From: Marinitoga litoralis | GTDB taxonomy: Bacteria > Thermotogota > Thermotogae > Petrotogales > Petrotogaceae | DNA: 64,000 bases | Assembly (NCBI RefSeq): GCF_016908145.1 | Contig: NZ_JAFBDI010000004.1 | Coordinates: 1-64,000, forward strand | Direction: 5' to 3' | Shown: piece after piece, positions 1-64,000 of the stretch | Numbering within the stretch: the stretch's first letter is position 1 | Layout of the letters: each line of letters opens with the position of its first letter | Program-made: the position numbers and the translations under genes | Notes under the pieces: model-generated | The model's input: the letters and a program-made list of their open reading frames with translations, nothing else | Told to the model about the DNA's origin: nothing | Database searches by the model: none

Positions 1-198
1 CGCCAGGAGCAGGAGCTGAGTAGCCAAGTACCTGACCGATAACCGCTGAAAGCATCTAAGCGGGAAACGGGCCCCGAGATGAGGTTTCCCACTCTTTGGA
101 GGTAAGGGCAGTTCGAGACTAGGACGTAGATAGGCCGGAGGTGTAAGTACAGTGATGTATTGAGCCGACCGGTACTAATAGCCCGAGGCCTTGACCTT
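1..198 (+). rRNA. rrl: 23S ribosomal RNA, 3' end (partial)
   Basis: The window opens inside the last part of 23S rRNA. The conserved run GGTACTAATAGCCCGAGGCC followed by TTGACC is the typical bacterial 23S 3' end, just upstream of 5S. The 5' part lies outside the window. The exact mature 3' end, near 198, is estimated by analogy. Confidence 0.93.
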
Positions 199-230
199 AT
201 TAAGTAACTATGCACATGTGAATGAGAATT

Positions 231-345
231 GAGGGGTGCAGATACCAGATATGGAAACACGCGGATCCATGCCGAACCCGACCGTTAAGCATATCTGGGC
301 CGATGGTAGTATGGGAGATCCATGCGAGAGTAGGTAGCGCCCCTC
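231..345 (+). rRNA. rrf: 5S ribosomal RNA
   Basis: This is a 115-nt 5S rRNA. The terminal helix is formed by GAGGGG at the start and CCCCTC at the end. The internal CGGATCCATGCCGAACCCG and GTAGTATGGGAGATCC segments are hallmark 5S loops. It lies about 30 nt after the 23S end, in the standard operon order. No tRNA follows before the terminator. Confidence 0.95.
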
Positions 346-356
346 TTTTTATTTTT

Positions 357-392
357 CCCCCTGTCTAACAGCAGGGGGTTTTGTTTTTTTTA
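357..392 (+). terminator. rRNA operon terminator
   Basis: CCCCCTG (357-363) pairs with CAGGGGG (372-378) around an 8-nt loop and is followed by a T-rich run. It closes the rRNA operon directly after 5S. Confidence 0.9.
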
Positions 393-713
393 TGTGATAT
401 TAGAAGAAAATAATAAGTTCTACAATAATAAAAAATGTATTCTCTCAAGTGATGATAAAGATAAAAAATTCGAAATAATATAAATATCATACTTTCAATG
501 TGTAAATGGGAAAATAAAAATGTCAAAAAAAGAATTAAGATTTAAATTGTGATGTATTTATAATTATATAATCTACAGTTATTATGGTTTTTTCTAATTG
601 AAAATTTGTATCAATTAGAAAATACTTATTAATACTTTGTTTTTTGATATCTAAGTTCTTCTTTAATTCTTAGAAAGATTCACTAACATATTTTATTAGT
701 ATTGATTCCATAG
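393..713. other. Intergenic region, no gene seen
   Basis: About 320 nt of very AT-rich DNA with no credible reading frame or RNA gene. The only structure seen is an AT-rich inverted repeat at 591-621, where TTTCTAATTGA pairs with TCAATTAGAAA. It has no T-tract and no known role. Confidence 0.6.
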
Positions 714-760
714 AATAAACTCAAGCGAGGTAAATCCCCGCTTGAGTTTATTTTTATTAT
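714..760. terminator. Terminator hairpin after the secreted OB-fold gene
   Basis: AATAAACTCAAGCG (714-727) pairs perfectly with CGCTTGAGTTTATT (739-752). It lies just after the stop codon of the minus-strand gene at 764 and has T-rich flanks on both sides. Confidence 0.8.
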
Positions 761-763
761 TTC

Positions 764-1519
764 TTACCATCTACCTCTTGGCATTGGTTGTTGATTTGGA
801 TATTGTTGTTGTCCTTGATAACCTGGCATTTGAAAGTTGCCTCTTGGATCTTGATTCATTTGTCTTGGAGCAAAATTTCCATTTGGAGCTTGTGGACCAT
901 AACAATCATTTTGCATTTGGAAATTCCCTCTTGGGGCAAAATTCCAATTTGGAGTTTGATTCATGTTTCTACCTCTAGGAGCAAAGTTTCTATTTGGAGC
1001 TTGATTCATAGGAACTTGATTCATATTTCTTCCTCTAAATCCTTGATTTGCAAATGGAGCTTTTGGTGTGTAACCTGGTAATTGAGTATTTGCTCCCATA
1101 GCAGCCCCTCTAAAACCATTTAAAACTACTTCTTCACCATCAACTTTTGTTTCAATTGGTCTAAATATTTTGCTATCTTTTAAAACAACTTCAAACCCTT
1201 TTAATTCAATTGATTTTCCTACTTCTAAATCTTTTGCGAAATAATAATTTGCATGAATTTCTACAACATCTCCATCATCTGTTTTTACTTTGATAATTAA
1301 TAGACCAGGAAAATCTTTGCTTTCTTCAATAGAATCAATAGTACCAGTAACTGTAATTAAACTCTCTTCATCAAATAAGTATCCACCATGAACACCTTGA
1401 TAATTTTGAAAAACAGGAGCATTAGGATCTTGATTTACTCTAGGAGCATTAGCGTTAAAAGCAAAGATAGAAGTTACCATTAATCCACCTACTAATAATA
1501 CAGTTAAAAACTTTTTCAT
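764..1519 (-). CDS. Secreted OB-fold-like protein with Asn/Gln/Pro/Arg-rich repeat tail
   Basis: 251 aa, function not recognised. Residues 1-25 form a signal peptide (MKKF, hydrophobic core, cleavage near FNANA). Residues 55-135 look like a small all-beta OB-like domain: the TVTGTIDSIEES start, alternating hydrophobic strands and a VGKSIELKGFEVV strand fit that shape, by eye only. Residues 145-251 are low complexity, with repeated NFAPRG and GRNMNQ units. A strong GGAGGTG site sits 5 nt before the ATG at 1519. It has its own terminator and appears monocistronic. It is probably periplasmic or envelope-associated; nucleic-acid, metal or surface binding by the Arg/Gln tail is only a guess. Confidence 0.75.
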   Translation of the reverse strand: MKKFLTVLLVGGLMVTSIFAFNANAPRVNQDPNAPVFQNYQGVHGGYLFDEESLITVTGTIDSIEESKDFPGLLIIKVKTDDGDVVEIHANYYFAKDLEVGKSIELKGFEVVLKDSKIFRPIETKVDGEEVVLNGFRGAAMGANTQLPGYTPKAPFANQGFRGRNMNQVPMNQAPNRNFAPRGRNMNQTPNWNFAPRGNFQMQNDCYGPQAPNGNFAPRQMNQDPRGNFQMPGYQGQQQYPNQQPMPRGRW

Positions 1520-1633
1520 AATAACACCTCCACAGTATTTTTTAATTTTTTGTTTTTGTCTTTCGACACTAGTATAATAACTTATAATCCTTAAAGAAAA
1601 CTTAGTATTTCCTTAGAATTTCCTTAGAAAATA

Positions 1634-1664
1634 TATAAAAAAAATGGCCGCATTGCAGCCATTT
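1634..1664 (-). terminator. Terminator of the MFS transporter gene
   Basis: On the minus strand AAATGGC and GCCATTT (1642-1648 and 1658-1664) form a hairpin followed by a run of eight T. Confidence 0.85.
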
Positions 1665-1672
1665 AATAAATA

Positions 1673-2845
1673 TTATTTTTTAATTAAAATAATACCGTTA
1701 ATAATGCTCAGTATAAATAGAATTATTGATACAGAAATAAATGAAATATTAAAAGAATAAACATCTGCAACTCTTCCAAAAATCGGGAAAAATATAATCA
1801 TATATAAGCTATATACCATAGAACACATTGATAATATTGTAGCTCTTTTTTCACTAGGTATTCTTTTATTCACATAATCAATGTATACAATATATAATAT
1901 TCCATTTAAACCACCTAATAGTATATTAAAGATATATGGAATGGTTGATATCAATCCAAATGATAATAATGAATATACAATAGGAATAAAGATTAATAAT
2001 TTTTTTAAGCCGAATTTCTTTTCAATTTTGTGAGTAAAAAATGACATTATAGCACTAAAAATCCCTGATAAAGCCATTATTATACCAATTTGAAATTGAT
2101 TTATTCCAAGTGATAAAAAATAATTTTGTAAATAAAAGAAAAATAAAGTTCCAACAACTAACATACCTTCAGAGAAAAAAATTAAATATAATACATCCTT
2201 TTTGTCTTTTAATAATATGAAACTATTATAGGCATTAACAAAAACATCTTTAAATGGAGTTTTTTCTTTCTTTTCTATTATTTTGGGTTCTTTAAAAGTA
2301 AGAGAATGAATTATTGTAATTAATCCTAATAGTGAAGCACATATAAAAACATATTCATATTTAATTTTAGCAATATAACCGCCTAATAAGTATCCACTAA
2401 TCATACCAATTTGAGTCAAAAGTTCAATTCTACCAGCGATTTTCATATATTCATTATCTTTATTTAATTCTTTTAAAGAATCATATATTAAAGCTTGTCC
2501 TGCTCCAGATTCTAAATTATATGATAATGCCATTAAAGCCATAGCTAATGCAAAATGGAAAAAGTTATTTCCATATAACATAGTAATACTAGATATAACC
2601 CAAAAAACTCTTCCTAAAACTCTACTAGTTTTTCTTCCAAAAATATCTGCAACAGATCCAGTAGGTATTTCCATTAAAAATGAAGTTACATGAAATAATC
2701 CTTCGAGCAATCCAATTTGAGTTAAACTCATACCCCTATATGCTAAATATAACATCCAAACAGTACTTAACAAATTAAAATTATTCAAAAAAGAGTATAT
2801 ATATTCTCTAGTAATATTCTTTTTCATTTGCAAAATATAATTCAT
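1673..2845 (-). CDS. MFS transporter (drug/metabolite efflux type)
   Basis: About 390 aa with 12 predicted membrane helices in two halves, typical of major facilitator exporters. The N-terminal half carries the motif-A-like loop between helices 2 and 3 ([11 protein letters not shown]). The frame can extend to 2869, but the GGAGG at 2851-2855 lies inside that extension, at the right distance from the ATG at 2845, so the start is set there. Neighbours give no substrate. The gene stands alone and has a clear terminator. Family assignment is secure; the substrate is unknown. Confidence 0.85.
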
Positions 2846-2945
2846 ATTATCCTCCATTATTATTAACATCCTTATTATTTTATCATAATATATGGATATT
2901 ACAAGTCAAATATATGATTTTAATTGGAATATATATTATATATAT

Positions 2946-2978
2946 AATAAAAGGAGAGCGCGAGCTCTCCTTTTATTA
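2946..2978 (-). terminator. Terminator of the aldo/keto reductase gene
   Basis: GGAGAGC (2953-2959) and GCTCTCC (2964-2970) enclose a GCGA tetraloop, with A/T flanks on both sides. The stop codon of the minus-strand gene lies in the flank. Confidence 0.85.
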
Positions 2979-3944
2979 TTCTGGCTTATTATTTAATATT
3001 TTTTCAATTTCTTGCATTATTTCATCAGTTAATTTTTCTTTTACTTCTACAGCTTTCATGTTTTCTTTAACTTGTTCTACTCTACTTGCACCTGTAATAA
3101 CAGTAGAAACATTAGGATTTTTTAATAACCAAGCTAATGCTAGTTGAGACATTGAAACATCTAAATCTTTTGCTATATTACTTAATTTTCTAACTTTTTC
3201 AATGTTTTCATCTGAGAATAAACCATTTTCTTTCATATGTTCAGCTAAACTCTTAAATTTAGCTAATCTACTATCTTCTGGAATACCATTATTATATTTT
3301 CCTGTTAATAATCCACTTGCTAAAGGACTCCATGTAGTTAAACCAAGACCATATTTTTCATATAATGGTTTAAATTCTTTTTCAACCTTCTCTCTTACAA
3401 ACATGTTGTATTGTGGTTGTTCCATAGTTGGTGGAATACAATTTAATTCTTTAGCGGCTTTATGAGCAGCTTCTATTTGTTCAGCGCTCCATTCAGAAGT
3501 ACCCCAATATAATGCTAAACCATTTCTTACAACATAATCCATTGCTAAAACAGTTTCTTCAATTGGTGTTTCTGGATCAGGTCTGTGACAAAAAATTAGA
3601 TCAACATAATCAACTTGTAGTCTTTTTAATGATTCCCAAGTTCCTTCTAAAATATGTTTTCTAGATAATCCAGTATCATTTGGTCCATTTCCACCCCAGA
3701 AAATTTTAGTAGAAATAACTAAATCTGTTCTTCTATATTCTTTTAAAGCCATACCCATTAGAGATTCAGATAATCCGTTTGCATATGCTTCTGCATTATC
3801 AAAAAAGTTAACTCCATGATTAAATGCTTCTCTCATACAAGCCTTTACATTTGCAACATCTAATTGATTTCCAAATGTAAGCCAAGAACCGAAAGATAAT
3901 TCACTTACTTTAATACCAGCTTTTCCAAGTCTTCTATATTCCAT
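2976..3944 (-). CDS. Aldo/keto reductase (YghZ / Kv-beta-like)
   Basis: 322 aa, the normal length for the family. It is a cytosolic NAD(P)H-dependent oxidoreductase on aldehydes and ketones. The catalytic tetrad is visible: Asp and Tyr in [11 protein letters not shown], Lys in VISTKIFW, His in IFCHRPD. The late [12 protein letters not shown] segment is the usual nucleotide-binding loop. The opening [20 protein letters not shown] matches the Kv-beta/YghZ branch. GGGAGGGG precedes the ATG. It has its own promoter (3979-4006) and so is probably transcribed apart from the methyltransferase upstream. The physiological substrate cannot be told. Confidence 0.9.
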
Positions 3945-3978
3945 TTTAACCCCTCCCGAAATTTAATTAGCTATACTA

Positions 3979-4006
3979 ATTATAACACATTTAAATATGA
4001 AATCAA
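3979..4006 (-). promoter_or_regulatory. Promoter for the aldo/keto reductase
   Basis: On the minus strand TTGATT (4001-4006) and TATAAT (3979-3984) are separated by 16 nt, about 35 nt before the gene. Confidence 0.6.
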
Positions 4007-4026
4007 AATAAAATTATAAATATAAA

Positions 4027-5178
4027 TTATTTAAATATTTCAAAGGAACTAGGTAATAATGTATTTTCTAATTTTCTTTGATTGAAAATATATCTACCAT
4101 CGCAAACAAACCCTAAATCTTCCCAATCAACATTATTTAGCATATCTTTAAATTTAACAATATCAATATCTTTTTTTGGAAAAATACCCAATATACTACC
4201 ATCATAATATATAGAATCATGTAAGAAAAAAGGTTTCTTATCTCTAGTTCTTGCATTAACATATACTCTAGGATTATTGGAAATATAAAAATCTCTTCCC
4301 CATTTATACCAATTATTTTCATTAAATTTTCTAATTTTTCTTTTAATTAGTTTTTTCTTATTTTTTATCAAATGATCATTTATTATATTAAATATCATTT
4401 TCTTAGTTTTTCCGGTTTTTTTAGTATATGAACAAACAACATCAACGTTACCACTTTCATGAGTAAAGATATCATCAGCACCGCTTGCTCCGCCAACTTT
4501 GACATATGCTATATCTTTAAGTTTAATTGTATAATTATTGTTTTTTAAGAATAAATAATGTCCTTCAACGTTATAAAAGTATCTAATTTCTCCATTATAA
4601 TTTACTTTCCTATTAAAGATATTTTTTTCATATCTCCAAATAACAACATTAGGAGAAAATTCATACCCAAAAACTCTTTTATCGCCAAACTCAATTACAT
4701 CAGTAATAGTTCCATTTTCAAAAAGTAAATTATTTAAATTTACTGCTGAAGTTAAACTAAAAAAATCTCTAGGAGTAATAAATATTATTTCCCCATTATC
4801 TGTTAAATGCAAAAATGATTTATATATGAAAAATAAAAATAAATTTGCACGTCTATCAAAGATATCCATGGGGAGTTTTTTCTTAGTAGTTTTTAAAATA
4901 TCTTTATAAGCTACATATGGTGGATTACCAATTATAGTATCAAACTTTTCTGAAAGGGGATAATCAAAAAAATCCATTTTTAAGCATTTGGATATTTCCA
5001 AATCTTTTTCTATTCCAATAATATTTTTATTTTTTAGTAAACGAACAAAAATCCCATCTCCACAAGATGGTTCTAATATTCTATTTCCATTTTTAATTAA
5101 TTTCACCATTTTTTTTGCGATATTTTCTGGAGTAAAAACTTGCCCAAGTCTTTTTATCTTATAATCTTCTTTAGCCAT
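4027..5178 (-). CDS. Solitary gamma-class (TaqI-like) N6-adenine DNA methyltransferase
   Basis: 383 aa. It transfers methyl groups from S-adenosylmethionine to adenine N6 in DNA. Motifs run in gamma-class order: motif X GQVFTP at 12-17, motif I EPSCGDG at 36-42, motif IV NPPY near 85, and the TaqI-like helix ANLFLFFIYKS near 115. The C-terminal half, rich in Lys and Tyr, is the expected target-recognition domain. No restriction endonuclease lies next to it. The neighbours are an EamA transporter 13 nt upstream in the same operon and an unrelated reductase downstream. It could be an orphan methylase, a remnant of an R-M system, or a type IIG enzyme that lost its nuclease. The recognition sequence cannot be read. 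Confidence 0.85.
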   Translation of the reverse strand: MAKEDYKIKRLGQVFTPENIAKKMVKLIKNGNRILEPSCGDGIFVRLLKNKNIIGIEKDLEISKCLKMDFFDYPLSEKFDTIIGNPPYVAYKDILKTTKKKLPMDIFDRRANLFLFFIYKSFLHLTDNGEIIFITPRDFFSLTSAVNLNNLLFENGTITDVIEFGDKRVFGYEFSPNVVIWRYEKNIFNRKVNYNGEIRYFYNVEGHYLFLKNNNYTIKLKDIAYVKVGGASGADDIFTHESGNVDVVCSYTKKTGKTKKMIFNIINDHLIKNKKKLIKRKIRKFNENNWYKWGRDFYISNNPRVYVNARTRDKKPFFLHDSIYYDGSILGIFPKKDIDIVKFKDMLNNVDWEDLGFVCDGRYIFNQRKLENTLLPSSFEIFK

Positions 5179-5191
5179 AGCAACTCCTTAA

Positions 5192-6040
5192 TTAGATATA
5201 TATTACAAACGCGCCTAATATTAGTAGTATTGTTCCCAAAACCCTAATAGCAACTTTTTCTTTAAATATAAATTTTGCAAAAAATGCTGTAATAAGAGCT
5301 GAACTCATAGAAACAGGTTCAGCAACACTTACATCTATATATTTAAACATATTTAATAATGCAATATATGAATAAGCATTTGAAATTCCACCTGATACTA
5401 AAGGTGAAATTTTATTTTTTATTATCCTTATATGAGGTTTGATTGACTTATATTTTATCAAAGTAACTATAAAAAAGTATATACTAACTATTAAATATAT
5501 TGAAATTGAATAACTTAATGAATCTACATTTCTAATTAAATATCCATCTATTGTTCTACCTATTGCCATTAATCCGGAAGAGACCAACATAGCAACGGCT
5601 CCTTTGCTTTTTAAAATATTAATATATGACATTTTTAAATTATTATCTTTCTTTAAAAATGAAACACCATATATCATCAATAAACTGCCTAAAATTTTAG
5701 TAATAGTAATTTTTTCATTTAAGAAAATAGCAGTAGTTATTATTAAAAAAACAACATTCATATTATACAAAGGTGCAATAACAGAAGTATCTTCATTTGC
5801 AAGCGCATAAACATATAAAAAGAAAGAGATAGTATATATAGTTCCACTAAAAATAGAATAAGAAATAAAAGTTATATGGTTAAAAAATGGGAAAAAAGCT
5901 AAGAAAGAGAAAAAGAAAAATGCCCATGAAGACAAAATTTCATCTTCATGGGACGTTATTTTCTTTCCAGCAATTCTTTCATAGCCTAATAATGTTATTC
6001 TGATTATTAACCAAAGGTATACCACTATACCACCTATCAT
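5192..6040 (-). CDS. EamA/DMT-superfamily transporter
   Basis: 282 aa, about ten membrane helices arranged as two EamA repeats; the second starts near KGAVAMLVSSGLMAIGRT. The SVAEPVSMSSALITAFFA stretch near the end is typical of the superfamily. The start overlaps the stop of the upstream ZIP gene by 4 nt, so translation is probably coupled. The methyltransferase follows 13 nt downstream. Members export metabolites or move sugars and amino acids; the substrate here is unknown. Confidence 0.82.
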   Translation of the reverse strand: MIGGIVVYLWLIIRITLLGYERIAGKKITSHEDEILSSWAFFFFSFLAFFPFFNHITFISYSIFSGTIYTISFFLYVYALANEDTSVIAPLYNMNVVFLIITTAIFLNEKITITKILGSLLMIYGVSFLKKDNNLKMSYINILKSKGAVAMLVSSGLMAIGRTIDGYLIRNVDSLSYSISIYLIVSIYFFIVTLIKYKSIKPHIRIIKNKISPLVSGGISNAYSYIALLNMFKYIDVSVAEPVSMSSALITAFFAKFIFKEKVAIRVLGTILLILGAFVIYI

Positions 6041-6810
6041 CCAAGAGCATTATCAAGAATCATCATTACTAAAAATCCAGTCATCAAAGAAAATGTTGCA
6101 GCTCTTTCATAACCATGTGAATGTGTTTCAGGAATAATTTCATCACTGATTACATATAACATAGCTCCAGCTGATAATGCAAGAAAGAAAGGTAAAGCTG
6201 GTCTCATTAAAACAATAAACGCTGCACCAACAATACCTCCTAAAGGTTCTACCCAACCAGTTAAAGCAGAATACCAAAAGGCTTGTTTTTTAGAATATCC
6301 AGCTTTTAAAAATGAAACTGCAGTAGCTGTTCCTTCTGGAATATTTTGTATTCCTATAGCAGTTGCAACAACAATACCATTTTTAATCATTTCTGTTGTT
6401 CCACCACCAAAACTAACTCCAACTGCCATACCTTCTGGAAAATTATGTAAAGTAATAGCTATAACAAATAACCATACTTTTTTAACAAGAGTCATGTTTG
6501 GTCCTTCATGACCTTTCAAAAAATGTTCATGCGGGGCAAATGTATCCATTAATTCTAAAACCACAGCACCCACTATTATTCCAATAACAGTAATTGTTAT
6601 ACCCCCTAAATCAATAGCTGGAACAATCAATGAAAACATTGTAGCTGCAAGCATTATTCCAGCTGCAAATCCTAAAGCCATGTCCAATTGTTTTTCAGAT
6701 AGCTGTTTTTTTAAAAAGAAAATAGGTAATGCGCCAACAGCGGTTGCACTTCCTGCAATTAAACTGGCTAAAGCGCCATAAGCAAAAATTTGACTTCCAG
6801 TTAAATCCAC
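6037..6810 (-). CDS. ZIP-family divalent metal transporter (ZupT-like)
   Basis: 257 aa membrane protein of the Zn/Fe permease family, with eight predicted helices. The two metal-site signatures are intact: HNFPEGMA in helix 4 and IQNIPEG in helix 5. A His-containing loop (APHEHFLKGHEG) precedes helix 4. It probably imports Zn2+, Fe2+ or Mn2+. The start is GTG at 6810, with GGAGGGA eight nt upstream. It is the first gene of a three-gene minus-strand operon (ZIP, EamA, methyltransferase) behind an extended -10 at 6833-6841. The divergent peroxiredoxin is under a PerR-like site, so metal and peroxide genes sit back to back. Confidence 0.9.
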   Translation of the reverse strand: MDLTGSQIFAYGALASLIAGSATAVGALPIFFLKKQLSEKQLDMALGFAAGIMLAATMFSLIVPAIDLGGITITVIGIIVGAVVLELMDTFAPHEHFLKGHEGPNMTLVKKVWLFVIAITLHNFPEGMAVGVSFGGGTTEMIKNGIVVATAIGIQNIPEGTATAVSFLKAGYSKKQAFWYSALTGWVEPLGGIVGAAFIVLMRPALPFFLALSAGAMLYVISDEIIPETHSHGYERAATFSLMTGFLVMMILDNALG

Positions 6811-6832
6811 ATAAATCCCTCCTTTTTTTATT

Positions 6833-6841
6833 ATTATATCA
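6833..6841 (-). promoter_or_regulatory. Extended -10 promoter for the ZIP transporter operon
   Basis: On the minus strand TGATATAAT (TGnTATAAT) lies 25-30 nt before the GTG start. No good -35 is seen. Confidence 0.5.
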
Positions 6842-6906
6842 TATTTTATTTGTTCTAATTAAATGAAAGTTTATATTTTTTAAATCAAAAATTAAAAAAA
6901 CAAATC

Positions 6907-6935
6907 TTGACAATGTCTAAAATATATGATATCAT
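6907..6935 (+). promoter_or_regulatory. Sigma-A-type promoter of the peroxiredoxin gene
   Basis: A perfect TTGACA (6907-6912) and TATCAT (6930-6935) are separated by 17 nt. The start point is expected near 6942, inside the PerR-like palindrome. Confidence 0.8.
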
Positions 6936-6939
6936 AATT

Positions 6940-6954
6940 TTGTAATTATTACAA
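6940..6954 (+). promoter_or_regulatory. PerR-like operator
   Basis: TTGTAAT-T-ATTACAA is a perfect 7-1-7 inverted repeat. It matches the published PerR box TTATAATnATTATAA at 12 of the 14 defined positions; the two changes are symmetric. It covers the predicted transcription start of the peroxiredoxin, so a bound repressor would block initiation. Confidence 0.65.
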
Positions 6955-6984
6955 ATATAAAATAAAAATAATGGAGGTGGGAAA

Positions 6985-7629
6985 ATGGAAAATAGAATTC
7001 CATTAATAGGAGAAAAATTTCCAGAATTAGAAGTTATTACAACACATGGTAAAATGAAATTACCAGAAGTATTTAAAGGTAAATGGTTTATATTATTTAG
7101 TCATCCAGCAGATTTCACACCAGTATGTACAACAGAATTTGTTGGTTTCCAAAAAAGATATGATGAATTTAAAAAATTAAATACTGAATTGATAGGGTTA
7201 AGTATTGATCAAGTATTTTCACATATTAGTTGGATTAATTGGATAAAAGAAAAAATGGGAGTAGAAATTCAATATCCTGTTATTGCTGATGACAGAGGAA
7301 AGGTTGCAGAAAGATTAGGTTTAATTCATGCATCTTCAACAAATACCGTAAGAGCTGTATTTATAGTTGATCCTAATGGTGTTGTAAGAGCTATTATTTA
7401 TTATCCACCAGAATTAGGAAGAAATCTAGATGAAATATTAAGAGCAATTAAAGCATTACAAATGGCAGATAAAGCAAAAGCAGCCATGCCAGCAAATTGG
7501 CCAAATAATGAATTAATTGGCGATAAGGTTATAGTTCCTCCAGCATCAGATGTAGAATCAGCAAAAGATAGACTAAAGAATTATGAAGGATATGACTGGT
7601 GGTTTGTATATAAGAAATTAGATGAATAA
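6985..7629 (+). CDS. Peroxiredoxin (Prx6-type, apparently 1-Cys)
   Basis: 214 aa. It reduces H2O2 and organic hydroperoxides in the cytosol. The peroxidatic site [12 protein letters not shown] puts the reactive Cys at 48; the supporting Thr is in the same motif and Arg is in [12 protein letters not shown]. The long C-terminal domain ending YDWWFVYKK is the Prx6/archaeal Ahp extension used for dimer contacts. Archaeal relatives carry resolving cysteines in that domain, but Cys48 is the only cysteine here, so it should work by a 1-Cys mechanism. GGAGGTGGG precedes the ATG. It is monocistronic, between a PerR-like box and a terminator. Confidence 0.93.
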
Positions 7630-7631
7630 TA

Positions 7632-7662
7632 TTTTGGCTTCCGAAAGGAAGCCAATTTTTTT
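7632..7662 (+). terminator. Peroxiredoxin terminator
   Basis: TTGGCTTCC (7634-7642) and GGAAGCCAA (7647-7655) enclose GAAA and are followed by a T-run. Confidence 0.9.
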
Positions 7663-7668
7663 AAAATA

Positions 7669-7677
7669 TGGTATAAT
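7669..7677 (+). promoter_or_regulatory. Extended -10 promoter for the Cache-HD-GYP gene
   Basis: TGGTATAAT lies about 50 nt before the chosen start, directly after the preceding terminator. Confidence 0.55.
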
Positions 7678-7728
7678 TATATAAAATAAGTATTATTTAT
7701 ATAAAATATTGTGAATAAGGTGAAAGAT

Positions 7729-9855
7729 GTGAAACGCAAAAAAATAAAAAAAATAGCAAATATTATAATAATACAATTTTTTATAATCCTTTTTGTATTA
7801 TCTATTATTATAATATTTTTAGTTTATAAAAACGAATTAGAAGAAGAAAAACTCAAAATTGAAAATGAGTTAAGCATTATTTCTATAAAGATAAATGATA
7901 TTTTATCAAATACAATTAATTTATTAAATATATTAGATGCAAAAGATTATGATTTTAGAAAAGCGTATAATTTTTCTCAAAACATACAATATATATACTA
8001 TACAAATAATAATGGTGAAATAATTATTTACCCCAAAATAATTATTCCTGAAAATTTTAATCCTAAGGAAAAAGGATGGTATATTGAAGCAATTAAAAAT
8101 GGAATTGCAATAACATATTCATATGCTGATATTGAGAAGACTATGCCAGTAATAACAATTTCAAAAAAATTAAATGAAGGAGTATTAGCTATAGATTTAA
8201 AACCAGAAATAATATTTAATATAATAAAAAATTATGAAAATAGTATAGATTTAAACAATATATATTTGATAAAGGAAAATGGTGAAATAATATTTAATGA
8301 CTTTAAAGATCAAGAATATAAAAAAAATTTGTATGAGAGAAATGGTTTATTACATATTAACAAAAAAATAATTGAAGATGTATATTTACTATATATTTAC
8401 GATATTAAAAAACTTAATAATAAGTATTTAAAAAGATCTTTATTGCTATTTATTGTATATATTATATTTTTTTATATAATGTATAATAATACCAAAAAAT
8501 ATATTAATAAAAATTTTATTATTCCAATAGAAAAAATTGAACATGCAATGAAAAATTTTAATTATGAATCAAAAGATGGAATTATATATTTAAATAAAGA
8601 ATATTATATAGAAGAAATAAATTCAATAATAGATAGCTATAATGTATTAGTAAGTACAGTAATAGCATCAACACTTAATTTTAAACTAACGACAGATGAA
8701 ATAAAAAAAATGTATAATAAAGTAAATTCTATAAATGATACTTTTGTTAATATAATACATTTGATTACTAAATTAGATGATAAAGCATTGAATTTAGAAG
8801 AATATTATAGAATATTATTAAAAAACTTAATTGAGACAGTTCCAGAAGCAGAATCAGGAAGTATTTCTATTATTGATAATAATAAATGGAAATACATAAC
8901 TGCAATAGGTCATGATATCGATAAATTAAAGAAGGTTGAAATAGATATTGATAAAAGATTTTTTGAAAAATATAATGGTATAAAAATTAATTCATATGAA
9001 AATTTATTTGAAGTAAATAAAAAAATTTTAGATGATAATACATATAAAATATTAAAAGATGGAACAACACCTTTTAAAGTAGTATTATCATATGTTAATT
9101 ACACAGATAGATTCTCTTTATTGGTTTCTATTGAAACAAATAAAGATAGATTTTCTGATAAAAGTATTGAAATATTTAAAGCTTTTAATAATATATCAAA
9201 AATATTTTTTGAAAAAAAATTAGAATTGGATAATATTCAAGATATATATTTCAAATTTGCAGAAAAATTGGCATCTGTTGCAGAAGGACATGATGATTTA
9301 ACGGGAAAACATATATTTAGAGTTGGAGAGATTTCCTCTTATTTGGCTGAAAAGATGGGTTTTAATTCAAAAGATGTAGAAAGAATAAGGAGATTTGCGC
9401 CATTACATGATATAGGTAAAATCTATGTTCCATATGAAATTTTAAATAAAAAAGATAAATTAACAGATGAAGAATGGGAAGAAATGAAAATGCATACAAT
9501 TTATGCAAAAAAACTATTAGATAATGATAATTATTTTGAATTAGCTTTGAACATTGCATTATATCATCATGAAAATTATGATGGTAGCGGTTATCCATAT
9601 GGGCTAAAGGGAGAAAGAATCCCGATGGAAGCAATGTTAGTAAAAATAGCAGATATATATGATGCTTTAAGATCAAAAAGATCATATAAAGATGCATATA
9701 GTCATGAGAAAGTTTTAGAAATAATAATAAATGGTGATGATAGGGTAAAACCGGAACATTTTAATCCAAATTTATTAGAAATATTTAAAAAATACAATAA
9801 TGAAATAAATGAAATATGGAATAAAATTAATGGAGGTGGAATTAATGAATATTAA
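7729..9855 (+). CDS. Membrane Cache-GAF-HD-GYP cyclic-di-GMP phosphodiesterase
   Basis: About 708 aa. A helix at 9-33 and a second near 237-257 enclose a Cache-type extracytoplasmic sensor ([18 protein letters not shown]-like strands). A GAF domain of the type shared with three other proteins here follows (PEAESGS near 370, AIGHD). The HD-GYP domain spans about 515-690, with HDIGK near 560 and [11 protein letters not shown] near 612 intact, so it should hydrolyse cyclic-di-GMP. The frame opens at GTG 7711, but AAGGTGA at 7717-7723 is a ribosome site for the GTG at 7729, so I start there. Ligand unknown. Confidence 0.88.
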
Positions 9856-10336
9856 AATTGAAGCAATTGATATTAAATTCCCATCAGATTGTAATGTAAT
9901 TGTTGGTCAATCACATTTTATTAAAACAGTTGAAGATATATATGAAACAATAGTTACAACAGTACCAGGTATGAAATTTGGAATTGCATTTAATGAAGCA
10001 AGTGGTCCAAGGTTAATTAGATTTGATGGTAATGATGAAGAATTGATTAATGTTGCAATAGAAAATGCAAAAAATGTTGGCTCTGGACATTTCTTTGTTT
10101 TGGTAATTAGAAACGGATATCCAATAAATATATTACCAAGATTAAAACAAGTACAAGAAATAGTAAATATATTTGCAGCAACAGCGAATCCTCTTCAAGT
10201 TTTAGTTGCAGAAACAGATTTGGGAAGAGGAGTAATAGGAGTTGTTGACGGACAACCACCATTAGGTGTAGAATCAGAAGAAGATAAAAATAAAAGATAT
10301 GACTTTTTAAGAAATATAACAGGATATAAAAAATAA
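9845..10336 (+). CDS. Adenosine-specific kinase-family protein (PF04008)
   Basis: 163 aa. [19 protein letters not shown] and the [15 protein letters not shown] and GVIGVVDG stretches are hallmarks of PF04008, a small family named for an archaeal adenosine-specific kinase structure. The reaction in bacteria is not established. The frame reaches back to 9809, but GGAGGTGG at 9833-9840 points to ATG 9845, which overlaps the end of the HD-GYP gene by 11 nt, so the two are probably co-translated. It is cytosolic, with no signal or membrane segment. Confidence 0.85.
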
Positions 10337-10339
10337 TAA

Positions 10340-10415
10340 TGGTCGGGGAGACCGGATTCGAACCGGCGACATTCAAATCCCGAATTTGACGCGCTACCAT
10401 CTGCGCTACTCCCCG
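10340..10415 (-). tRNA. tRNA-Pro (CGG)
   Basis: 76 nt with encoded CCA (10340-10342). The acceptor stem CGGGGAG pairs with CTCCCCG. The anticodon stem TCAAA/TTTGA encloses loop TTCGGGA, giving anticodon CGG. The T-loop is TTCGAAT. C1 and the A73 discriminator fit proline. It lies antisense between two plus-strand genes. Confidence 0.95.
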
Positions 10416-10435
10416 TTATACATATTATATCATAG

Positions 10436-12265
<1,830 letters not shown>

Positions 12266-12283
12266 TTTAAGGGGGATTTTTAT

Positions 12284-13087
12284 ATGGGAAATAAATATTT
12301 GATTTATCAATTGGCAGCGTATTTAGGAACACCTTCTTTTTATAATTTATTGGGGGATTTAATTAAAGAAGAATCAAAAAGTGAGAAAATAATAATAACT
12401 AGAACTGAAGGGAAACAATGGGTAATACTTGATTCTAAAGGATATGTTCCAGAAAAATTAACATTTGATAATTTAGAAGAATTACTATTAAAATTAAATG
12501 ATGTTAAGGTGTTAAAATTCCCATTCAATACATATTTACTATTTGATGGAGAATTAGAAGATAAAATATTGATTAAATATTTAAGTTTATTATTTGAAAA
12601 AGAGGAAGAACTTTTTGAAAAATATAGGTTAGAAAGCGTTGTTGATAGACTATCATACCAATTATCTGGTATTGAAAATATAGTAAAAACATTAGGGAAA
12701 AAGATTAAAGAAGAAGATTTTATAGAAACATTGTTAAGTAGCTTATCTGAAATATTTTTCTCAACTGTAGGATTATATTCAATAGAGGATTATAAATTAA
12801 TTAGAAAATTTGGAAATTTAAGTATCCCAGACGAAATAGAATTTTTTGATATTATGCTCGAAGAATTAAATAAAGGAAAAATATTTAATATCTTTAATTT
12901 TACAGAGGAACAAAAAGCATATTATGATGTATTTTACATAAAATATATAGTTCCATATTTTAAAGAAGGAAATTTGAAGTACTTATTGACAGTATCACGA
13001 GATACACTTATAGAAAAAGAGGAAAATGAAGTCTTTGAAACTATTATTAAAATATCAAGGTTTTTATATGAAGAAAATTCAATATAA
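12284..13087 (+). CDS. Uncharacterised protein co-transcribed with the H-NOX receptor
   Basis: 267 aa, not recognised with certainty. No signal peptide or membrane helix. Residues 1-100 are mixed alpha/beta. Near 115-140 is a helix (DRLSYQLSGIENIVKTLGKKI). Residues 145-267 have the length and alternating pattern of a degenerate GAF-like sensor domain (LLSSLSEIFFSTVGLYSIEDYKLIRKFG resembles the start of the GAF domains elsewhere in the window). AAGGGGG precedes the ATG, 18 nt after the H-NOX receptor stop, and a shared terminator follows. Context suggests an accessory or output partner of the gas-sensing receptor; that is inference. Confidence 0.6.
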   Translation: MGNKYLIYQLAAYLGTPSFYNLLGDLIKEESKSEKIIITRTEGKQWVILDSKGYVPEKLTFDNLEELLLKLNDVKVLKFPFNTYLLFDGELEDKILIKYLSLLFEKEEELFEKYRLESVVDRLSYQLSGIENIVKTLGKKIKEEDFIETLLSSLSEIFFSTVGLYSIEDYKLIRKFGNLSIPDEIEFFDIMLEELNKGKIFNIFNFTEEQKAYYDVFYIKYIVPYFKEGNLKYLLTVSRDTLIEKEENEVFETIIKISRFLYEENSI

Positions 13088-13088
13088 T

Positions 13089-13112
13089 AAAAAGGGCATT
13101 TCGCCCTTTTTA
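13089..13112. terminator. Bidirectional terminator
   Basis: AAAAAGGGC and GCCCTTTTT around ATTTC, with T-runs in both directions, lie between the convergent H-NOX operon and spoVS. Confidence 0.88.
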
Positions 13113-13115
13113 TTA

Positions 13116-13388
13116 TTATGATCTAGGTTGAACAACAAATTTAATAGCTGTTCTTTCTTCGCTTTCGATTTTTACATCAACAAAAGCTGGAATACATACT
13201 AAATCAATTCCGCTTGGAGCAACATAACCTCTAGCAATAGCAACAGCTTTAACAGCTTGGTTTACAGCACCTGCTCCAATAGCTTGAATTTCTGCTTTCC
13301 CCTTTTCCCTAATAATTGCAGCTAATGCTCCTGCGATAGCAATAGGTTTTGAATTTGCAGCAACTTTCAATACTTCTACTTCTGCCAT
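13116..13388 (-). CDS. spoVS: Stage V sporulation protein S family
   Basis: 90 aa, full length for this small Alba-like family of dimeric, probably nucleic-acid-binding proteins. VLKVAANSKPIAIAGALAA and AVKAVAIARGYVAPSG are diagnostic. In Bacillus SpoVS affects septation and sporulation, but the family is common in non-sporulating Thermotogota and Deinococcus-Thermus, where its role is open. GGGAGGT precedes the ATG. The gene is monocistronic and lies beside tRNA-Arg, transcribed in the same direction. Confidence 0.93.
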   Translation of the reverse strand: MAEVEVLKVAANSKPIAIAGALAAIIREKGKAEIQAIGAGAVNQAVKAVAIARGYVAPSGIDLVCIPAFVDVKIESEERTAIKFVVQPRS

Positions 13389-13438
13389 AAATCTTACCTC
13401 CCTTTTTTTACTACTATTTCTACATATATTGGTGGAAT

Positions 13439-13515
13439 TGGCGCACCTGGAGGGAGTTGAACCCCCAACCTGCGGATCCGAAGTCCGACGCTCTATCCAA
13501 TTGAGCTACAGGTGC
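13439..13515 (-). tRNA. tRNA-Arg (TCG)
   Basis: 77 nt with encoded CCA. The acceptor stem GCACCTG/CAGGTGC, the D-arm GCTC/GAGC and a T-arm with loop TTCAACT are all good. The anticodon loop CTTCGGA gives TCG. The first anticodon-stem pair (27-43) reads T-C, a mismatch; the other four pairs are sound. The discriminator is G. Confidence 0.9.
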
Positions 13516-13628
13516 GTCTCAAAATATATTATACTTTAAAATTTTATTTTTATCAAGAGGTAATTGAAAAAATATTGAAATATATAAATATTGAAATATA
13601 TATTTGTATAATAATATTAAAAAATATT

Positions 13629-13637
13629 TGGTATAAT
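13629..13637 (+). promoter_or_regulatory. Extended -10 promoter for the phosphodiesterase gene
   Basis: TGGTATAAT lies 17 nt before the ATG. If right, the mRNA leader is only about ten nt and consists of little more than the ribosome site GAGGTGAT. Confidence 0.5.
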
Positions 13638-13653
13638 AAACTGAGGTGATATT

Positions 13654-14121
13654 ATGATTAAATGCCTTTTGATTTCCGATATCCATATACCAACAAGAAG
13701 TAGATATGAATATTTAGAAAAAATAGATTTTAATAAATACGATTATATATTAGCAATGGGTGATTTTGTAGAAGAAAATTTGTTATTTTATTTTAAAGCG
13801 CAAAAACCTATATTCTATGGAGTTTTTGGAAATATGGATGATTATGATGTGAAATTCACATTACCAGAAAAAAGAATAATAAAATTAGGAAATTATAATA
13901 TAGGTATGATACATGGACATCAAGAAGGTTGGGGAGATCCTACTAAATTAGTAAGAAGATTTCAAAATATTGATATATTATTATATGGACATTCGCATAG
14001 GCAAGATGATAAGATTATAGATGGAATTAGATGCATTAATCCAGGAGCATTTTGTGATAGAAAATATGCAGAATTAGAGATAAGGAGTGATGAGATATTA
14101 ATACATTGGATGGAAGCTTAA
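13654..14121 (+). CDS. YfcE/MJ0936-type metallophosphoesterase
   Basis: 155 aa cytosolic calcineurin-like phosphodiesterase. All metal-site motifs are present in order: SDIH (9-11 region), MGDF, GNMDD, HGHQ and YGHSH. The family hydrolyses phosphodiesters using Mn2+ or Ni2+; its natural substrate is unsettled. GAGGTGAT lies before the ATG. Its 3' end overlaps the following PP-loop gene by about 16-25 nt depending on that gene's start, so they form one operon. Confidence 0.9.
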   Translation: MIKCLLISDIHIPTRSRYEYLEKIDFNKYDYILAMGDFVEENLLFYFKAQKPIFYGVFGNMDDYDVKFTLPEKRIIKLGNYNIGMIHGHQEGWGDPTKLVRRFQNIDILLYGHSHRQDDKIIDGIRCINPGAFCDRKYAELEIRSDEILIHWMEA

Positions 14122-15080
14122 ACTTAAAAATTGAACAAATAAAAGCAGAGATAAAAAATATAGTAGGCGATAATACATTATATGTTGCATTTTCTGGTGG
14201 TATGGATAGCACTATTGCAGCATTTTTAGCTAAAGAAGCTCTAGGACCAGATAAAGTAAAATTAGTAAATGTTTTATTTGGACCTTTCGCATATTCAAAA
14301 AGTGTAGAAGCAGTATTAAAAACAGCAGACGAGTTAGGTCTTGAAATAGAATTTGCAGATAAACATCAAGCTCAATATGCAATAATGAAAAAAGGACCTA
14401 ATTGTAACCAATGTACTAAAACACTGAAAATGGAAGGTGTAAAAGATGTTGCAAAAGATAGTTTAGTTGCAACAGGAGCTAATCAATCCGATTCATGGGG
14501 GAAAACATGTATAAAAGTTATGAATAATCTATATTCTCCAATAATAGGATTGACAAAGGACGAATTAAGAGAAATAGTAAAAAAATATAATTTAAATATT
14601 AGAAAAGTTGGAGAAAATGCTCATAGAGAAGGGTGTAAGTTAAAACATCTTTTAAAAATGTTAGTGTCAATGGATTATCATGGAAGAGCTGTTTCTTATG
14701 CAAATGAAATCATTCACGATGTTTTAGATAGATACAACTATAAAAGGGAAATAGCCAATGTAAAAATTATAGGTCCATTATCAAAAAATATAGCATTAAT
14801 AAACATTAAACCATATCCACCAAAAGAAATATATGATGAAATAGTTGAATTATTAGAAATTGAAGAAAGTATAGATGAAGTTTATATAATAGATAGACCA
14901 ATAGAATTAGTAGTAAGTGCTAATCCAGGAATATATGGAAATGAAGAATCAAAATATTGGGTGGAAAAAGGTAAATTACAACCTGAATTTGCTGCTCCAA
15001 TAAAAGTTGTATGGAAAAGATCAAAAAATGAAAGATTATCGACATTTCATGCGGTAGACTTCCGATTTATTGAGGAGTGA
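14106..15080 (+). CDS. PP-loop ATP pyrophosphatase (ExsB/LarE-like)
   Basis: 324 aa. The ATP-binding PP-loop SGGMDS sits near residue 30, and a Cys pair CNQC near 100 may hold sulfur, metal or a cluster. Members of this fold adenylate a substrate and often add sulfur or nitrogen (tRNA thiolation, queuosine, LarE). The family branch is not resolved. The marked start is TTG 14106, but its nearest ribosome site, GGAG at 14084-14087, is 18 nt away; an in-frame ATT at 14097 would fit that site better. It overlaps the phosphodiesterase and is followed at once by lnt. Confidence 0.75.
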   Translation: MDGSLNLKIEQIKAEIKNIVGDNTLYVAFSGGMDSTIAAFLAKEALGPDKVKLVNVLFGPFAYSKSVEAVLKTADELGLEIEFADKHQAQYAIMKKGPNCNQCTKTLKMEGVKDVAKDSLVATGANQSDSWGKTCIKVMNNLYSPIIGLTKDELREIVKKYNLNIRKVGENAHREGCKLKHLLKMLVSMDYHGRAVSYANEIIHDVLDRYNYKREIANVKIIGPLSKNIALINIKPYPPKEIYDEIVELLEIEESIDEVYIIDRPIELVVSANPGIYGNEESKYWVEKGKLQPEFAAPIKVVWKRSKNERLSTFHAVDFRFIEE

Positions 15081-15084
15081 TATT

Positions 15085-16563
15085 TTGAATTATTTAATAC
15101 CTATTTTCTCAGGTTTTTTAACAGGGCTTGCAATGCCTGGGAACCTTTTTTCATTTTTGATTTGGTTTTCAGTTGCTCCATTTTTGTACTCATTTTCAAA
15201 ATCTAAAGGAACATTTGAAAGATTATTTAAAGTATTCCTATACTCATATTCATTAATGTTTACCACATTATGGTGGGAAATACCCGTTTTATCAAAAAAT
15301 ATTCCAGAAGTAATCAATGCTTTTCCGGGGTATATAGGTATTTTATCCTTTTTCTTAATGATATTTATTCTAACTATACCATATTATATTATTTGGCTTT
15401 TAGGTGAGTTGTATTTTAGGAAATCAAGAGTAATAAATTTTAAATCATTATTATTATTTTCTACATTTTCATATGCCGCAGCAGAAGTTTTAAAACAGTT
15501 TGGTGATTTAGCTTTTACTGGTGGTAATTTATCAGATGCATTGTATTTGCATACGGGATTATTGCAAATATTGCCTTTTACAGGAACAATAGGTTTAAGT
15601 ATTTTGATATTAATAGTTAATTCAATTATAGCTTTTATTCCAAACAGAGAAAGAATTAAATATAGTATTGTTATTATAGGATCTTTGTATTTAATAAATT
15701 TCACAGTGGCAGAAAAATTGCCTTTAGTAAAAACAAATGAAAATGCAGTAAAAATTAGCGTTTTTCAAACAAATGTACCTCAAGAAGTTAAATACTCAGA
15801 CAATACTTGGAGTTCATATGTAGAAATCTCAAATTATTTACAAGAAAATAATGATAATACTGAATTATTAATATTACCAGAAGCTGTGTTTATAAGAGAT
15901 ATTAGGGATACAGAAATATTTAGAATAATACAAGAAGCAATAAAATTATCAGAGAAAAACTGGATAATAGGATTTCCAACGGTGGATCTTGAAAAAAAAG
16001 AATATTATAATAGTGCATTATATTTAAATAAAAATGGTGAAATTGAAAAAATATATAACAAAATTAAATTAATGCCTTTTGCAGAATTTTTACCATATGA
16101 GAGTATATTTAAAATGTTCTCATTTTTTAAATTAGTAAATTATTATACACAAGGAAATGAATATTCAGTATTAGATTTAAATGAAAATAAATTCAGTGTA
16201 CAAATTTGTTTTGAAACATACTTTCCTGAAGTATCCAGAAATTTTGTTAAAAACGGAGCTCAATTTTTAGTCGCAATAACAAATGATGGATGGTTTAGTC
16301 AAAAAACAGCATTAATACAACATTTCTCAAAAGGAGTATTTAGAGCTGTTGAAAATAGAAGAACATTTGTACAAGTTTCAAATACAGGAATAACAGGTAT
16401 AATAGATAAATATGGAAGAATAGTTGAAACATTACCAATAAAAACATATGCAAGCCAAAACTTCTATGTACCAATAGAAAATGAACAAACAGTATATAAT
16501 AAGTATGCAAATATCATTATTGTTTTAGTATTATTATTAGCTATTATTTTTAGTTTAGTTTAA
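15085..16563 (+). CDS. lnt: Apolipoprotein N-acyltransferase
   Basis: 492 aa. It adds the third acyl chain to lipoproteins at the inner membrane. The first 210 residues hold about six membrane helices, followed by an extracytoplasmic nitrilase-like domain. The catalytic Glu-Lys-Cys set is visible: LPEAVF, NKIKLMPFAEFLPYE and VQICFETYFPEV. A last helix ends the protein. The frame opens at 15070, but GGAG inside the previous gene's end directs a TTG at 15085. A lipoprotein with a good lipobox is encoded 660 nt downstream in the same direction. Confidence 0.9.
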   Translation: MNYLIPIFSGFLTGLAMPGNLFSFLIWFSVAPFLYSFSKSKGTFERLFKVFLYSYSLMFTTLWWEIPVLSKNIPEVINAFPGYIGILSFFLMIFILTIPYYIIWLLGELYFRKSRVINFKSLLLFSTFSYAAAEVLKQFGDLAFTGGNLSDALYLHTGLLQILPFTGTIGLSILILIVNSIIAFIPNRERIKYSIVIIGSLYLINFTVAEKLPLVKTNENAVKISVFQTNVPQEVKYSDNTWSSYVEISNYLQENNDNTELLILPEAVFIRDIRDTEIFRIIQEAIKLSEKNWIIGFPTVDLEKKEYYNSALYLNKNGEIEKIYNKIKLMPFAEFLPYESIFKMFSFFKLVNYYTQGNEYSVLDLNENKFSVQICFETYFPEVSRNFVKNGAQFLVAITNDGWFSQKTALIQHFSKGVFRAVENRRTFVQVSNTGITGIIDKYGRIVETLPIKTYASQNFYVPIENEQTVYNKYANIIIVLVLLLAIIFSLV

Positions 16564-16585
16564 AATATTTAAAGGGGGTGGAAAT

Positions 16586-17221
16586 ATTAAAATAAAATGG
16601 TTTGGTCATTCATGTTTTGGAATTGAAGAAAATAATATAAAAGTATTAACAGATCCGTTTAAAGAAACAGTGGGGTATCCTATTCCCAAATATGAACCAG
16701 ATATAATTACAGAAAGTCATCAACATTTTGATCACAATGCACACTACTTATTTAAAAATCAATTTATGCTAATCAACACACCTGGTGTGCATAATGCTAA
16801 AGGAGTAAAAATAACAGGATTAAAGACATATCATGATAAGACGCATGGACATGAAAGAGGAGAAAATATTATATTTAAATTTGAATTTTCTAACGGTATA
16901 ACTATAGCTCATTGTGGAGATTTAGGACATATACCAGATAAATCTATAATGAAAGAATTACAAGGAATAGATATATTAATGATTCCAGTAGGAGGATATT
17001 ATACAATAGATGCAAAACAAGCAAAAGAAATTGTGGAAATTATAAAACCAAAAATAATAATGCCAATGCATTACAAAACAAATTTTATAGATTTTCCAAT
17101 TAATTATGTTGATAATTTTGTAGATTTGTTTGATATTCCTGTAGTAAAATTAGAAAAAGAATTTGAAGTTGATGAAGTAAAGGAATCAAAAATTTTTTTG
17201 TTTAGACTTAAAGAGGTGTAA
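16586..17221 (+). CDS. UPF0173/UlaG-like metal-dependent hydrolase, predicted ATT start
   Basis: About 211 aa metallo-beta-lactamase-fold protein. From 16586 the frame reads I-K-I-K-W-F-G-H-S-C-F, which matches the usual M-K-I-x-W-x-G-H-S start of this family exactly if ATT is read as the start. GGGGGTG at 16574-16580 sits five nt before it. The first ATG (16670) would remove 28 conserved residues including GHSCF. Metal-site motifs: SHQHFDHN (family norm HxHxDH, so the first His is replaced by Ser), HCGDLGH and MHY. Substrate unknown. Confidence 0.85.
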   Translation: MKIKWFGHSCFGIEENNIKVLTDPFKETVGYPIPKYEPDIITESHQHFDHNAHYLFKNQFMLINTPGVHNAKGVKITGLKTYHDKTHGHERGENIIFKFEFSNGITIAHCGDLGHIPDKSIMKELQGIDILMIPVGGYYTIDAKQAKEIVEIIKPKIIMPMHYKTNFIDFPINYVDNFVDLFDIPVVKLEKEFEVDEVKESKIFLFRLKEV

Positions 17222-17224
17222 TAT

Positions 17225-18025
17225 ATGAAAAAAATTATATTTTTTATGGCTATATTACTAATATTTTTAAATAGTTGTTTTAAACCAAATAATTCTAATG
17301 ATTATTCCACCATAACCTTTTATTTAACAGATTCACCAAATAATGATATTAAAAAAGCAGAAATATTAGTAAAGGAAATAAGATTTACTACTGATTCTAC
17401 AGATATAGTATTATTAAATAATGAAAAGGTAGATTTTTTAACTCTTGCTGGTGATTTAAAAGAATTAAAAGGTATTGATATTAATGATGAAAGTGTTCTA
17501 AAGAATGCAAAAATTAACATAACCCTTGATTCAACTATAGATTTGGGAAATAAATCTATCAACTTTGATTCAACTTCCATTGAATTAGAATTATCATATT
17601 ATAATATTAATATTGGAAGAGATTATAATATCATAATAGATTTAGATTTAGCAACGTCATTAAGTGGAGATAGTAATTTTAATCCTAAATTTAGAACATG
17701 GATGGTTGCAGATTCATTGGCTGATTACAGGACAATAACTGGATATGTATACGATTATGAAGAAAATAAAAATCCTAAAGTAAATAGACCAGTAGCTATT
17801 ATAACAAAAGATTCTTCAGAATTATTATATTCTACAATAACTAATTCTGAGGGGAAGTTCGCATTTAAAAAGATTAAATTACCTTTAAAGGATTTAGAAA
17901 TAGCAGTATTATATTCAGGAGCTACAATAGAATCAACAAATATTAGTAGTTATATTATTATAGACAGTGTAAAGGAATTAAGTCCAAGTATTGAAAATAT
18001 CAATTTATACATTGGAGATTTTTAA
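17225..18025 (+). CDS. Lipoprotein with DUF4382-like and carboxypeptidase-regulatory-like domains
   Basis: 266 aa. The signal peptide ends in a lipobox, LNSC (Cys at 19), so it is lipidated and anchored. Residues 30-155 resemble DUF4382 (TFYLTDSPNNDIKKAEILVKE is its usual opening). Residues 170-266 look like a carboxypeptidase-regulatory-type beta sandwich (TGYVYD, TNSEGKFAFKKI). Function unknown; both modules are common in cell-surface proteins. It starts 3 nt after the hydrolase stop, and lnt, which matures lipoproteins, is two genes upstream. Confidence 0.78.
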   Translation: MKKIIFFMAILLIFLNSCFKPNNSNDYSTITFYLTDSPNNDIKKAEILVKEIRFTTDSTDIVLLNNEKVDFLTLAGDLKELKGIDINDESVLKNAKINITLDSTIDLGNKSINFDSTSIELELSYYNINIGRDYNIIIDLDLATSLSGDSNFNPKFRTWMVADSLADYRTITGYVYDYEENKNPKVNRPVAIITKDSSELLYSTITNSEGKFAFKKIKLPLKDLEIAVLYSGATIESTNISSYIIIDSVKELSPSIENINLYIGDF

Positions 18026-18038
18026 AGGGGGAATTAAG

Positions 18039-18926
18039 TTGAAGACATTAAAAGAGGTTATAGAAAAAGCTAAAACTGTAAGTAAAAAAAGAGTAGTTGT
18101 TGTTGGTGCTGAAGACATGGAAGCATTAAAAGCTGTATCTGCAGCATATGATGAAGGTTTTGTAGAACCTGTATTAGTAGGTAAAAAAGAGATTATTGAA
18201 GAGAATTTAAAAGAATTAGGAAGAGAATTTGATATTATTGTTGCACAAACAGAAGAAGAAGCTGCCGAACAGGGAGTGAGATTAGTTTCTTCAGGAGCTG
18301 CAGACATTGTAATGAAAGGACTTATAAAAACATCAAAATTATTAAAAGCTGTTTTAAATAAAGAATGGGGTTTAAGAACAGGTAGTGTATTAAGTCATGT
18401 AGCTGTTATTGAAACAGAAGCTTTAGATTCATTAAAAATAGTCACAGATGGCGGAATGATAATAAAACCAACATTAGATCAAAAAGTTGCAATTATTAAC
18501 AATGCAGTAGAATTAGCTCATTCAATGGGAAATGGAAATCCAAATGTTGCATTATTAGCAGCAGTTGAAGTTGTAAATCCAGATATGCCCGAAACTATGG
18601 AAGCTGCAATAATAACTCAAATGAATAAAAGAGGTCAAATCAAAGGATGTATTGTTGATGGACCATTGGCATTAGATAATGCATTAAGTGAAATGGCAGC
18701 AAAAATAAAGAAAATAGATAGCGAAGTAGCAGGACATGCAGATATTTTAGTAGTTCCAGATATACATGCAGGAAATATATTAGGAAAATCTGCAATATAT
18801 CTTGCAAATGGTAAAATTGCTGGACTTGTATTAGGCGCAAAGGCTCCAATAGTTATAGTATCTAGAGCAGATACTGCAGAATCAAAATTAGCTTCTTTAG
18901 CTTTAGCAACATTAAAAGCTGAATAA
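18039..18926 (+). CDS. ptb: Phosphate butyryltransferase (Ptb family)
   Basis: 295 aa. It transfers an acyl group between CoA and phosphate. DIVMKGLIKTSKLLKAVL, TDGGMIIKPTLDQK and VPDIHAGNILGKSAIYLA are diagnostic of the Pta/Ptb fold, and the length fits Ptb rather than the longer Pta. The frame runs back to 17991, but AGGGGG at 18025-18030 points to the TTG at 18039. No butyrate kinase is adjacent. It may instead act on acetyl- or branched acyl-CoA. Confidence 0.87.
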   Translation: MKTLKEVIEKAKTVSKKRVVVVGAEDMEALKAVSAAYDEGFVEPVLVGKKEIIEENLKELGREFDIIVAQTEEEAAEQGVRLVSSGAADIVMKGLIKTSKLLKAVLNKEWGLRTGSVLSHVAVIETEALDSLKIVTDGGMIIKPTLDQKVAIINNAVELAHSMGNGNPNVALLAAVEVVNPDMPETMEAAIITQMNKRGQIKGCIVDGPLALDNALSEMAAKIKKIDSEVAGHADILVVPDIHAGNILGKSAIYLANGKIAGLVLGAKAPIVIVSRADTAESKLASLALATLKAE

Positions 18927-18947
18927 AATAATAATAATAATAATAAA
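18927..18947. repeat. Short AAT trinucleotide run
   Basis: About six tandem AAT units directly after the ptb stop and before its terminator. Confidence 0.7.
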
Positions 18948-18982
18948 ACACGAATTTGTATTTGAATTGGTGTTTTTATTGT
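18946..18982 (+). terminator. Imperfect ptb terminator
   Basis: AAACAC-G-AATT and AATT-G-GTGTTT form an imperfect stem followed by a T-rich stretch. Confidence 0.6.
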
Positions 18983-18998
18983 AATTAATATAAAATTA

Positions 18999-19007
18999 TG
19001 TTATAAT
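18999..19007 (+). promoter_or_regulatory. Extended -10 promoter for the tandem GAF gene
   Basis: TGTTATAAT lies about 45 nt before the chosen ATG (19053), directly after the ptb terminator. Confidence 0.5.
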
Positions 19008-19052
19008 ATTATATGAACATAAAAATACAATATGGTTAAAAAGGTGATAAAA

Positions 19053-20060
19053 ATGTATATAAATGATAATTTACAGGAATTAGTTAAACTATTAGAAGAT
19101 ACATATGATCATGTAGAAAATGTAGATGAATATTTTGAAAAATTAGTACAATTAGCAATTAAAGTTATACCAGAAACAGATTATGCTTCATTAATCATGT
19201 TATTAGCAGATCAAAAAAAATTAAATTGGTTTGCAGCAATTGGACATGATATAAAAAAATTATCTAAATTTTCCTTTCATATTAAAGATTTAGATTTAAA
19301 AGAATTAAAATCTATAAATGGAAAAGTTATTGAAGGCAATGCATTAGAAAAATTTAAACATCATTTTACATTTAATGAAATAAAAAAATTAAAGGAATTA
19401 TTAAAACCAAATAAACAATCAATAGTGTACACATTAGAATTAGATGAGAAATATTATTTAATACTATCATTAGATATTTCTGAAAACAGTGAAAAAAGTT
19501 TTTCAAATGAATCTAAGGAATTAATAAAAATATTTGCTAATATAGCCTATATTTTCATTAAATTTAAACTGAAAGAAGAAAAATTAAATGAATCGATGAA
19601 AAATACAATTATTGAAAGAGAAAAATATGAAAGACTAAGAAAAGAATTTTTATCTAAAGCAAAAGCATTTAAAGATATTTTAATAAAACTAATATCGATA
19701 TATATAAATGAAGGTAGAAAAACATTATATTCTGATGAGATATTAAAGCATATAGTTGCTAATGTTCCGTTTATTGAAAGAGCATTGATAATTGAAATGA
19801 AAAAAGATAAATTTAATATATTAAATGAAATAGGATATGAAGGTTTAAATGTTAAAGAAATATCTATAAAAGATATGTATAGAAAAAACAATATAAATAT
19901 GATTACATTTAATGAATTATCAGGAGAATATTTTGAATTAACATCAATTGATGAAAATACTTGTATATTAATTGAAATAAAAGAAGAAAAAGAAGATCTT
20001 TTAATGGATATGGAGTTAGAGGTACTGTCTGATATTATAAATATATTTATAAAAAAATAA
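19053..20060 (+). CDS. Tandem GAF-domain sensor protein without output domain
   Basis: About 335 aa, soluble. Two GAF-like halves are joined by a coiled coil near 170-200. The first carries PETDYASL and AAIGHD, the signature also seen in three HD-GYP proteins of this window. It aligns along its whole length with residues 1-350 of the protein at 26195 but stops where that one begins its HD-GYP domain. AAGGTGATAAA sets the ATG at 19053, although the frame opens at 19032. A partner-binding sensor or decoy role is possible; ligand unknown. Confidence 0.78.
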   Translation: MYINDNLQELVKLLEDTYDHVENVDEYFEKLVQLAIKVIPETDYASLIMLLADQKKLNWFAAIGHDIKKLSKFSFHIKDLDLKELKSINGKVIEGNALEKFKHHFTFNEIKKLKELLKPNKQSIVYTLELDEKYYLILSLDISENSEKSFSNESKELIKIFANIAYIFIKFKLKEEKLNESMKNTIIEREKYERLRKEFLSKAKAFKDILIKLISIYINEGRKTLYSDEILKHIVANVPFIERALIIEMKKDKFNILNEIGYEGLNVKEISIKDMYRKNNINMITFNELSGEYFELTSIDENTCILIEIKEEKEDLLMDMELEVLSDIINIFIKK

Positions 20061-20085
20061 AAGGCCCTAATGGGTCTTTTTATTT
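20060..20085 (+). terminator. Terminator after the tandem GAF gene
   Basis: AAAGGCCC-TAAT-GGGTCTTTT with a following T-rich stretch; one G-T pair in the stem. Confidence 0.75.
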
Positions 20086-20091
20086 ATGGTA

Positions 20092-20120
20092 TTGACAAAC
20101 AAAAATAAAAGAGTTATAAT
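20092..20120 (+). promoter_or_regulatory. Consensus promoter of the TetR-RND operon
   Basis: A perfect TTGACA (20092-20097) and a perfect TATAAT (20115-20120) are separated by 17 nt. The start is expected near 20127, inside the operator. Confidence 0.88.
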
Positions 20121-20121
20121 T

Positions 20122-20139
20122 AAATCGAACGTTCGTTTT
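20122..20139 (+). promoter_or_regulatory. TetR-family operator (autoregulatory)
   Basis: The 10-bp palindrome CGAACGTTCG (20126-20135) has matching AAA/TTT flanks, and overlaps the predicted transcription start of the adjacent TetR gene. Confidence 0.75.
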
Positions 20140-20154
20140 AAGGGTGGTGATAAT

Positions 20155-20748
20155 ATTAATTCTTTAAAAGAAAGAATATTAAATGCATCTATAGAATTAT
20201 TTTATAAAAAAGGTTTTGTAGCTACAGGAGTTAGAGAAATATCTAAAAAAGCAAAAGTTAGTCCGTCTATGATAAATTATCATTTTGGTTCAAAAAATGG
20301 AATTTTAAAAGAGATAATGGAACTTTTCTTTTCCTATCTGGAAGAATTTTTAAACAATGAACATGTAGAAGAGAAAAATTTTGAAGAAAGAATAAGAACT
20401 GCAATTAAGTCTTTAGTATTAGCTTTAAGAAATAATGAGAAAATGTTTAAAATCATTATGACTCAAATTCCAGATGATGATCTTGATTTAATTGAATATA
20501 GAACAGAAAAAATGAAAAAGATCATATTAGGAAGAATATTTTTAGAGGAGTTTAAAGGGTTTAATAGTAATATTAAGTATGAAATAATAGGTCCAGCATT
20601 AAGCGGTATGATATTTTCTCATTTTTTATTAAAAGATATAGCTACTCAAATTTCAGGAAAAATATTTGATGATGAATTTTATGAAATTTATCCAGATTAT
20701 ATAGCGGATATATTCTTATATGGTGCTTTAAAAAAATTAAAGGATTAA
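20155..20748 (+). CDS. TetR/AcrR-family repressor, predicted ATT start
   Basis: About 197 aa. The N-terminal helix-turn-helix is typical (ATGVREISKKAKVSPSMINYHFGSK, residues 20-45), and a ligand-binding helical domain follows. The only in-frame ATG ahead of the domain is at 20086, upstream of the -35 box and so not in the mRNA. Between the transcription start and the helix-turn-helix there is no ATG, GTG or TTG in frame. AGGGTGGTGAT at 20141-20151 is placed for the ATT at 20155. It probably represses itself and the RND exporter 13 nt downstream. Ligand unknown. Confidence 0.88.
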   Translation: MNSLKERILNASIELFYKKGFVATGVREISKKAKVSPSMINYHFGSKNGILKEIMELFFSYLEEFLNNEHVEEKNFEERIRTAIKSLVLALRNNEKMFKIIMTQIPDDDLDLIEYRTEKMKKIILGRIFLEEFKGFNSNIKYEIIGPALSGMIFSHFLLKDIATQISGKIFDDEFYEIYPDYIADIFLYGALKKLKD

Positions 20749-20760
20749 GGAGATGAGGTT

Positions 20761-22893
20761 ATGGAAAGGTATGTAGAATTTGTATTTAATAACAGAAAAA
20801 AGCTATTGATATTATTAGTTATAATTAACATTACTGCACTAATAGGATTATTTCAAATTAGACTAAATGTTGATATGAAAGCCTTTTTGCCAAGTAGTTC
20901 TGAATATTTAGATAGTTATTCTATTATTGAAAAAAAATATGATTTATCAGATCAACTTATGGTGATGTTAGAAACAGATAAAAATCCATTGGAAGATTTA
21001 GAATTATATAGAAAATTATGGTCATTACAAAGAGAATTAGAAAATATAGAAGGAATAAATTTTATTTCAAGTTTATTTCCTCAATCATTTCCTGGATATA
21101 ACATAAAATCTCCTGAGGATATTAATGAGAATTTTTTAAATAAAATTTCTCAAATATCCATGTTTAAAGATAAGTTCTTTAAAGAAAAAGATGGAAAATA
21201 TTATACCTTACTAACAATTCCTTTAAAAACTGATGATTTTAAAGTAATAGATATAATTGAGGAAGTATTAAAAGACGTTACACATTATAACGGTGGAACA
21301 TTATATTTTACTAAAAAATTATTTGATTATCTATTGAGTATTGTAATATTTTTGCCACCATTTGCATTTTTAACAATGCTATTAATCTTTTCTCTTCAAT
21401 TAGGATCAAAGAAATTAGCATTATTTTCAGTTATACCTGCAGGATTAGGAGCATTATGGACATTGGGATTAATGGGATGGTCAGGAAGAGAATTGAGTTT
21501 GGCAAGTGTTTTGGTTCCAATTTTTACAATTATCATGGGTAGTGCTGATGGTATGCATTTTTTAACTCATTATGTAGAATATATAGAAAGAGGATTAGAT
21601 AAAAAAAGTGCAACTGTAGAAACATTAAAAAGTACAGGTATTGCAATGATAATGACAACAGTTACTACAATAATAGGATTTATTTCCATGGTGTTTATTA
21701 ATTCAAATATGATGAGGGAAATGGGATTATGGACATCATTTGGTATTGGTTTTGCTGGTATAGCAACATTATATATTTTGCCTGTAATTATAGCTGGTAA
21801 TATAGAATTAAAAAGGAAAAAAGCACATATGTTTGATGCGAGTTTTTTAAAAAGATTTTGGAATAAAAAAGGTGTATTTACATATATAGTCTTAATTTTG
21901 ATATTTGCATTATTAATTCCTACAATAACCGTAAAATTTGATCAAATAAGTATGTTTAAAAAATACACAAAAGTTAGAAAAGATTATGAGAAATTAACAT
22001 CAGTATTTGATTTTAATATACCAATTATGGTTGATTTTCAAACAACAAAAGACCCTTTAGATAAAACATATTTAGATGAAATGAAAATATTAGAAAATGA
22101 ATTAGAAGATAGTATATCTATGTTTAATTATCCACAACAATTTTTAGATGTAATGGGTAGAGAATTTTTTAATTTCAAATCATATCCTAATTCAATTCAA
22201 GTATTAATAATAAAAAATGCAGTAAAAAATAATCCATCCATACCATTATTTGACTTAATAGAAGGAAAAAGTTATTTAGGAATAATTACTACAAAAGATA
22301 ACAATCAAGGTACATTAGAGAAGATACAAAAAGTTGTATCTAATTTAAAGAATGATGATGTATTTACTGATATAAAAGTATCTGGAATGCCATATGTATT
22401 CAATGAAATGAATACTACTGTTTTAAATAGTCAAATAAAAAGTATTATAATTAGTTTGATATTGGTATTTATATCTATATTTGTAATGATAAGAAGTTTA
22501 AAAATATCATTTTATGGAATATTACCATTATTAGGAGCACTTATAGCCGAATTTGGAGTAATGGCATTATTTAAAATCCCATTAAATATACAAAGTGCAT
22601 TAATGGCAAATATTACAATAGGTGTTGGTGTTGATTATGCTATTCATATGATAGGTACATATAGATATTATAAGACAAGAAGTGAAAACCCAATAGAAGA
22701 AACATTTAATGTTGTTCAAAAACCGATATTAGCTAATGCTATAGGTTTGGCTTTAGGATTATCAATTTTGAATTTTTCACCATTTACATTCCATTCATAC
22801 CTTTCAATAATAATGTGGGTAGGTATGATAAGTGCATCGATGTTCACATTAATGTTATTACCAAATTTCTTTAAAGAAAAAAGGGGTTCGTAA
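20761..22893 (+). CDS. RND-superfamily exporter (MMPL/HAE3 type)
   Basis: 710 aa. Two symmetrical halves each have an N-terminal helix, an extracytoplasmic loop and a bundle of five helices. The sterol-sensing-like core is visible in both (IFTIIMGSADGMHFLTHYVE and ITIGVGVDYAIHMIGTYRYY), each with the Asp expected for proton coupling. It is likely an inner-membrane pump for lipids, hopanoid-like or amphiphilic compounds. No membrane-fusion protein or outer channel is nearby. It follows TetR in one operon, and its stop codon lies in a terminator loop. Confidence 0.87.
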   Translation: MERYVEFVFNNRKKLLILLVIINITALIGLFQIRLNVDMKAFLPSSSEYLDSYSIIEKKYDLSDQLMVMLETDKNPLEDLELYRKLWSLQRELENIEGINFISSLFPQSFPGYNIKSPEDINENFLNKISQISMFKDKFFKEKDGKYYTLLTIPLKTDDFKVIDIIEEVLKDVTHYNGGTLYFTKKLFDYLLSIVIFLPPFAFLTMLLIFSLQLGSKKLALFSVIPAGLGALWTLGLMGWSGRELSLASVLVPIFTIIMGSADGMHFLTHYVEYIERGLDKKSATVETLKSTGIAMIMTTVTTIIGFISMVFINSNMMREMGLWTSFGIGFAGIATLYILPVIIAGNIELKRKKAHMFDASFLKRFWNKKGVFTYIVLILIFALLIPTITVKFDQISMFKKYTKVRKDYEKLTSVFDFNIPIMVDFQTTKDPLDKTYLDEMKILENELEDSISMFNYPQQFLDVMGREFFNFKSYPNSIQVLIIKNAVKNNPSIPLFDLIEGKSYLGIITTKDNNQGTLEKIQKVVSNLKNDDVFTDIKVSGMPYVFNEMNTTVLNSQIKSIIISLILVFISIFVMIRSLKISFYGILPLLGALIAEFGVMALFKIPLNIQSALMANITIGVGVDYAIHMIGTYRYYKTRSENPIEETFNVVQKPILANAIGLALGLSILNFSPFTFHSYLSIIMWVGMISASMFTLMLLPNFFKEKRGS

Positions 22894-22906
22894 GAACTCC
22901 TTTTAA
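22881..22906 (+). terminator. Terminator overlapping the RND exporter stop codon
   Basis: GGGGTTC (22883-22889) and GAACTCC (22894-22900) form the stem, and the TAA stop lies in the loop. Ts follow. Confidence 0.75.
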
Positions 22907-22908
22907 TA

Positions 22909-22917
22909 TGTTATAAT
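22909..22917 (+). promoter_or_regulatory. Extended -10 promoter for the patatin gene
   Basis: TGTTATAAT lies between the RND terminator and the patatin start, about 37 nt before the predicted ATA start. Confidence 0.55.
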
Positions 22918-22953
22918 GCTATGTGGGAATAATAAAATTCAGGATGTGAGAGT

Positions 22954-23757
22954 ATAAAAAAAAGCATAATGATTATTATGATACTATTAATTATAAATAT
23001 TTTAATTATAAATATTTCTGTTTTTTCAAAAACATTATTAGTGCTCGGAGGTGGCGGAGCTGCTGGAGCATATGAAGTAGGTGTATTAAAATATATTGAG
23101 GAAAGTAATATTGAAATAGATGGAGTATTTGGTGTTTCTGCGGGAGCATTAAATGGAGCTGGATACGTTATGGGTAAATTAAATGAAGTAGAAGAATTAT
23201 GGAAAAGTATTGATGATAATGATGTATATGATTTAGATAAAAATGATCATCATAATAAACTAAATCCGTTTATAGTAGATCCTTCACCATTATATAAATT
23301 TTTAAAAGAAATAATATCTGAAGAATTAATATTAAATTCTAAGTATGATTTTGGCATATTGACATTTAATATAACAGACTTTAAACCTATTTTTTTGAAA
23401 AAGGAAGATATGAAAGGAAAAATGTTAGACTATATTTTTGCTAGTGCAAGTTATCCATTATTTGGAACAATAGAAATAGATGGAAAAAAGTATACAGATG
23501 GAGGGGTGTTTTCTAACACATATCCAGCATTATTAGCTGATAGATATGGATATGATAAAGTTATAGCAGTTTTTCCCGTATTAGATATGCCAACAGATTG
23601 GGTTATATATTCAATATTAAAAACAAAAAAGAATATAACAATTATAAGGCCATCAGATTCTGTTCCATTTCCACTTAATTTTTCTCCATCATATTCTGAA
23701 GAATTAATTGAGATGGGATATAATGATGCAAAGAAAAAATTAAGAGGATGGAATTAA
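22954..23757 (+). CDS. Secreted patatin-like phospholipase, possible ATA start
   Basis: About 267 aa. It hydrolyses acyl esters of lipids with a Ser-Asp dyad. The oxyanion loop GGGGAAGAYEVGV, the nucleophile elbow GVSAG (Ser62 from the ATA start) and the DGGVFSN Asp motif are intact. Starting at ATA 22954 gives M-K-K-S-I, which completes a normal signal peptide ending near FSKT; the ATG at 22969 lacks the positive N-terminus. AGGATGTGAG at 22941-22950 is the only ribosome site and fits 22954 better. The C-terminus RGWN is encoded by one arm of a terminator shared with the convergent serine dehydratase gene. Confidence 0.83.
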   Translation: MKKSIMIIMILLIINILIINISVFSKTLLVLGGGGAAGAYEVGVLKYIEESNIEIDGVFGVSAGALNGAGYVMGKLNEVEELWKSIDDNDVYDLDKNDHHNKLNPFIVDPSPLYKFLKEIISEELILNSKYDFGILTFNITDFKPIFLKKEDMKGKMLDYIFASASYPLFGTIEIDGKKYTDGGVFSNTYPALLADRYGYDKVIAVFPVLDMPTDWVIYSILKTKKNITIIRPSDSVPFPLNFSPSYSEELIEMGYNDAKKKLRGWN

Positions 23758-23769
23758 TTCCATCCTCTT
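23742..23769. terminator. 28-bp perfect palindrome: shared terminator inside two coding ends
   Basis: AAGAGGATGGAATT (23742-23755) is followed by its exact reverse complement (23756-23769), with T-runs on both sides. It holds the last codons and stops of both convergent genes. Confidence 0.9.
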
Positions 23770-24617
23770 TTTATATTCTCTACTAATTTTCTAGCAGTTG
23801 GTGTAGCGGCAATCCCACCATTCCCAGTTTCTCTTAAATCTTCATGCATCATCTTTCCTACTCTATACATTGCATCTACAACTTCATCAAAAGGAATAAC
23901 GCTTTCAACGCCTGCTAATGCCATTTCAGCAGTGGCAATAGCTACATTTGCAGCAGAAGCATTTCTTTTTACACATGGGACTTCTACAAATCCACCAACA
24001 GGGTCACAAACAAGTCCCATTAACGATTTCAATGCTAAAGAAGCAGCATGACCACATTTTTCTGCATCTTTTGAGAAATAATATGTCAAAGCAGCTGATG
24101 CCATAGCTGCAGCTGTACCTATTTCGGCTTGACATCCTCCTGCTGCACCAGAAATAGTTGCTTTTTTGGCTATAACATTTCCAATAGCACCTGCTATAAT
24201 AAATGAAGAAACTAGTTCATCAAATGATGCATTATGAACTTTTTTTAATGCATATAATATTGCAGGTACAACACCACAAGAGCCTGCAGTAGGACATGCA
24301 ACAATTCTACCCATAGCAGCATTATTTTCTGCTGTTGAAATAGCGGTTATAGTTGCAACATAATTGAAATCGCTTAATAATTTTGGAGAATGATTTAATA
24401 ATTTTGGAGCATTATCTCCAGTTAAACCAGTTAAACTTTCATGTTTTTTCCCATAATTTTTTTCAGATTCAGTAAGCATAACCTCTACTAATCTTTTCAT
24501 ATTGTTTTTTATTATCACAGGATCCATACCAGTTTCTACCATTTCTTCAGTTAAAATAACTTCATCAAAAGGGATATTGGTTTCTCTCCATATATCTAAT
24601 AGATTTTTAAAGGTCAT
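23754..24617 (-). CDS. sdaAA: L-serine dehydratase, alpha (iron-sulfur) subunit
   Basis: 287 aa. With the beta subunit it deaminates L-serine to pyruvate using a [4Fe-4S] cluster. The cluster cysteines are visible: CPTAGSCGVVPAIL, AAGGCQAEIG and CDPVGGFVEVPCVKRNA. The start overlaps the stop of the beta-subunit gene by 4 nt. The C-terminal RGWN is identical to that of the facing patatin because both are read from one palindrome. Confidence 0.94.
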   Translation of the reverse strand: MTFKNLLDIWRETNIPFDEVILTEEMVETGMDPVIIKNNMKRLVEVMLTESEKNYGKKHESLTGLTGDNAPKLLNHSPKLLSDFNYVATITAISTAENNAAMGRIVACPTAGSCGVVPAILYALKKVHNASFDELVSSFIIAGAIGNVIAKKATISGAAGGCQAEIGTAAAMASAALTYYFSKDAEKCGHAASLALKSLMGLVCDPVGGFVEVPCVKRNASAANVAIATAEMALAGVESVIPFDEVVDAMYRVGKMMHEDLRETGNGGIAATPTARKLVENIKRGWN

Positions 24618-25264
24618 ATATTATCACTTCCAACATAAAAATATTTAATAACGCATTCTAAATTTCCTAATTCATTTAAATTAGATGGTTTTTCATCTAA
24701 TTCTAAAATAGTTAAAGCACGACCTTCAATTATATTTGTTCTTTTTAAATATAAGTTTGCAACATTAACACTTATCACTTTTAAAATATTTTCCAAAGCT
24801 CCTTTTATATCCTTATTAACAACAATTAATGTATTATAATCTCCAGATAAATCACAATCAACACCATTTATCTTATTAATTTTAATTGCACCACCACCAA
24901 TAGATGATCCTTGTACTTCATTAATTTTATTATCCTTTTTTGATCTAATAAGAACAGTATTTGGATTTACATCGCCTAAATCAGTTTCAATAAAAGAATA
25001 TTTGAGATTATGTTTTTTTGCTAAATCATATGCATTTTTTATATCATAATCATATTCTCTTAAACCTAAAACACCAGCAATTAAAGCTCTGTCAGTACCA
25101 TGACCCAAATAAGTTTTTGCAAAAGAACCGTGTAAATAAAATTCCACTTCATCAGGAATACCTTCAATGAGCTTATATGAAAATCTGGCAATTTTTAATG
25201 CGCCTAATGTATGAGAACTTGAAGGACCAACCATAACAGGCCCAACTACATCTAACATGCCCAT
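24614..25264 (-). CDS. sdaAB: L-serine dehydratase, beta subunit
   Basis: 216 aa, full length for the separate beta subunit. The opening LDVVGPVMVGPSSSHTLGALKIAR is the family signature, and an ACT-like regulatory segment (LIVVNKDIKGALENILKVIS) occupies the C-terminal part. It is first in a two-gene operon behind an extended -10 at 25294-25302 and diverges from nadE. Confidence 0.92.
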   Translation of the reverse strand: MGMLDVVGPVMVGPSSSHTLGALKIARFSYKLIEGIPDEVEFYLHGSFAKTYLGHGTDRALIAGVLGLREYDYDIKNAYDLAKKHNLKYSFIETDLGDVNPNTVLIRSKKDNKINEVQGSSIGGGAIKINKINGVDCDLSGDYNTLIVVNKDIKGALENILKVISVNVANLYLKRTNIIEGRALTILELDEKPSNLNELGNLECVIKYFYVGSDNI

Positions 25265-25293
25265 AATATCACCTCTTTGATATATGTATATAT

Positions 25294-25302
25294 ATTATAG
25301 CA
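25294..25302 (-). promoter_or_regulatory. Extended -10 promoter for the serine dehydratase operon
   Basis: TGCTATAAT on the minus strand, about 30 nt before the sdaAB start. Confidence 0.5.
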
Positions 25303-25361
25303 TAAAAGCAATATCTGGATTTTTTTTGTAACATGCGATATAATAATATAGGGGCGATAAA

Positions 25362-26189
25362 ATGATTAAAAAAATAGAATCGTTTATAAAAGAAAATATT
25401 GAAAAATATGGATATAATGGTGCTATAATAGGAATAAGCGGAGGAATTGACTCTGCTGTAGTGGGTAAATTATGTGTTGATTCGTTAGGAAAAGAAAGGG
25501 TAAAGGGATTAATATTACCAGAAAGGGATTCATCACCAGAAACAATTGAAGATGCTAAACTAGTTTGTGATTTTTTAGGAATTGAATATAGAATTGTAAA
25601 AATATCTCCGATTTTAAGAAAAATAGGTGTATATAATTTAGAGCCACCAACATTTTTTATTCCAAGAAAAATCCAAGAAAATTATGCAAAAAAAGAATTT
25701 GAAAAGAGAAGTTATATAAACGATTTAAAAAATCAAGGAGATAAAGATTTTTTAAAAGGTTTAGCGTATTATAGGATAAAACATAGAATAAGAATGGTAT
25801 TATTGTATTATTATGCAGAACAAATAAATTATGCAGTTATTGGAACGACTAATAAAACAGAGTTAAAAACAGGATTTTATGTGAAATATGGAGATGATTC
25901 TGTAGATATAGAACCAATAATGCATTTGTATAAAACCCAAGTGTTTGAATTAGCAAGGCAGTTAAATATACCGGAAAAAATAATAAATAAATCACCTTCA
26001 CCTGATTTAATTCCAGGAATAACAGATGAATATGCCATGGGTATTAGTTATAATGATTTAGATAGAATATTAATTAAAATGGAAAATAATGAAGGTTTAA
26101 GTAATGAAGATAAAAATATGATTGAAAAAGTAAAAAATATTTTAGAAGCTGCAAAATTTAGAGAGGTAAAAAATATACATATGGAGTGA
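25362..26189 (+). CDS. nadE: NH3-dependent NAD+ synthetase
   Basis: 275 aa. It makes NAD+ from deamido-NAD, ATP and ammonia. The PP-loop SGGIDSAV (27-34 region), the nucleotide contact GTTNKTELKTGFYVKYGD and SPSPDLIPG are conserved. No glutaminase domain is present, so free ammonia is the donor; the neighbouring serine dehydratase releases ammonia, though a link is only suggestive. GGGGCGAT precedes the ATG. The GAF-HD-GYP gene starts 5 nt after the stop. Confidence 0.93.
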   Translation: MIKKIESFIKENIEKYGYNGAIIGISGGIDSAVVGKLCVDSLGKERVKGLILPERDSSPETIEDAKLVCDFLGIEYRIVKISPILRKIGVYNLEPPTFFIPRKIQENYAKKEFEKRSYINDLKNQGDKDFLKGLAYYRIKHRIRMVLLYYYAEQINYAVIGTTNKTELKTGFYVKYGDDSVDIEPIMHLYKTQVFELARQLNIPEKIINKSPSPDLIPGITDEYAMGISYNDLDRILIKMENNEGLSNEDKNMIEKVKNILEAAKFREVKNIHME

Positions 26190-26194
26190 TTTAA

Positions 26195-27799
26195 ATGCAT
26201 TTCGAATTAAATCAGAATGTTATAGATAATATTCCAAAATTAATATCATTATTAGAATCCCTATCTAAAGAAAATGAAGATATGGATCAGTTCTATAATG
26301 AATTATTAAAAACTGCTATTAAAATAATACCTGAAGCAGACTATGGATCTTTAATTTTAATAAATAAAAATAAAAATTCATGGTCTTGGTTATCTGTTGT
26401 GGGACACAATGAAGAATTATTGAAAAAAATGACATTTCATATAAAAGCGGATGATTTAATTGATGGAAATGTTGTGTTATATGATGATGTAATAGAGTAT
26501 AGAAAAAAATATATGCCTAATTATGTATATAATATGTTGCAAAAAGCAACTACTCCTATTAAATGCACATTGGCAAATTATGTAAAAATAAGTGAAAATC
26601 TGTTTATTGATTTTTCATTAGATATTGATAAAAATAGTGAAAAAACATTTTCAAAAGATTCTAAAGAAATATTAAAATTATTTGGTAATATAGCAAAAAT
26701 ATTTTTAAAAAATAAAATGGAAAAAAATAAACTAAATGAATTGAATAAAGAATTAAAATATAAAAATTATCAATTGTTAGAGATGAATAAGAAAATACAA
26801 AAAATGTATAATAATGCATTAGATATAATAAATAATATGGCTAATATTACTTTAAATATAAAAGATGAAGAAAGCCTATTAAAAAACGTTTTTAGAACAT
26901 TAGTGAAAATTATTCCTTTTGCCGAAAAAGCGATATTAGTTGAAAAAGAAAAGGATAAGTTGGTAATAATTGATAAAATAGGATTTGAAAAATTAGTAAT
27001 GAATGAACTAAGTGTAAAAGAAAACAATAAAAACATTGTAGAATTTTTTGAACTTAGTGGTAAATATATTCAAACTCAGTTTGATAAAAAGACAGATATA
27101 TACATTGAAATAAATGAAGAATTTGATAATGAGTTGTTTAATGTATATAGTATTAATGATAGTTTAGAAAAATTAATTTATTCATTTTCAGAATTAAATG
27201 AGAAACTAATAAAAACTAAAGAGCTAATTAAAAAAGTAATATTGGCATTTATCAATTTAAGCGATTTGAATGAAATATATAATATAAAACATTCTGAAAG
27301 TACAGCATATTATGCAAAAATAATAGGAAAAGAATTGGGATTTGATAATGATAGGTTGGATAAATTATATTGGGCTGCTTTAATGCATGATATAGGAAAA
27401 ATAGGAATACCTAGTAATATTTTAGTAAAAACATCAAAACTAACACCAGAAGAATTTGAGATTGTAAAAAAACATACTATCATAGGGCATGATGTTATAT
27501 TAAAATTTTTAGAAGATGAGGAATTAGCAGATATAGTAAAATATCATCATGAAAGATATGATGGAAAAGGCTATCCAGAAGGATTAAAGGGAGAAGAGAT
27601 ACCTTTAGAATCTAGGATAATAGCTGTAGCAGATGCTTATATCGAAATGACAACATTTAAAGAATATAGGGGAATATATTCGAGAGAAGGAGCTGTAAAA
27701 GTAATAAAAGAAAACAAAGGGACTCAATTTGACCCAATAATATCTGATATATTTATTAATTTTTTGAATCAAAAAAATAAATTAGACGAAACCTTTTAG
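26195..27799 (+). CDS. GAF-GAF-HD-GYP cyclic-di-GMP phosphodiesterase (soluble)
   Basis: 534 aa. Two GAF-like domains (about 30-185 and 215-345) joined by a coiled coil are followed by HD-GYP (about 355-520). Catalytic motifs HDIGK (near 398) and HHERYDGKGYP (near 450) are intact. The first GAF carries PEADYGSL and VVGHN. No membrane segment, so it senses a cytosolic signal. It aligns with the output-less protein at 19053, and the two could form heteromers. GGAGTGAT precedes the ATG, 5 nt after nadE. Its stop lies in a terminator shared with the convergent response regulator. Confidence 0.9.
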   Translation: MHFELNQNVIDNIPKLISLLESLSKENEDMDQFYNELLKTAIKIIPEADYGSLILINKNKNSWSWLSVVGHNEELLKKMTFHIKADDLIDGNVVLYDDVIEYRKKYMPNYVYNMLQKATTPIKCTLANYVKISENLFIDFSLDIDKNSEKTFSKDSKEILKLFGNIAKIFLKNKMEKNKLNELNKELKYKNYQLLEMNKKIQKMYNNALDIINNMANITLNIKDEESLLKNVFRTLVKIIPFAEKAILVEKEKDKLVIIDKIGFEKLVMNELSVKENNKNIVEFFELSGKYIQTQFDKKTDIYIEINEEFDNELFNVYSINDSLEKLIYSFSELNEKLIKTKELIKKVILAFINLSDLNEIYNIKHSESTAYYAKIIGKELGFDNDRLDKLYWAALMHDIGKIGIPSNILVKTSKLTPEEFEIVKKHTIIGHDVILKFLEDEELADIVKYHHERYDGKGYPEGLKGEEIPLESRIIAVADAYIEMTTFKEYRGIYSREGAVKVIKENKGTQFDPIISDIFINFLNQKNKLDETF

Positions 27800-27812
27800 G
27801 GTTTCGTCTAAA
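27782..27812. terminator. Shared terminator between HD-GYP and response-regulator genes
   Basis: TTAGACGAAACC and GGTTTCGTCTAA are paired around TTTTAG. The stop codons of both convergent genes fall inside this hairpin. Confidence 0.85.
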
Positions 27813-28212
27813 ATGAATTTCTAAATGCATTTCTCCAACGCTCTATTCTAGCAAATGAACATTTTAATATTTCTTCAATTTCTTTTGTAGAAAAAGGTTT
27901 TAATAAATAATCATCTGCACCGGCTTCTATTGATTCAAGAACTCTTTCCATAGTGGAATTTCCAGTAATCATAATAACTTGTATAAGTGAATTTAATTCT
28001 TTTACTTTTTTTAAAAATTCAAATGCATCAAGTCCAGGCATTACTATATCTAATAAAACTATATGGTATTGATCTTCATTAATCTTTTTTAATGCAACAT
28101 CAGCATTTTCTGCAGTCTGTATTCTAGTGTTTTCAAAATTCAATTCTATATAATCTTTTAAAACCTCTCTAATTCCTGGTTCGTCATCAACAATTAATAC
28201 TTTCCAAGCCAT
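27808..28212 (-). CDS. Single-domain response regulator
   Basis: 134 aa receiver domain with a short basic C-terminal helix. Acid pocket Asp9-Asp10, phosphoacceptor Asp55 (LLDIVMPG), Thr in MITGNS and Lys in LLKPF are present. The C-terminal IERWRNAF helix resembles that of the receiver at 42395 (VERVKRWKK), so the two may share a type of target. It begins 2 nt after the histidine kinase stop in a CheX-kinase-regulator operon. Confidence 0.92.
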   Translation of the reverse strand: MAWKVLIVDDEPGIREVLKDYIELNFENTRIQTAENADVALKKINEDQYHIVLLDIVMPGLDAFEFLKKVKELNSLIQVIMITGNSTMERVLESIEAGADDYLLKPFSTKEIEEILKCSFARIERWRNAFRNSF

Positions 28213-28214
28213 AG

Positions 28215-29519
28215 TTATTCCTCCCTTATTTTAGGAATTTTTAATATAAATTTAGTTCCTTTATTTACCTCACTCTCAACATTAATTTCAATTTTATGTT
28301 TTAAACATATATTGTATACAAAAAATAATCCATATCCCATACCATGTTTGGATTTTGTAGTAAAAAATGGTTCAAATATTCTTTTAATATTTTCTTTTGG
28401 AATACCCTCACCATTATCTTCAACTGTTACTGTATATAGTTTTGAAAATTCACTAATATTAATATTAACTAATCCATTATAATTTTCTCCAATAGCTTCA
28501 ATAGCATTTTCTATTAAATTAGAAAAAACAATCATAAGCTCTTGTTTGTTTCCCATGATATAACAAGGTGTGTTGCTATGATTGAAATCAATTTTAATAT
28601 TAGAAGGTGCCTTGTGTCGCATAAATCTAACAACATCATTAATTGTTTCAATTAAATCAATTTTTGATTGTGATTTTTCTCCTTTTACTAATGATCTAAA
28701 TAACCCCGTTATTTCTATAATTCTATATATATTTTCTACTATACTATTTAAATATGGTTTATATTTTTCTTCAATTAAATTATCTAACATCTCTGCTTTC
28801 ATTAAAACTATAGATAATGGATTATTTATTTCATGAAACATACCAACAATTAAATTATTTGCAATTTCTAAATATTCAAATACATTTGAACCATCTTTTT
28901 TTGATACATAGTCATATGTTTTTTCAATGTATTTTGATAAAACATCAATAGAATTATTAATATATGGAATTAAGTTTAATGGAATATCATTATTTAACTC
29001 ATAATAATAAATTTTATCATAAAATTCAACGTAGTAATTTCCAAATTCTTCTGTTGATATTGAAGAAACAAATCCACTGTTTTTTATTAAATCAAGCATA
29101 TTATCTATTAATTCTTCTTTTGACAAATATTGTAAAGAAAGCAAGAAAGAGAATGAATTATAGTAAAAATCCAAAATACTATACAAGTATTTTAGCTTAG
29201 TATTTACATTTATTTCAGAAAAATATTCTTTTGTTTTTGGATATAGCTCTAAAATATACTTTTCGTTATTTATTTGATGCAAATTAATAGTAAAATAATT
29301 GTCGCTATTTAATATCTTTTTATTCTTTTTTTCAGAAATGTATAAAGTAGAATTATTATCTAAAACTGTTTTAATGCTCGATTGGAAATTTGGATTAATT
29401 ATATCAAATATATTATTCCCCTTAAAAAAAGCATTAAAAGAAAAATTGCTTTTAATAATATTCCCAGATTTATCAAGTATAGCAACAGGAATATTTAGAT
29501 TGTTAATATCAATTTTCAT
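28215..29519 (-). CDS. Soluble PAS-type sensor histidine kinase
   Basis: 434 aa. A PAS-like domain at the N-terminus (IPVAILDKSGNIIKSN) and a helical middle part precede the kinase core: H-box FHEINNPLS (near 227), N-box NLIENAIEAI, DNGEGIP, FFTTKSKHGMGYGL. No membrane helix. The next gene is its likely receiver partner; the preceding CheX-like phosphatase overlaps its start by 11 nt. The operon diverges from the large chemosensory operon, so it may be a dedicated input or output branch. Confidence 0.9.
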   Translation of the reverse strand: MKIDINNLNIPVAILDKSGNIIKSNFSFNAFFKGNNIFDIINPNFQSSIKTVLDNNSTLYISEKKNKKILNSDNYFTINLHQINNEKYILELYPKTKEYFSEINVNTKLKYLYSILDFYYNSFSFLLSLQYLSKEELIDNMLDLIKNSGFVSSISTEEFGNYYVEFYDKIYYYELNNDIPLNLIPYINNSIDVLSKYIEKTYDYVSKKDGSNVFEYLEIANNLIVGMFHEINNPLSIVLMKAEMLDNLIEEKYKPYLNSIVENIYRIIEITGLFRSLVKGEKSQSKIDLIETINDVVRFMRHKAPSNIKIDFNHSNTPCYIMGNKQELMIVFSNLIENAIEAIGENYNGLVNINISEFSKLYTVTVEDNGEGIPKENIKRIFEPFFTTKSKHGMGYGLFFVYNICLKHKIEINVESEVNKGTKFILKIPKIREE

Positions 29520-30009
29520 TATTTATCTCCTCGCTAAATGCAAATAATAAATAACCAGAGATATTCTGAGATTTAATTTCAAACTTTATTGTAGTACCAT
29601 TAATTAAATCATTTTCTATTTCGGAGAATGAATATAATATTGGTGGTGTAAAAACCAAGTTTTTTTCGTTTTCTGCTATTATACTAATAATATTCCCACA
29701 AATAATATTTCCTATTTCTAAAAACGAATCTAACACATCTTCTGGTTGAATATTTTCAATGTTATTAAAGTTTTCTATAATACCCAAGAATTTTAAAAAG
29801 TCTGATGATAATAAAGTGAAATAGAATTTCCAACTTTTATTTTCACTTTTTGCAGATTGATGCATTATGTAATAATTACTATTTACAATATCGCTTAATT
29901 TAGTGACTTTGATAGGAGTTGTACTCATATCAATATCCATTCCAGTTAACTCTTTTATAATATTCTTAGATTTTTCAATTCCTTGTTTTAGTATTTCATC
30001 ATTTATCAT
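29509..30009 (-). CDS. CheX/CheC-like phosphatase
   Basis: 166 aa. The segment DSFLEIGNIICGNIISI followed by a proline pair (VFTPPI) matches the CheC/CheX/FliY catalytic signature, in which Glu and Asn of ExxN act on a phosphorylated receiver. Overall length fits CheX. It probably dephosphorylates the receiver encoded two genes downstream or CheY of the divergent operon. TCACCTC on the plus strand (GAGGTGA on the coding strand) lies just before the start. It is first in the operon, behind an extended -10. Confidence 0.75.
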   Translation of the reverse strand: MINDEILKQGIEKSKNIIKELTGMDIDMSTTPIKVTKLSDIVNSNYYIMHQSAKSENKSWKFYFTLLSSDFLKFLGIIENFNNIENIQPEDVLDSFLEIGNIICGNIISIIAENEKNLVFTPPILYSFSEIENDLINGTTIKFEIKSQNISGYLLFAFSEEINNEN

Positions 30010-30038
30010 ATAATCACCTCGGTGTAATTTGCAATATA

Positions 30039-30047
30039 ATTATATCA
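30039..30047 (-). promoter_or_regulatory. Extended -10 promoter for the CheX-kinase-regulator operon
   Basis: TGATATAAT on the minus strand, about 30 nt before the CheX-like start and back to back with the chemosensory promoter. Confidence 0.55.
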
Positions 30048-30077
30048 TAATTTTTGATAAAAAAATATACTAAAATG

Positions 30078-30086
30078 TGATATAAT
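30078..30086 (+). promoter_or_regulatory. Extended -10 promoter for the chemosensory operon
   Basis: TGATATAAT at 30078-30086; its core and TGn element are identical to the divergent promoter. It is followed by about 50 nt of leader before the first gene. Confidence 0.6.
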
Positions 30087-30136
30087 TTTAATAAAGACTT
30101 GTATTTTTTAATAAAACTTGCATTGGGGGAATAAGT

Positions 30137-31183
30137 ATGGATATTAATGAAATGTTATTTTCATCAGATATAAAAGATAAATTAAAAGCTATAGAGTATA
30201 TAGCGGAAAATAAATTAAATGAATATGCAAAAGACTTATTTAAAATGCTTAAATATGAGAATGATACTATAATACAGGAAGCAATTATAAGCACTTTAAA
30301 ACAATTGGATTTAGAAAAAGTGCCTAATGAAGTGTTTTTAGAGCTACTGCAAAGCGAAAAATTATTATTAAAAGAATTTGCACTTTCTCTTTTAAGTATT
30401 TCTAAGAAATTAGATGTATTAGGAAATTTAATTAATAGTGAAGATAAAGATGTTAGAAAGTATGCATTAGATGCATTATATAGAACAAAAGATAAAGAAG
30501 CTATTAAATATATAGCTAAATGTTTGGATGATAAAGATATAAATAATAAAATAGCAGCTATAGAATATTTAGGATTAATGGGTGCAAATGAATATGCAGA
30601 AAAAATCGCTCAAATTTTAAAAAACACAAATAATCCATTTTTAATAACAACTATATTAGAATCTTTAAGCATAATAGGTGATGAAAAGTCAGACACTATA
30701 ATTAAAGAAAAATTTAAAGAAATAAAAAGTCCTCATTTTATTATACCGTATGCAAAATATATTTTTAATAAAAAGGACGTTTTTAGAAGTGTTGAGTTTT
30801 TTGAAAAATGTGAATATAAACATTTGGTAATAAAAGAATTTTTGGATTATTTACATAAAAATAATAAAAAGATAAAGTTATATGCTAAATTAAAAAAACG
30901 AGTAATATCTATTTTAAAAGACTTATTAAAAAACAAATTATATCATATGTATACAAATGATATTTTAATTCTTATAAATCTTTTTACTGAAGACGGTATA
31001 GAAGAATTATTAAAAGAACATATTGAAATTTTAAATGAAGAAGGAATAATGGCTGCAGTTGAAATAATCAATGAAAGAAAATTAAAATCATTTAAAGATA
31101 TTCTCCAAAAAATTAAAGATAATTATTCAGAAGAAACAAGGATGATTATTGAAGAAACATTAATGGAGATGGAAAGATGGTAG
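30137..31183 (+). CDS. HEAT-repeat scaffold protein
   Basis: 348 aa, entirely helical, with recurring repeats of about 30 residues (for example DKDVRKYALDALYRTKDKEA and DKDINNKIAAIEYLG). These are HEAT/PBS-lyase-type repeats, used as protein-binding solenoids. No enzyme motif. It is first in the chemosensory operon, and its last codons overlap cheR by 7 nt. HEAT proteins occur beside some chemosensory clusters, but its partner here is unknown. Confidence 0.82.
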   Translation: MDINEMLFSSDIKDKLKAIEYIAENKLNEYAKDLFKMLKYENDTIIQEAIISTLKQLDLEKVPNEVFLELLQSEKLLLKEFALSLLSISKKLDVLGNLINSEDKDVRKYALDALYRTKDKEAIKYIAKCLDDKDINNKIAAIEYLGLMGANEYAEKIAQILKNTNNPFLITTILESLSIIGDEKSDTIIKEKFKEIKSPHFIIPYAKYIFNKKDVFRSVEFFEKCEYKHLVIKEFLDYLHKNNKKIKLYAKLKKRVISILKDLLKNKLYHMYTNDILILINLFTEDGIEELLKEHIEILNEEGIMAAVEIINERKLKSFKDILQKIKDNYSEETRMIIEETLMEMERW

Positions 31184-31995
31184 AAGATTATAAAAAAATA
31201 AGAGATTATATATATGAAAAAACAGGTATATATGTTGAAGAAAAAAGATTATATTTTTTTAAAAATCGAGTATTTAAAAGAATGAAAAATATTGGTATAG
31301 AAGATCCTAATATATATTATAACTTTTTAGTTAATGGCGAATATTCAAAAATGGAATTAAATAAATTGATTAGTGAAATTACAGTTAATGAAACATATTT
31401 TTTTAGAGAATTTCCTCAATTAAAGGTTTTTGCAGAATATGCATTAAAAGATGTAATTAATAGGAAAAACAATAAAACAATAAAGGTATTATCTGCAGGA
31501 TGTGCTTCTGGAGAGGAGCCATATACATTATCAATAATTCTGAAAGAGATGTTAGATAGTGATTTTGATTATATAATTGATGCATTTGATATTGATCCTA
31601 TAATGATTTTAAAAGCTAAAGCGGGAATATATAATGATTATGCAGTTAGAGATGTTCCAAAAGAATATTTAAAAAAATATTTTGAAGAAGATAAAGGAAA
31701 TTATAAAGTAAAGGATATTATAAAAAATAAAGTAAATATATATAATTTAAATTTAGTTGAAGATGAAACATATGAAAAATTAGATGATGACTATGATTTT
31801 ATTTTTTGTAGAAATGTATTTATATATTTTTCAGATGAAATAAGAAAAAATATAATAATGAAGTTTTATGCAATATTAAATGAAGGTGGATATATATTCT
31901 TGGGTCATTCTGAGTCAATAAATAGAATAACGAATGCTTTTAGAGTTATTAAAGCAAATGATTTTATATTATACCAAAAGCCTTATGCGCAATAG
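31177..31995 (+). CDS. cheR: Chemoreceptor methyltransferase CheR
   Basis: 272 aa. It methylates receptor glutamates using S-adenosylmethionine. The N-terminal helical domain (ITVNETYFFREFPQL) is followed by the SAM-binding domain: SAGCASGEEPYTL, ATDI-like AFDIDPIMILKAKAG and DFIFCRNVFIYFS. No C-terminal TPR or receptor-tethering feature. It overlaps the HEAT gene and is 12 nt from cheY. Confidence 0.95.
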   Translation: MVEDYKKIRDYIYEKTGIYVEEKRLYFFKNRVFKRMKNIGIEDPNIYYNFLVNGEYSKMELNKLISEITVNETYFFREFPQLKVFAEYALKDVINRKNNKTIKVLSAGCASGEEPYTLSIILKEMLDSDFDYIIDAFDIDPIMILKAKAGIYNDYAVRDVPKEYLKKYFEEDKGNYKVKDIIKNKVNIYNLNLVEDETYEKLDDDYDFIFCRNVFIYFSDEIRKNIIMKFYAILNEGGYIFLGHSESINRITNAFRVIKANDFILYQKPYAQ

Positions 31996-32007
31996 GAGGG
32001 AAGGTAA

Positions 32008-32382
32008 ATGAATAAAAAGATATTAGTTATAGATGATTCAAAAATGACAAGAAGTTATCATGCAAGTATATTAAAATCTGCAGGGTATGAAGTACTTGAA
32101 GCAGAAGACGGAGCAAAAGCATTAGATGTACTATATAGAGAAGGCAATATAGATCTTATATTAACAGATTTAAATATGCCTAACTTAGATGGTTATACAA
32201 TGATAAAAAAGATTAGAGAAGATGAAAATTATAAGGATTTACCAATAATTATAGTAACTACATTAGACAAATCTACAAATAAAATGAAAGGATTTGAAGT
32301 AGGAGCCAATTTTTATATAGTAAAACCATCAGATCCTGAATCATTAATAGAGAGTGTAAAAATTGCCCTTGGAGAGGATTAA
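32008..32382 (+). CDS. cheY: Response regulator CheY
   Basis: 124 aa single receiver. Asp9-Asp10, phosphoacceptor Asp54 (ILTDLNMP), Thr84 and Lys106 (VKPSD) are in place. It is encoded between CheR and CheA. The stop is one nt before the CheA ATG, with the CheA ribosome site inside its last codons. It may act on a flagellar motor or on the other proteins of this cluster; the sequence does not decide. Confidence 0.93.
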   Translation: MNKKILVIDDSKMTRSYHASILKSAGYEVLEAEDGAKALDVLYREGNIDLILTDLNMPNLDGYTMIKKIREDENYKDLPIIIVTTLDKSTNKMKGFEVGANFYIVKPSDPESLIESVKIALGED

Positions 32383-32383
32383 A

Positions 32384-34261
32384 ATGAAAATGCATTTCGA
32401 TGATAAATTTATTAATGACATGCTAAAAGAGTTTTCTTCTGAAGCCCAAGAAAATATAAATTTAATTGAAGTTAATTTAGTAAATTTAGAAGAAAGTGGA
32501 AATATGAATTTAATAAACACAATAATGAGAGGATTCCATACTCTTAAGGGGTCGTCTAGATTGTTGTTATCTATGGATATTCCAGAAAAATATACAAAAA
32601 AGATAAAAAAAATTGAGGAAATTTCACATAAATTAGAAGATTTATCCTTAACAATTTCAAGTAAAGATGACAAAAACATAGATTTATTATATGACGGATT
32701 AGACTTGATAAAAAAGATTACTAATTCGTTCATTGATGAAAATGTTGATATAGATATATCTAATTATATGATAAATTTCAAAAATATTGATGTGAGAACA
32801 GAAAAAAAACCAAAATTAAATGAAGTTACGAAAAAAATGTTAATTGATTTAAAAGAACAATTTTTTGAGTATTTATTAAATGCAGAAAATTATAATATGT
32901 CTCAAATAAATAGAATGAAAAAACCATTAGAAAACACGTTGAAAAGATTTGGAAATGATAAATTAACCAACAAATTCCAAGAAATCATAAAATGTGTTGA
33001 GAGTAATGATAAAAATAGTATAAGAAATGCAATAACAGAATTTGATAATATATTATTTAATAAACAATCTAAGGAATTTAAAATTGAATTTTCTGATACT
33101 GTTAGGGTAGATGTAAAAAAAATAAATACAATAATGAATTTAGTAAGTGAATTAGTAACTATAAAAAATACATCTTCTTATTTGTTAAAAGAATTATATA
33201 AAGTATCGCCAAAACTACATAAAGAATATACTCAAGTTTTTGCTAATTTAGATAAAATAACAATTAACATTCAAGATCAAATATTGAGTTTAAAAATGAC
33301 TCCAATAAAAGAATTGTTATTTAGATATAAACGATTAATAAGAGAGTTATCTAAAGAAAAAAACAAGGAAATCTCATATGAGTTTTCAGGTGAAAATATA
33401 GAAATAGATAGAATACTATTAGAAAATTTATCCGATCCATTAACTCATATAATTAGAAATGCTATTGATCATGGTATTGAAACTCCACAAGAAAGAAAAA
33501 GCTTGGGTAAAAATGAAGAAGGATTAATAAAAATAAATGTATTTTATGAAAGTGGATATGTTTTTATTGAAATCATTGACGATGGAAAAGGTATAGATAT
33601 AGATAAAATAAAAGAAAGAGCAAAAGAATTAGGATATGATATTAATATTCCAGATGAAGAGATTATAAATTATATATTTGAACCTGGATTTAGTACTGCG
33701 AAAGAAGTTACTGAAATTTCTGGTCGTGGAGTGGGAATGGATATTGTAAAAAATAATATAGAAAAATTAAATGGAAAAGTATACATTGAAACCAAAAAAA
33801 ATCAAGGAACAAAAATAACATTAAAAATCCCAAATTCAATAATAAACATTGATGGGGTTATGGTTTTAATTGATAATGAAAAATATATTTTTCCATTTGA
33901 AGAAATAGATAAGATAATAAAAGTAAACAAAGAAAAAATACATAATTATTCTAATCAAATATTTGTAGAGTATAATGAAGAAATTATTCCTGTTTTTTCA
34001 GGAATTATAGAAAATAAAAAATATACCTTTGAAGAAATTATTAACAAGGAATATAAAAATGATTTAATACCTATTATATTAATTGATAATGGTAATGCCG
34101 GATTATTAGTAGACGAAATTATAGAAGAAAATGAGTTTTTAGTAAAACCCTTGCCAGAATTTTTAAAATATGATTTCATATATGGTTCCACTATATTAGG
34201 AAATGGAGATATAGTATTAATCTTAAAACCATCTGAAATGGTGATACAATGGCAAAAGTAA
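32384..34261 (+). CDS. cheA: Chemotaxis histidine kinase CheA
   Basis: 625 aa. HPt domain with phosphorylated His52 (GFHTLKGSSRL). A second helical stretch near 140-230 takes the place of the usual P2 domain. Then dimerisation (VDVKKINTIMNLVSELVTIKN), ATPase (LSDPLTHIIRNAIDHGIE, DDGKGID, GRGVGMDIVK) and a C-terminal CheW-like coupling domain. GGAG in the end of cheY directs the ATG at 32384; the frame is open to 32363. The ParA-type gene overlaps its 3' end by 13 nt, showing tight coupling. Confidence 0.95.
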   Translation: MKMHFDDKFINDMLKEFSSEAQENINLIEVNLVNLEESGNMNLINTIMRGFHTLKGSSRLLLSMDIPEKYTKKIKKIEEISHKLEDLSLTISSKDDKNIDLLYDGLDLIKKITNSFIDENVDIDISNYMINFKNIDVRTEKKPKLNEVTKKMLIDLKEQFFEYLLNAENYNMSQINRMKKPLENTLKRFGNDKLTNKFQEIIKCVESNDKNSIRNAITEFDNILFNKQSKEFKIEFSDTVRVDVKKINTIMNLVSELVTIKNTSSYLLKELYKVSPKLHKEYTQVFANLDKITINIQDQILSLKMTPIKELLFRYKRLIRELSKEKNKEISYEFSGENIEIDRILLENLSDPLTHIIRNAIDHGIETPQERKSLGKNEEGLIKINVFYESGYVFIEIIDDGKGIDIDKIKERAKELGYDINIPDEEIINYIFEPGFSTAKEVTEISGRGVGMDIVKNNIEKLNGKVYIETKKNQGTKITLKIPNSIINIDGVMVLIDNEKYIFPFEEIDKIIKVNKEKIHNYSNQIFVEYNEEIIPVFSGIIENKKYTFEEIINKEYKNDLIPIILIDNGNAGLLVDEIIEENEFLVKPLPEFLKYDFIYGSTILGNGDIVLILKPSEMVIQWQK

Positions 34262-35022
34262 TAGTTCTTGCTAATAGAAAAGGGGGAAGTGGGAAAACCA
34301 CTCTTGCCTTTAATTTATCCCACGCATTTAAATCAAAAAAAACATTTTCAGAAAAAATATTATTAATAGATTTTGATTCACAAGCACATTCTACAGTTTA
34401 TGCTGGAATTAATCCATTTGATGTGAAGTATGGAATATATGAGATGATTGTAGATTATATTAATACAGGAAAATATAAAGATGGAAAAATTAGTATGCAT
34501 AATATTGATATTATTCCATCAAATCAAAATTTAGCTGCTTTAGAAATAGAATTGGCTCATCATGAGGAAAGAAATTTTGTTTTAAAAGATTTAATAATAG
34601 ATTTTCATAATGAATATGATTATATTTTTATCGATACCCCACCAAGTTTAGGGCTATTAACTATAAATGCTTTAAATGCATCAGATTATTTATTAATCCC
34701 AGTAAAAAGTGATTTCTTATCATTAGTAGGATTATCTCAAATGATGGAAATATATTATAAGGTAAATGTTGAAAATCCTAATTTGAAAATTTTAGGCGTA
34801 ATACCAACAATGGTTGATAAAAGAACAAAAATTTCAAAGGAAATAATAGGTGAGTTAAAGAAAATATTTGGAGATAAAAAAGTATTCACTCCACTTAGAA
34901 ATGATGTAAAACTCATAGAATCATCTAGTCACGGAATACCTATAATTAAATATGCACCAAAATCAAGAGCATCAAGTGATATAAAGAAAATAGCAAAAGA
35001 AATTCAGGAGTTGATTAAATGA
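34249..35022 (+). CDS. ParA/MinD-type ATPase (chemosensory array positioning)
   Basis: 257 aa. The deviant Walker A KGGSGKTT (11-18) with signature Lys11, the switch DFDSQAHST and the Walker B FIDTPPSLG are intact. It lies inside a che operon, overlapping cheA by 13 nt, like ParC of Vibrio and PpfA of Rhodobacter sphaeroides, which distribute chemosensory arrays. No parB or parS-like element is adjacent. The next gene has a ParB-like N-terminal peptide and overlaps by 4 nt. Chromosome segregation is the alternative; context argues against it. Confidence 0.9.
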   Translation: MAKVIVLANRKGGSGKTTLAFNLSHAFKSKKTFSEKILLIDFDSQAHSTVYAGINPFDVKYGIYEMIVDYINTGKYKDGKISMHNIDIIPSNQNLAALEIELAHHEERNFVLKDLIIDFHNEYDYIFIDTPPSLGLLTINALNASDYLLIPVKSDFLSLVGLSQMMEIYYKVNVENPNLKILGVIPTMVDKRTKISKEIIGELKKIFGDKKVFTPLRNDVKLIESSSHGIPIIKYAPKSRASSDIKKIAKEIQELIK

Positions 35023-35309
35023 AAATTTTAGGCCGTGGTTTAGATACTTTTTTTAATTCCGATAATTTATTTAAAAAAGCATTAGAATATGATGATAATG
35101 GAAATATATTTTTTGCATTTCATTATTATATGAAAGCAGCAGAAACAAATGAAGAAATAAAGTCAAAAGCATTAAATAATGCAGCTGTTATTTTAGCTGA
35201 AAATGGATATGAAAAAGAAGCTATTGAATTGTTAAAAAAATCATTAGAAGCTAATCCGGATAACAAAGAAGCAAAAGAAAACCTCGAATATTTGGAGGGA
35301 CTGATTTGA
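35019..35309 (+). CDS. Small TPR protein with ParB-like N-terminal peptide
   Basis: 96 aa. Residues 1-12 read MKILGRGLDTFF, closely resembling the LGRGLxALF peptide with which ParB proteins contact ParA and stimulate its ATPase. Residues 20-90 form about two TPR units (KALNNAAVILAENGYEKEAIELLKKS is canonical); there is no DNA-binding domain. It overlaps the ParA-type gene upstream by 4 nt and the Hsp70-like gene downstream by 4 nt. I infer an adaptor that activates the ATPase and binds array or chaperone through its TPR. Confidence 0.85.
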   Translation: MKILGRGLDTFFNSDNLFKKALEYDDNGNIFFAFHYYMKAAETNEEIKSKALNNAAVILAENGYEKEAIELLKKSLEANPDNKEAKENLEYLEGLI

Positions 35310-36724
35310 TAGTAGGTATAGATTTTGGGACAACGAATTCTTTAATAGCAAATTCAGAAATATTTATTAATGAGAGAGGTAGTAGAATTACACCTTCTAT
35401 AGTTTTTTTTAGAAAAGAAAATGAAATATTAGTAGGTGATTTAGCAAAATCACAAATGTATATAAGACCAGATAGAGTAGTATTAAATGTAAAAAGGGAT
35501 CTTGGAAAAGGAAAAGAATATGTTATATATAATAAGAAATTTAAAGCAGAAGAAATCGCAAGTTTTATTTTTAGAAAATTAAAAAATATAGTAAATGAAG
35601 AAATAACAGATGCAGTAGTTACCGTTCCAGCGTATTTTGATGATAATCAAAGAAATGGAGTATTAGAAGCAGCGTCTTTAGCTGGATTAAATGTAGTAAA
35701 ATTATTAAATGAGCCTGTGGCAGCAGCTATTGCATATGGAATAAATGAAAGAGATAAGAAGGTGTTAGTGCTTGATTTTGGTGGAGGAACTTTTGATATA
35801 ACATTAATGGAAATAAAAGACGATGTTTTTAATGTTATAAAAACTGGAGGAAGTTCAGAACTAGGTGGAATAGATTTTGATAAGGTAATTGTTGATTGGA
35901 TAGTTAATACAATATATGAAAGAGATGGAATAAACTTAGGTGATGATCCTGTTGCATTACAACAAATATATAACCATGTAGAAAGCGCAAAAATAGACTT
36001 ATCTGTTGTAGATAATACTGATATTGTAATTCCATATATTTCAACCTTAAATAATAGACCATATCATTTGAATATAAACATAACTAGAGATATGTTTTTA
36101 AATATATCAAATAACTTAATAAAAAAAATAGAGGATTTAATAAAAGAAAGTGCAAATGATGATATAGATGAAATAATATTTGTAGGTGGATCTTCTAGAT
36201 TATTCTTCTTTAAAGATTTGGTGCAACAAATATTTCCAGATAAAAAGATAATTGCAGATTTAAATCCTGAAGAATTAGTTGTTAAAGGAGCAGGTATATA
36301 CTCTCAGGTTATAGAAGGAAAAAATAATATTATATTAAAGGATATATTGCCGCATTCTCTTGGGGTTTTAGATGATGAAGGAAATTTTATTGAAATATTA
36401 AAAAAAGGCATGCATTATCCTACATCAGAAACAGAAATTTTTACAAATACACAAGATAATCAAGATACAATAATAATTAAGGTTTTACAGAAGAAAAATA
36501 ATGAAATGATTAATCTTGGGAATTTTGAGTTTAAATTTTCTAATAAATGGAAAAAAAACGAAGCTAGAATTGCAGTTAATTTTTCACTTAACATAAATGG
36601 GGTATTAGAAGTAAGTGCAGAAGATATTTATACTGGACAAAGTTTAAATGGGAAAATAACTAATGCCATGGTAAATAGCAGAAAATTAGATACAGTTTTA
36701 ATGAAAAAATATAAGATAATTTAA
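35306..36724 (+). CDS. Lid-less DnaK/Hsp70 paralogue
   Basis: 472 aa. The ATPase domain is complete: GIDFGTTNS, phosphate loop VLDFGGGTFDITL, EPVAAAIAYG, FVGGSSR. A substrate-binding beta domain of about 115 residues follows, but the protein ends where DnaK would start its alpha-helical lid, about 130-150 residues short. It starts at TTG after GGAGGGACTGAT, overlapping the TPR gene. Placement in a chemosensory operon suggests a specialised partner of the TPR protein or receptor, not the housekeeping chaperone. Confidence 0.9.
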   Translation: MIVGIDFGTTNSLIANSEIFINERGSRITPSIVFFRKENEILVGDLAKSQMYIRPDRVVLNVKRDLGKGKEYVIYNKKFKAEEIASFIFRKLKNIVNEEITDAVVTVPAYFDDNQRNGVLEAASLAGLNVVKLLNEPVAAAIAYGINERDKKVLVLDFGGGTFDITLMEIKDDVFNVIKTGGSSELGGIDFDKVIVDWIVNTIYERDGINLGDDPVALQQIYNHVESAKIDLSVVDNTDIVIPYISTLNNRPYHLNINITRDMFLNISNNLIKKIEDLIKESANDDIDEIIFVGGSSRLFFFKDLVQQIFPDKKIIADLNPEELVVKGAGIYSQVIEGKNNIILKDILPHSLGVLDDEGNFIEILKKGMHYPTSETEIFTNTQDNQDTIIIKVLQKKNNEMINLGNFEFKFSNKWKKNEARIAVNFSLNINGVLEVSAEDIYTGQSLNGKITNAMVNSRKLDTVLMKKYKII

Positions 36725-36758
36725 TAATAAAATAACTTAATAGATTGGAGGAAATTCT

Positions 36759-38693
36759 ATGGAAGAAAAAAAATTGCTTTCTCCAGAATCGCAAAAAACT
36801 CCTGGAATAATGAAAGTAAAGGATGAAGAGTTAAAACGAAAAAGAGAAGAAGCAAGGCAAAAAGCGCTTGAAAGAGCAAAAAAACAAACAGTTTTAAAAA
36901 GACAAGCAATGGCTGAAGAGTTAACATCATCAGCTGAAGAATTATTAGCTGCTGTGGAACAAATTTCCTCAAGCGTTGAAGAATTATCAAAATCTATGAT
37001 GCAAATAAGTTCAGGTACTGAACAAATTTCAAATTCAATACATGAAATAAGAGCAGCGATTTATCAAATAAATAAAAATTCTGATGGAATAAAAAAAGAA
37101 GCAAATGATATATTATACGAAACCGATAAGTCACAGATTCAAGTTTTACAATCAATTAATGGCGTAGATTTATTAATTAATTCTGTAAATAAAACTATAG
37201 AATATAACAAGTATACAAATGAAAATATTACAATGTTAAAGGAAAAATCTCAAAAAATATCCGAAATTATTAATTCAGTAGTATTAATTGCAGATCAAAC
37301 AAACTTATTATCCTTAAATGCAGCAATTGAAGCTGCTAGAGCTGAAGAATATGGAGTTGGATTTGCAGTAGTAGCAGATGAAATAAGGAACCTTGCTGAA
37401 GTATCTGAGATAAATGCAAAAAATATAGAAGATAATATAAATAATTTAAAAAATAGTATGGACTATATAATCACAGATGTTGAAAAGTTAAATGCATTTT
37501 TTGAAGAACAGGGCAATTTAGGTAATGAAATTAATAGCATATTTATTGATTTAAGAGAAAAATTTGAAAATATAAAAGGTAATGTGAATAAAGAATTAAA
37601 AATTATCGATGAATTTTCTGAAATGTCAGAAAAATATTTAGCTTCAGCTGAGAATGTAGTGGCTTATTCAGAACAAGTAGCCAAAGAATCAGAAGAAATA
37701 TCAAAGTCATTGCAAGAAGAGGAAGAAGCCTTTAACCAAATTACTGTGGCATCTCAAAACCTAGTTGATATATCAGAGCAAATATTAAATTCTACTGAAG
37801 ATAAAGATTCTTTGTTATTATTATCTTCCTCAATTGATGAACTATTTAGCATAATAGAAGAAGCGTATCATGGTTCTGAAAATATTAAACATCATTTAGA
37901 ACAATTGGAAAAAATTTCTTCAGTTTTTGCAGAAGAAATGGATAATATGAATAATTTAGTTTTTAAATTCCATGAATTATCACATGAATTATTAGAAATA
38001 AATAATAAGGATAAAGACACAGTTGAAGTAGTTTTAAAAAATATAAAAGAAAGTAAAGTAAAAGTAGGTGATTTAGTAGATAGCATTGATAAAACGAATA
38101 AAGGATTTTCTGATATTTACTTAAACATAAAAAAATTAGCTACTAATTTTAAATTAGTAAATAATAGTATTTCAAAAATGGAAAAAATGTCTATACAAGT
38201 TAATATGCTTGCTGTAAATGGATTTATTGAAGCTGCGAGAGCAGGTGAATATGGTAATGGTTTTTATGTAGTATCAAATGATATAAGAGAACTTTCAAAA
38301 ACTTCGGAGGAAAATTTAGAGTCAATAAAAAATGTAATAGAAGAAATTGATGAAAATATTAAAATATCAGAAGAAAATGTATATGAAAATCAAAAGAGAA
38401 CATATTCTGAAATAATAGAAGCTAATTCAGCATTATATTCAATTAAAGAAATAGAAAAAACTATTGAAAACTTATTGGGTAAATATCAAGTAATATCACA
38501 TTCTATCTCGGAAATCGTTATTGCAATTGAGCAATCTAAAAAAGCAGTTGAACAATCTCAAAGTGCTGTAGAAGAATCATTTGCATCTATCGAAGAAGCT
38601 TCAAAAGCCTCATTAGAACATGAAAGAGGAATAAGTGAAATGCTTAAAGTAACAAAGGAAATTATGAATCAATCAAGTAATTTACAGCTGTAA
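36759..38693 (+). CDS. Cytoplasmic receptor-like protein with two MCP signalling tips
   Basis: 644 aa, no membrane helix and no recognisable ligand domain. The first 50 residues are highly charged helix. Two receptor hairpin tips occur, at about 180-215 ([19 protein letters not shown]) and 480-515 ([19 protein letters not shown]), exactly 300 residues apart, so the coiled coil seems internally duplicated. The first tip is closer to consensus. It should bind CheA/CheW in the cytosol, like TlpT or FrzCD. GGAGGAA precedes the ATG. Confidence 0.9.
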
Positions 38694-38720
38694 AGATATA
38701 ACACTAAAGAAGGTGTATAT

Positions 38721-40199
38721 ATGAATTATGTTATATTTTCTCTTAATAAGCAAGAGTATTGTATATCAATGAAAGATATATCAGAAATAATAGGGTTAAA
38801 AAAGATAACTAAAATACCATTATCTCCTAAATACGTTGAAGGATTAATAAATTTAAGAGGAGAAATTATTCCTATTATTAATCTAAAAACAAAATTTGGA
38901 TTGAAGAATAATGATGTGTTTTCAAAAATTATTATTATAAATGGTCACAGGAAAATTGGAATATTAGTAGATTCAATTAATGGGATTTTAAATAAATACG
39001 ATGAAGAAATTGAATCAAAAACTAAGTATATAAATTCTATTATTAAAAGTAAAGACAAAGAATATTTTATTTTAGATATTAATAAGATTGTTGATATAAA
39101 AAACATAAAATCCTTAAGTATAAATAGGAGACAAAAATCTAAAAAACATATAAAAAAGTCTTCGTTAAATAAAGTGATAACAGTTAAGATAAATAATGAG
39201 ATATATGGATTTGAATTGAATAAAATTTTTGAAATAATCAATTATATTGAGCCAAGTAAAGTGCCAAATGTTCAAGGATATGTAAAAGGTATTATATCTG
39301 AAAGAGGAGAAATTATTCCTGTAATTGATTTGAGAGAAATTCTATATAATACAGATTCTAATATTACAGAAAAAACAAAAATAGTAATAATAAATATTGA
39401 TGATTATAAACTCGGAGTAATTGTAGAAAATATTCATAGGCTTGTTGAAGTCGAAAAAATAAAAAAACTATCTAGTATAGAAAATAGTATTTTAAGCGGT
39501 TATATTAAGACAGATGATTATTCAGCAGTTGTATTGAATTTAAATGGATTATTAACAGATGAGATTAAAAATTTAAATAAAAAAAGTGAAACTATTGAAA
39601 AAATTGAGAAGAAGAAAGATAAATATATATTATTTAATGTCAATAATGATAAATATGCAATTGAATTGAATTTAGTCAAAGAGATTAATAGAATAAATAA
39701 AATGACCAAAATTCCAAAATCTTCAAAGTATATTAGAGGTATTATTAATTTAAGAGGAGATACAGTTCCTATAATTGATTTGAAAAAGAGATTCAATTCA
39801 GAAGAAATTGAAATAACTGAAGTATCTAGAATTTTAGTTGTAAATATAGAAAATCAATTAATAGGATTATTAGTTGACTCAGTGAATAAATTAATTGCTA
39901 TGGATTATATTAAATTAGGATCTAATAGTAAGTTTATTAAAGGTTTAGGAGAATATAATAATGAATCAATTTTGCTTTTAGATTTAAATAATTTATTGGA
40001 TAAAAATGAATTGAAATCTTTGAATATTTCAAAAAGTTCAGAAAATATAAAAGATATAAAATCGATTGAAGAAAATAAAAAGAACGATGAAATAAAAATA
40101 GAAGATTCAAAAAAAATTAATAACGAAAATAAAGTTATTGAAAAAACTATTGATAAAAAAACTCAAAAGAAAAATATTAAATTAAAGAGATCGAGGTGA
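38721..40199 (+). CDS. Triple CheW-domain coupling protein
   Basis: 492 aa. Three CheW domains in tandem start near 1, 152 and 295; each has the domain's signature strand pair (for example YVEGLINLRGEIIPIINL, YVKGIISERGEIIPVIDL, YIRGIINLRGDTVPIIDL). A Lys/Glu/Asn-rich unstructured tail covers 440-492. A single CheW is about 150 aa. It links receptors to CheA; three copies could cross-link an array or serve the double-tipped receptor. CheB follows immediately. Confidence 0.92.
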   Translation: MNYVIFSLNKQEYCISMKDISEIIGLKKITKIPLSPKYVEGLINLRGEIIPIINLKTKFGLKNNDVFSKIIIINGHRKIGILVDSINGILNKYDEEIESKTKYINSIIKSKDKEYFILDINKIVDIKNIKSLSINRRQKSKKHIKKSSLNKVITVKINNEIYGFELNKIFEIINYIEPSKVPNVQGYVKGIISERGEIIPVIDLREILYNTDSNITEKTKIVIINIDDYKLGVIVENIHRLVEVEKIKKLSSIENSILSGYIKTDDYSAVVLNLNGLLTDEIKNLNKKSETIEKIEKKKDKYILFNVNNDKYAIELNLVKEINRINKMTKIPKSSKYIRGIINLRGDTVPIIDLKKRFNSEEIEITEVSRILVVNIENQLIGLLVDSVNKLIAMDYIKLGSNSKFIKGLGEYNNESILLLDLNNLLDKNELKSLNISKSSENIKDIKSIEENKKNDEIKIEDSKKINNENKVIEKTIDKKTQKKNIKLKRSR

Positions 40200-40204
40200 T
40201 CAAC

Positions 40205-41263
40205 ATTCCACAAATAAATGTTTTAGTTGTAGATGATTCGCCATTAACTAGAAAAGTATTAAAAATGTTAATAGAATCAGATGAATCTTTAAATGTCATA
40301 GGTGTAGCTAGAGATGGTATAGAAGCAATAGAAAAGGCAAATGCTTTAAACCCAGATGTTATAACAATGGATATAAAAATGCCAAATATGGATGGGTTAA
40401 CATCATTACAGTATATTTTTGAAGAAAAGAATATACCTGTAATAATTGTTTCTTCTTTAGGTGAAAGAGGTTCATTAATTGCATATGAAGCTCTTGAATT
40501 AGGAGCATTTGATTATATTGAAAAACCCGATGACTTATATTATTTAAAAGATGAATTGATTAAAAAGATTCATGCAGCATACATATTCTCCCAATCTGAA
40601 AAAGCAAAAAAAGAATTTTTCTCAGAGAAAGAAATTTCATATGAAACAAAAGAGAAAAAGGTAATAGAAACTCCATCTAGTATGGATTTTTATGGTGTTG
40701 CTATTGGAATTTCTACGGGTGGACCAAGAACAATATATGACGTTTTACCTAAATTACCAGCTAATTTAAACGCTGCTGTATTTATAGTACAACATATACC
40801 AGAGAAATTTACTAGAACATACGCAGAAAGATTAAATAATAGCTGTGAATTAAATGTTGTTGAAGTAGAAAATGATATGGAAGTTAAACCTGGATATGTA
40901 TATGTAGGTAAAGGTGGATATCATTTAAAACTAAGAAAAGGTTTAAATGGGTTACGTATAATGTTATCTAAAACACCTAAACACATTTTTATGCCATCAG
41001 TAGATGTCATGATGGAATCAGTTTTAGAACATTTTGATAATAAAACTGTTGGGGTATTAATGACTGGTATGGGAAATGATGGAGCTAATGCTATGGTTAA
41101 AATTAAAGAAAGAAATGGATATACTATAGCGGAATCTGAAGAAACTGCAGTGGTTTTTGGAATGCCAGCTGAAGCTATTAGATTAGGAGGAGTAAATATA
41201 GTTTTACCTTCGTATAATATAGCAGATGAGATAATTAAAAAGGTAGGATTGAGAAATGGATAA
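40205..41263 (+). CDS. cheB: Chemoreceptor methylesterase CheB, predicted ATT start
   Basis: About 352 aa. A receiver domain (Asp9/Asp10 region, phosphoacceptor Asp56 in TMDIKMPN) is joined to a methylesterase/deamidase domain with GISTGGPR (Ser), VQHIPEKFT (His) and TGMGNDGA (Asp). It removes receptor methyl groups. The frame has GTG at 40196, but that codon is part of the GAGGTGATC ribosome site itself; the ATT at 40205 lies five nt after it and gives I(M)-P-Q-I-N-V-L-V-V-D-D. The 3' end overlaps the next gene by 8 nt. Confidence 0.93.
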   Translation: MPQINVLVVDDSPLTRKVLKMLIESDESLNVIGVARDGIEAIEKANALNPDVITMDIKMPNMDGLTSLQYIFEEKNIPVIIVSSLGERGSLIAYEALELGAFDYIEKPDDLYYLKDELIKKIHAAYIFSQSEKAKKEFFSEKEISYETKEKKVIETPSSMDFYGVAIGISTGGPRTIYDVLPKLPANLNAAVFIVQHIPEKFTRTYAERLNNSCELNVVEVENDMEVKPGYVYVGKGGYHLKLRKGLNGLRIMLSKTPKHIFMPSVDVMMESVLEHFDNKTVGVLMTGMGNDGANAMVKIKERNGYTIAESEETAVVFGMPAEAIRLGGVNIVLPSYNIADEIIKKVGLRNG

Positions 41264-42392
41264 AAGTTATGAGGAATTATTAGCCCTAAAAACAGAATTA
41301 GAAGAAGCATATGAACAATTAGAGGTTTCATATAGTGAATTAGAGGAATTAAACAATAGATTTATTAGGGTAACAGATTTAATAACTAATATATCTATGG
41401 ATATATCTATGGAATCATTTTTTGGGAAACTATTATCATATTTTGTTGAATTAATACCAGAAATATCTTCTGGTTGTGTATTAAATAGAGAAGGGGATTT
41501 TTTTAGATTTGTTTCTGTATTGGGGCATAATAAGAAATTATTATTAGATACAGTTATTTTAAATGAGGAATTTCATGAAATTGTTGAAATAGAAAATTTT
41601 TATAGTGATTATATAAAAAATTTTGATGTGATAAAAGATAATATTATAATGTCTAATAAAAGTTTGATTATACCTCTGGAAACATTTGAATTGCATGGAT
41701 ATATTATACTTGATTTAAAAGATAGAATAATAAAGAATTTAGAAAAAGATTTGATAAAAGTAATGAGTAAAATAGCTTCAACATATTTAATGTCAAAAAC
41801 ATTATATACTGAACAACAAAAATTTCTAAAAAATACAGCGTTTGCATTTTTAAAAGCCGTTGATTTTTATGATCCGTATACAAAAGGTCATTCTGAAAGG
41901 GTATCATATTATGCCACATCATTAGCAAAAATAATTGGAAAAGATGATATAATTAATGATATTTTTATTGCAAGTGCATTGCATGATATAGGAAAATTAT
42001 CCATACCGCAAAGTATATTATTAAAAAAAGAGAGATTAACAAATGAAGAGTTTGATAAAATTAAAGAGCATCCCGTTAGAGGGGAAGAATTGGTAAAAAC
42101 ATTTAAAGGTTTTGAGAAGATAGGAAAAATTATTAGACATCATCATGAAAGATGTGATGGGAAAGGTTATCCAGATGGATTAACATGTGATAAAATACCA
42201 TTAGAATCAAGAATAATAACTATTGTTGATGCATTTGATGCAATGACAACAGTAAGGTCATATAGAGATGCCTTATCTGTAAATACTGCAATTAAAGAAC
42301 TTATTAAAAATAAGGGGAAACAATTTGATCCAGAATTAACAGATGAATTTATAAAATTCTTAAAAATAAATAAATTTTTTGAGGAGGAATGA
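41256..42392 (+). CDS. Coiled coil-GAF-HD-GYP phosphodiesterase
   Basis: 378 aa, soluble. A leading coiled coil (residues 1-35) precedes a GAF domain of the window's own type (PEISSGC, VLGHN) and an HD-GYP domain (about 195-378). HDIGK (near 243) and HHHERCDGKGYP (near 295) are intact. It sits inside the chemosensory operon between cheB and a receiver, so the array may regulate cyclic-di-GMP breakdown through it. The start overlaps cheB by 8 nt. Confidence 0.92.
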   Translation: MDKSYEELLALKTELEEAYEQLEVSYSELEELNNRFIRVTDLITNISMDISMESFFGKLLSYFVELIPEISSGCVLNREGDFFRFVSVLGHNKKLLLDTVILNEEFHEIVEIENFYSDYIKNFDVIKDNIIMSNKSLIIPLETFELHGYIILDLKDRIIKNLEKDLIKVMSKIASTYLMSKTLYTEQQKFLKNTAFAFLKAVDFYDPYTKGHSERVSYYATSLAKIIGKDDIINDIFIASALHDIGKLSIPQSILLKKERLTNEEFDKIKEHPVRGEELVKTFKGFEKIGKIIRHHHERCDGKGYPDGLTCDKIPLESRIITIVDAFDAMTTVRSYRDALSVNTAIKELIKNKGKQFDPELTDEFIKFLKINKFFEEE

Positions 42393-42394
42393 AT

Positions 42395-42787
42395 ATGGGG
42401 AAAATATTAGTAGTAGATGATGATAATATTATTAGAACAGTGTTAAAAAAAGTACTTGAAAGTGAAAAGTTTGATGTAGATGTTGCTGAAGGCGGTACTA
42501 AGGCAATTGAAATGATAAAAGATACCGAATATGATGTGATTTTGCTTGATATAATCATGGAAGATTTAGACGGAATTGAAGTTTTAAGAAAAGCAAAAAA
42601 ATTATCACCATTAACTACAGTTATTATGATGACAGCATATTCAAGTCCTGATTATGTTTTACACGCATTAACATTAGGCGCAACCGATTTCGTAGAAAAA
42701 CCGTTTGAACCAGAAAATATGATTAAATTAGTAAAAGAAAATGTTGAAAGAGTAAAAAGGTGGAAAAAAACGTTAGGATTACTTTGA
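42395..42787 (+). CDS. Single-domain response regulator
   Basis: 130 aa receiver. Asp8-9-10 pocket, phosphoacceptor Asp52 (LLDIIMED), Thr in MMTAYS and Lys in VEKPF are present. A short basic helix (VERVKRWKKTLG) ends it. The frame has an ATG at 42389, but GAGGAGG lies immediately against it; the ATG at 42395 has proper spacing. It lies between the HD-GYP gene and the degenerate kinase and may be the link between CheA and the HD-GYP protein. Confidence 0.92.
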   Translation: MGKILVVDDDNIIRTVLKKVLESEKFDVDVAEGGTKAIEMIKDTEYDVILLDIIMEDLDGIEVLRKAKKLSPLTTVIMMTAYSSPDYVLHALTLGATDFVEKPFEPENMIKLVKENVERVKRWKKTLGLL

Positions 42788-42797
42788 GGTGTTAATT

Positions 42798-44153
42798 ATG
42801 AGTTTTTTTTCTAATCTAACATATGAAGAGTTTAATGAATACTTAAATTTAATATTTAAACAAATATTTGATTCTGTAAAAGCAGACTCAGGTTCGTTGA
42901 TAATATTTGATGAGGATAGAAATGAAATTTTTAAAATTTCTAAAAATTTAAATGTTGATATAAAAAAAATAAAACCAGGAAAAATAGATGAAATGTTTTT
43001 AAAATCAAAAGACCCTATAATTATTAACAATGAAGATTTAGAGAAAAAGGGTATTGTTCCAACAAAAAAGGACACAATATCTTCTATTGTTTTTCCAATG
43101 TATTTTAAAGGTAAGTTAATTGGGGTTATGAATTTAAATAGAAAATCTACTGAATTTACTTCTGAGGAATTGGAAATATTGAATAGATCAAAAATATATA
43201 TTATGCCTGCAATATATAATGTAGTATTATTAGAAGCAGTAAATAGAGAAAGAGAAAATTTTAAAAAATATCTGCATATTTTTGAGTTAATTGTATATAT
43301 GTACTTAAATACTAATACAGTTATGGAATTTATTACCGAGACAATAAATAAAATAAGAAGACAATATGGAACAAAGATAGAAATAGTTTCTGCCGAAGGC
43401 CCTGGGGAAAATACAATAAAAATAAAGAATTTATATTATAAAGTTAATATTGATTACGATAAAAATGATGAGGATATAATATCAAAATTAAAAGATTTTA
43501 TGATGAAAATGATTGTCATAAAACATTCTGAAGAGTTAAATAAAGTATTAAGTGAATATTCTGAGATCACAAAAGAAACATTATTAATGAATTTTATGTC
43601 TTGGGATTTAATACAAGAAATAAATAGTGCTATCACGGGAATAAATTTAGTTACATTTTTCTTTGAATCACAAAATCCTGAAATATCAAGTGAATTAAAA
43701 AAGTCTGTTAATAGAATAAAAGAGGCCATTTCAAGGTATAAAGCTAACTTTTATAATAATGAAGCTATTGAATTAGTTCATATAAACAATATATTGAACG
43801 AAATAGAAAATAAAATCAAGTTCCTTAATCCAGATGTAGTTTTTAAAAAAGATTTATTATTAGATGCGCAGATATATGGATCTAAAAAAATTATATTTAA
43901 TGCATTGATGAATGTTATTTTGGCTATCTTAAAATATACAGCTAATAAATATTTTGAAATATCTTTAAAAAAAGAAGAGAATTATTATTATTTAAGAATA
44001 ACCACAAATATTAAATCTATAGAGCTTAATAATAAAGAGTTGAAGAAAGCTATAAATATTTCTTCGGTAATGTTTAATAATTATCATATAGAGTTTATAG
44101 AAAAATCAGATGAAACTAATACATCTTTTATAATTCAAATACCTGCTAAATAA
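42798..44153 (+). CDS. GAF protein with degenerate histidine-kinase core (pseudokinase)
   Basis: 451 aa. Residues 1-150 are a GAF domain (SGSLIIFDED, GVMNLNRK). The C-terminal 200 residues keep the layout of a histidine kinase: WDLIQEINSAITG near 271 sits where an H-box (compare FHEINNPLS in the kinase at 28215) is expected, but the phosphorylated His is Gln. A faint N-box (ALMNVILAILKYTAN) follows, with no DxGxG or GxGxGL boxes. It should not phosphorylate; it could bind receivers or partners as a scaffold. GAGGTG sets the ATG at 42798. Confidence 0.78.
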   Translation: MSFFSNLTYEEFNEYLNLIFKQIFDSVKADSGSLIIFDEDRNEIFKISKNLNVDIKKIKPGKIDEMFLKSKDPIIINNEDLEKKGIVPTKKDTISSIVFPMYFKGKLIGVMNLNRKSTEFTSEELEILNRSKIYIMPAIYNVVLLEAVNRERENFKKYLHIFELIVYMYLNTNTVMEFITETINKIRRQYGTKIEIVSAEGPGENTIKIKNLYYKVNIDYDKNDEDIISKLKDFMMKMIVIKHSEELNKVLSEYSEITKETLLMNFMSWDLIQEINSAITGINLVTFFFESQNPEISSELKKSVNRIKEAISRYKANFYNNEAIELVHINNILNEIENKIKFLNPDVVFKKDLLLDAQIYGSKKIIFNALMNVILAILKYTANKYFEISLKKEENYYYLRITTNIKSIELNNKELKKAINISSVMFNNYHIEFIEKSDETNTSFIIQIPAK

Positions 44154-44171
44154 TGATGTAAGGAAAATGGG

Positions 44172-45860
44172 GTGATGGAAATTTTTAATTTAGAAATAAT
44201 TAAAAGATCGATAAATATTTTTTCTAGAACGCTGTTTAAAAACGATGAAGTTTTTATTGGTCTTGCGGTAAATTTAGAGGGTACTAGTTTTTTAAATGTT
44301 TTTACTTTCGATAATTTAAATAAAGAATATTTTGAATATTCTGAAGATGTTGTATTTGAAGTTCCTCAAAAAATGTATGATGCTTTTGAAGAAAAAAGAG
44401 AATCTCAATTTAAGGTAACATTTTCAAATGAATTTTCTTTTTTGATAAATAATAGATTTGATACTTTTAATATAAAAACATATCTATTGCCTGAAAAAGA
44501 AAAAAATTATGGATTTTTATACATAATATCCAAAGAAGTAATAAAAAATGACAATAAGGATGTTTTTATAAGATTTTTATCTGTTTTTGAAAAAAATATT
44601 GATGCAGTTTATTTTGATAAATATTCAAAATATTCCATAAATGCTTTTGTTAATAATTATTTGACACTCCTTCAAAATCATTCTGATGTATTATATGAAC
44701 ATTCAATGAGGGTTGCTGATTTAACTAATATAATGGGTAATCTATTAGGATTAGATGAGGAAAGTTTATATGAGTTGCATATAGCATCTTTTATACATGA
44801 TATAGGATATATATGGTTTTCTGAAAAATCTCTTGAAGGCATATTTGAATTTGATGATAAAGAGAAAGATCCTATTGTGGGGATGCATTTAAAAAGACTT
44901 GAAGAAATGTTTTTTGGGAATGTTTTAATGAAACCTTATTTAAATATAGCTATAAATCACCATGAAAATATGCAAGGTACAGGATATTTTAAGAAAAAGG
45001 ATTTAAGTATTGAAGAAAACATTTTGATTGTAGCAAATTATATAGATGAAAATATATTATTAACAGATAATATGGAAGAGGTTATTAAACATTTAGAAAA
45101 AAATGCTGGAAAGTTATATGATAAGAATGTAGTAAATGCTGGGATAGAAGCTCTTAAAATATATTATACAGATTTTGACAATGGCCGATTTATGGGAGTA
45201 ACTTTAATGTCAAAAACAATTAATTTGAGATATGAAGGAATAGGTGAAGAATTAATTGAATTAACAGGAACAATTGAAAAAGTAATTGGAGATGTATTGT
45301 ATGTAAATGTCAGAACAGTAGAAAATATAAATATAGGATCAAATCTAAAAATAAAAATAACTACAAAAGACTTTCCATTAATAGCAAAAGCACAAGTTAT
45401 ATTAAAAAACCCATATGGTTATGTATTAAAGATTATAGAAAAAAATGAAACCAAAAAATCAAAATTAAAGGTATTTTGGAATTTTGAATTTCATCTTGGT
45501 CTGAAAAACGAAATAACTCCATTATTAAAAGAAAAGATGACACCAATAGTATTTAATATTATAAAATCGAAGATGAAAACAGCTAGATGTAAAGTATTTA
45601 GTGCCCAAGGAATTATTTTTACACTAAATGTTGAAAATGATATTTTTAAGAAGGATGATGTAGTTATCTTATACATAGAACAAAAAGGAGAAAAACTTTT
45701 TATACCAGCAACACTAGTATCAAAGAAAAAAGGATTTCAAAATGTGGAATATGAGGCTAGATTTTTTGAATTACCAGAAAGATTACAATCAGCAATATAT
45801 AGAATGATATTTAGGAAACAATCTTCAGTTAGATCATTAGGAGCATTTAATGAAATTTAA
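44172..45860 (+). CDS. Degenerate HD-GYP protein with C-terminal PilZ-like domain
   Basis: 562 aa. An N-terminal region of about 150 aa is unrecognised. At 165-340 is an HD-GYP-like domain whose key motifs have changed: HDIGY in place of HDIGK (near 208) and HHENMQGTGYF in place of the HHE...GYP block. The C-terminal 190 residues end like PilZ/YcgR proteins (ARFFELPERLQSAIYRMIFRKQ), but the RxxxR cyclic-di-GMP motif is not visible. It is probably a non-catalytic effector. The start may be GTG 44172, ATG 44175 or even ATT 44181 after GGGGTGAT. It is last in the chemosensory operon. Confidence 0.72.
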   Translation: MMEIFNLEIIKRSINIFSRTLFKNDEVFIGLAVNLEGTSFLNVFTFDNLNKEYFEYSEDVVFEVPQKMYDAFEEKRESQFKVTFSNEFSFLINNRFDTFNIKTYLLPEKEKNYGFLYIISKEVIKNDNKDVFIRFLSVFEKNIDAVYFDKYSKYSINAFVNNYLTLLQNHSDVLYEHSMRVADLTNIMGNLLGLDEESLYELHIASFIHDIGYIWFSEKSLEGIFEFDDKEKDPIVGMHLKRLEEMFFGNVLMKPYLNIAINHHENMQGTGYFKKKDLSIEENILIVANYIDENILLTDNMEEVIKHLEKNAGKLYDKNVVNAGIEALKIYYTDFDNGRFMGVTLMSKTINLRYEGIGEELIELTGTIEKVIGDVLYVNVRTVENINIGSNLKIKITTKDFPLIAKAQVILKNPYGYVLKIIEKNETKKSKLKVFWNFEFHLGLKNEITPLLKEKMTPIVFNIIKSKMKTARCKVFSAQGIIFTLNVENDIFKKDDVVILYIEQKGEKLFIPATLVSKKKGFQNVEYEARFFELPERLQSAIYRMIFRKQSSVRSLGAFNEI

Positions 45861-45890
45861 TCCCCGAAAAAATTTTCGGGGATTAAATTT
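45853..45890. terminator. Large bidirectional terminator ending the chemosensory operon
   Basis: AAATTTAATCCCCGAAAA (45853-45870) and its exact complement (45873-45890) form an 18-bp stem around AA. The TAA stop of the HD/PilZ gene lies in the left arm; the minus-strand permease gene stops just beyond. Confidence 0.92.
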
Positions 45891-45894
45891 TATA

Positions 45895-46752
45895 TTATCC
45901 TTTTACAGCACCAGCTGTTAAACCAGCGACAATTTTATTTTGGAAAATTAAAACTAAAGCAACTAAAGGAACAGTAACAATTACTGCAGCAGCCATTAAT
46001 TGTCCCCAAGGTAATTCATAGAAGGTTTTACCAGAGAACATAGCAATAGCTACAGGTACTGTATATTTTTCTGGTAATTGCATAAAAGTCAATGCAAACA
46101 TAAATTCATTCCATGCAGCAATAAAAGTTAATAATCCTGTTGTAACTAAACCTGGTGCTGATAATGGAATAATAATTCTCCATAATGTCATGAATTTTGA
46201 ACAACCATCAATGGCTGCAGATTCTTCAATAGATATAGGAATATCTTTAAAGAAATTATGCAAAATCCAAGTTGTTAAAGGTAAATTTAAAGCTATATAA
46301 GGCAAAATTAAACCTGGATATGTGTTAATTAGTCTCATGTTTCTTAAAATTTGGAACAAAGCACCTAAGATAGAAACTTGTGGGAACATACTAACTGCTA
46401 GTATTAAAGACATTATAAGCACCTTACCAGGCATTTTTAATCTTGCAACAGCATATCCTGCAAAAGCGCCAAAAACTAAAGATAAAATAGTTGTAGCACC
46501 AGCAACTATTACAGAGTTTATTATATTTTGATGGAATGGTCTTTCAGTGAATACTAAAATATAGTTTTTAAAAGTTGGATTTTTAGGAAATAATTTAATA
46601 CTTTTAGAAAATAATTCTGAATTTGGTGTAAGCGATGATGTTATCGCATAATAAAAAGGGAAAACATAAAAAATAAGCATTATAATAACGAAAATATATA
46701 ATATAATCTTTCCAATTCTTTTCTTAGTTTTATATGATTTTATTAAGTCCAT
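45895..46752 (-). CDS. Carbohydrate ABC transporter permease (MalG type)
   Basis: 285 aa with six membrane helices. The EAA loop (EESAAIDGCSKFMTLWRIIIPLS) that contacts the ATPase is conserved. The N-terminal basic stretch KSYKTKKRIGK is cytoplasmic. It is the last gene of the sugar transporter, 19 nt after the MalF-type permease. No ATP-binding gene is adjacent; MalK-type ATPases are often shared and encoded elsewhere. Confidence 0.92.
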   Translation of the reverse strand: MDLIKSYKTKKRIGKIILYIFVIIMLIFYVFPFYYAITSSLTPNSELFSKSIKLFPKNPTFKNYILVFTERPFHQNIINSVIVAGATTILSLVFGAFAGYAVARLKMPGKVLIMSLILAVSMFPQVSILGALFQILRNMRLINTYPGLILPYIALNLPLTTWILHNFFKDIPISIEESAAIDGCSKFMTLWRIIIPLSAPGLVTTGLLTFIAAWNEFMFALTFMQLPEKYTVPVAIAMFSGKTFYELPWGQLMAAAVIVTVPLVALVLIFQNKIVAGLTAGAVKG

Positions 46753-46771
46753 ATCTTAATCCTCCTTTAGA

Positions 46772-47668
46772 TCATTCAAACTTTAAGTTTAATGATCTAA
46801 TGTAGATTATTGCAAAAATACTAATAATTAAGAAAATAACAACAGATATAGCTGAACCGTATCCAAACCAAGCACCAGTAAATGCTCTATCCATTAATAT
46901 ATGCCTGTTATACACTGCTAATGTTTCAACTGATTTATTCATAATATAGAATATATCAAATACTCTTAAAGCATCTAAAGTCCTAAATATTAAAGCAACA
47001 GCTATGGTAGGACTTAAAATAGGTAATGTAATTTTTGTAAATTGTTTCCATCCAGAAGCACCGTCTATTCTAGCTGCTTCATATAATTCTGATGGAATAG
47101 TTTGTAATCCAGCTAATAATAACAATGCCATAAATGGAGCTGTTTTCCAAACATCCACAGCTAATATAGCAAACATAGATGACCATTTATTGCTTAATAT
47201 TGGCGTTCCAGGAGCTAACCAACCCAAATTATATAATATTTGTGAAACAATTCCATATTGATCATTGTACATCCATTTCCACATTTGTGAAGAAACTGAG
47301 GTTGGAATTGCCCAAGGTATTAAAATAGCTGCCCTAACAAGACCCCTAAGAGCAAAATCAGCATTTAATATTAATGCTGTAATTAACCCTAAAACAAATT
47401 CCAATGAAACGGAGATAACAGTAAAAATCAAGGTGTTTATTAAACTGGTCATAAACCTGGTATCATTTATTAATCTTATATAATTATCAAAACCTACAAA
47501 TCTTTTTACAATTCCAGGTCTTAATCCAAAAGAGAACAAACTATCCCAGAATGTTTTTATTAAAGGGAAAAATGCGGTAATAAAAATGGCTAACAATGCA
47601 GGTAAAATTAGCCAAAATCCTAACCAAATATCCTTTTTCTTATAATGAATTTTTATTTTAGTACTCAA
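46772..47668 (-). CDS. Carbohydrate ABC transporter permease (MalF type)
   Basis: 298 aa, six helices, EAA loop YEAARIDGASGWKQFTKITLPIL. It begins at TTG, with GGAGGTG nine nt upstream. An inverted repeat at 47679-47696 (CCTATTA/TAATAGG) overlaps the first bases of that ribosome site. The leader is the flank of the omega-RNA relic, so a transcript from the relic's promoter would run straight into this gene. Confidence 0.92.
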   Translation of the reverse strand: MSTKIKIHYKKKDIWLGFWLILPALLAIFITAFFPLIKTFWDSLFSFGLRPGIVKRFVGFDNYIRLINDTRFMTSLINTLIFTVISVSLEFVLGLITALILNADFALRGLVRAAILIPWAIPTSVSSQMWKWMYNDQYGIVSQILYNLGWLAPGTPILSNKWSSMFAILAVDVWKTAPFMALLLLAGLQTIPSELYEAARIDGASGWKQFTKITLPILSPTIAVALIFRTLDALRVFDIFYIMNKSVETLAVYNRHILMDRAFTGAWFGYGSAISVVIFLIISIFAIIYIRSLNLKFE

Positions 47669-47707
47669 GGGTACACCTCCTATTAAACCTAATAGGTTTT
47701 ATAGTTA

Positions 47708-47896
47708 GTGAACTACCATAACTTTACATTTTGTAAGAAGTTATGGCTTCCTGCTTCAACCTATGATGACTCGTAGAACTCTTACGAGTGCTGCCGCCAG
47801 AGCATAATCCGCAGGCGTAAATTCGGACAGTCCCTGCCCTACTATTTTATTATCGCTAAGCATATTTAGCTATATTAATAGTTGCATTTATGTCTC
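47708..47896 (-). ncRNA. Orphan omega-RNA (TnpB guide RNA) scaffold
   Basis: The stretch runs from the tnpB remnant through GGGCAGGGACTGTCCG, a GCCTGCGG...GGCGGCAGC block, the stem ACTCGTA/TACGAGT (47769-47789) and an end hairpin CCATAACTT/AAGTTATGG (47716-47746), then TAGTTCAC. This is the layout of TnpB-associated RNAs, which overlap the tnpB 3' end and finish at the element's right end. The guide would be the next 16-20 nt (47707 down to 47688), the leader of the permease. Family assignment rests on the tnpB tail and position, not on a covariance search. Confidence 0.7.
47716..47746 (-). repeat. Right-end hairpin of the IS200/IS605-type relic
   Basis: A nine-bp perfect arm pair extended inward by TACA/TGTA, close to the predicted cleavage edge (about 47708). 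Confidence 0.7.
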
Positions 47897-47903
47897 TATA
47901 ATA
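47856..47903 (-). pseudogene. tnpB 3' remnant
   Basis: The minus strand reads YYRDINATINIAKYA and stop. R-D-x-N-A-x-x-N-I is the conserved C-terminal end of IS605 OrfB/TnpB, after its last zinc cysteine and including the final catalytic Asp region. Upstream the frame meets TAA at once and the similarity ends, so about 97 percent of the gene is gone, probably by an internal deletion. Confidence 0.85.
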
Positions 47904-47931
47904 TTATAAAATAAGTGTACCAAAATTGCAA
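47903..47931 (-). promoter_or_regulatory. Promoter facing the omega-RNA
   Basis: TTGCAA (47926-47931) and a perfect TATAAT (47903-47908) are 17 nt apart on the minus strand. The expected start is near 47896, right at the tnpB remnant. Confidence 0.65.
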
Positions 47932-47983
47932 ATTCATCTCCGCCTTATAGAAGACGGAGTATTCTTTGTGTGTTTTGATAAAT

Positions 47984-48007
47984 AAACCGGAGGATATCCC
48001 CCGGTTT
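47984..48007 (-). terminator. Intercistronic hairpin after the binding-protein gene
   Basis: AAACCGG-GG/CC-CCGGTTT with an ATAT loop and only a weak T-tract. It is a likely partial terminator or mRNA stabiliser. Confidence 0.65.
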
Positions 48008-48020
48008 TAATTGTTAAAAA

Positions 48021-49271
48021 TTATTGACCAATAATCATTTTTAATTCAGATTCTAAGTCTTTTAATGCTTTTTCTACATCTTTTTTACCAAGTAAGAATT
48101 CATGAATATGTCTTTGGATAGCATCTGAAACTTCTGTATATACAGGGGTAATTGGTCTTGGTTCAGCATTAATAAATACATTATATAATTCAACCATGAA
48201 TGGAGCTGCTTCTTTAATTTTTTGATCTGAATATACAGCTTTTCTTGTTGGGTTTTGACCAGCATTTACTGCTTTATATAATTGTTGTTCGTATGATGTT
48301 AAGAATTTTACGAATTTTTTTGCTGCATCTTTTTCAGCATCTGATGAGTAATTATTAATTGCTAACATCCATCCACCTAATGTAGCTGAATGTCTTCCGC
48401 CTTCAATGTCACCCATTGGTAATGGAGCAACTCCGATTTTACCAGCAATTTTTGATTGAGTTGGATCGTTTGCTAATGACCAAACATATGGCCAGTTTCT
48501 TAAGAATACAGATTCACCATTTTGGAATGGTCTTCTTGTTTCTTCTTCCATGTAAGTTAAAACTCCTTCTGGAGCAACACCATCATCAATAAAGCTCTTT
48601 AAAGTAGTTAAAGCCTTTACTAATCTTGCATGATTATCAGCATCACCAATAATAACATTTCCATTAGCATCTAAGAAATCTGCGCCGTATGAATGTACAA
48701 ATTCTGCAACATCACATACTAAACCTTCATATCTTGCTAATTGGAATAACATACCGTTTATGTTTTCTTTTGATGCAATATCAGAAGCAACAGTTTTTAA
48801 TTCTTCCCATGTTTGTGGAACATCGTAACCGTATTTTTCTAATAAGTCTTTTCTGTAATATAATAATCCTGCATCTGTGAACCAAGGAATAGCAACAATT
48901 CTTCCTTGAACTGTTCCTGATTTAACAGTACCAGGTAAGAATTGATCTAATTCAAAATAATCATAATCATCTGTTAAATCAGCTACAAATGGAGCAAATT
49001 CTGCAGGCCAAATAACATCGATCATTAAAATATCTGGATCAGATGTCATAGCACCTAAATATGTAACATATAAATCATGTCTTGCTGTAGAACTATTTGG
49101 CATAGGTAATAATTGAACTTCAATATCTGGGTAAATTTCGTTGAACATCTTAATTTGATTCATTAATACTTCTAATTCTTTACCAACAGCACCAGCAGCC
49201 ATGGTAATTTTTACACTCATACCCATAATAGCAATTAATAATACTAAAGATAATACTAACACTTTTTTCAT
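48021..49271 (-). CDS. Sugar-binding protein of a trehalose/maltose-type ABC transporter
   Basis: 416 aa, with a signal peptide and no lipobox, so it is free in the periplasm. YYRKDLLEKYGYDVPQTWEEL and the MIDVIWPAEFAPFVADLTD segment are typical of cluster-1 binding proteins and resemble the trehalose/maltose-binding group; the sugar is not certain. The frame is open to 49295, but GGAGGGTG lies before the ATG at 49271. It has its own promoter and a LacI-type operator, and the two permeases follow after the mobile-element relic. Confidence 0.9.
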   Translation of the reverse strand: MKKVLVLSLVLLIAIMGMSVKITMAAGAVGKELEVLMNQIKMFNEIYPDIEVQLLPMPNSSTARHDLYVTYLGAMTSDPDILMIDVIWPAEFAPFVADLTDDYDYFELDQFLPGTVKSGTVQGRIVAIPWFTDAGLLYYRKDLLEKYGYDVPQTWEELKTVASDIASKENINGMLFQLARYEGLVCDVAEFVHSYGADFLDANGNVIIGDADNHARLVKALTTLKSFIDDGVAPEGVLTYMEEETRRPFQNGESVFLRNWPYVWSLANDPTQSKIAGKIGVAPLPMGDIEGGRHSATLGGWMLAINNYSSDAEKDAAKKFVKFLTSYEQQLYKAVNAGQNPTRKAVYSDQKIKEAAPFMVELYNVFINAEPRPITPVYTEVSDAIQRHIHEFLLGKKDVEKALKDLESELKMIIGQ

Positions 49272-49291
49272 TATAACACCCTCCTTTTTCT

Positions 49292-49304
49292 GCAAACGGT
49301 TTCG
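49292..49304 (-). promoter_or_regulatory. LacI-family-type operator
   Basis: GCAAACGGTTTCG has the AAACnGTTT core with a central CG typical of LacI-family sites. It lies about 20-30 nt after the predicted start point and before the ribosome site of the sugar-binding-protein gene. Confidence 0.6.
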
Positions 49305-49329
49305 ATAAATAACTCAAAATACCAAATTC

Positions 49330-49338
49330 ATTATACCA
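49330..49338 (-). promoter_or_regulatory. Extended -10 promoter for the sugar transporter operon
   Basis: TGGTATAAT on the minus strand, about 60 nt before the ATG and just upstream of the LacI-type site. Confidence 0.6.
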
Positions 49339-49364
49339 TTTTTTAAAAAATTAAAAAAATTCAA

Positions 49365-49441
49365 TTAAATGTAATATACGGGATTAATTGGCAATAAAAC
49401 CCAATTAATCCCGTATATTATGTAATAATTACATTTAATTA
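49365..49441 (-). terminator. Long terminator after the barrel-protein gene
   Basis: ATACGGGATTAATTGG (49376-49391) and CCAATTAATCCCGTAT (49401-49416) form a perfect 16-bp stem, flanked by a further ATTAAATGTAAT/ATTACATTTAAT pairing and a T-run on the minus strand. Confidence 0.88.
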
Positions 49442-50641
49442 TTAAAAATCAGCAATAACTGAAAATTCTATCTTATCTTTAAATTCAGCATTTGTATTAT
49501 CATAATATTTTGTATATAACATAAACAAACCATTTGAAATAGGGTAACCAAATGAAATTTCAGCATTTGTATTTGCATCAAATAATGTTGATAATTCACT
49601 TAAACTATTCATATCCTTATAATATTTTCCAAGAATTAATAATGGGAATTGTTCTGATGGAATTCTTGCTTGCAATGAACCATTTAATTCTGGATTTTGA
49701 ACTTCGAAATCTGTAGTTAAATCATAATTTAGTCTAGCACTAGCTCTTAAAAGATTTCCTAATGAAACTTCTAATTCACCAATACCACCTAATCTTGTGT
49801 CGGCATAATTTTTTAACTCATCATAATTTGCAGCATCCATTAAATTTGTTTCATATTGTGAATTTACAAATCCAAGTTTATAATATGGCATTTGTAAAAC
49901 TACAGGTAAAGCCTTTAAAGTTATTATACCTAGATTTAATATTCCACCAGCACCAGCACCATAACCTGTTAATGTAGTTGAATCAAACGTTGAAGAAATA
50001 TATCCAACTTCTCCACCTAATCTTAAGGCACTTCCACCAACATAGGCTGCAACACTAGCTAAAGTATCATCTCTTTTTGGTTCAACATCATTTTTAGCTA
50101 AAGGTTTTCCAGCAAATCCTTCCAAGTTTATAAACCCAACCTTTGTTCTTACAATTCCATAGTATAAATGAGCTGATTGACTGTATGAAAATGGCATTAA
50201 AGAATCTAATGAATAAGGTGCATGAACTTCAATATTTGCAATAGGTAGAGTTAAACCTAAATCTAAAGCATTTCTATAATCGTTATTATAATTGAAAACT
50301 AACATTCCTAAACCTACAGTTTTTGGATATGACATACCATATCTAAAATATAATGGACCAACTCTAAGTTTAACTAAATTTAAGGTTAAACCAGATAATA
50401 CATTTGTTGATGGGTCTGTTCCTGGTGTTCCATAGAATAAACTTCCACCAATTTCTTCTTGATAAGCATTAAGACCTAAACCAATACCAAAATTATTATT
50501 TTCAAAAACACCTGTGATAGAGTATGCTAAATAATCTTGACCGTTTTCTTCTACAGTTTTAAAAAAAGGTCTTACATAAAAAGCCGAAAATGAAGTTAAT
50601 ACAAATAATACTATAAATGAAAGTGTTAAAAGTTTTCTCAT
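49442..50641 (-). CDS. Putative outer-envelope beta-barrel protein
   Basis: 399 aa. A signal peptide (1-20) is followed by many amphipathic strands of 9-11 residues with Gly turns (NFGIGLGLNAY, RLGGEVGYISS) and a terminal strand ending in Phe (IEFSVIADF), the usual barrel-assembly signal. No named family recognised. It probably sits in the outer sheath (toga). The start overlaps the galT stop by 4 nt, so an envelope protein is translationally coupled to a sugar enzyme, which is unusual. Confidence 0.75.
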   Translation of the reverse strand: MRKLLTLSFIVLFVLTSFSAFYVRPFFKTVEENGQDYLAYSITGVFENNNFGIGLGLNAYQEEIGGSLFYGTPGTDPSTNVLSGLTLNLVKLRVGPLYFRYGMSYPKTVGLGMLVFNYNNDYRNALDLGLTLPIANIEVHAPYSLDSLMPFSYSQSAHLYYGIVRTKVGFINLEGFAGKPLAKNDVEPKRDDTLASVAAYVGGSALRLGGEVGYISSTFDSTTLTGYGAGAGGILNLGIITLKALPVVLQMPYYKLGFVNSQYETNLMDAANYDELKNYADTRLGGIGELEVSLGNLLRASARLNYDLTTDFEVQNPELNGSLQARIPSEQFPLLILGKYYKDMNSLSELSTLFDANTNAEISFGYPISNGLFMLYTKYYDNTNAEFKDKIEFSVIADF

Positions 50642-51642
50642 AATAATCCCTCCTCTAAGTTTTTTAAATTTCTAGCAGCATTTTCTGGCGAAACAGCATT
50701 AATAAAAAACCCTGATCCCCATTCAAATCCTGCAGCATTTGTTAATCTGGGAATAATTTCCAAATGCCAATGATAATATGAATTATTTAAAATATCAAAT
50801 GGCGATGTATGAATCATATAGTTATATGGTATATCGCCTAATAATACATTTAACCTTAATAATGTATTTTTTAGTATAGATGAAAAATCTTTAACTTCTT
50901 TTATATTTAAACTTCCAAAATTAGAATTATGTTCTTTTGGTATTATCCAAGTTTCATACGGAAATCTTGGGGCAAAAGGTTCAAAAGATAAAAAAGAATC
51001 ATTTTCTTCAACAATTCTGATATTTTCACTTTTTTCTTGTTCGATTATTGAACAAAATATACATTTATTTTTTAAATTAAAAAATTTTTTTGCACCTTTT
51101 ATTTCTTCTTCAATAAAAATAGGGACAATAGGAGTTGCGATTAATTGTGAATGTGGGTGAGATAATGATGCACCAGCACTTCTCCCATAATTTTTGAAAA
51201 TTTGAATATATTTAATTTTCTTATCCTTTTTTATTTCATTAAATCTTTTTAAATATGCCCATATAATTTCTTCAACCTCTGAATATTCCATATATGAAAT
51301 CTTTGCATCATGATTTGGAGTTTCTATTATGACTTCATGATATCCATAACCTTCTACAGAAAAATAAATACCTTTTTTTGATATATTAGGAGGTACATCA
51401 TGAGTTACTGCAGGAAATTTATTTGGAACAACTCTTAACCACCAATTTTCATCGTTTGATTTTGAATTTTCTGGTTTAAAAGCCAAAACTTCGGGTGGAG
51501 TTAAACTTTCATTTCCTTTATCAAATGGGCAAAAATCTATTTTTTCTATATTTGGAATAATTTTTTCTATAGGTCTATTTGACCTTTCAGAGGATATAAT
51601 TACCCATCTGTTTGTAACTGGATCTTTTCTATATTCAGGCAT
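50638..51642 (-). CDS. galT: Galactose-1-phosphate uridylyltransferase
   Basis: 334 aa. Leloir pathway: swaps UMP between UDP-glucose and galactose-1-phosphate. The active-site HPHSQ, with its nucleophilic His, and HWHLEIIPR are present. Cysteine pairs CPFD and CIFC suggest a structural metal site. No galK or galE is adjacent; glgA lies 9 nt upstream, tying UDP/ADP-sugar use together. GGAGG precedes the ATG. Confidence 0.93.
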   Translation of the reverse strand: MPEYRKDPVTNRWVIISSERSNRPIEKIIPNIEKIDFCPFDKGNESLTPPEVLAFKPENSKSNDENWWLRVVPNKFPAVTHDVPPNISKKGIYFSVEGYGYHEVIIETPNHDAKISYMEYSEVEEIIWAYLKRFNEIKKDKKIKYIQIFKNYGRSAGASLSHPHSQLIATPIVPIFIEEEIKGAKKFFNLKNKCIFCSIIEQEKSENIRIVEENDSFLSFEPFAPRFPYETWIIPKEHNSNFGSLNIKEVKDFSSILKNTLLRLNVLLGDIPYNYMIHTSPFDILNNSYYHWHLEIIPRLTNAAGFEWGSGFFINAVSPENAARNLKNLEEGLL

Positions 51643-51651
51643 TTTATCCTC

Positions 51652-53112
51652 CTAACAATTCTTTTTATTAATAGCTTTTTTGTATAAATGTAAATATTCA
51701 TCAGCTGATTTATCCCAAGAAAAATCTGAACTCATAGCATTTTTTATTAGATTTTTCCAACAGTCATTATTTCTAAAATATATATTTAAAGCTTTTAATA
51801 TAGAGATTAATAAATTAGATGAAGAGTATTCATAAAAACCAAATCCAGTACCTTTATTATTTTCACATGAAAATTCTTTTACAGTGTCAGCTAAACCACC
51901 AGTATATCTAACAATAGGAATGGTTCCATATCTCATAGAATACATTTGTCCTAAACCACAAGGTTCGTATTTTGAAGGCATCATAAACATATCGCTACCC
52001 GCATAAATTAATTGTGCTAATTCCAAATCAAATTTTATATTTATAGACAATTTATCAGGGTATTTATTTTGATATTTAATTAACAATTCTTCATATTTTT
52101 TATCTCCAGTACCTAAGATAACAATTTGTATGTCTAATAAAGTTAAATAATCAATAATTTCTGATATTAAATCAATACCTTTTTGTTCAACAATTCTTCC
52201 TATAAAACTAATAACAGGAACATTTTCTTTTTTTGGAAGATTTAACTGTTCTTGTAATGCGAGCTTATTTTTAATTTTATTATCTAAATTACTGATACTA
52301 AAATTATGTGGAATAAGCTTATCAGTTTGTGGATTAAAGCTGTCATAATCAATGCCGTTTAATATACCATATAAATCTTCATTTCTAATTTTTAATACCC
52401 CATCAAGTTTATAACCGTATTCTTCAGTTTGAATTTCTTCAGCATAAGTTTTACTTACAGTATTAATTACATCGCTAAATAATATTCCACCTTTTAAGAA
52501 ATTAATTTGTCCAAAAAACTCTAAAGCGTCAATATTATATAAATATCCTGGAAGTCCAGCTACATTAAGAGTATCTGGTGAAAAAATACCTTGATACCCT
52601 AAGTTGTGTATAGTTAAAACAGTAGCTTTTTTATTTAATATCTCATCATCCCTATAATTATTTCTTAAATATACTGGAATCAAAGAAGTTTGCCAATCAT
52701 TTACATGAATAATATCAACATCAGGTAATAGATTTTTAATAAGTGATAATGACGCATCACAAAAATATGATGTTTGATGTTCAGGATGTGGATATTCATA
52801 TACATCTTCTGTGGAAAAAAGATTCTCATTTTTTATTAAATATACAGGAACATTAGTTTCTGGTAATACTGATTTAAATACAGAAAAAGGATATTTTAAC
52901 GAATGACTAAATGGATATAAGTTTTCGTCAATTTTTTCTAAAGGTAAATTATATTTTTCTATATTTTTTTCCACAATCTTGTGAAACGGCATAATAACGC
53001 TTATACTATCAACCTTTTTTTGTAAAAATTTAGGTAAAGTTCCAACAACGTCACCTAACCCCCCAACCTTAGCAAAAGGGGCAACTTCATATGAAACAAA
53101 AGTAATATTCAT
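51652..53112 (-). CDS. glgA: Glycogen synthase
   Basis: 486 aa GT5 glycosyltransferase. It extends alpha-1,4-glucan from ADP-glucose (or UDP-glucose). The substrate loop KVGGLGDVVG is at 15-25; the second half has SFIGRIVEQKGID and the EPCGLGQMYSMRYG nucleotide-sugar site. No glgC, glgB or glgP nearby. It is third in a five-gene operon (CBS-ACT, MBL, glgA, galT, barrel). Confidence 0.94.
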   Translation of the reverse strand: MNITFVSYEVAPFAKVGGLGDVVGTLPKFLQKKVDSISVIMPFHKIVEKNIEKYNLPLEKIDENLYPFSHSLKYPFSVFKSVLPETNVPVYLIKNENLFSTEDVYEYPHPEHQTSYFCDASLSLIKNLLPDVDIIHVNDWQTSLIPVYLRNNYRDDEILNKKATVLTIHNLGYQGIFSPDTLNVAGLPGYLYNIDALEFFGQINFLKGGILFSDVINTVSKTYAEEIQTEEYGYKLDGVLKIRNEDLYGILNGIDYDSFNPQTDKLIPHNFSISNLDNKIKNKLALQEQLNLPKKENVPVISFIGRIVEQKGIDLISEIIDYLTLLDIQIVILGTGDKKYEELLIKYQNKYPDKLSINIKFDLELAQLIYAGSDMFMMPSKYEPCGLGQMYSMRYGTIPIVRYTGGLADTVKEFSCENNKGTGFGFYEYSSSNLLISILKALNIYFRNNDCWKNLIKNAMSSDFSWDKSADEYLHLYKKAINKKNC

Positions 53113-53123
53113 AATTTCACCAC

Positions 53124-53738
53124 CTATCTCATTTTATAAGGCGTATCATGTGTAAAAATAACATAATCAGATTTTTCTGACCATTCTTTTACAATTTCTG
53201 CAACCTTATCAGTTCTTAAATTTCTCATAATATCATAGAAATCTATTTTTGTCATACATATATCGCCAGGAAGGAATAGATTCCCCATATTTTCACTTTC
53301 AATAAACAATGAAACATGTTCTTTTGAATGATATGGAGTATAAATAACTTTAATAGAATCAAATAAAATATCACCGTCTTTAAATGTTTCAATACGACCA
53401 TTCCAGGAATCAATCATTTGTTGATAAGCCTGCCCTATTAATGGCCCAAATTTCCTATAATTTTTTCCAGCATAATTTTCATGTATTCTTATAGTTGCAT
53501 TTGGGAAAAACATACTATTATATGCATGGTCTAAATGAACATGAGTTAAAACTATGTCGGTTATATTTTCGGGAGAAATATCTAAATTAGCTTCAATATC
53601 TTGAATAACATGTATATGACTAGGATCAATTAAAATTTTTCTATTATCATTTTCCAATAAAAAAACAGAAGAAAAAGTTCCATGTACCCTTCCAGTTATA
53701 GTTAATAATCCTCCATCTAATATAACTTTAAAATTCAT
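53124..53738 (-). CDS. Metallo-beta-lactamase-fold hydrolase
   Basis: 204 aa. The dinuclear metal motif THVHLDH, the later PGDI Asp and the final FTHD His are present. It is of the small glyoxalase-II/lactonase-like class; no substrate is evident. It lies 11 nt from glgA and 10 nt from the CBS-ACT gene in one operon. Confidence 0.87.
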   Translation of the reverse strand: MNFKVILDGGLLTITGRVHGTFSSVFLLENDNRKILIDPSHIHVIQDIEANLDISPENITDIVLTHVHLDHAYNSMFFPNATIRIHENYAGKNYRKFGPLIGQAYQQMIDSWNGRIETFKDGDILFDSIKVIYTPYHSKEHVSLFIESENMGNLFLPGDICMTKIDFYDIMRNLRTDKVAEIVKEWSEKSDYVIFTHDTPYKMR

Positions 53739-53748
53739 ATTTTACCTC

Positions 53749-54357
53749 CTATGCCTCTTCATATATTCCGTCATATTCAATGTTGTTATTATCCAAAATA
53801 GAAGAAATTGTATTTACATCTTTTAAAGATAATTTTATAGATAACATTCTTTTGTTTTTGGTAATTTTACAAGTTGTCATTGATAATATATTTAAATTAT
53901 TATTACTTATAGTTTCAACAATTTTTTTTACTTCACCAGGTTTATCTTGAAGGGTTATAATTACTTTTGTTCCAGGTTCGTCTAAAGCTGTTATATTAAC
54001 CATAGCCTTTAGTAATTCATTTACGCCAAAAATACCAATAGGTTTCATATCATAATCAACTACAGGTAATATCTTATAATTAGTTTCTAGCATGGTTAGC
54101 AATACATCTTCAACTAAATCATCTTCGTATAAGAAGTCTTCTATAGGTTCAAATACATCAATTAATAAGTCATCGCTATCATATTCCCTCAAGATAGCAA
54201 TGTCCTCTTTTCTAATAGCTGAAAGGAGGGTTCCATTTTTTCTAGTAAGTAAAATAATATCAGTTTCTTTTTCAAAAAATAATTTTATTGCATCATCTAT
54301 AGTGTTTTCTACACTTAATCTTTCAAAAATTTTCTTGGTCCATAATTTTACGTACAT
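53749..54357 (-). CDS. CBS-pair plus ACT-domain protein (AcuB-like)
   Basis: 202 aa. Two CBS motifs (about 10-55 and 70-125) bind adenine nucleotides in this family; an ACT domain (about 130-200, TKVIITLQDKPGEVKKIVETI) may bind an amino acid. Architecture as in AcuB-type regulators. The frame is open to 54396, but AAGGAGGAT directs the ATG at 54357. First in the minus-strand operon; a small-molecule sensor of energy or amino-acid state is inferred. Confidence 0.87.
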   Translation of the reverse strand: MYVKLWTKKIFERLSVENTIDDAIKLFFEKETDIILLTRKNGTLLSAIRKEDIAILREYDSDDLLIDVFEPIEDFLYEDDLVEDVLLTMLETNYKILPVVDYDMKPIGIFGVNELLKAMVNITALDEPGTKVIITLQDKPGEVKKIVETISNNNLNILSMTTCKITKNKRMLSIKLSLKDVNTISSILDNNNIEYDGIYEEA

Positions 54358-54411
54358 ATATATCCTCCTTATTCCTTTTATTATATTATACACCAAAAAA
54401 GCTAAAAAATG

Positions 54412-54420
54412 TGCTATAAT
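54412..54420 (+). promoter_or_regulatory. Extended -10 promoter for the degV-rarA operon
   Basis: TGCTATAAT, about 65 nt before the degV ATG. Confidence 0.5.
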
Positions 54421-54483
54421 ATTAATGGATAAAAGATTTAATTTAAAAAGAGGTTTAAATTCAAAGTTTTGGAGGATGATATT

Positions 54484-55350
54484 ATGGAAAAAATAGGTAT
54501 TATAGTAGATTCTGGTACAGATTTACCAATAAATATGATAGAAAAAAATAATATAAAAGTTGTACCTTTGAGAATAATAATAGATGGAAAAGAATATGAG
54601 GAAGGTTCTATACCTGAGGATTTTTTAATTGAAAAACTTGAAAAAAGTAAAATATCAACATCGCTTCCTAAACCAGATTCTATCATAAGTGCGTACGAAG
54701 ATTTAATTAGTGAGGGTATAAAAAAAATAATAACGTTTAATATCTCTAGTAAATTGAGTGGAACATTTAATTTATTCAGATTAACAGCAAATACGATAAA
54801 AGAAAAATATCCCGATGTAATAATTGAAAATATTGATACAAAAAATATTTCAATAGGGGCGGGCTTTTTTCCATATTATACTTTAAAAATGATTGAAGAA
54901 GGAAAGAGTTTTGATGAAATAGTTAAATGGTGTAATGCGAATGTTAATAAATCAAAGGTATTTTTTGCAGTACCAACGTTAAAGTATTTATCAAAAGGCG
55001 GAAGAATAGGAAAGGTTTCTGCAAAGATTGGAGAGATGTTAAATATAAAACCTATAATATCAATTAATGATGATGGAATATATTATACAGTCTCTAAAGT
55101 AAAAGGTTTTAAAAGGGCTTTTGATAAAGTGTTTGAGGAATTTAATAAATTTGTAGGTAATAGGAAAAATATAGCAGCAGTATATATTAGTGGTTCATCA
55201 AAAGAAATTCAAAAAATTCAAAAAGATTTTGTTGAAAAGATTGAAAATTTAGAACATACTTTAGAAGTTGTAATGGGAAAAGTTTCTAGTACATTGTTAG
55301 TGCATTCGGGACCAGATTTATTTGGTATAGGTGTATTAGTTTTAGAATAA
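54484..55350 (+). CDS. DegV-family fatty-acid-binding protein (FakB-like)
   Basis: 289 aa. GIIVDSGTDLP, STSLPKPDSI, ISSKLSGTFN and the late VHSGPDLFGIGVL are diagnostic. DegV/FakB proteins hold a fatty acid for phosphorylation by FakA; no fakA adjacent. GGAGGATGAT sets the ATG at 54484, five codons after the frame's first ATG. It is followed 9 nt later by rarA. Confidence 0.93.
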   Translation: MEKIGIIVDSGTDLPINMIEKNNIKVVPLRIIIDGKEYEEGSIPEDFLIEKLEKSKISTSLPKPDSIISAYEDLISEGIKKIITFNISSKLSGTFNLFRLTANTIKEKYPDVIIENIDTKNISIGAGFFPYYTLKMIEEGKSFDEIVKWCNANVNKSKVFFAVPTLKYLSKGGRIGKVSAKIGEMLNIKPIISINDDGIYYTVSKVKGFKRAFDKVFEEFNKFVGNRKNIAAVYISGSSKEIQKIQKDFVEKIENLEHTLEVVMGKVSSTLLVHSGPDLFGIGVLVLE

Positions 55351-55359
55351 GGTGATATT

Positions 55360-56589
55360 TTGAATATTCCATTATACGAAATATTAAGACCAAAAAAAAT
55401 AGATGAAGTATTAGGAAACGATAAAATAAAAAAGGTTTTAAAAAATTGGATAAGTAAAGATAAAATCAGATCATTTGTAGTTTACGGACCGCCAGGTTCT
55501 GGAAAAACTACCATTATATCAGCATTTTTAAATGAATTAGATAATAAAAAATATGATATTCATAAGATATCTGGAGCATTAGAGGGAGCTAAAACTCTAA
55601 AAAATATTATTTCTCAATCAGAAACCCCTCTTTTTAAAAAACAAACAGTTTTATTTGTTGATGAAATTCATAGATTAAATAAAGCTGAACAAGACGTATT
55701 ATTATTGCATGTAGAAAAAGGAGATTTGATTTTAATAGGTTCAACTACAGAGAATCCATCATTTTCTATTAATCCGGCATTATTATCTAGAATATTAACT
55801 TTTGAAATAACACCTTTAAATGAAGAAGATATTGAGACTTTATTAGATAGAATAGCAAATAAATTTCCGGAAGTATCATTTTCAGAAGGTTTAAATATTC
55901 ATTTAAAATCTTATTTTGGCTACGATATTAGAAGGATAATTAACACAATTGAAGCTTTAATAGATATAGGAATAAAGAAAATAGATCCAGAAGCATTTAA
56001 AGAAATACTCTCATCTTTTGGGTATTCGAAAGAAGATAAATATGATGCAATATCAGCTTATATAAAAAGCGTTAGGGGTAGTGATCCTGACGCAGCAGTT
56101 TTTTATTTAGCTTATATGTTAGAAAATGGAGAAGATCCATTATATATCGCAAGAAGGTTGATGATATTAGCTTCAGAAGATGTGGGACTTGCAGATCCAA
56201 TGGGAATAAATATAGCTGTTTCGGCCTTTATTGCTACAAAAGAAATAGGATATCCAGAATGTTTATTTCCTTTAACAGAAGCGACAATTTATTTAGCATC
56301 TGCGCCAAAATCAAATTCTGCATTAAATGCATATATGAAAGCAAAAAAATATATTAATATGGATTTTGAAATTCCTATGAAATTAAGAAATCCAGTAACA
56401 AAATGGATGAAAAATAAAGGATATGGTAAAGGATACAAATATCCACATGATTACAAAGGATTTATAAAAGATTATTATTTGCCAGAAAACTTAAAAAAAG
56501 TTCAAATATATAATCCAACGGAAATTGGTTTTGAAGGAAAAATAAAACAAAGATTAAAAAAGTTATGGAACGACTTTAAAGACTATTAA
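55360..56589 (+). CDS. rarA: Replication-associated recombination protein A (RarA/MgsA)
   Basis: 409 aa clamp-loader-like AAA+ ATPase acting at stalled forks. Walker A GPPGSGKT (near 43), Walker B LFVDEIHR, sensor GSTTENPSF, arginine finger LLSRI; the C-terminal part (SAYIKSVRGSDPDAAVFYLAYML, SEDVGLADP) is specific to RarA and forms the tetramer. It begins with TTG after AAGGTGAT. It converges with and overlaps rqcP by 4 nt. Confidence 0.94.
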   Translation: MNIPLYEILRPKKIDEVLGNDKIKKVLKNWISKDKIRSFVVYGPPGSGKTTIISAFLNELDNKKYDIHKISGALEGAKTLKNIISQSETPLFKKQTVLFVDEIHRLNKAEQDVLLLHVEKGDLILIGSTTENPSFSINPALLSRILTFEITPLNEEDIETLLDRIANKFPEVSFSEGLNIHLKSYFGYDIRRIINTIEALIDIGIKKIDPEAFKEILSSFGYSKEDKYDAISAYIKSVRGSDPDAAVFYLAYMLENGEDPLYIARRLMILASEDVGLADPMGINIAVSAFIATKEIGYPECLFPLTEATIYLASAPKSNSALNAYMKAKKYINMDFEIPMKLRNPVTKWMKNKGYGKGYKYPHDYKGFIKDYYLPENLKKVQIYNPTEIGFEGKIKQRLKKLWNDFKDY

Positions 56590-56822
56590 ATCTTATTATC
56601 AATCTTTATTTCTTCTAAAATCTCAATTTTATAGTCATCTGTTACTTTAAAAATTATTTTTTTATTGTATAATGTAATGTTAAGAATATCGCCTGTTTTA
56701 ACTTCATATGATGGTTTTATAGGGTTGTCGTTTTTAGTTATTTTTCCTGATTTTGCTAATTCATTAGCAACTGTTCTCCTTTTAATTATTCCATTTACTT
56801 TTAAAAATTTATCTAGTCTCAT
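56586..56822 (-). CDS. rqcP: S4-domain ribosome quality-control protein RqcP
   Basis: 78 aa S4 RNA-binding protein. MRLDKFLKV, IKRRTVANELAKSGKI and the VKTGDIL turn match Bacillus RqcP (YabO), which keeps tRNA on stalled 50S subunits during C-terminal tailing. HslR-like heat-shock S4 proteins are the alternative but are longer. The frame is open to 56852; AGGAG lies before the ATG at 56822. Confidence 0.87.
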   Translation of the reverse strand: MRLDKFLKVNGIIKRRTVANELAKSGKITKNDNPIKPSYEVKTGDILNITLYNKKIIFKVTDDYKIEILEEIKIDNKI

Positions 56823-56881
56823 TATTAACAACTCCTGTGAAAAAAATTTCATTATGATTAAATTAAACTATATTTTAATAC

Positions 56882-56910
56882 TTGACATTGTAGGTTAAAA
56901 CAATTATAAT
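56882..56910 (+). promoter_or_regulatory. Consensus promoter of the oligopeptide-type ABC operon
   Basis: TTGACA (56882-56887) and TATAAT (56905-56910) with 17-nt spacing, both perfect. The leader is about 65 nt. Confidence 0.88.
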
Positions 56911-56984
56911 ATATTTAGCGCAAATAGTCAATATTAAATAAAAAAGTTAGCATAAAAAACTATTTCAATCATGAGGTGATAGAG

Positions 56985-58007
56985 TTGTCTGAGCCAGTTC
57001 TTATAGTAGAAAACTTAAAAACGTATTTCGATATAGCTGAAGGAACAGTAAAGGCAGTAAACGGAGTCTCTTTTACTTTGAATAAGAATGAATCCTTAGG
57101 TGTTGTTGGTGAAACAGGTTCTGGAAAAAGTGTTACAATGAAAACTATAATGGGATTAATAAGAAAACCTGGATATATTCCAGAAGGTAAAATTTTATTT
57201 TATACAGACGAATTTAGCAAAGATGGGAAAAAAGAGTATATTGACTTAACAAAATTACCATATAATCAATTTACTAGGATTAGAGGAAAACATGTTGCTA
57301 TGATTTTCCAAGATCCTATGACTTCTTTGAACCCAATGTATACTGTAGCAGACCAAATGATAGAAACTATCATGTATCACCAAAATGTTACTGAAGAAGA
57401 AGCAAGAAAAAGAGCTATAGAATTATTGAAAAAAGTTGGAATTCCAAATGCTGAAGAAAGAATTGATGACTATCCTTTCCAATTTTCAGGAGGACAAAGG
57501 CAAAGAATTGTTATTGCTATAGGATTGTCATGTAATCCAGAATTATTAATAGCAGATGAGCCAACAACAGCTCTTGATGTTACTATTCAAGCACAAATAT
57601 TGGAATTAATGAAAGATTTACAAAATGAATTTAATACAGCTATGATATACATTACTCATGATTTATCCGTTGTAGCTGAAATAGCAGATAAGGTAATGGT
57701 TATGTATGGTGGAATGCAAATGGAATTGGCTGACGTAAATACAATATTTGAAAAACCAACACATCCATATACACATATGTTATTAAATTGTATTCCAAGA
57801 CATGATGCTAAAAAAGAAGATTTGGAACCAATACCGGGACAACCACCTATTATGTTAGATCCTCCAGAATTATGCCCATTTTTACCAAGATGCCCTAAGG
57901 CAACAGATAGATGCAGAAAAGAATTAGCGCCATTTAAAGAAATTGAACCAGGACACTTTGTAAGATGTTGGAACCCAATGGGCGTAGAAATGGAGGGAGA
58001 TAAATAA
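56985..58007 (+). CDS. Oligopeptide/oligosaccharide ABC transporter ATPase (OppD type)
   Basis: 340 aa. Walker A GETGSGKS, Q-loop IFQDPMTSLNP, signature FSGGQRQRI, Walker B LLIADEPTTALD, H-loop ITHDL. The C-terminal CPFLPRCPKATDRC cysteine motif is the Opp/Dpp extension. It starts at TTG 56985 with GAGGTGAT upstream. First gene of a D-F-A-B-C operon. Thermotogota use such systems for sugars as well as peptides, so the substrate is left open. Confidence 0.93.
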   Translation: MSEPVLIVENLKTYFDIAEGTVKAVNGVSFTLNKNESLGVVGETGSGKSVTMKTIMGLIRKPGYIPEGKILFYTDEFSKDGKKEYIDLTKLPYNQFTRIRGKHVAMIFQDPMTSLNPMYTVADQMIETIMYHQNVTEEEARKRAIELLKKVGIPNAEERIDDYPFQFSGGQRQRIVIAIGLSCNPELLIADEPTTALDVTIQAQILELMKDLQNEFNTAMIYITHDLSVVAEIADKVMVMYGGMQMELADVNTIFEKPTHPYTHMLLNCIPRHDAKKEDLEPIPGQPPIMLDPPELCPFLPRCPKATDRCRKELAPFKEIEPGHFVRCWNPMGVEMEGDK

Positions 58008-59170
58008 TGCTTTTAAGAGTTAATAATTTAAAAAAATATTTTCCTATAAAACATGGATTTATTATTGAAAAAACAGTAGGATATGTTAAAGCGGTTGATG
58101 ATGTTAGCTTCGAATTAGACAAAGGTGAAACATATGGACTTGTTGGTGAATCTGGTTGTGGTAAAACAACAATAGGTAAAACAATATTAAGATTATATAA
58201 CCAAACTGATGGCGAAATTTTTATAGATGATAAAGATACTAGTTATTTTTTCTTAAAAAGATCAGAAGCGAAAGAATATTTAAAAAATCATTATATTGAT
58301 GTTTTAAATGAAGGAATTAAGAAAAAATCAGAATCAGAATTTTTAAGAGAATTACCAGATTATAAAAAGCCATACTTTGAGTTTTTAATAAAGAATGGAG
58401 AAAATAAATTTATTGATTACATGCTTTCTGATTTAAAAGAAAAAAGAATGCATTTTAGAAGAAAGGTCCAAATAGTTTTCCAAGATCCAACATCATCATT
58501 AAACCCTAGAATGACTGTTGGTGCAATATTATCAGAACCATTATTATTCCACGGAATTGCAAAAAACAAAAACGAAGCATTTGATATAGTTAAAGAAATT
58601 CTTGTTAATGTTGGATTGAAAAAATATCACGTTGATAGATATCCGCATCAATTCTCTGGAGGACAAAGACAAAGAATTGCGGTAGCAAGAGCAGCAATAT
58701 TAAAACCTGATTTAATAATTTTAGATGAACCAACATCAGCTTTAGATGTTTCTGTTCAAGCACAAATCATTAAATTATTAAAGGATTTACAATCAGAATT
58801 AAATGCTGGATATTTATTTATATCTCACGATCTTGGTGTTGTTAGATTTATTTCTAATTATGTTGGTATAATGTATTTAGGTAGAATGGTTGAATATGGG
58901 GATTCTGATGAAATATTTGATAATTATAAGCATCCATATACAGAAGCATTATTAAATGCAGCACCAGTCCCAGATCCAAAAAAGAGAAGAGATAGAAAAC
59001 AATTTATTATTAAAGGTCAAGTACCATCACCAATTAATAGACCAAATGGATGTTTCTTTTCACCAAGATGTAAATATGCATTTGAACCATGTTCTAAAAA
59101 ATATCCACAATATTATGAAATAGAGAAAAATCATTTTGTAGGATGTTATAAATATGAGACAAAATCTTAA
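58007..59170 (+). CDS. Oligopeptide/oligosaccharide ABC transporter ATPase (OppF type) with insertion
   Basis: 387 aa. Walker A GESGCGKTT at 47-55; Q-loop VFQDPTSSLNPRM, signature FSGGQRQRI, Walker B LIILDEPTSALD. About 70 extra residues at 78-148, helical and charged, separate Walker A from the Q-loop; OppF proteins are usually near 320 aa. The C-terminal CFFSPRCKYAFEPC motif is kept. TAATG overlap with the OppD stop. Confidence 0.92.
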   Translation: MLLRVNNLKKYFPIKHGFIIEKTVGYVKAVDDVSFELDKGETYGLVGESGCGKTTIGKTILRLYNQTDGEIFIDDKDTSYFFLKRSEAKEYLKNHYIDVLNEGIKKKSESEFLRELPDYKKPYFEFLIKNGENKFIDYMLSDLKEKRMHFRRKVQIVFQDPTSSLNPRMTVGAILSEPLLFHGIAKNKNEAFDIVKEILVNVGLKKYHVDRYPHQFSGGQRQRIAVARAAILKPDLIILDEPTSALDVSVQAQIIKLLKDLQSELNAGYLFISHDLGVVRFISNYVGIMYLGRMVEYGDSDEIFDNYKHPYTEALLNAAPVPDPKKRRDRKQFIIKGQVPSPINRPNGCFFSPRCKYAFEPCSKKYPQYYEIEKNHFVGCYKYETKS

Positions 59171-59189
59171 TTTCAAGGGAGGGATTAGC

Positions 59190-60932
59190 ATGAAGAAGTT
59201 TTTAGTCTTATTATTAGTTTTTGTTTCAGCATTAGCAGTATTTGCTGAAGAAGTAGATTGGGCTATTGAAGACGTTGCTGGTAAACCAGGGGGTACATTG
59301 TTTTTAGACACAACATCAGGTCCTAAAACAATGAATCCAGCATGGGCACAAGAAACATCATCTACAGAGATTATCAGATGGGTATTAGACACATTAGTAC
59401 ATTCATCAAACAAAGGATTAGCAGAATTACCAGGTTTAGCAAAGGAATTTTCTGCTGAAGTTAGAGAAGATGGAAAAACAGTTTATACTTATGTATTAAG
59501 AAAAGGGTTAAAATGGTCAGATGGTATGCCATTAACTATTGATGATGTTATTTGGTCATTTGAAAAAATATGGTTTGATGCAAATATGACAGCAAACGGA
59601 AATGGTGCATATTTGGATTCAAATAACGAATTACCAACAATAGTTAAAGTAGACGATTACACAGTACAATTCGTATATAATACAAAATTCAGAAGAGGTC
59701 ATGAATCAATTGGATGGACAGAAATATTACCTAAACATGTATTAGAACCATATTATGAAGAAGGTAGATTCCAAGAAGCATGGTCATTAGCTGAATTAGA
59801 TAAAGTAGTTGCTTCAGGTCCATTTGTATTAAAAGAATACAAAGAAGGAGTTAGAGTTGTATTAGAAAAGAATCCATATTACTACAGAAAAGATAAAAAT
59901 GGTGTTCAATTACCATACTTAGATCAAATCATTTATATTATAGTTAAAGATTTAAACACAGGAAGATTAAAGTTCGAAGCTGGAGAAACAGATATTTATG
60001 CTCCAACAGCTGAAGAATTCCCAGAAATTAGAGCAATGGCAGAAGAAAAAGGTTGGGTAGTAAGACAAGGTGGTCCAAACTTAGGTTCAAACTTTGTTAC
60101 ATTCAACTTTAATGCAAAAGATCCTGTAAAGAGAAAATGGTTCAGAAATGAACACTTCAGAAGAGCAGTTGCATATGCAATAGATAAACAAACATTAATT
60201 GACGTATTATATAATGGTTTAGGAGCTCCATTATATGGTCCTGTATCTCCATCATCAGGATACTATAATCCAGAAGTTGAAAACTTAGGTTTCAGATATT
60301 CATTAGCAAGAGCTAAAAAAGAATTAAGAGATGGTGGATTTGTATTAAAAGGCGGAAAATTATATGATGCAGATGGAAATCAAGTAAAATTTGAATTAAC
60401 TACAAACGCTGGTAATAATGTTAGGGAAGAAATAGGAAACATATTAAAAGAAAACTTATCAAAATTAGGAATTGAAGTTAACTTTGCACCAATGCAATTT
60501 AATGCATTAGTTGGAAAATTAGTTTCAACAGGTGACTGGGAAGCTATAATTATAGGTTTAACAGGTTCAGTTGATCCAGCATCAGGATGGAATGTATGGA
60601 GATTAGATGGTGGATTACACTTCTGGAATTATTCACCTGAAATTAAACCAGATATGTTTACAGAAGAAATGAAAGCAGATTATTGGGTACCAGATTTTGA
60701 AAAGAGAATTGACGAAATTATGAGATTACAAGTTTCTGCAGTTGATAAAGATGAATTAAGAAAATTATTAGATGAATTCCAAATGTTAGTTGCAGAAAAC
60801 CAAATAGTAGTATACACAGTAGCTCAAAACTATTTAGTAGCTTATAAAAATATAGTTCATGTTTATAACCCAGAACCAAACCCAGCAGCAGGAGTACTTT
60901 GGTCAGGTTGGAATATCTGGAAGGATCAATAA
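59190..60932 (+). CDS. Family 5 extracellular solute-binding protein (OppA type)
   Basis: 580 aa periplasmic binding protein. A signal peptide ends VFAEEV; no lipobox. LRKGLKWSDGMPLTIDDVIWS and FRRAVAYAIDKQTLI are classical for the family. The frame is open to 59154, but AAGGGAGGG fits ATG 59190. Codon use is strongly biased to a few codons, consistent with high expression. A hairpin separates it from the permeases. Confidence 0.93.
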   Translation: MKKFLVLLLVFVSALAVFAEEVDWAIEDVAGKPGGTLFLDTTSGPKTMNPAWAQETSSTEIIRWVLDTLVHSSNKGLAELPGLAKEFSAEVREDGKTVYTYVLRKGLKWSDGMPLTIDDVIWSFEKIWFDANMTANGNGAYLDSNNELPTIVKVDDYTVQFVYNTKFRRGHESIGWTEILPKHVLEPYYEEGRFQEAWSLAELDKVVASGPFVLKEYKEGVRVVLEKNPYYYRKDKNGVQLPYLDQIIYIIVKDLNTGRLKFEAGETDIYAPTAEEFPEIRAMAEEKGWVVRQGGPNLGSNFVTFNFNAKDPVKRKWFRNEHFRRAVAYAIDKQTLIDVLYNGLGAPLYGPVSPSSGYYNPEVENLGFRYSLARAKKELRDGGFVLKGGKLYDADGNQVKFELTTNAGNNVREEIGNILKENLSKLGIEVNFAPMQFNALVGKLVSTGDWEAIIIGLTGSVDPASGWNVWRLDGGLHFWNYSPEIKPDMFTEEMKADYWVPDFEKRIDEIMRLQVSAVDKDELRKLLDEFQMLVAENQIVVYTVAQNYLVAYKNIVHVYNPEPNPAAGVLWSGWNIWKDQ

Positions 60933-60945
60933 TAATTATTTTTTT

Positions 60946-60980
60946 GGGAGTGGGGGGAATGTGGAGTTTTCTCCACTCCC
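60946..60980 (+). terminator. Intercistronic hairpin after the binding-protein gene
   Basis: GGGAGTGG (60946-60953) pairs with CCACTCCC (60973-60980), with inner GGAG/CTCC. Only three Ts follow, so it is probably a partial terminator or 3' stabiliser raising the binding-protein level above the permeases. Confidence 0.65.
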
Positions 60981-61009
60981 TTTCAAATTAATTTGAGGAG
61001 GTATTATGG

Positions 61010-61987
61010 ATGTTAAAATATATCCTTAGAAGGATTATTTTGTCTATTCCAGTTTTGCTAGGAGTTTCTATAGTATCATTCATGATTATATCCTTAGCTC
61101 CTGGAGATTTTTTGGATTCATATAGGCTAAATCCAGCAGTTAATGCTGAACAAGTAAAGTTATTAGAAAAAAACTTTGGTCTTGATAAATCACCAGTTGT
61201 TCAGTATTTATTATGGTTAAGAAATATGCTCCGTGGTGAATGGGGACAATCATTCACATATCAAATTCCTGTATGGGATTTAATTTGGAGAAGAGTTGGA
61301 GCTACATTATTACTAAGTATTACTACATTCATTTTTACCTGGGGGATAGGTATCCCGCTGGGTATATATGCTGCATTGCATCAATATAGTTTAGGTGATC
61401 AAATAGCTGCTGTTGTAGGGTTTATCGGATTATCTATTCCAAATTTCTTCTTTGCATTATTATTCTTATTTTTTGCGGCTAAAACTGGCGGTAAAATATT
61501 CCCAGTTGGTGGATATATATCATTAGATTATGACTCATTCCCAGCATGGAAAAAGTTTTTAGATATCGTATGGCATGTACTTGGTCCAATGATTACATTA
61601 GGTACATCAGGACTTGCAGGTACAATGAGAATTATGAGAGGTCAATTACTAGATGAATTAAAACAAGATTATGTTGAATTTGCAAGGGCTAAAGGTATGC
61701 CAGAAAATGTTGTAATTTACAAACATGCTTTAAGAAATGCAATAAACCCAATTATTACAGCTTTAGGATTCTCTATTTCTGGTCTTTTAGGTGGTGCTGT
61801 TTTAACAGAAAACGTATTTGGTTGGCCAGGTATGGGACAATTAATAATTGAAGCATTATTACAACAAGATATTTTCGTTATAATGGCTGATATTATGTTA
61901 GTTTCTGTATTATTGGTTGTAGGTAATTTAATTGCAGATATATTATTAGCAGCAGTTGATCCAAGAGTTCGATTAAGATTAGGATAA
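61010..61987 (+). CDS. ABC transporter permease (OppB type)
   Basis: 325 aa, six helices. The opening MLKYILRRIILSIPVLLGVS and the loop EFARAKGMPENVVIYKHALRNA (EAA region) are typical of OppB/DppB. GGAGG lies eight nt before the ATG. It is followed 13 nt later by the OppC-type gene. Confidence 0.94.
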   Translation: MLKYILRRIILSIPVLLGVSIVSFMIISLAPGDFLDSYRLNPAVNAEQVKLLEKNFGLDKSPVVQYLLWLRNMLRGEWGQSFTYQIPVWDLIWRRVGATLLLSITTFIFTWGIGIPLGIYAALHQYSLGDQIAAVVGFIGLSIPNFFFALLFLFFAAKTGGKIFPVGGYISLDYDSFPAWKKFLDIVWHVLGPMITLGTSGLAGTMRIMRGQLLDELKQDYVEFARAKGMPENVVIYKHALRNAINPIITALGFSISGLLGGAVLTENVFGWPGMGQLIIEALLQQDIFVIMADIMLVSVLLVVGNLIADILLAAVDPRVRLRLG

Positions 61988-62000
61988 TGGAGGGAAAATA

Positions 62001-63662
62001 ATGGCTGAAGAAATAAAGAAAGAAGAACAACAACAAGATGTTTTTGAGAAACAGTTTTTATCAACCCCTCAATTAGTGTGGAGAGCAGTAAAAAGACATA
62101 AATTTGGCCTTGTAGCTATGTGGATATTGTTAATATTGTATATTTTTGCATTATTTGCTGATTTTCTTTCACCTATGGATTATAGGGTTCAACATATACA
62201 ATATAAATTTGCTCCACCTATGAAAGTTTTTTGGAAGGACGAGACAGGTAACTTTGCAGGACCTCATGTATATTTATACAAAAGGGTAAAAGATCCTGTA
62301 ACTTTCCAAAGTACTTTTAAAGAAGCAACATATTTTGATAATTTTAAGGTATACGATGATTTTTCAGAGGTTGAAACTGTATTAAGAATAGGGGAATATA
62401 ATCCTGATTATGAATCAACTGTTACTAATTATCAATTTGTATTGAATTATAAGACAGTTGCAGTGGATAATAATGGAAAAGAATATAATATTTTAACAGA
62501 AACTAAAACAGAACCATTAGTAACATTTGAAGAGTTAGGAATAAAAGGTAAAGCTTTAAATAAAAATGAAGACGGATTTTTATCTGTTGATCAAATTCCA
62601 TTATTAAATGGTGATGATGTTTTGCTATCTGTAGAAGATAGAGGTATAGCTTCTACATTCTATTTCGAAGAAAATTATAAGACAAAATCAAAATTACAAA
62701 GATATAATTTAAAACCAGAAGATATAAAAGAATTTAGAAAATATGTTACTTTAGATGTTATCGAAGTTGAAACTGAAGATGACTTTTATGAATTTTTTCC
62801 AGAAAATCTTTTAGGAGTTAATTTAAAGAAATTCAATATAAAATTCTTTACAAAAGGTTGGGAATATAAATGGTTAGGGTTTATACCTGGTAATATTCAC
62901 TTATTTGGTGTTGAAAAGAGTAAATTACCATATTTTGCTGAAGATTATGCTACTAAAGATGGTATTATCTACTTATGGGGTGCAGATAAATTTGGTAGAG
63001 ATATGATTAGTAGATTATTATTTGGTAGTAGAGTATCATTAACAATAGGGTTATTAGGTATAGCAATTACATTTACAATAGGGTTAATGTTAGGTGGTGT
63101 AGCTGGATACTTTGGTGGATGGATAGATGAAATATTAATGAGATTAACAGAAATATTAATGTCTATTCCTAGTTTCTATTTATTGGTATCTTTAAGTGCT
63201 ATATTACCTTCAGAATTATCACCATCAGTAAAATATATTTTAATTATAGTTATATTATCATTCATCGGATGGCCAGGGATGACAAGGGTTATTAGAGGTA
63301 TGACATTAGGTTTAAAAGAAACAGAATTTATTCAAGCAGCTGTAGCATTAGGTTATCCTTCAAGAAGAATAATATGGAAACATTTATTACCAAATACAGC
63401 AACATATGTTATAGTTTCAGCAACATTATCTATACCAGGTTATATTCTTGGTGAAGCTGGATTGAGTTTCTTAGGATTAGGTATCAGAGAACCTTCAGCT
63501 AGTTGGGGATTAATGTTATCGCAAGCTCAAAATATTACTGCTTTAACAAATTATCCATGGTTATTATTACCAGGTTTATTTATATTTATAACTGTTTTAG
63601 CATTTAATTTATTTGGTGATGCTATTAGAGATGCGTTAGATCCAAGAGCATTAGGACATTAA
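62001..63662 (+). CDS. ABC transporter permease (OppC type) with a large extracytoplasmic insertion
   Basis: 553 aa, against about 300 for normal OppC. The first helix (about 35-58) and the last five helices (from about 345, RLLFGSRVSLTIGLLG) match OppC; EAA loop ALGYPSRRIIWKHLLPN. Between them about 240-280 residues, hydrophilic with many beta-like stretches, lie on the outer side of the membrane. They could form a docking or substrate-handling domain. Last gene of the operon, with a strong terminator. Confidence 0.92.
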   Translation: MAEEIKKEEQQQDVFEKQFLSTPQLVWRAVKRHKFGLVAMWILLILYIFALFADFLSPMDYRVQHIQYKFAPPMKVFWKDETGNFAGPHVYLYKRVKDPVTFQSTFKEATYFDNFKVYDDFSEVETVLRIGEYNPDYESTVTNYQFVLNYKTVAVDNNGKEYNILTETKTEPLVTFEELGIKGKALNKNEDGFLSVDQIPLLNGDDVLLSVEDRGIASTFYFEENYKTKSKLQRYNLKPEDIKEFRKYVTLDVIEVETEDDFYEFFPENLLGVNLKKFNIKFFTKGWEYKWLGFIPGNIHLFGVEKSKLPYFAEDYATKDGIIYLWGADKFGRDMISRLLFGSRVSLTIGLLGIAITFTIGLMLGGVAGYFGGWIDEILMRLTEILMSIPSFYLLVSLSAILPSELSPSVKYILIIVILSFIGWPGMTRVIRGMTLGLKETEFIQAAVALGYPSRRIIWKHLLPNTATYVIVSATLSIPGYILGEAGLSFLGLGIREPSASWGLMLSQAQNITALTNYPWLLLPGLFIFITVLAFNLFGDAIRDALDPRALGH

Positions 63663-63669
63663 TAGATAT

Positions 63670-63700
63670 AAGCTACTGCGTTTGCAGTAGCTTATTTTTT
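63670..63700 (+). terminator. Terminator of the oligopeptide-type ABC operon
   Basis: AAGCTACTGC and GCAGTAGCTT around GTTT, followed by a T-run. A second hairpin without T-tract follows at 63706-63725 (CTAACGAAG/CTTCGTTAG). Confidence 0.92.
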
Positions 63701-63764
63701 TAGAACTAACGAAGAACTTCGTTAGTCAAAATATATAAGAACATTATGATAATATTAAGGAAAT

Positions 63765-63793
63765 TTGACTTTTTTGAAAAAAAGTGCTATTAT
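63765..63793 (+). promoter_or_regulatory. Promoter of hpf
   Basis: TTGACT (63765-63770) and TATTAT (63788-63793), spacing 17, about 30 nt before the ATG. Confidence 0.7.
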
Positions 63794-63825
63794 TATAGTA
63801 GGGAACGTCTAAAGGGGGTGTTTTT

Positions 63826-64000
63826 ATGGATTATAAGTTATTCACAAAGAACATAGAATTAACAGCAGCATTAGAAGATTATTTAGCAAAAAGAATGGAA
63901 AAAATTGATAGGGTATTTAAGAAACATGATGAATTATTAATGAGCACAGAAATTAGAGTAGAAAAAGATAAGGAATTATTTAAGGTAGAAGTTACTTCAC
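63826..64000 (+). CDS. hpf: Ribosome hibernation promoting factor (partial, runs off the window)
   Basis: The first 58 residues are visible (MDYKLFTKNIELTAALEDYL, then a Lys/Arg-rich helix and the EIRVEKDKELFKVEV strand). They match the N-terminal HPF/RaiA domain, which binds the 30S subunit in the tRNA/mRNA channel and inactivates ribosomes. Whether it is the long form with the dimerisation domain cannot be seen. AAAGGGGGTG precedes the ATG. Confidence 0.88.
   Translation, partial: MDYKLFTKNIELTAALEDYLAKRMEKIDRVFKKHDELLMSTEIRVEKDKELFKVEVTS

Follow-up and report, generated by a model that had tools for sequence, protein, structure and literature searches.

The 96-amino acid (aa) protein encoded at positions 35019-35309 (+ strand) of the window, i.e. 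the whole 64,000-nucleotide stretch of Marinitoga litoralis DNA analyzed here, carries a ParB-type ParA-binding peptide at the N-terminus of a TPR domain, and this pairing of ParB peptide and TPR is, as judged from sequence, conserved over three bacterial phyla. The peptide, its conservation and the linkage between the ParA and TPR genes are established directly, the target site on ParA appears largely conserved, and the TPR fold is predicted. We consider it likely that this protein is a dedicated partner of the ParA-type ATPase encoded next to it, with the peptide entering the ParA-ATP dimer, the TPR domain holding a component of a chemosensory array, and ParA placing or segregating that array. 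The TPR-ParA pairing would then probably serve to position the sensory array on the chromosome.

Gene and predicted fold of the TPR protein

The open reading frame comprises exactly 96 codons, and the protein starts with MKILGRGLDTFFNSDNLFKKAL. Because the stop codon of the ParA gene ends at 35022 and the Hsp70 gene starts with a TTG at 35306, the TPR gene overlaps each of its neighbors by 4 nt, sharing ATGA with the ParA-gene stop and TTGA with the Hsp70 TTG start. A preliminary description had placed a 96-aa TPR reading frame between these two genes with 4-nt overlaps, and both coordinates and translation agree with it.

Pfam TPR_2 (PF07719) matched residues 50-82 above the cut-off, and the same model matched 15 of 16 TPR orthologues. 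In an AlphaFold2 model built with the 16 orthologues, helical hairpins at residues 14-26/30-43 and 45-61/65-78 and a cap helix at residues 83-92 were predicted with high confidence, and residues 1-10 had a mean pLDDT of 51; therefore, the protein is predicted to consist of two TPR units, followed by the cap helix, with a flexible N-terminus. The closest PDB matches of the model were designed and natural TPRs. The protein is not a ParB: ParB models matched none of the 16 orthologues, only TPR and weak TPR-like models were returned by the profile search, and neither a ParB-CTPase fold nor an HTH was found. Pfam profiles gave no CheW match in it, nor was an AIF domain of the ParP type detected. 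The ParB profile, Pfam and AlphaFold2 thus agree with the earlier statement that an LGRGLxALF-type N-terminus is here joined to a TPR and not to a DNA-binding domain.

The ParB-type peptide and its conservation

The peptide, MKILGRGLDTFF (35019-35054, + strand), contains LGRGL at residues 4-8 of the protein, which fits the published consensus for ParA binding, (L|F|I)G[KR]G(L|F|I), i.e. LG-R/K-GL (PMC12704722). ParB N-termini from a comparison set of about 20 genomes, in some of which the TPR gene is present too, read LG[KR]GLxAL[IL]. When a 9-mer profile was made from 21 ParB N-termini, LGRGLDTFF was outscored by just 2 of 66,342 background 9-mers. A scan for LGxGLxx[hydrophobic] within the first 40 aa of the 895 ORFs of at least 90 aa from the loci compared gave 37 matches, every one (37/37) a ParB or a TPR-protein orthologue. 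By these sequence comparisons, the ParB-like motif in the TPR protein is not a chance occurrence.

Genome-level searches, together with a single scan of 85,000 genomes, revealed 26 orthologues, nine in Thermotogota, three in the phylum to which an Atribacterota MAG belongs (a placement made via a Caldatribacterium MAG) and 14 in one Firmicutes class (that including HGW-Firmicutes-15); outside the genus, identity to the window protein was mostly 35-57%. Neither the Hsp70 nor the TPR alignment found relatives among viral contigs. LGxGL fits all 26 orthologues, the linker between it and the TPR varying from about 3 to 45 aa, whereas the published pattern fits only 12 of them. Position 6 is R in nine, K in three, M in eight, I in three, T in two and L in one; among the Thermotogota members a single one lacks the basic residue, and all three members of the Atribacterota phylum have it. 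Conservation of the motif among orthologues was therefore upheld for L, G, G and L (26/26) but not for Arg6, which is R or K in 12/26. With K2 and R6, a low pLDDT and a cognate ParA gene adjoining, the N-terminus of the window protein has the sequence traits of a ParA/MinD activator, although a non-basic position 6 in 14/26 orthologues goes against the basic-peptide trait of such activators.

The neighboring ParA and its ParB-binding site

The ParA-type ATPase (34249-35022, + strand; Pfam AAA_31) has the 8ray ParA as its top PDB match, and the chemosensory ParAs form a single clade separate from Soj (tree support 100/100). In Myxococcus xanthus, a ParA pocket made of V116, L150, L152, L155, L187 and L192 takes the hydrophobic residues of ParB, the central ParB arginine meets ParA Y81, E82, D110 and E117, and a ParB R13A mutant keeps ParA binding with stimulation almost lost (PMC12462528). 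Mapping of this site onto 16 chemosensory ParAs through the PDB 8ray sequence revealed Y81 in 14 and F in the other two, E82 and E117 each kept in 14/16, L150 kept in 16/16, and I, L or V at the L155 position in 16/16. The D110 position is often N, L192 is lost in the window's genus, the L187 position is K or R in 16/16 (20 of the 21 Soj proteins have a non-basic residue there), and the Motif-2 catalytic Asn (M. xanthus N64) is H or Q in all 16. By this mapping, the chemosensory ParAs appear to retain most of the ParB-binding site known from M. xanthus; however, the binding mode cannot equal that of ParB, because of the changes of L187 to K/R and N64 to H/Q and the missing L192 in the genus. 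The K/R at the L187 position would suit a partner that has to avoid cross-talk with ParB in ParB-bearing genomes.

A TIGR00180 ParB was found in none of 41 close relatives, as compared with 8 of 14 control genomes, which suggests that canonical ParB-based chromosome segregation is lacking in this group. Since, in addition, the window ParA is the sole strong ParA match in its genome, no chromosomal ParB appears to compete for it. An apparent covariation between peptide position 6 and ParA Motif-2 (H pairing with R/K and Q with a non-basic residue; 24/26, the exceptions being G489 and G499) was set aside as mostly clade-driven.

The variation at position 6 bears on what the peptide does once bound. 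The 14 orthologues with M, I, T or L at this position, taken with the R13A precedent (PMC12462528), do not allow the Arg6-dependent "activating" role proposed earlier to be extended to the family as a whole. The same 14 lack the basic residue on which ParA stimulation by ParB, though not ParA binding, depends (PMC12462528), and the Motif-2 catalytic residue is altered in all 16 ParAs compared; both points would fit a peptide that binds ParA without stimulating hydrolysis, the arrays being simply held on the nucleoid (cf. PpfA/TlpT; PMC10924463). We regard such purely passive tethering as rather unlikely, given the R/K of the window protein, of the Thermotogota members with a single exception and of the three Atribacterota-phylum members; moreover, in the Firmicutes forms the central basic residue could be replaced by lysines that immediately precede LG. 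A second Lys matters in Bacillus subtilis Spo0J (PMC11229316). With the TPR protein as an active ParA partner, stimulation of the ParA ATPase would be expected of the R/K members, including the window protein with its Arg6, while in the M/I/T/L clades ParA would be bound and stimulated weakly or by way of another residue. Because R/K versus M/I/T/L varies naturally, the family provides a test of the claim that the central residue drives hydrolysis, not binding.

Chemosensory operon and linkage of the ParA, TPR and Hsp70 genes

The operon, all on the + strand, is arranged in the order: a HEAT-repeat protein (30137-31183; Pfam HEAT_2, with its position as the first gene conserved in relatives), a CheR-type methyltransferase (31177-31995), a CheY-type response regulator (32008-32382), a CheA histidine kinase (32363-34261; Pfam Hpt, H-kinase_dim, HATPase_c and CheW), ParA, the TPR protein, a lidless Hsp70 with a TTG start (35306-36724), a DosM-like chemoreceptor with two signaling domains (36759-38693; two MCPsignal stretches by Pfam), a coupling protein with three CheW domains (38721-40199; three CheW stretches by Pfam) and a CheB-type methylesterase (40196-41263). 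CheR, CheY and CheB were assigned by sequence and conserved gene order, and the receptor is called soluble from the lack of transmembrane segments as judged by eye.

The ParA gene is immediately upstream of the TPR gene in 26/26 loci, and among strong matches neither ParA nor TPR occurred without the other; the one further ParA match in the phylum (G050) is plasmid-like and outside any chemosensory operon. Six genomes carry the same receptor but have no ParA, TPR or Hsp70 (one of them, G035, being judged on the basis of genome-wide searches and a receptor locus of short length). In one reordered operon (G059, L052), the ParA-TPR-Hsp70 block is intact and shifted to the operon front. It was also noticed that in the cassette-less operon of G002 (L117) the HEAT, CheR, CheA, CheB and HD-GYP genes are all broken by frameshifts or stops, which may reflect either decay or assembly error.

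The Hsp70 gene is present in 25/26 loci and absent from G003 (L035), whose operon keeps ParA and a TPR protein 89% identical to that of the window, in an otherwise unchanged order with TPR and receptor genes about 50 nt apart; a genome-wide Hsp70 search of G003 returned a DnaK match only. An adaptor role between ParA and Hsp70 is not supported in view of this operon. Since operons without ParA also have no TPR gene, and G003 has ParA and TPR without Hsp70, we conclude that the primary partner of the TPR protein is most likely ParA.

The Hsp70 consists of an NBD and a beta substrate-binding domain, and its ATP motifs are intact. Its C-terminus reads [LIYV]x[VI][LIF]-COOH in 14/14 loci and then in 9/9 new ones (window, L036, L047, L049-L052, L055, L060, L068, L070-L072 and L134-L142), the tail being otherwise variable. 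This common ending, the overlap of the TPR and Hsp70 genes and their adjacency in 25/26 loci could be taken to mean that the TPR protein mainly serves the Hsp70, as eukaryotic TPR co-chaperones do, with ParA as a client or bystander. We find this improbable: the TPR protein persists in G003 with no operon Hsp70, the Hsp70 tails do not end in EEVD, the ending looked for in a co-chaperone pairing, and the ParB peptide would be left unexplained. AlphaFold2 predicted the tail, past a disordered linker and with a bridge, to be ordered on the Hsp70 itself, which also counts against co-chaperone action and suggests an intramolecular role for the modeled tail; the tail was demoted as a candidate TPR ligand for this reason.

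Within the receptor N-terminal tail, a Pro-Gly-Ile (36801-36809, + strand) corresponds to a [TP]G[IL] pattern that tracks the ParA-TPR cassette, being found in 14/14 loci with the cassette, then in 8/9 new loci, and in 0/6 without it. This pattern was seen post hoc and is clade-dependent (G035 has SGI); it was rejected as evidence and is retained as a weak lead only. No simple two-residue pattern in the receptor tail separates the cassette from the cassette-less groups, and alignment columns separating operons with and without the cassette were absent from HEAT, CheR, CheY, CheA, CheW and CheB, two weak ones being found in the receptor. The receptor gene is broken in two loci, by an early frameshift in G239 (L069, at about 11642) and an internal TAA in G102 (L049). 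That the receptor acts as the partner of ParA, as TlpT is thought to do, with a different role for the TPR protein and an incidental LGRGL likeness, is very improbable in spite of its Lys/Arg-rich N-tail, since LGxGL is present in the TPR protein in 26/26 and absent from the receptor, and since the receptor with its basic tail is also found in operons without ParA.

Proposed role of the TPR protein

In the reading that we prefer, with the TPR protein as dedicated ParA partner, the flexible LGRGLDTFF peptide would enter the ParA-ATP dimer as the ParB peptide does, the TPR domain would hold a component of the operon's cytoplasmic double-headed chemoreceptor array, and nucleoid-bound ParA would thereby place or segregate the array. 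ParA partners are regarded as modular, and a true ParB consensus on a 96-aa TPR would represent a minimal ParA partner. It also points to ParA-dependent positioning of cytoplasmic arrays in lineages for which the literature found describes none. Literature searches found no description of the ParA-TPR-Hsp70 cassette, nor a report of one with a DosM-like receptor. Tentatively, and with appreciable doubt, we propose that the genes between cheA and the receptor gene form a novel ParA-adaptor-Hsp70 cassette that positions double-headed cytoplasmic arrays in three phyla, in which R/K versus M/I/T/L at position 6 splits stimulating from tethering partners.

Comparison with known systems

The TPR protein resembles ParB/Spo0J in having an L-G-x-G-L core followed by a hydrophobic pair in a flexible region near the N-terminus (PMC12704722, PMC12462528), in the adjacency of its gene to parA and in a ParA target site that appears largely conserved. 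It differs from ParB in lacking the ParB-CTPase fold, the HTH and any ParB match; in addition, the family is usually without the Ala before the hydrophobic pair, which is F/F or L/L (L/I in ParB), and the central basic residue is missing in many members. Like PadC and KorB, it carries a ParA-binding motif outside the canonical chromosomal parAB loci, but those proteins have the ParB-CTPase fold (PMC12704722), as do all the motif carriers named in the literature searched, e.g. PadC and KorB (PMC12704722). With PomX, McdB and ParG it shares the arrangement of a short N-terminal peptide on unrelated cargo-binding domains, although the N-termini of these three are described as positively charged, whereas the TPR protein uses the actual ParB consensus (PMC7993993). 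The soluble receptor with two signaling domains is similar to that of the DosM/F9 arrays of Vibrio cholerae (PMC7534058).

ParA homologues, namely PpfA and ParC, are known to position chemosensory clusters (PMC3964821, PMC5706961, PMC10241942), and the simplest reading, by analogy, is that the TPR protein works functionally like ParP/ParC and TlpT/PpfA. In Rhodobacter sphaeroides, PpfA positions the cytoplasmic chemoreceptor cluster (PMC3964821, PMC10924463), TlpT being only "thought to" stimulate it (PMC3964821); there the receptor itself contacts PpfA, whereas here the peptide is borne by the 96-aa TPR protein (PMC3964821, PMC10924463). In the preliminary description the role seemed to have "moved" from TlpT to a separate adaptor, a view that we do not find supported, as neither homology nor a direction of change was established between the two and a separate adaptor, ParP, was already known (PMC5706961). 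In Vibrio, the N-terminal domain of ParP binds the ParA homologue ParC and its CheW-like AIF domain enters the array (PMC5706961). ParP is likewise encoded by a separate adaptor gene beside a ParA homologue in a chemotaxis operon (PMC5706961), and although the body of the TPR protein is a two-repeat TPR with no AIF domain, ParP is a closer analogue of it than TlpT.
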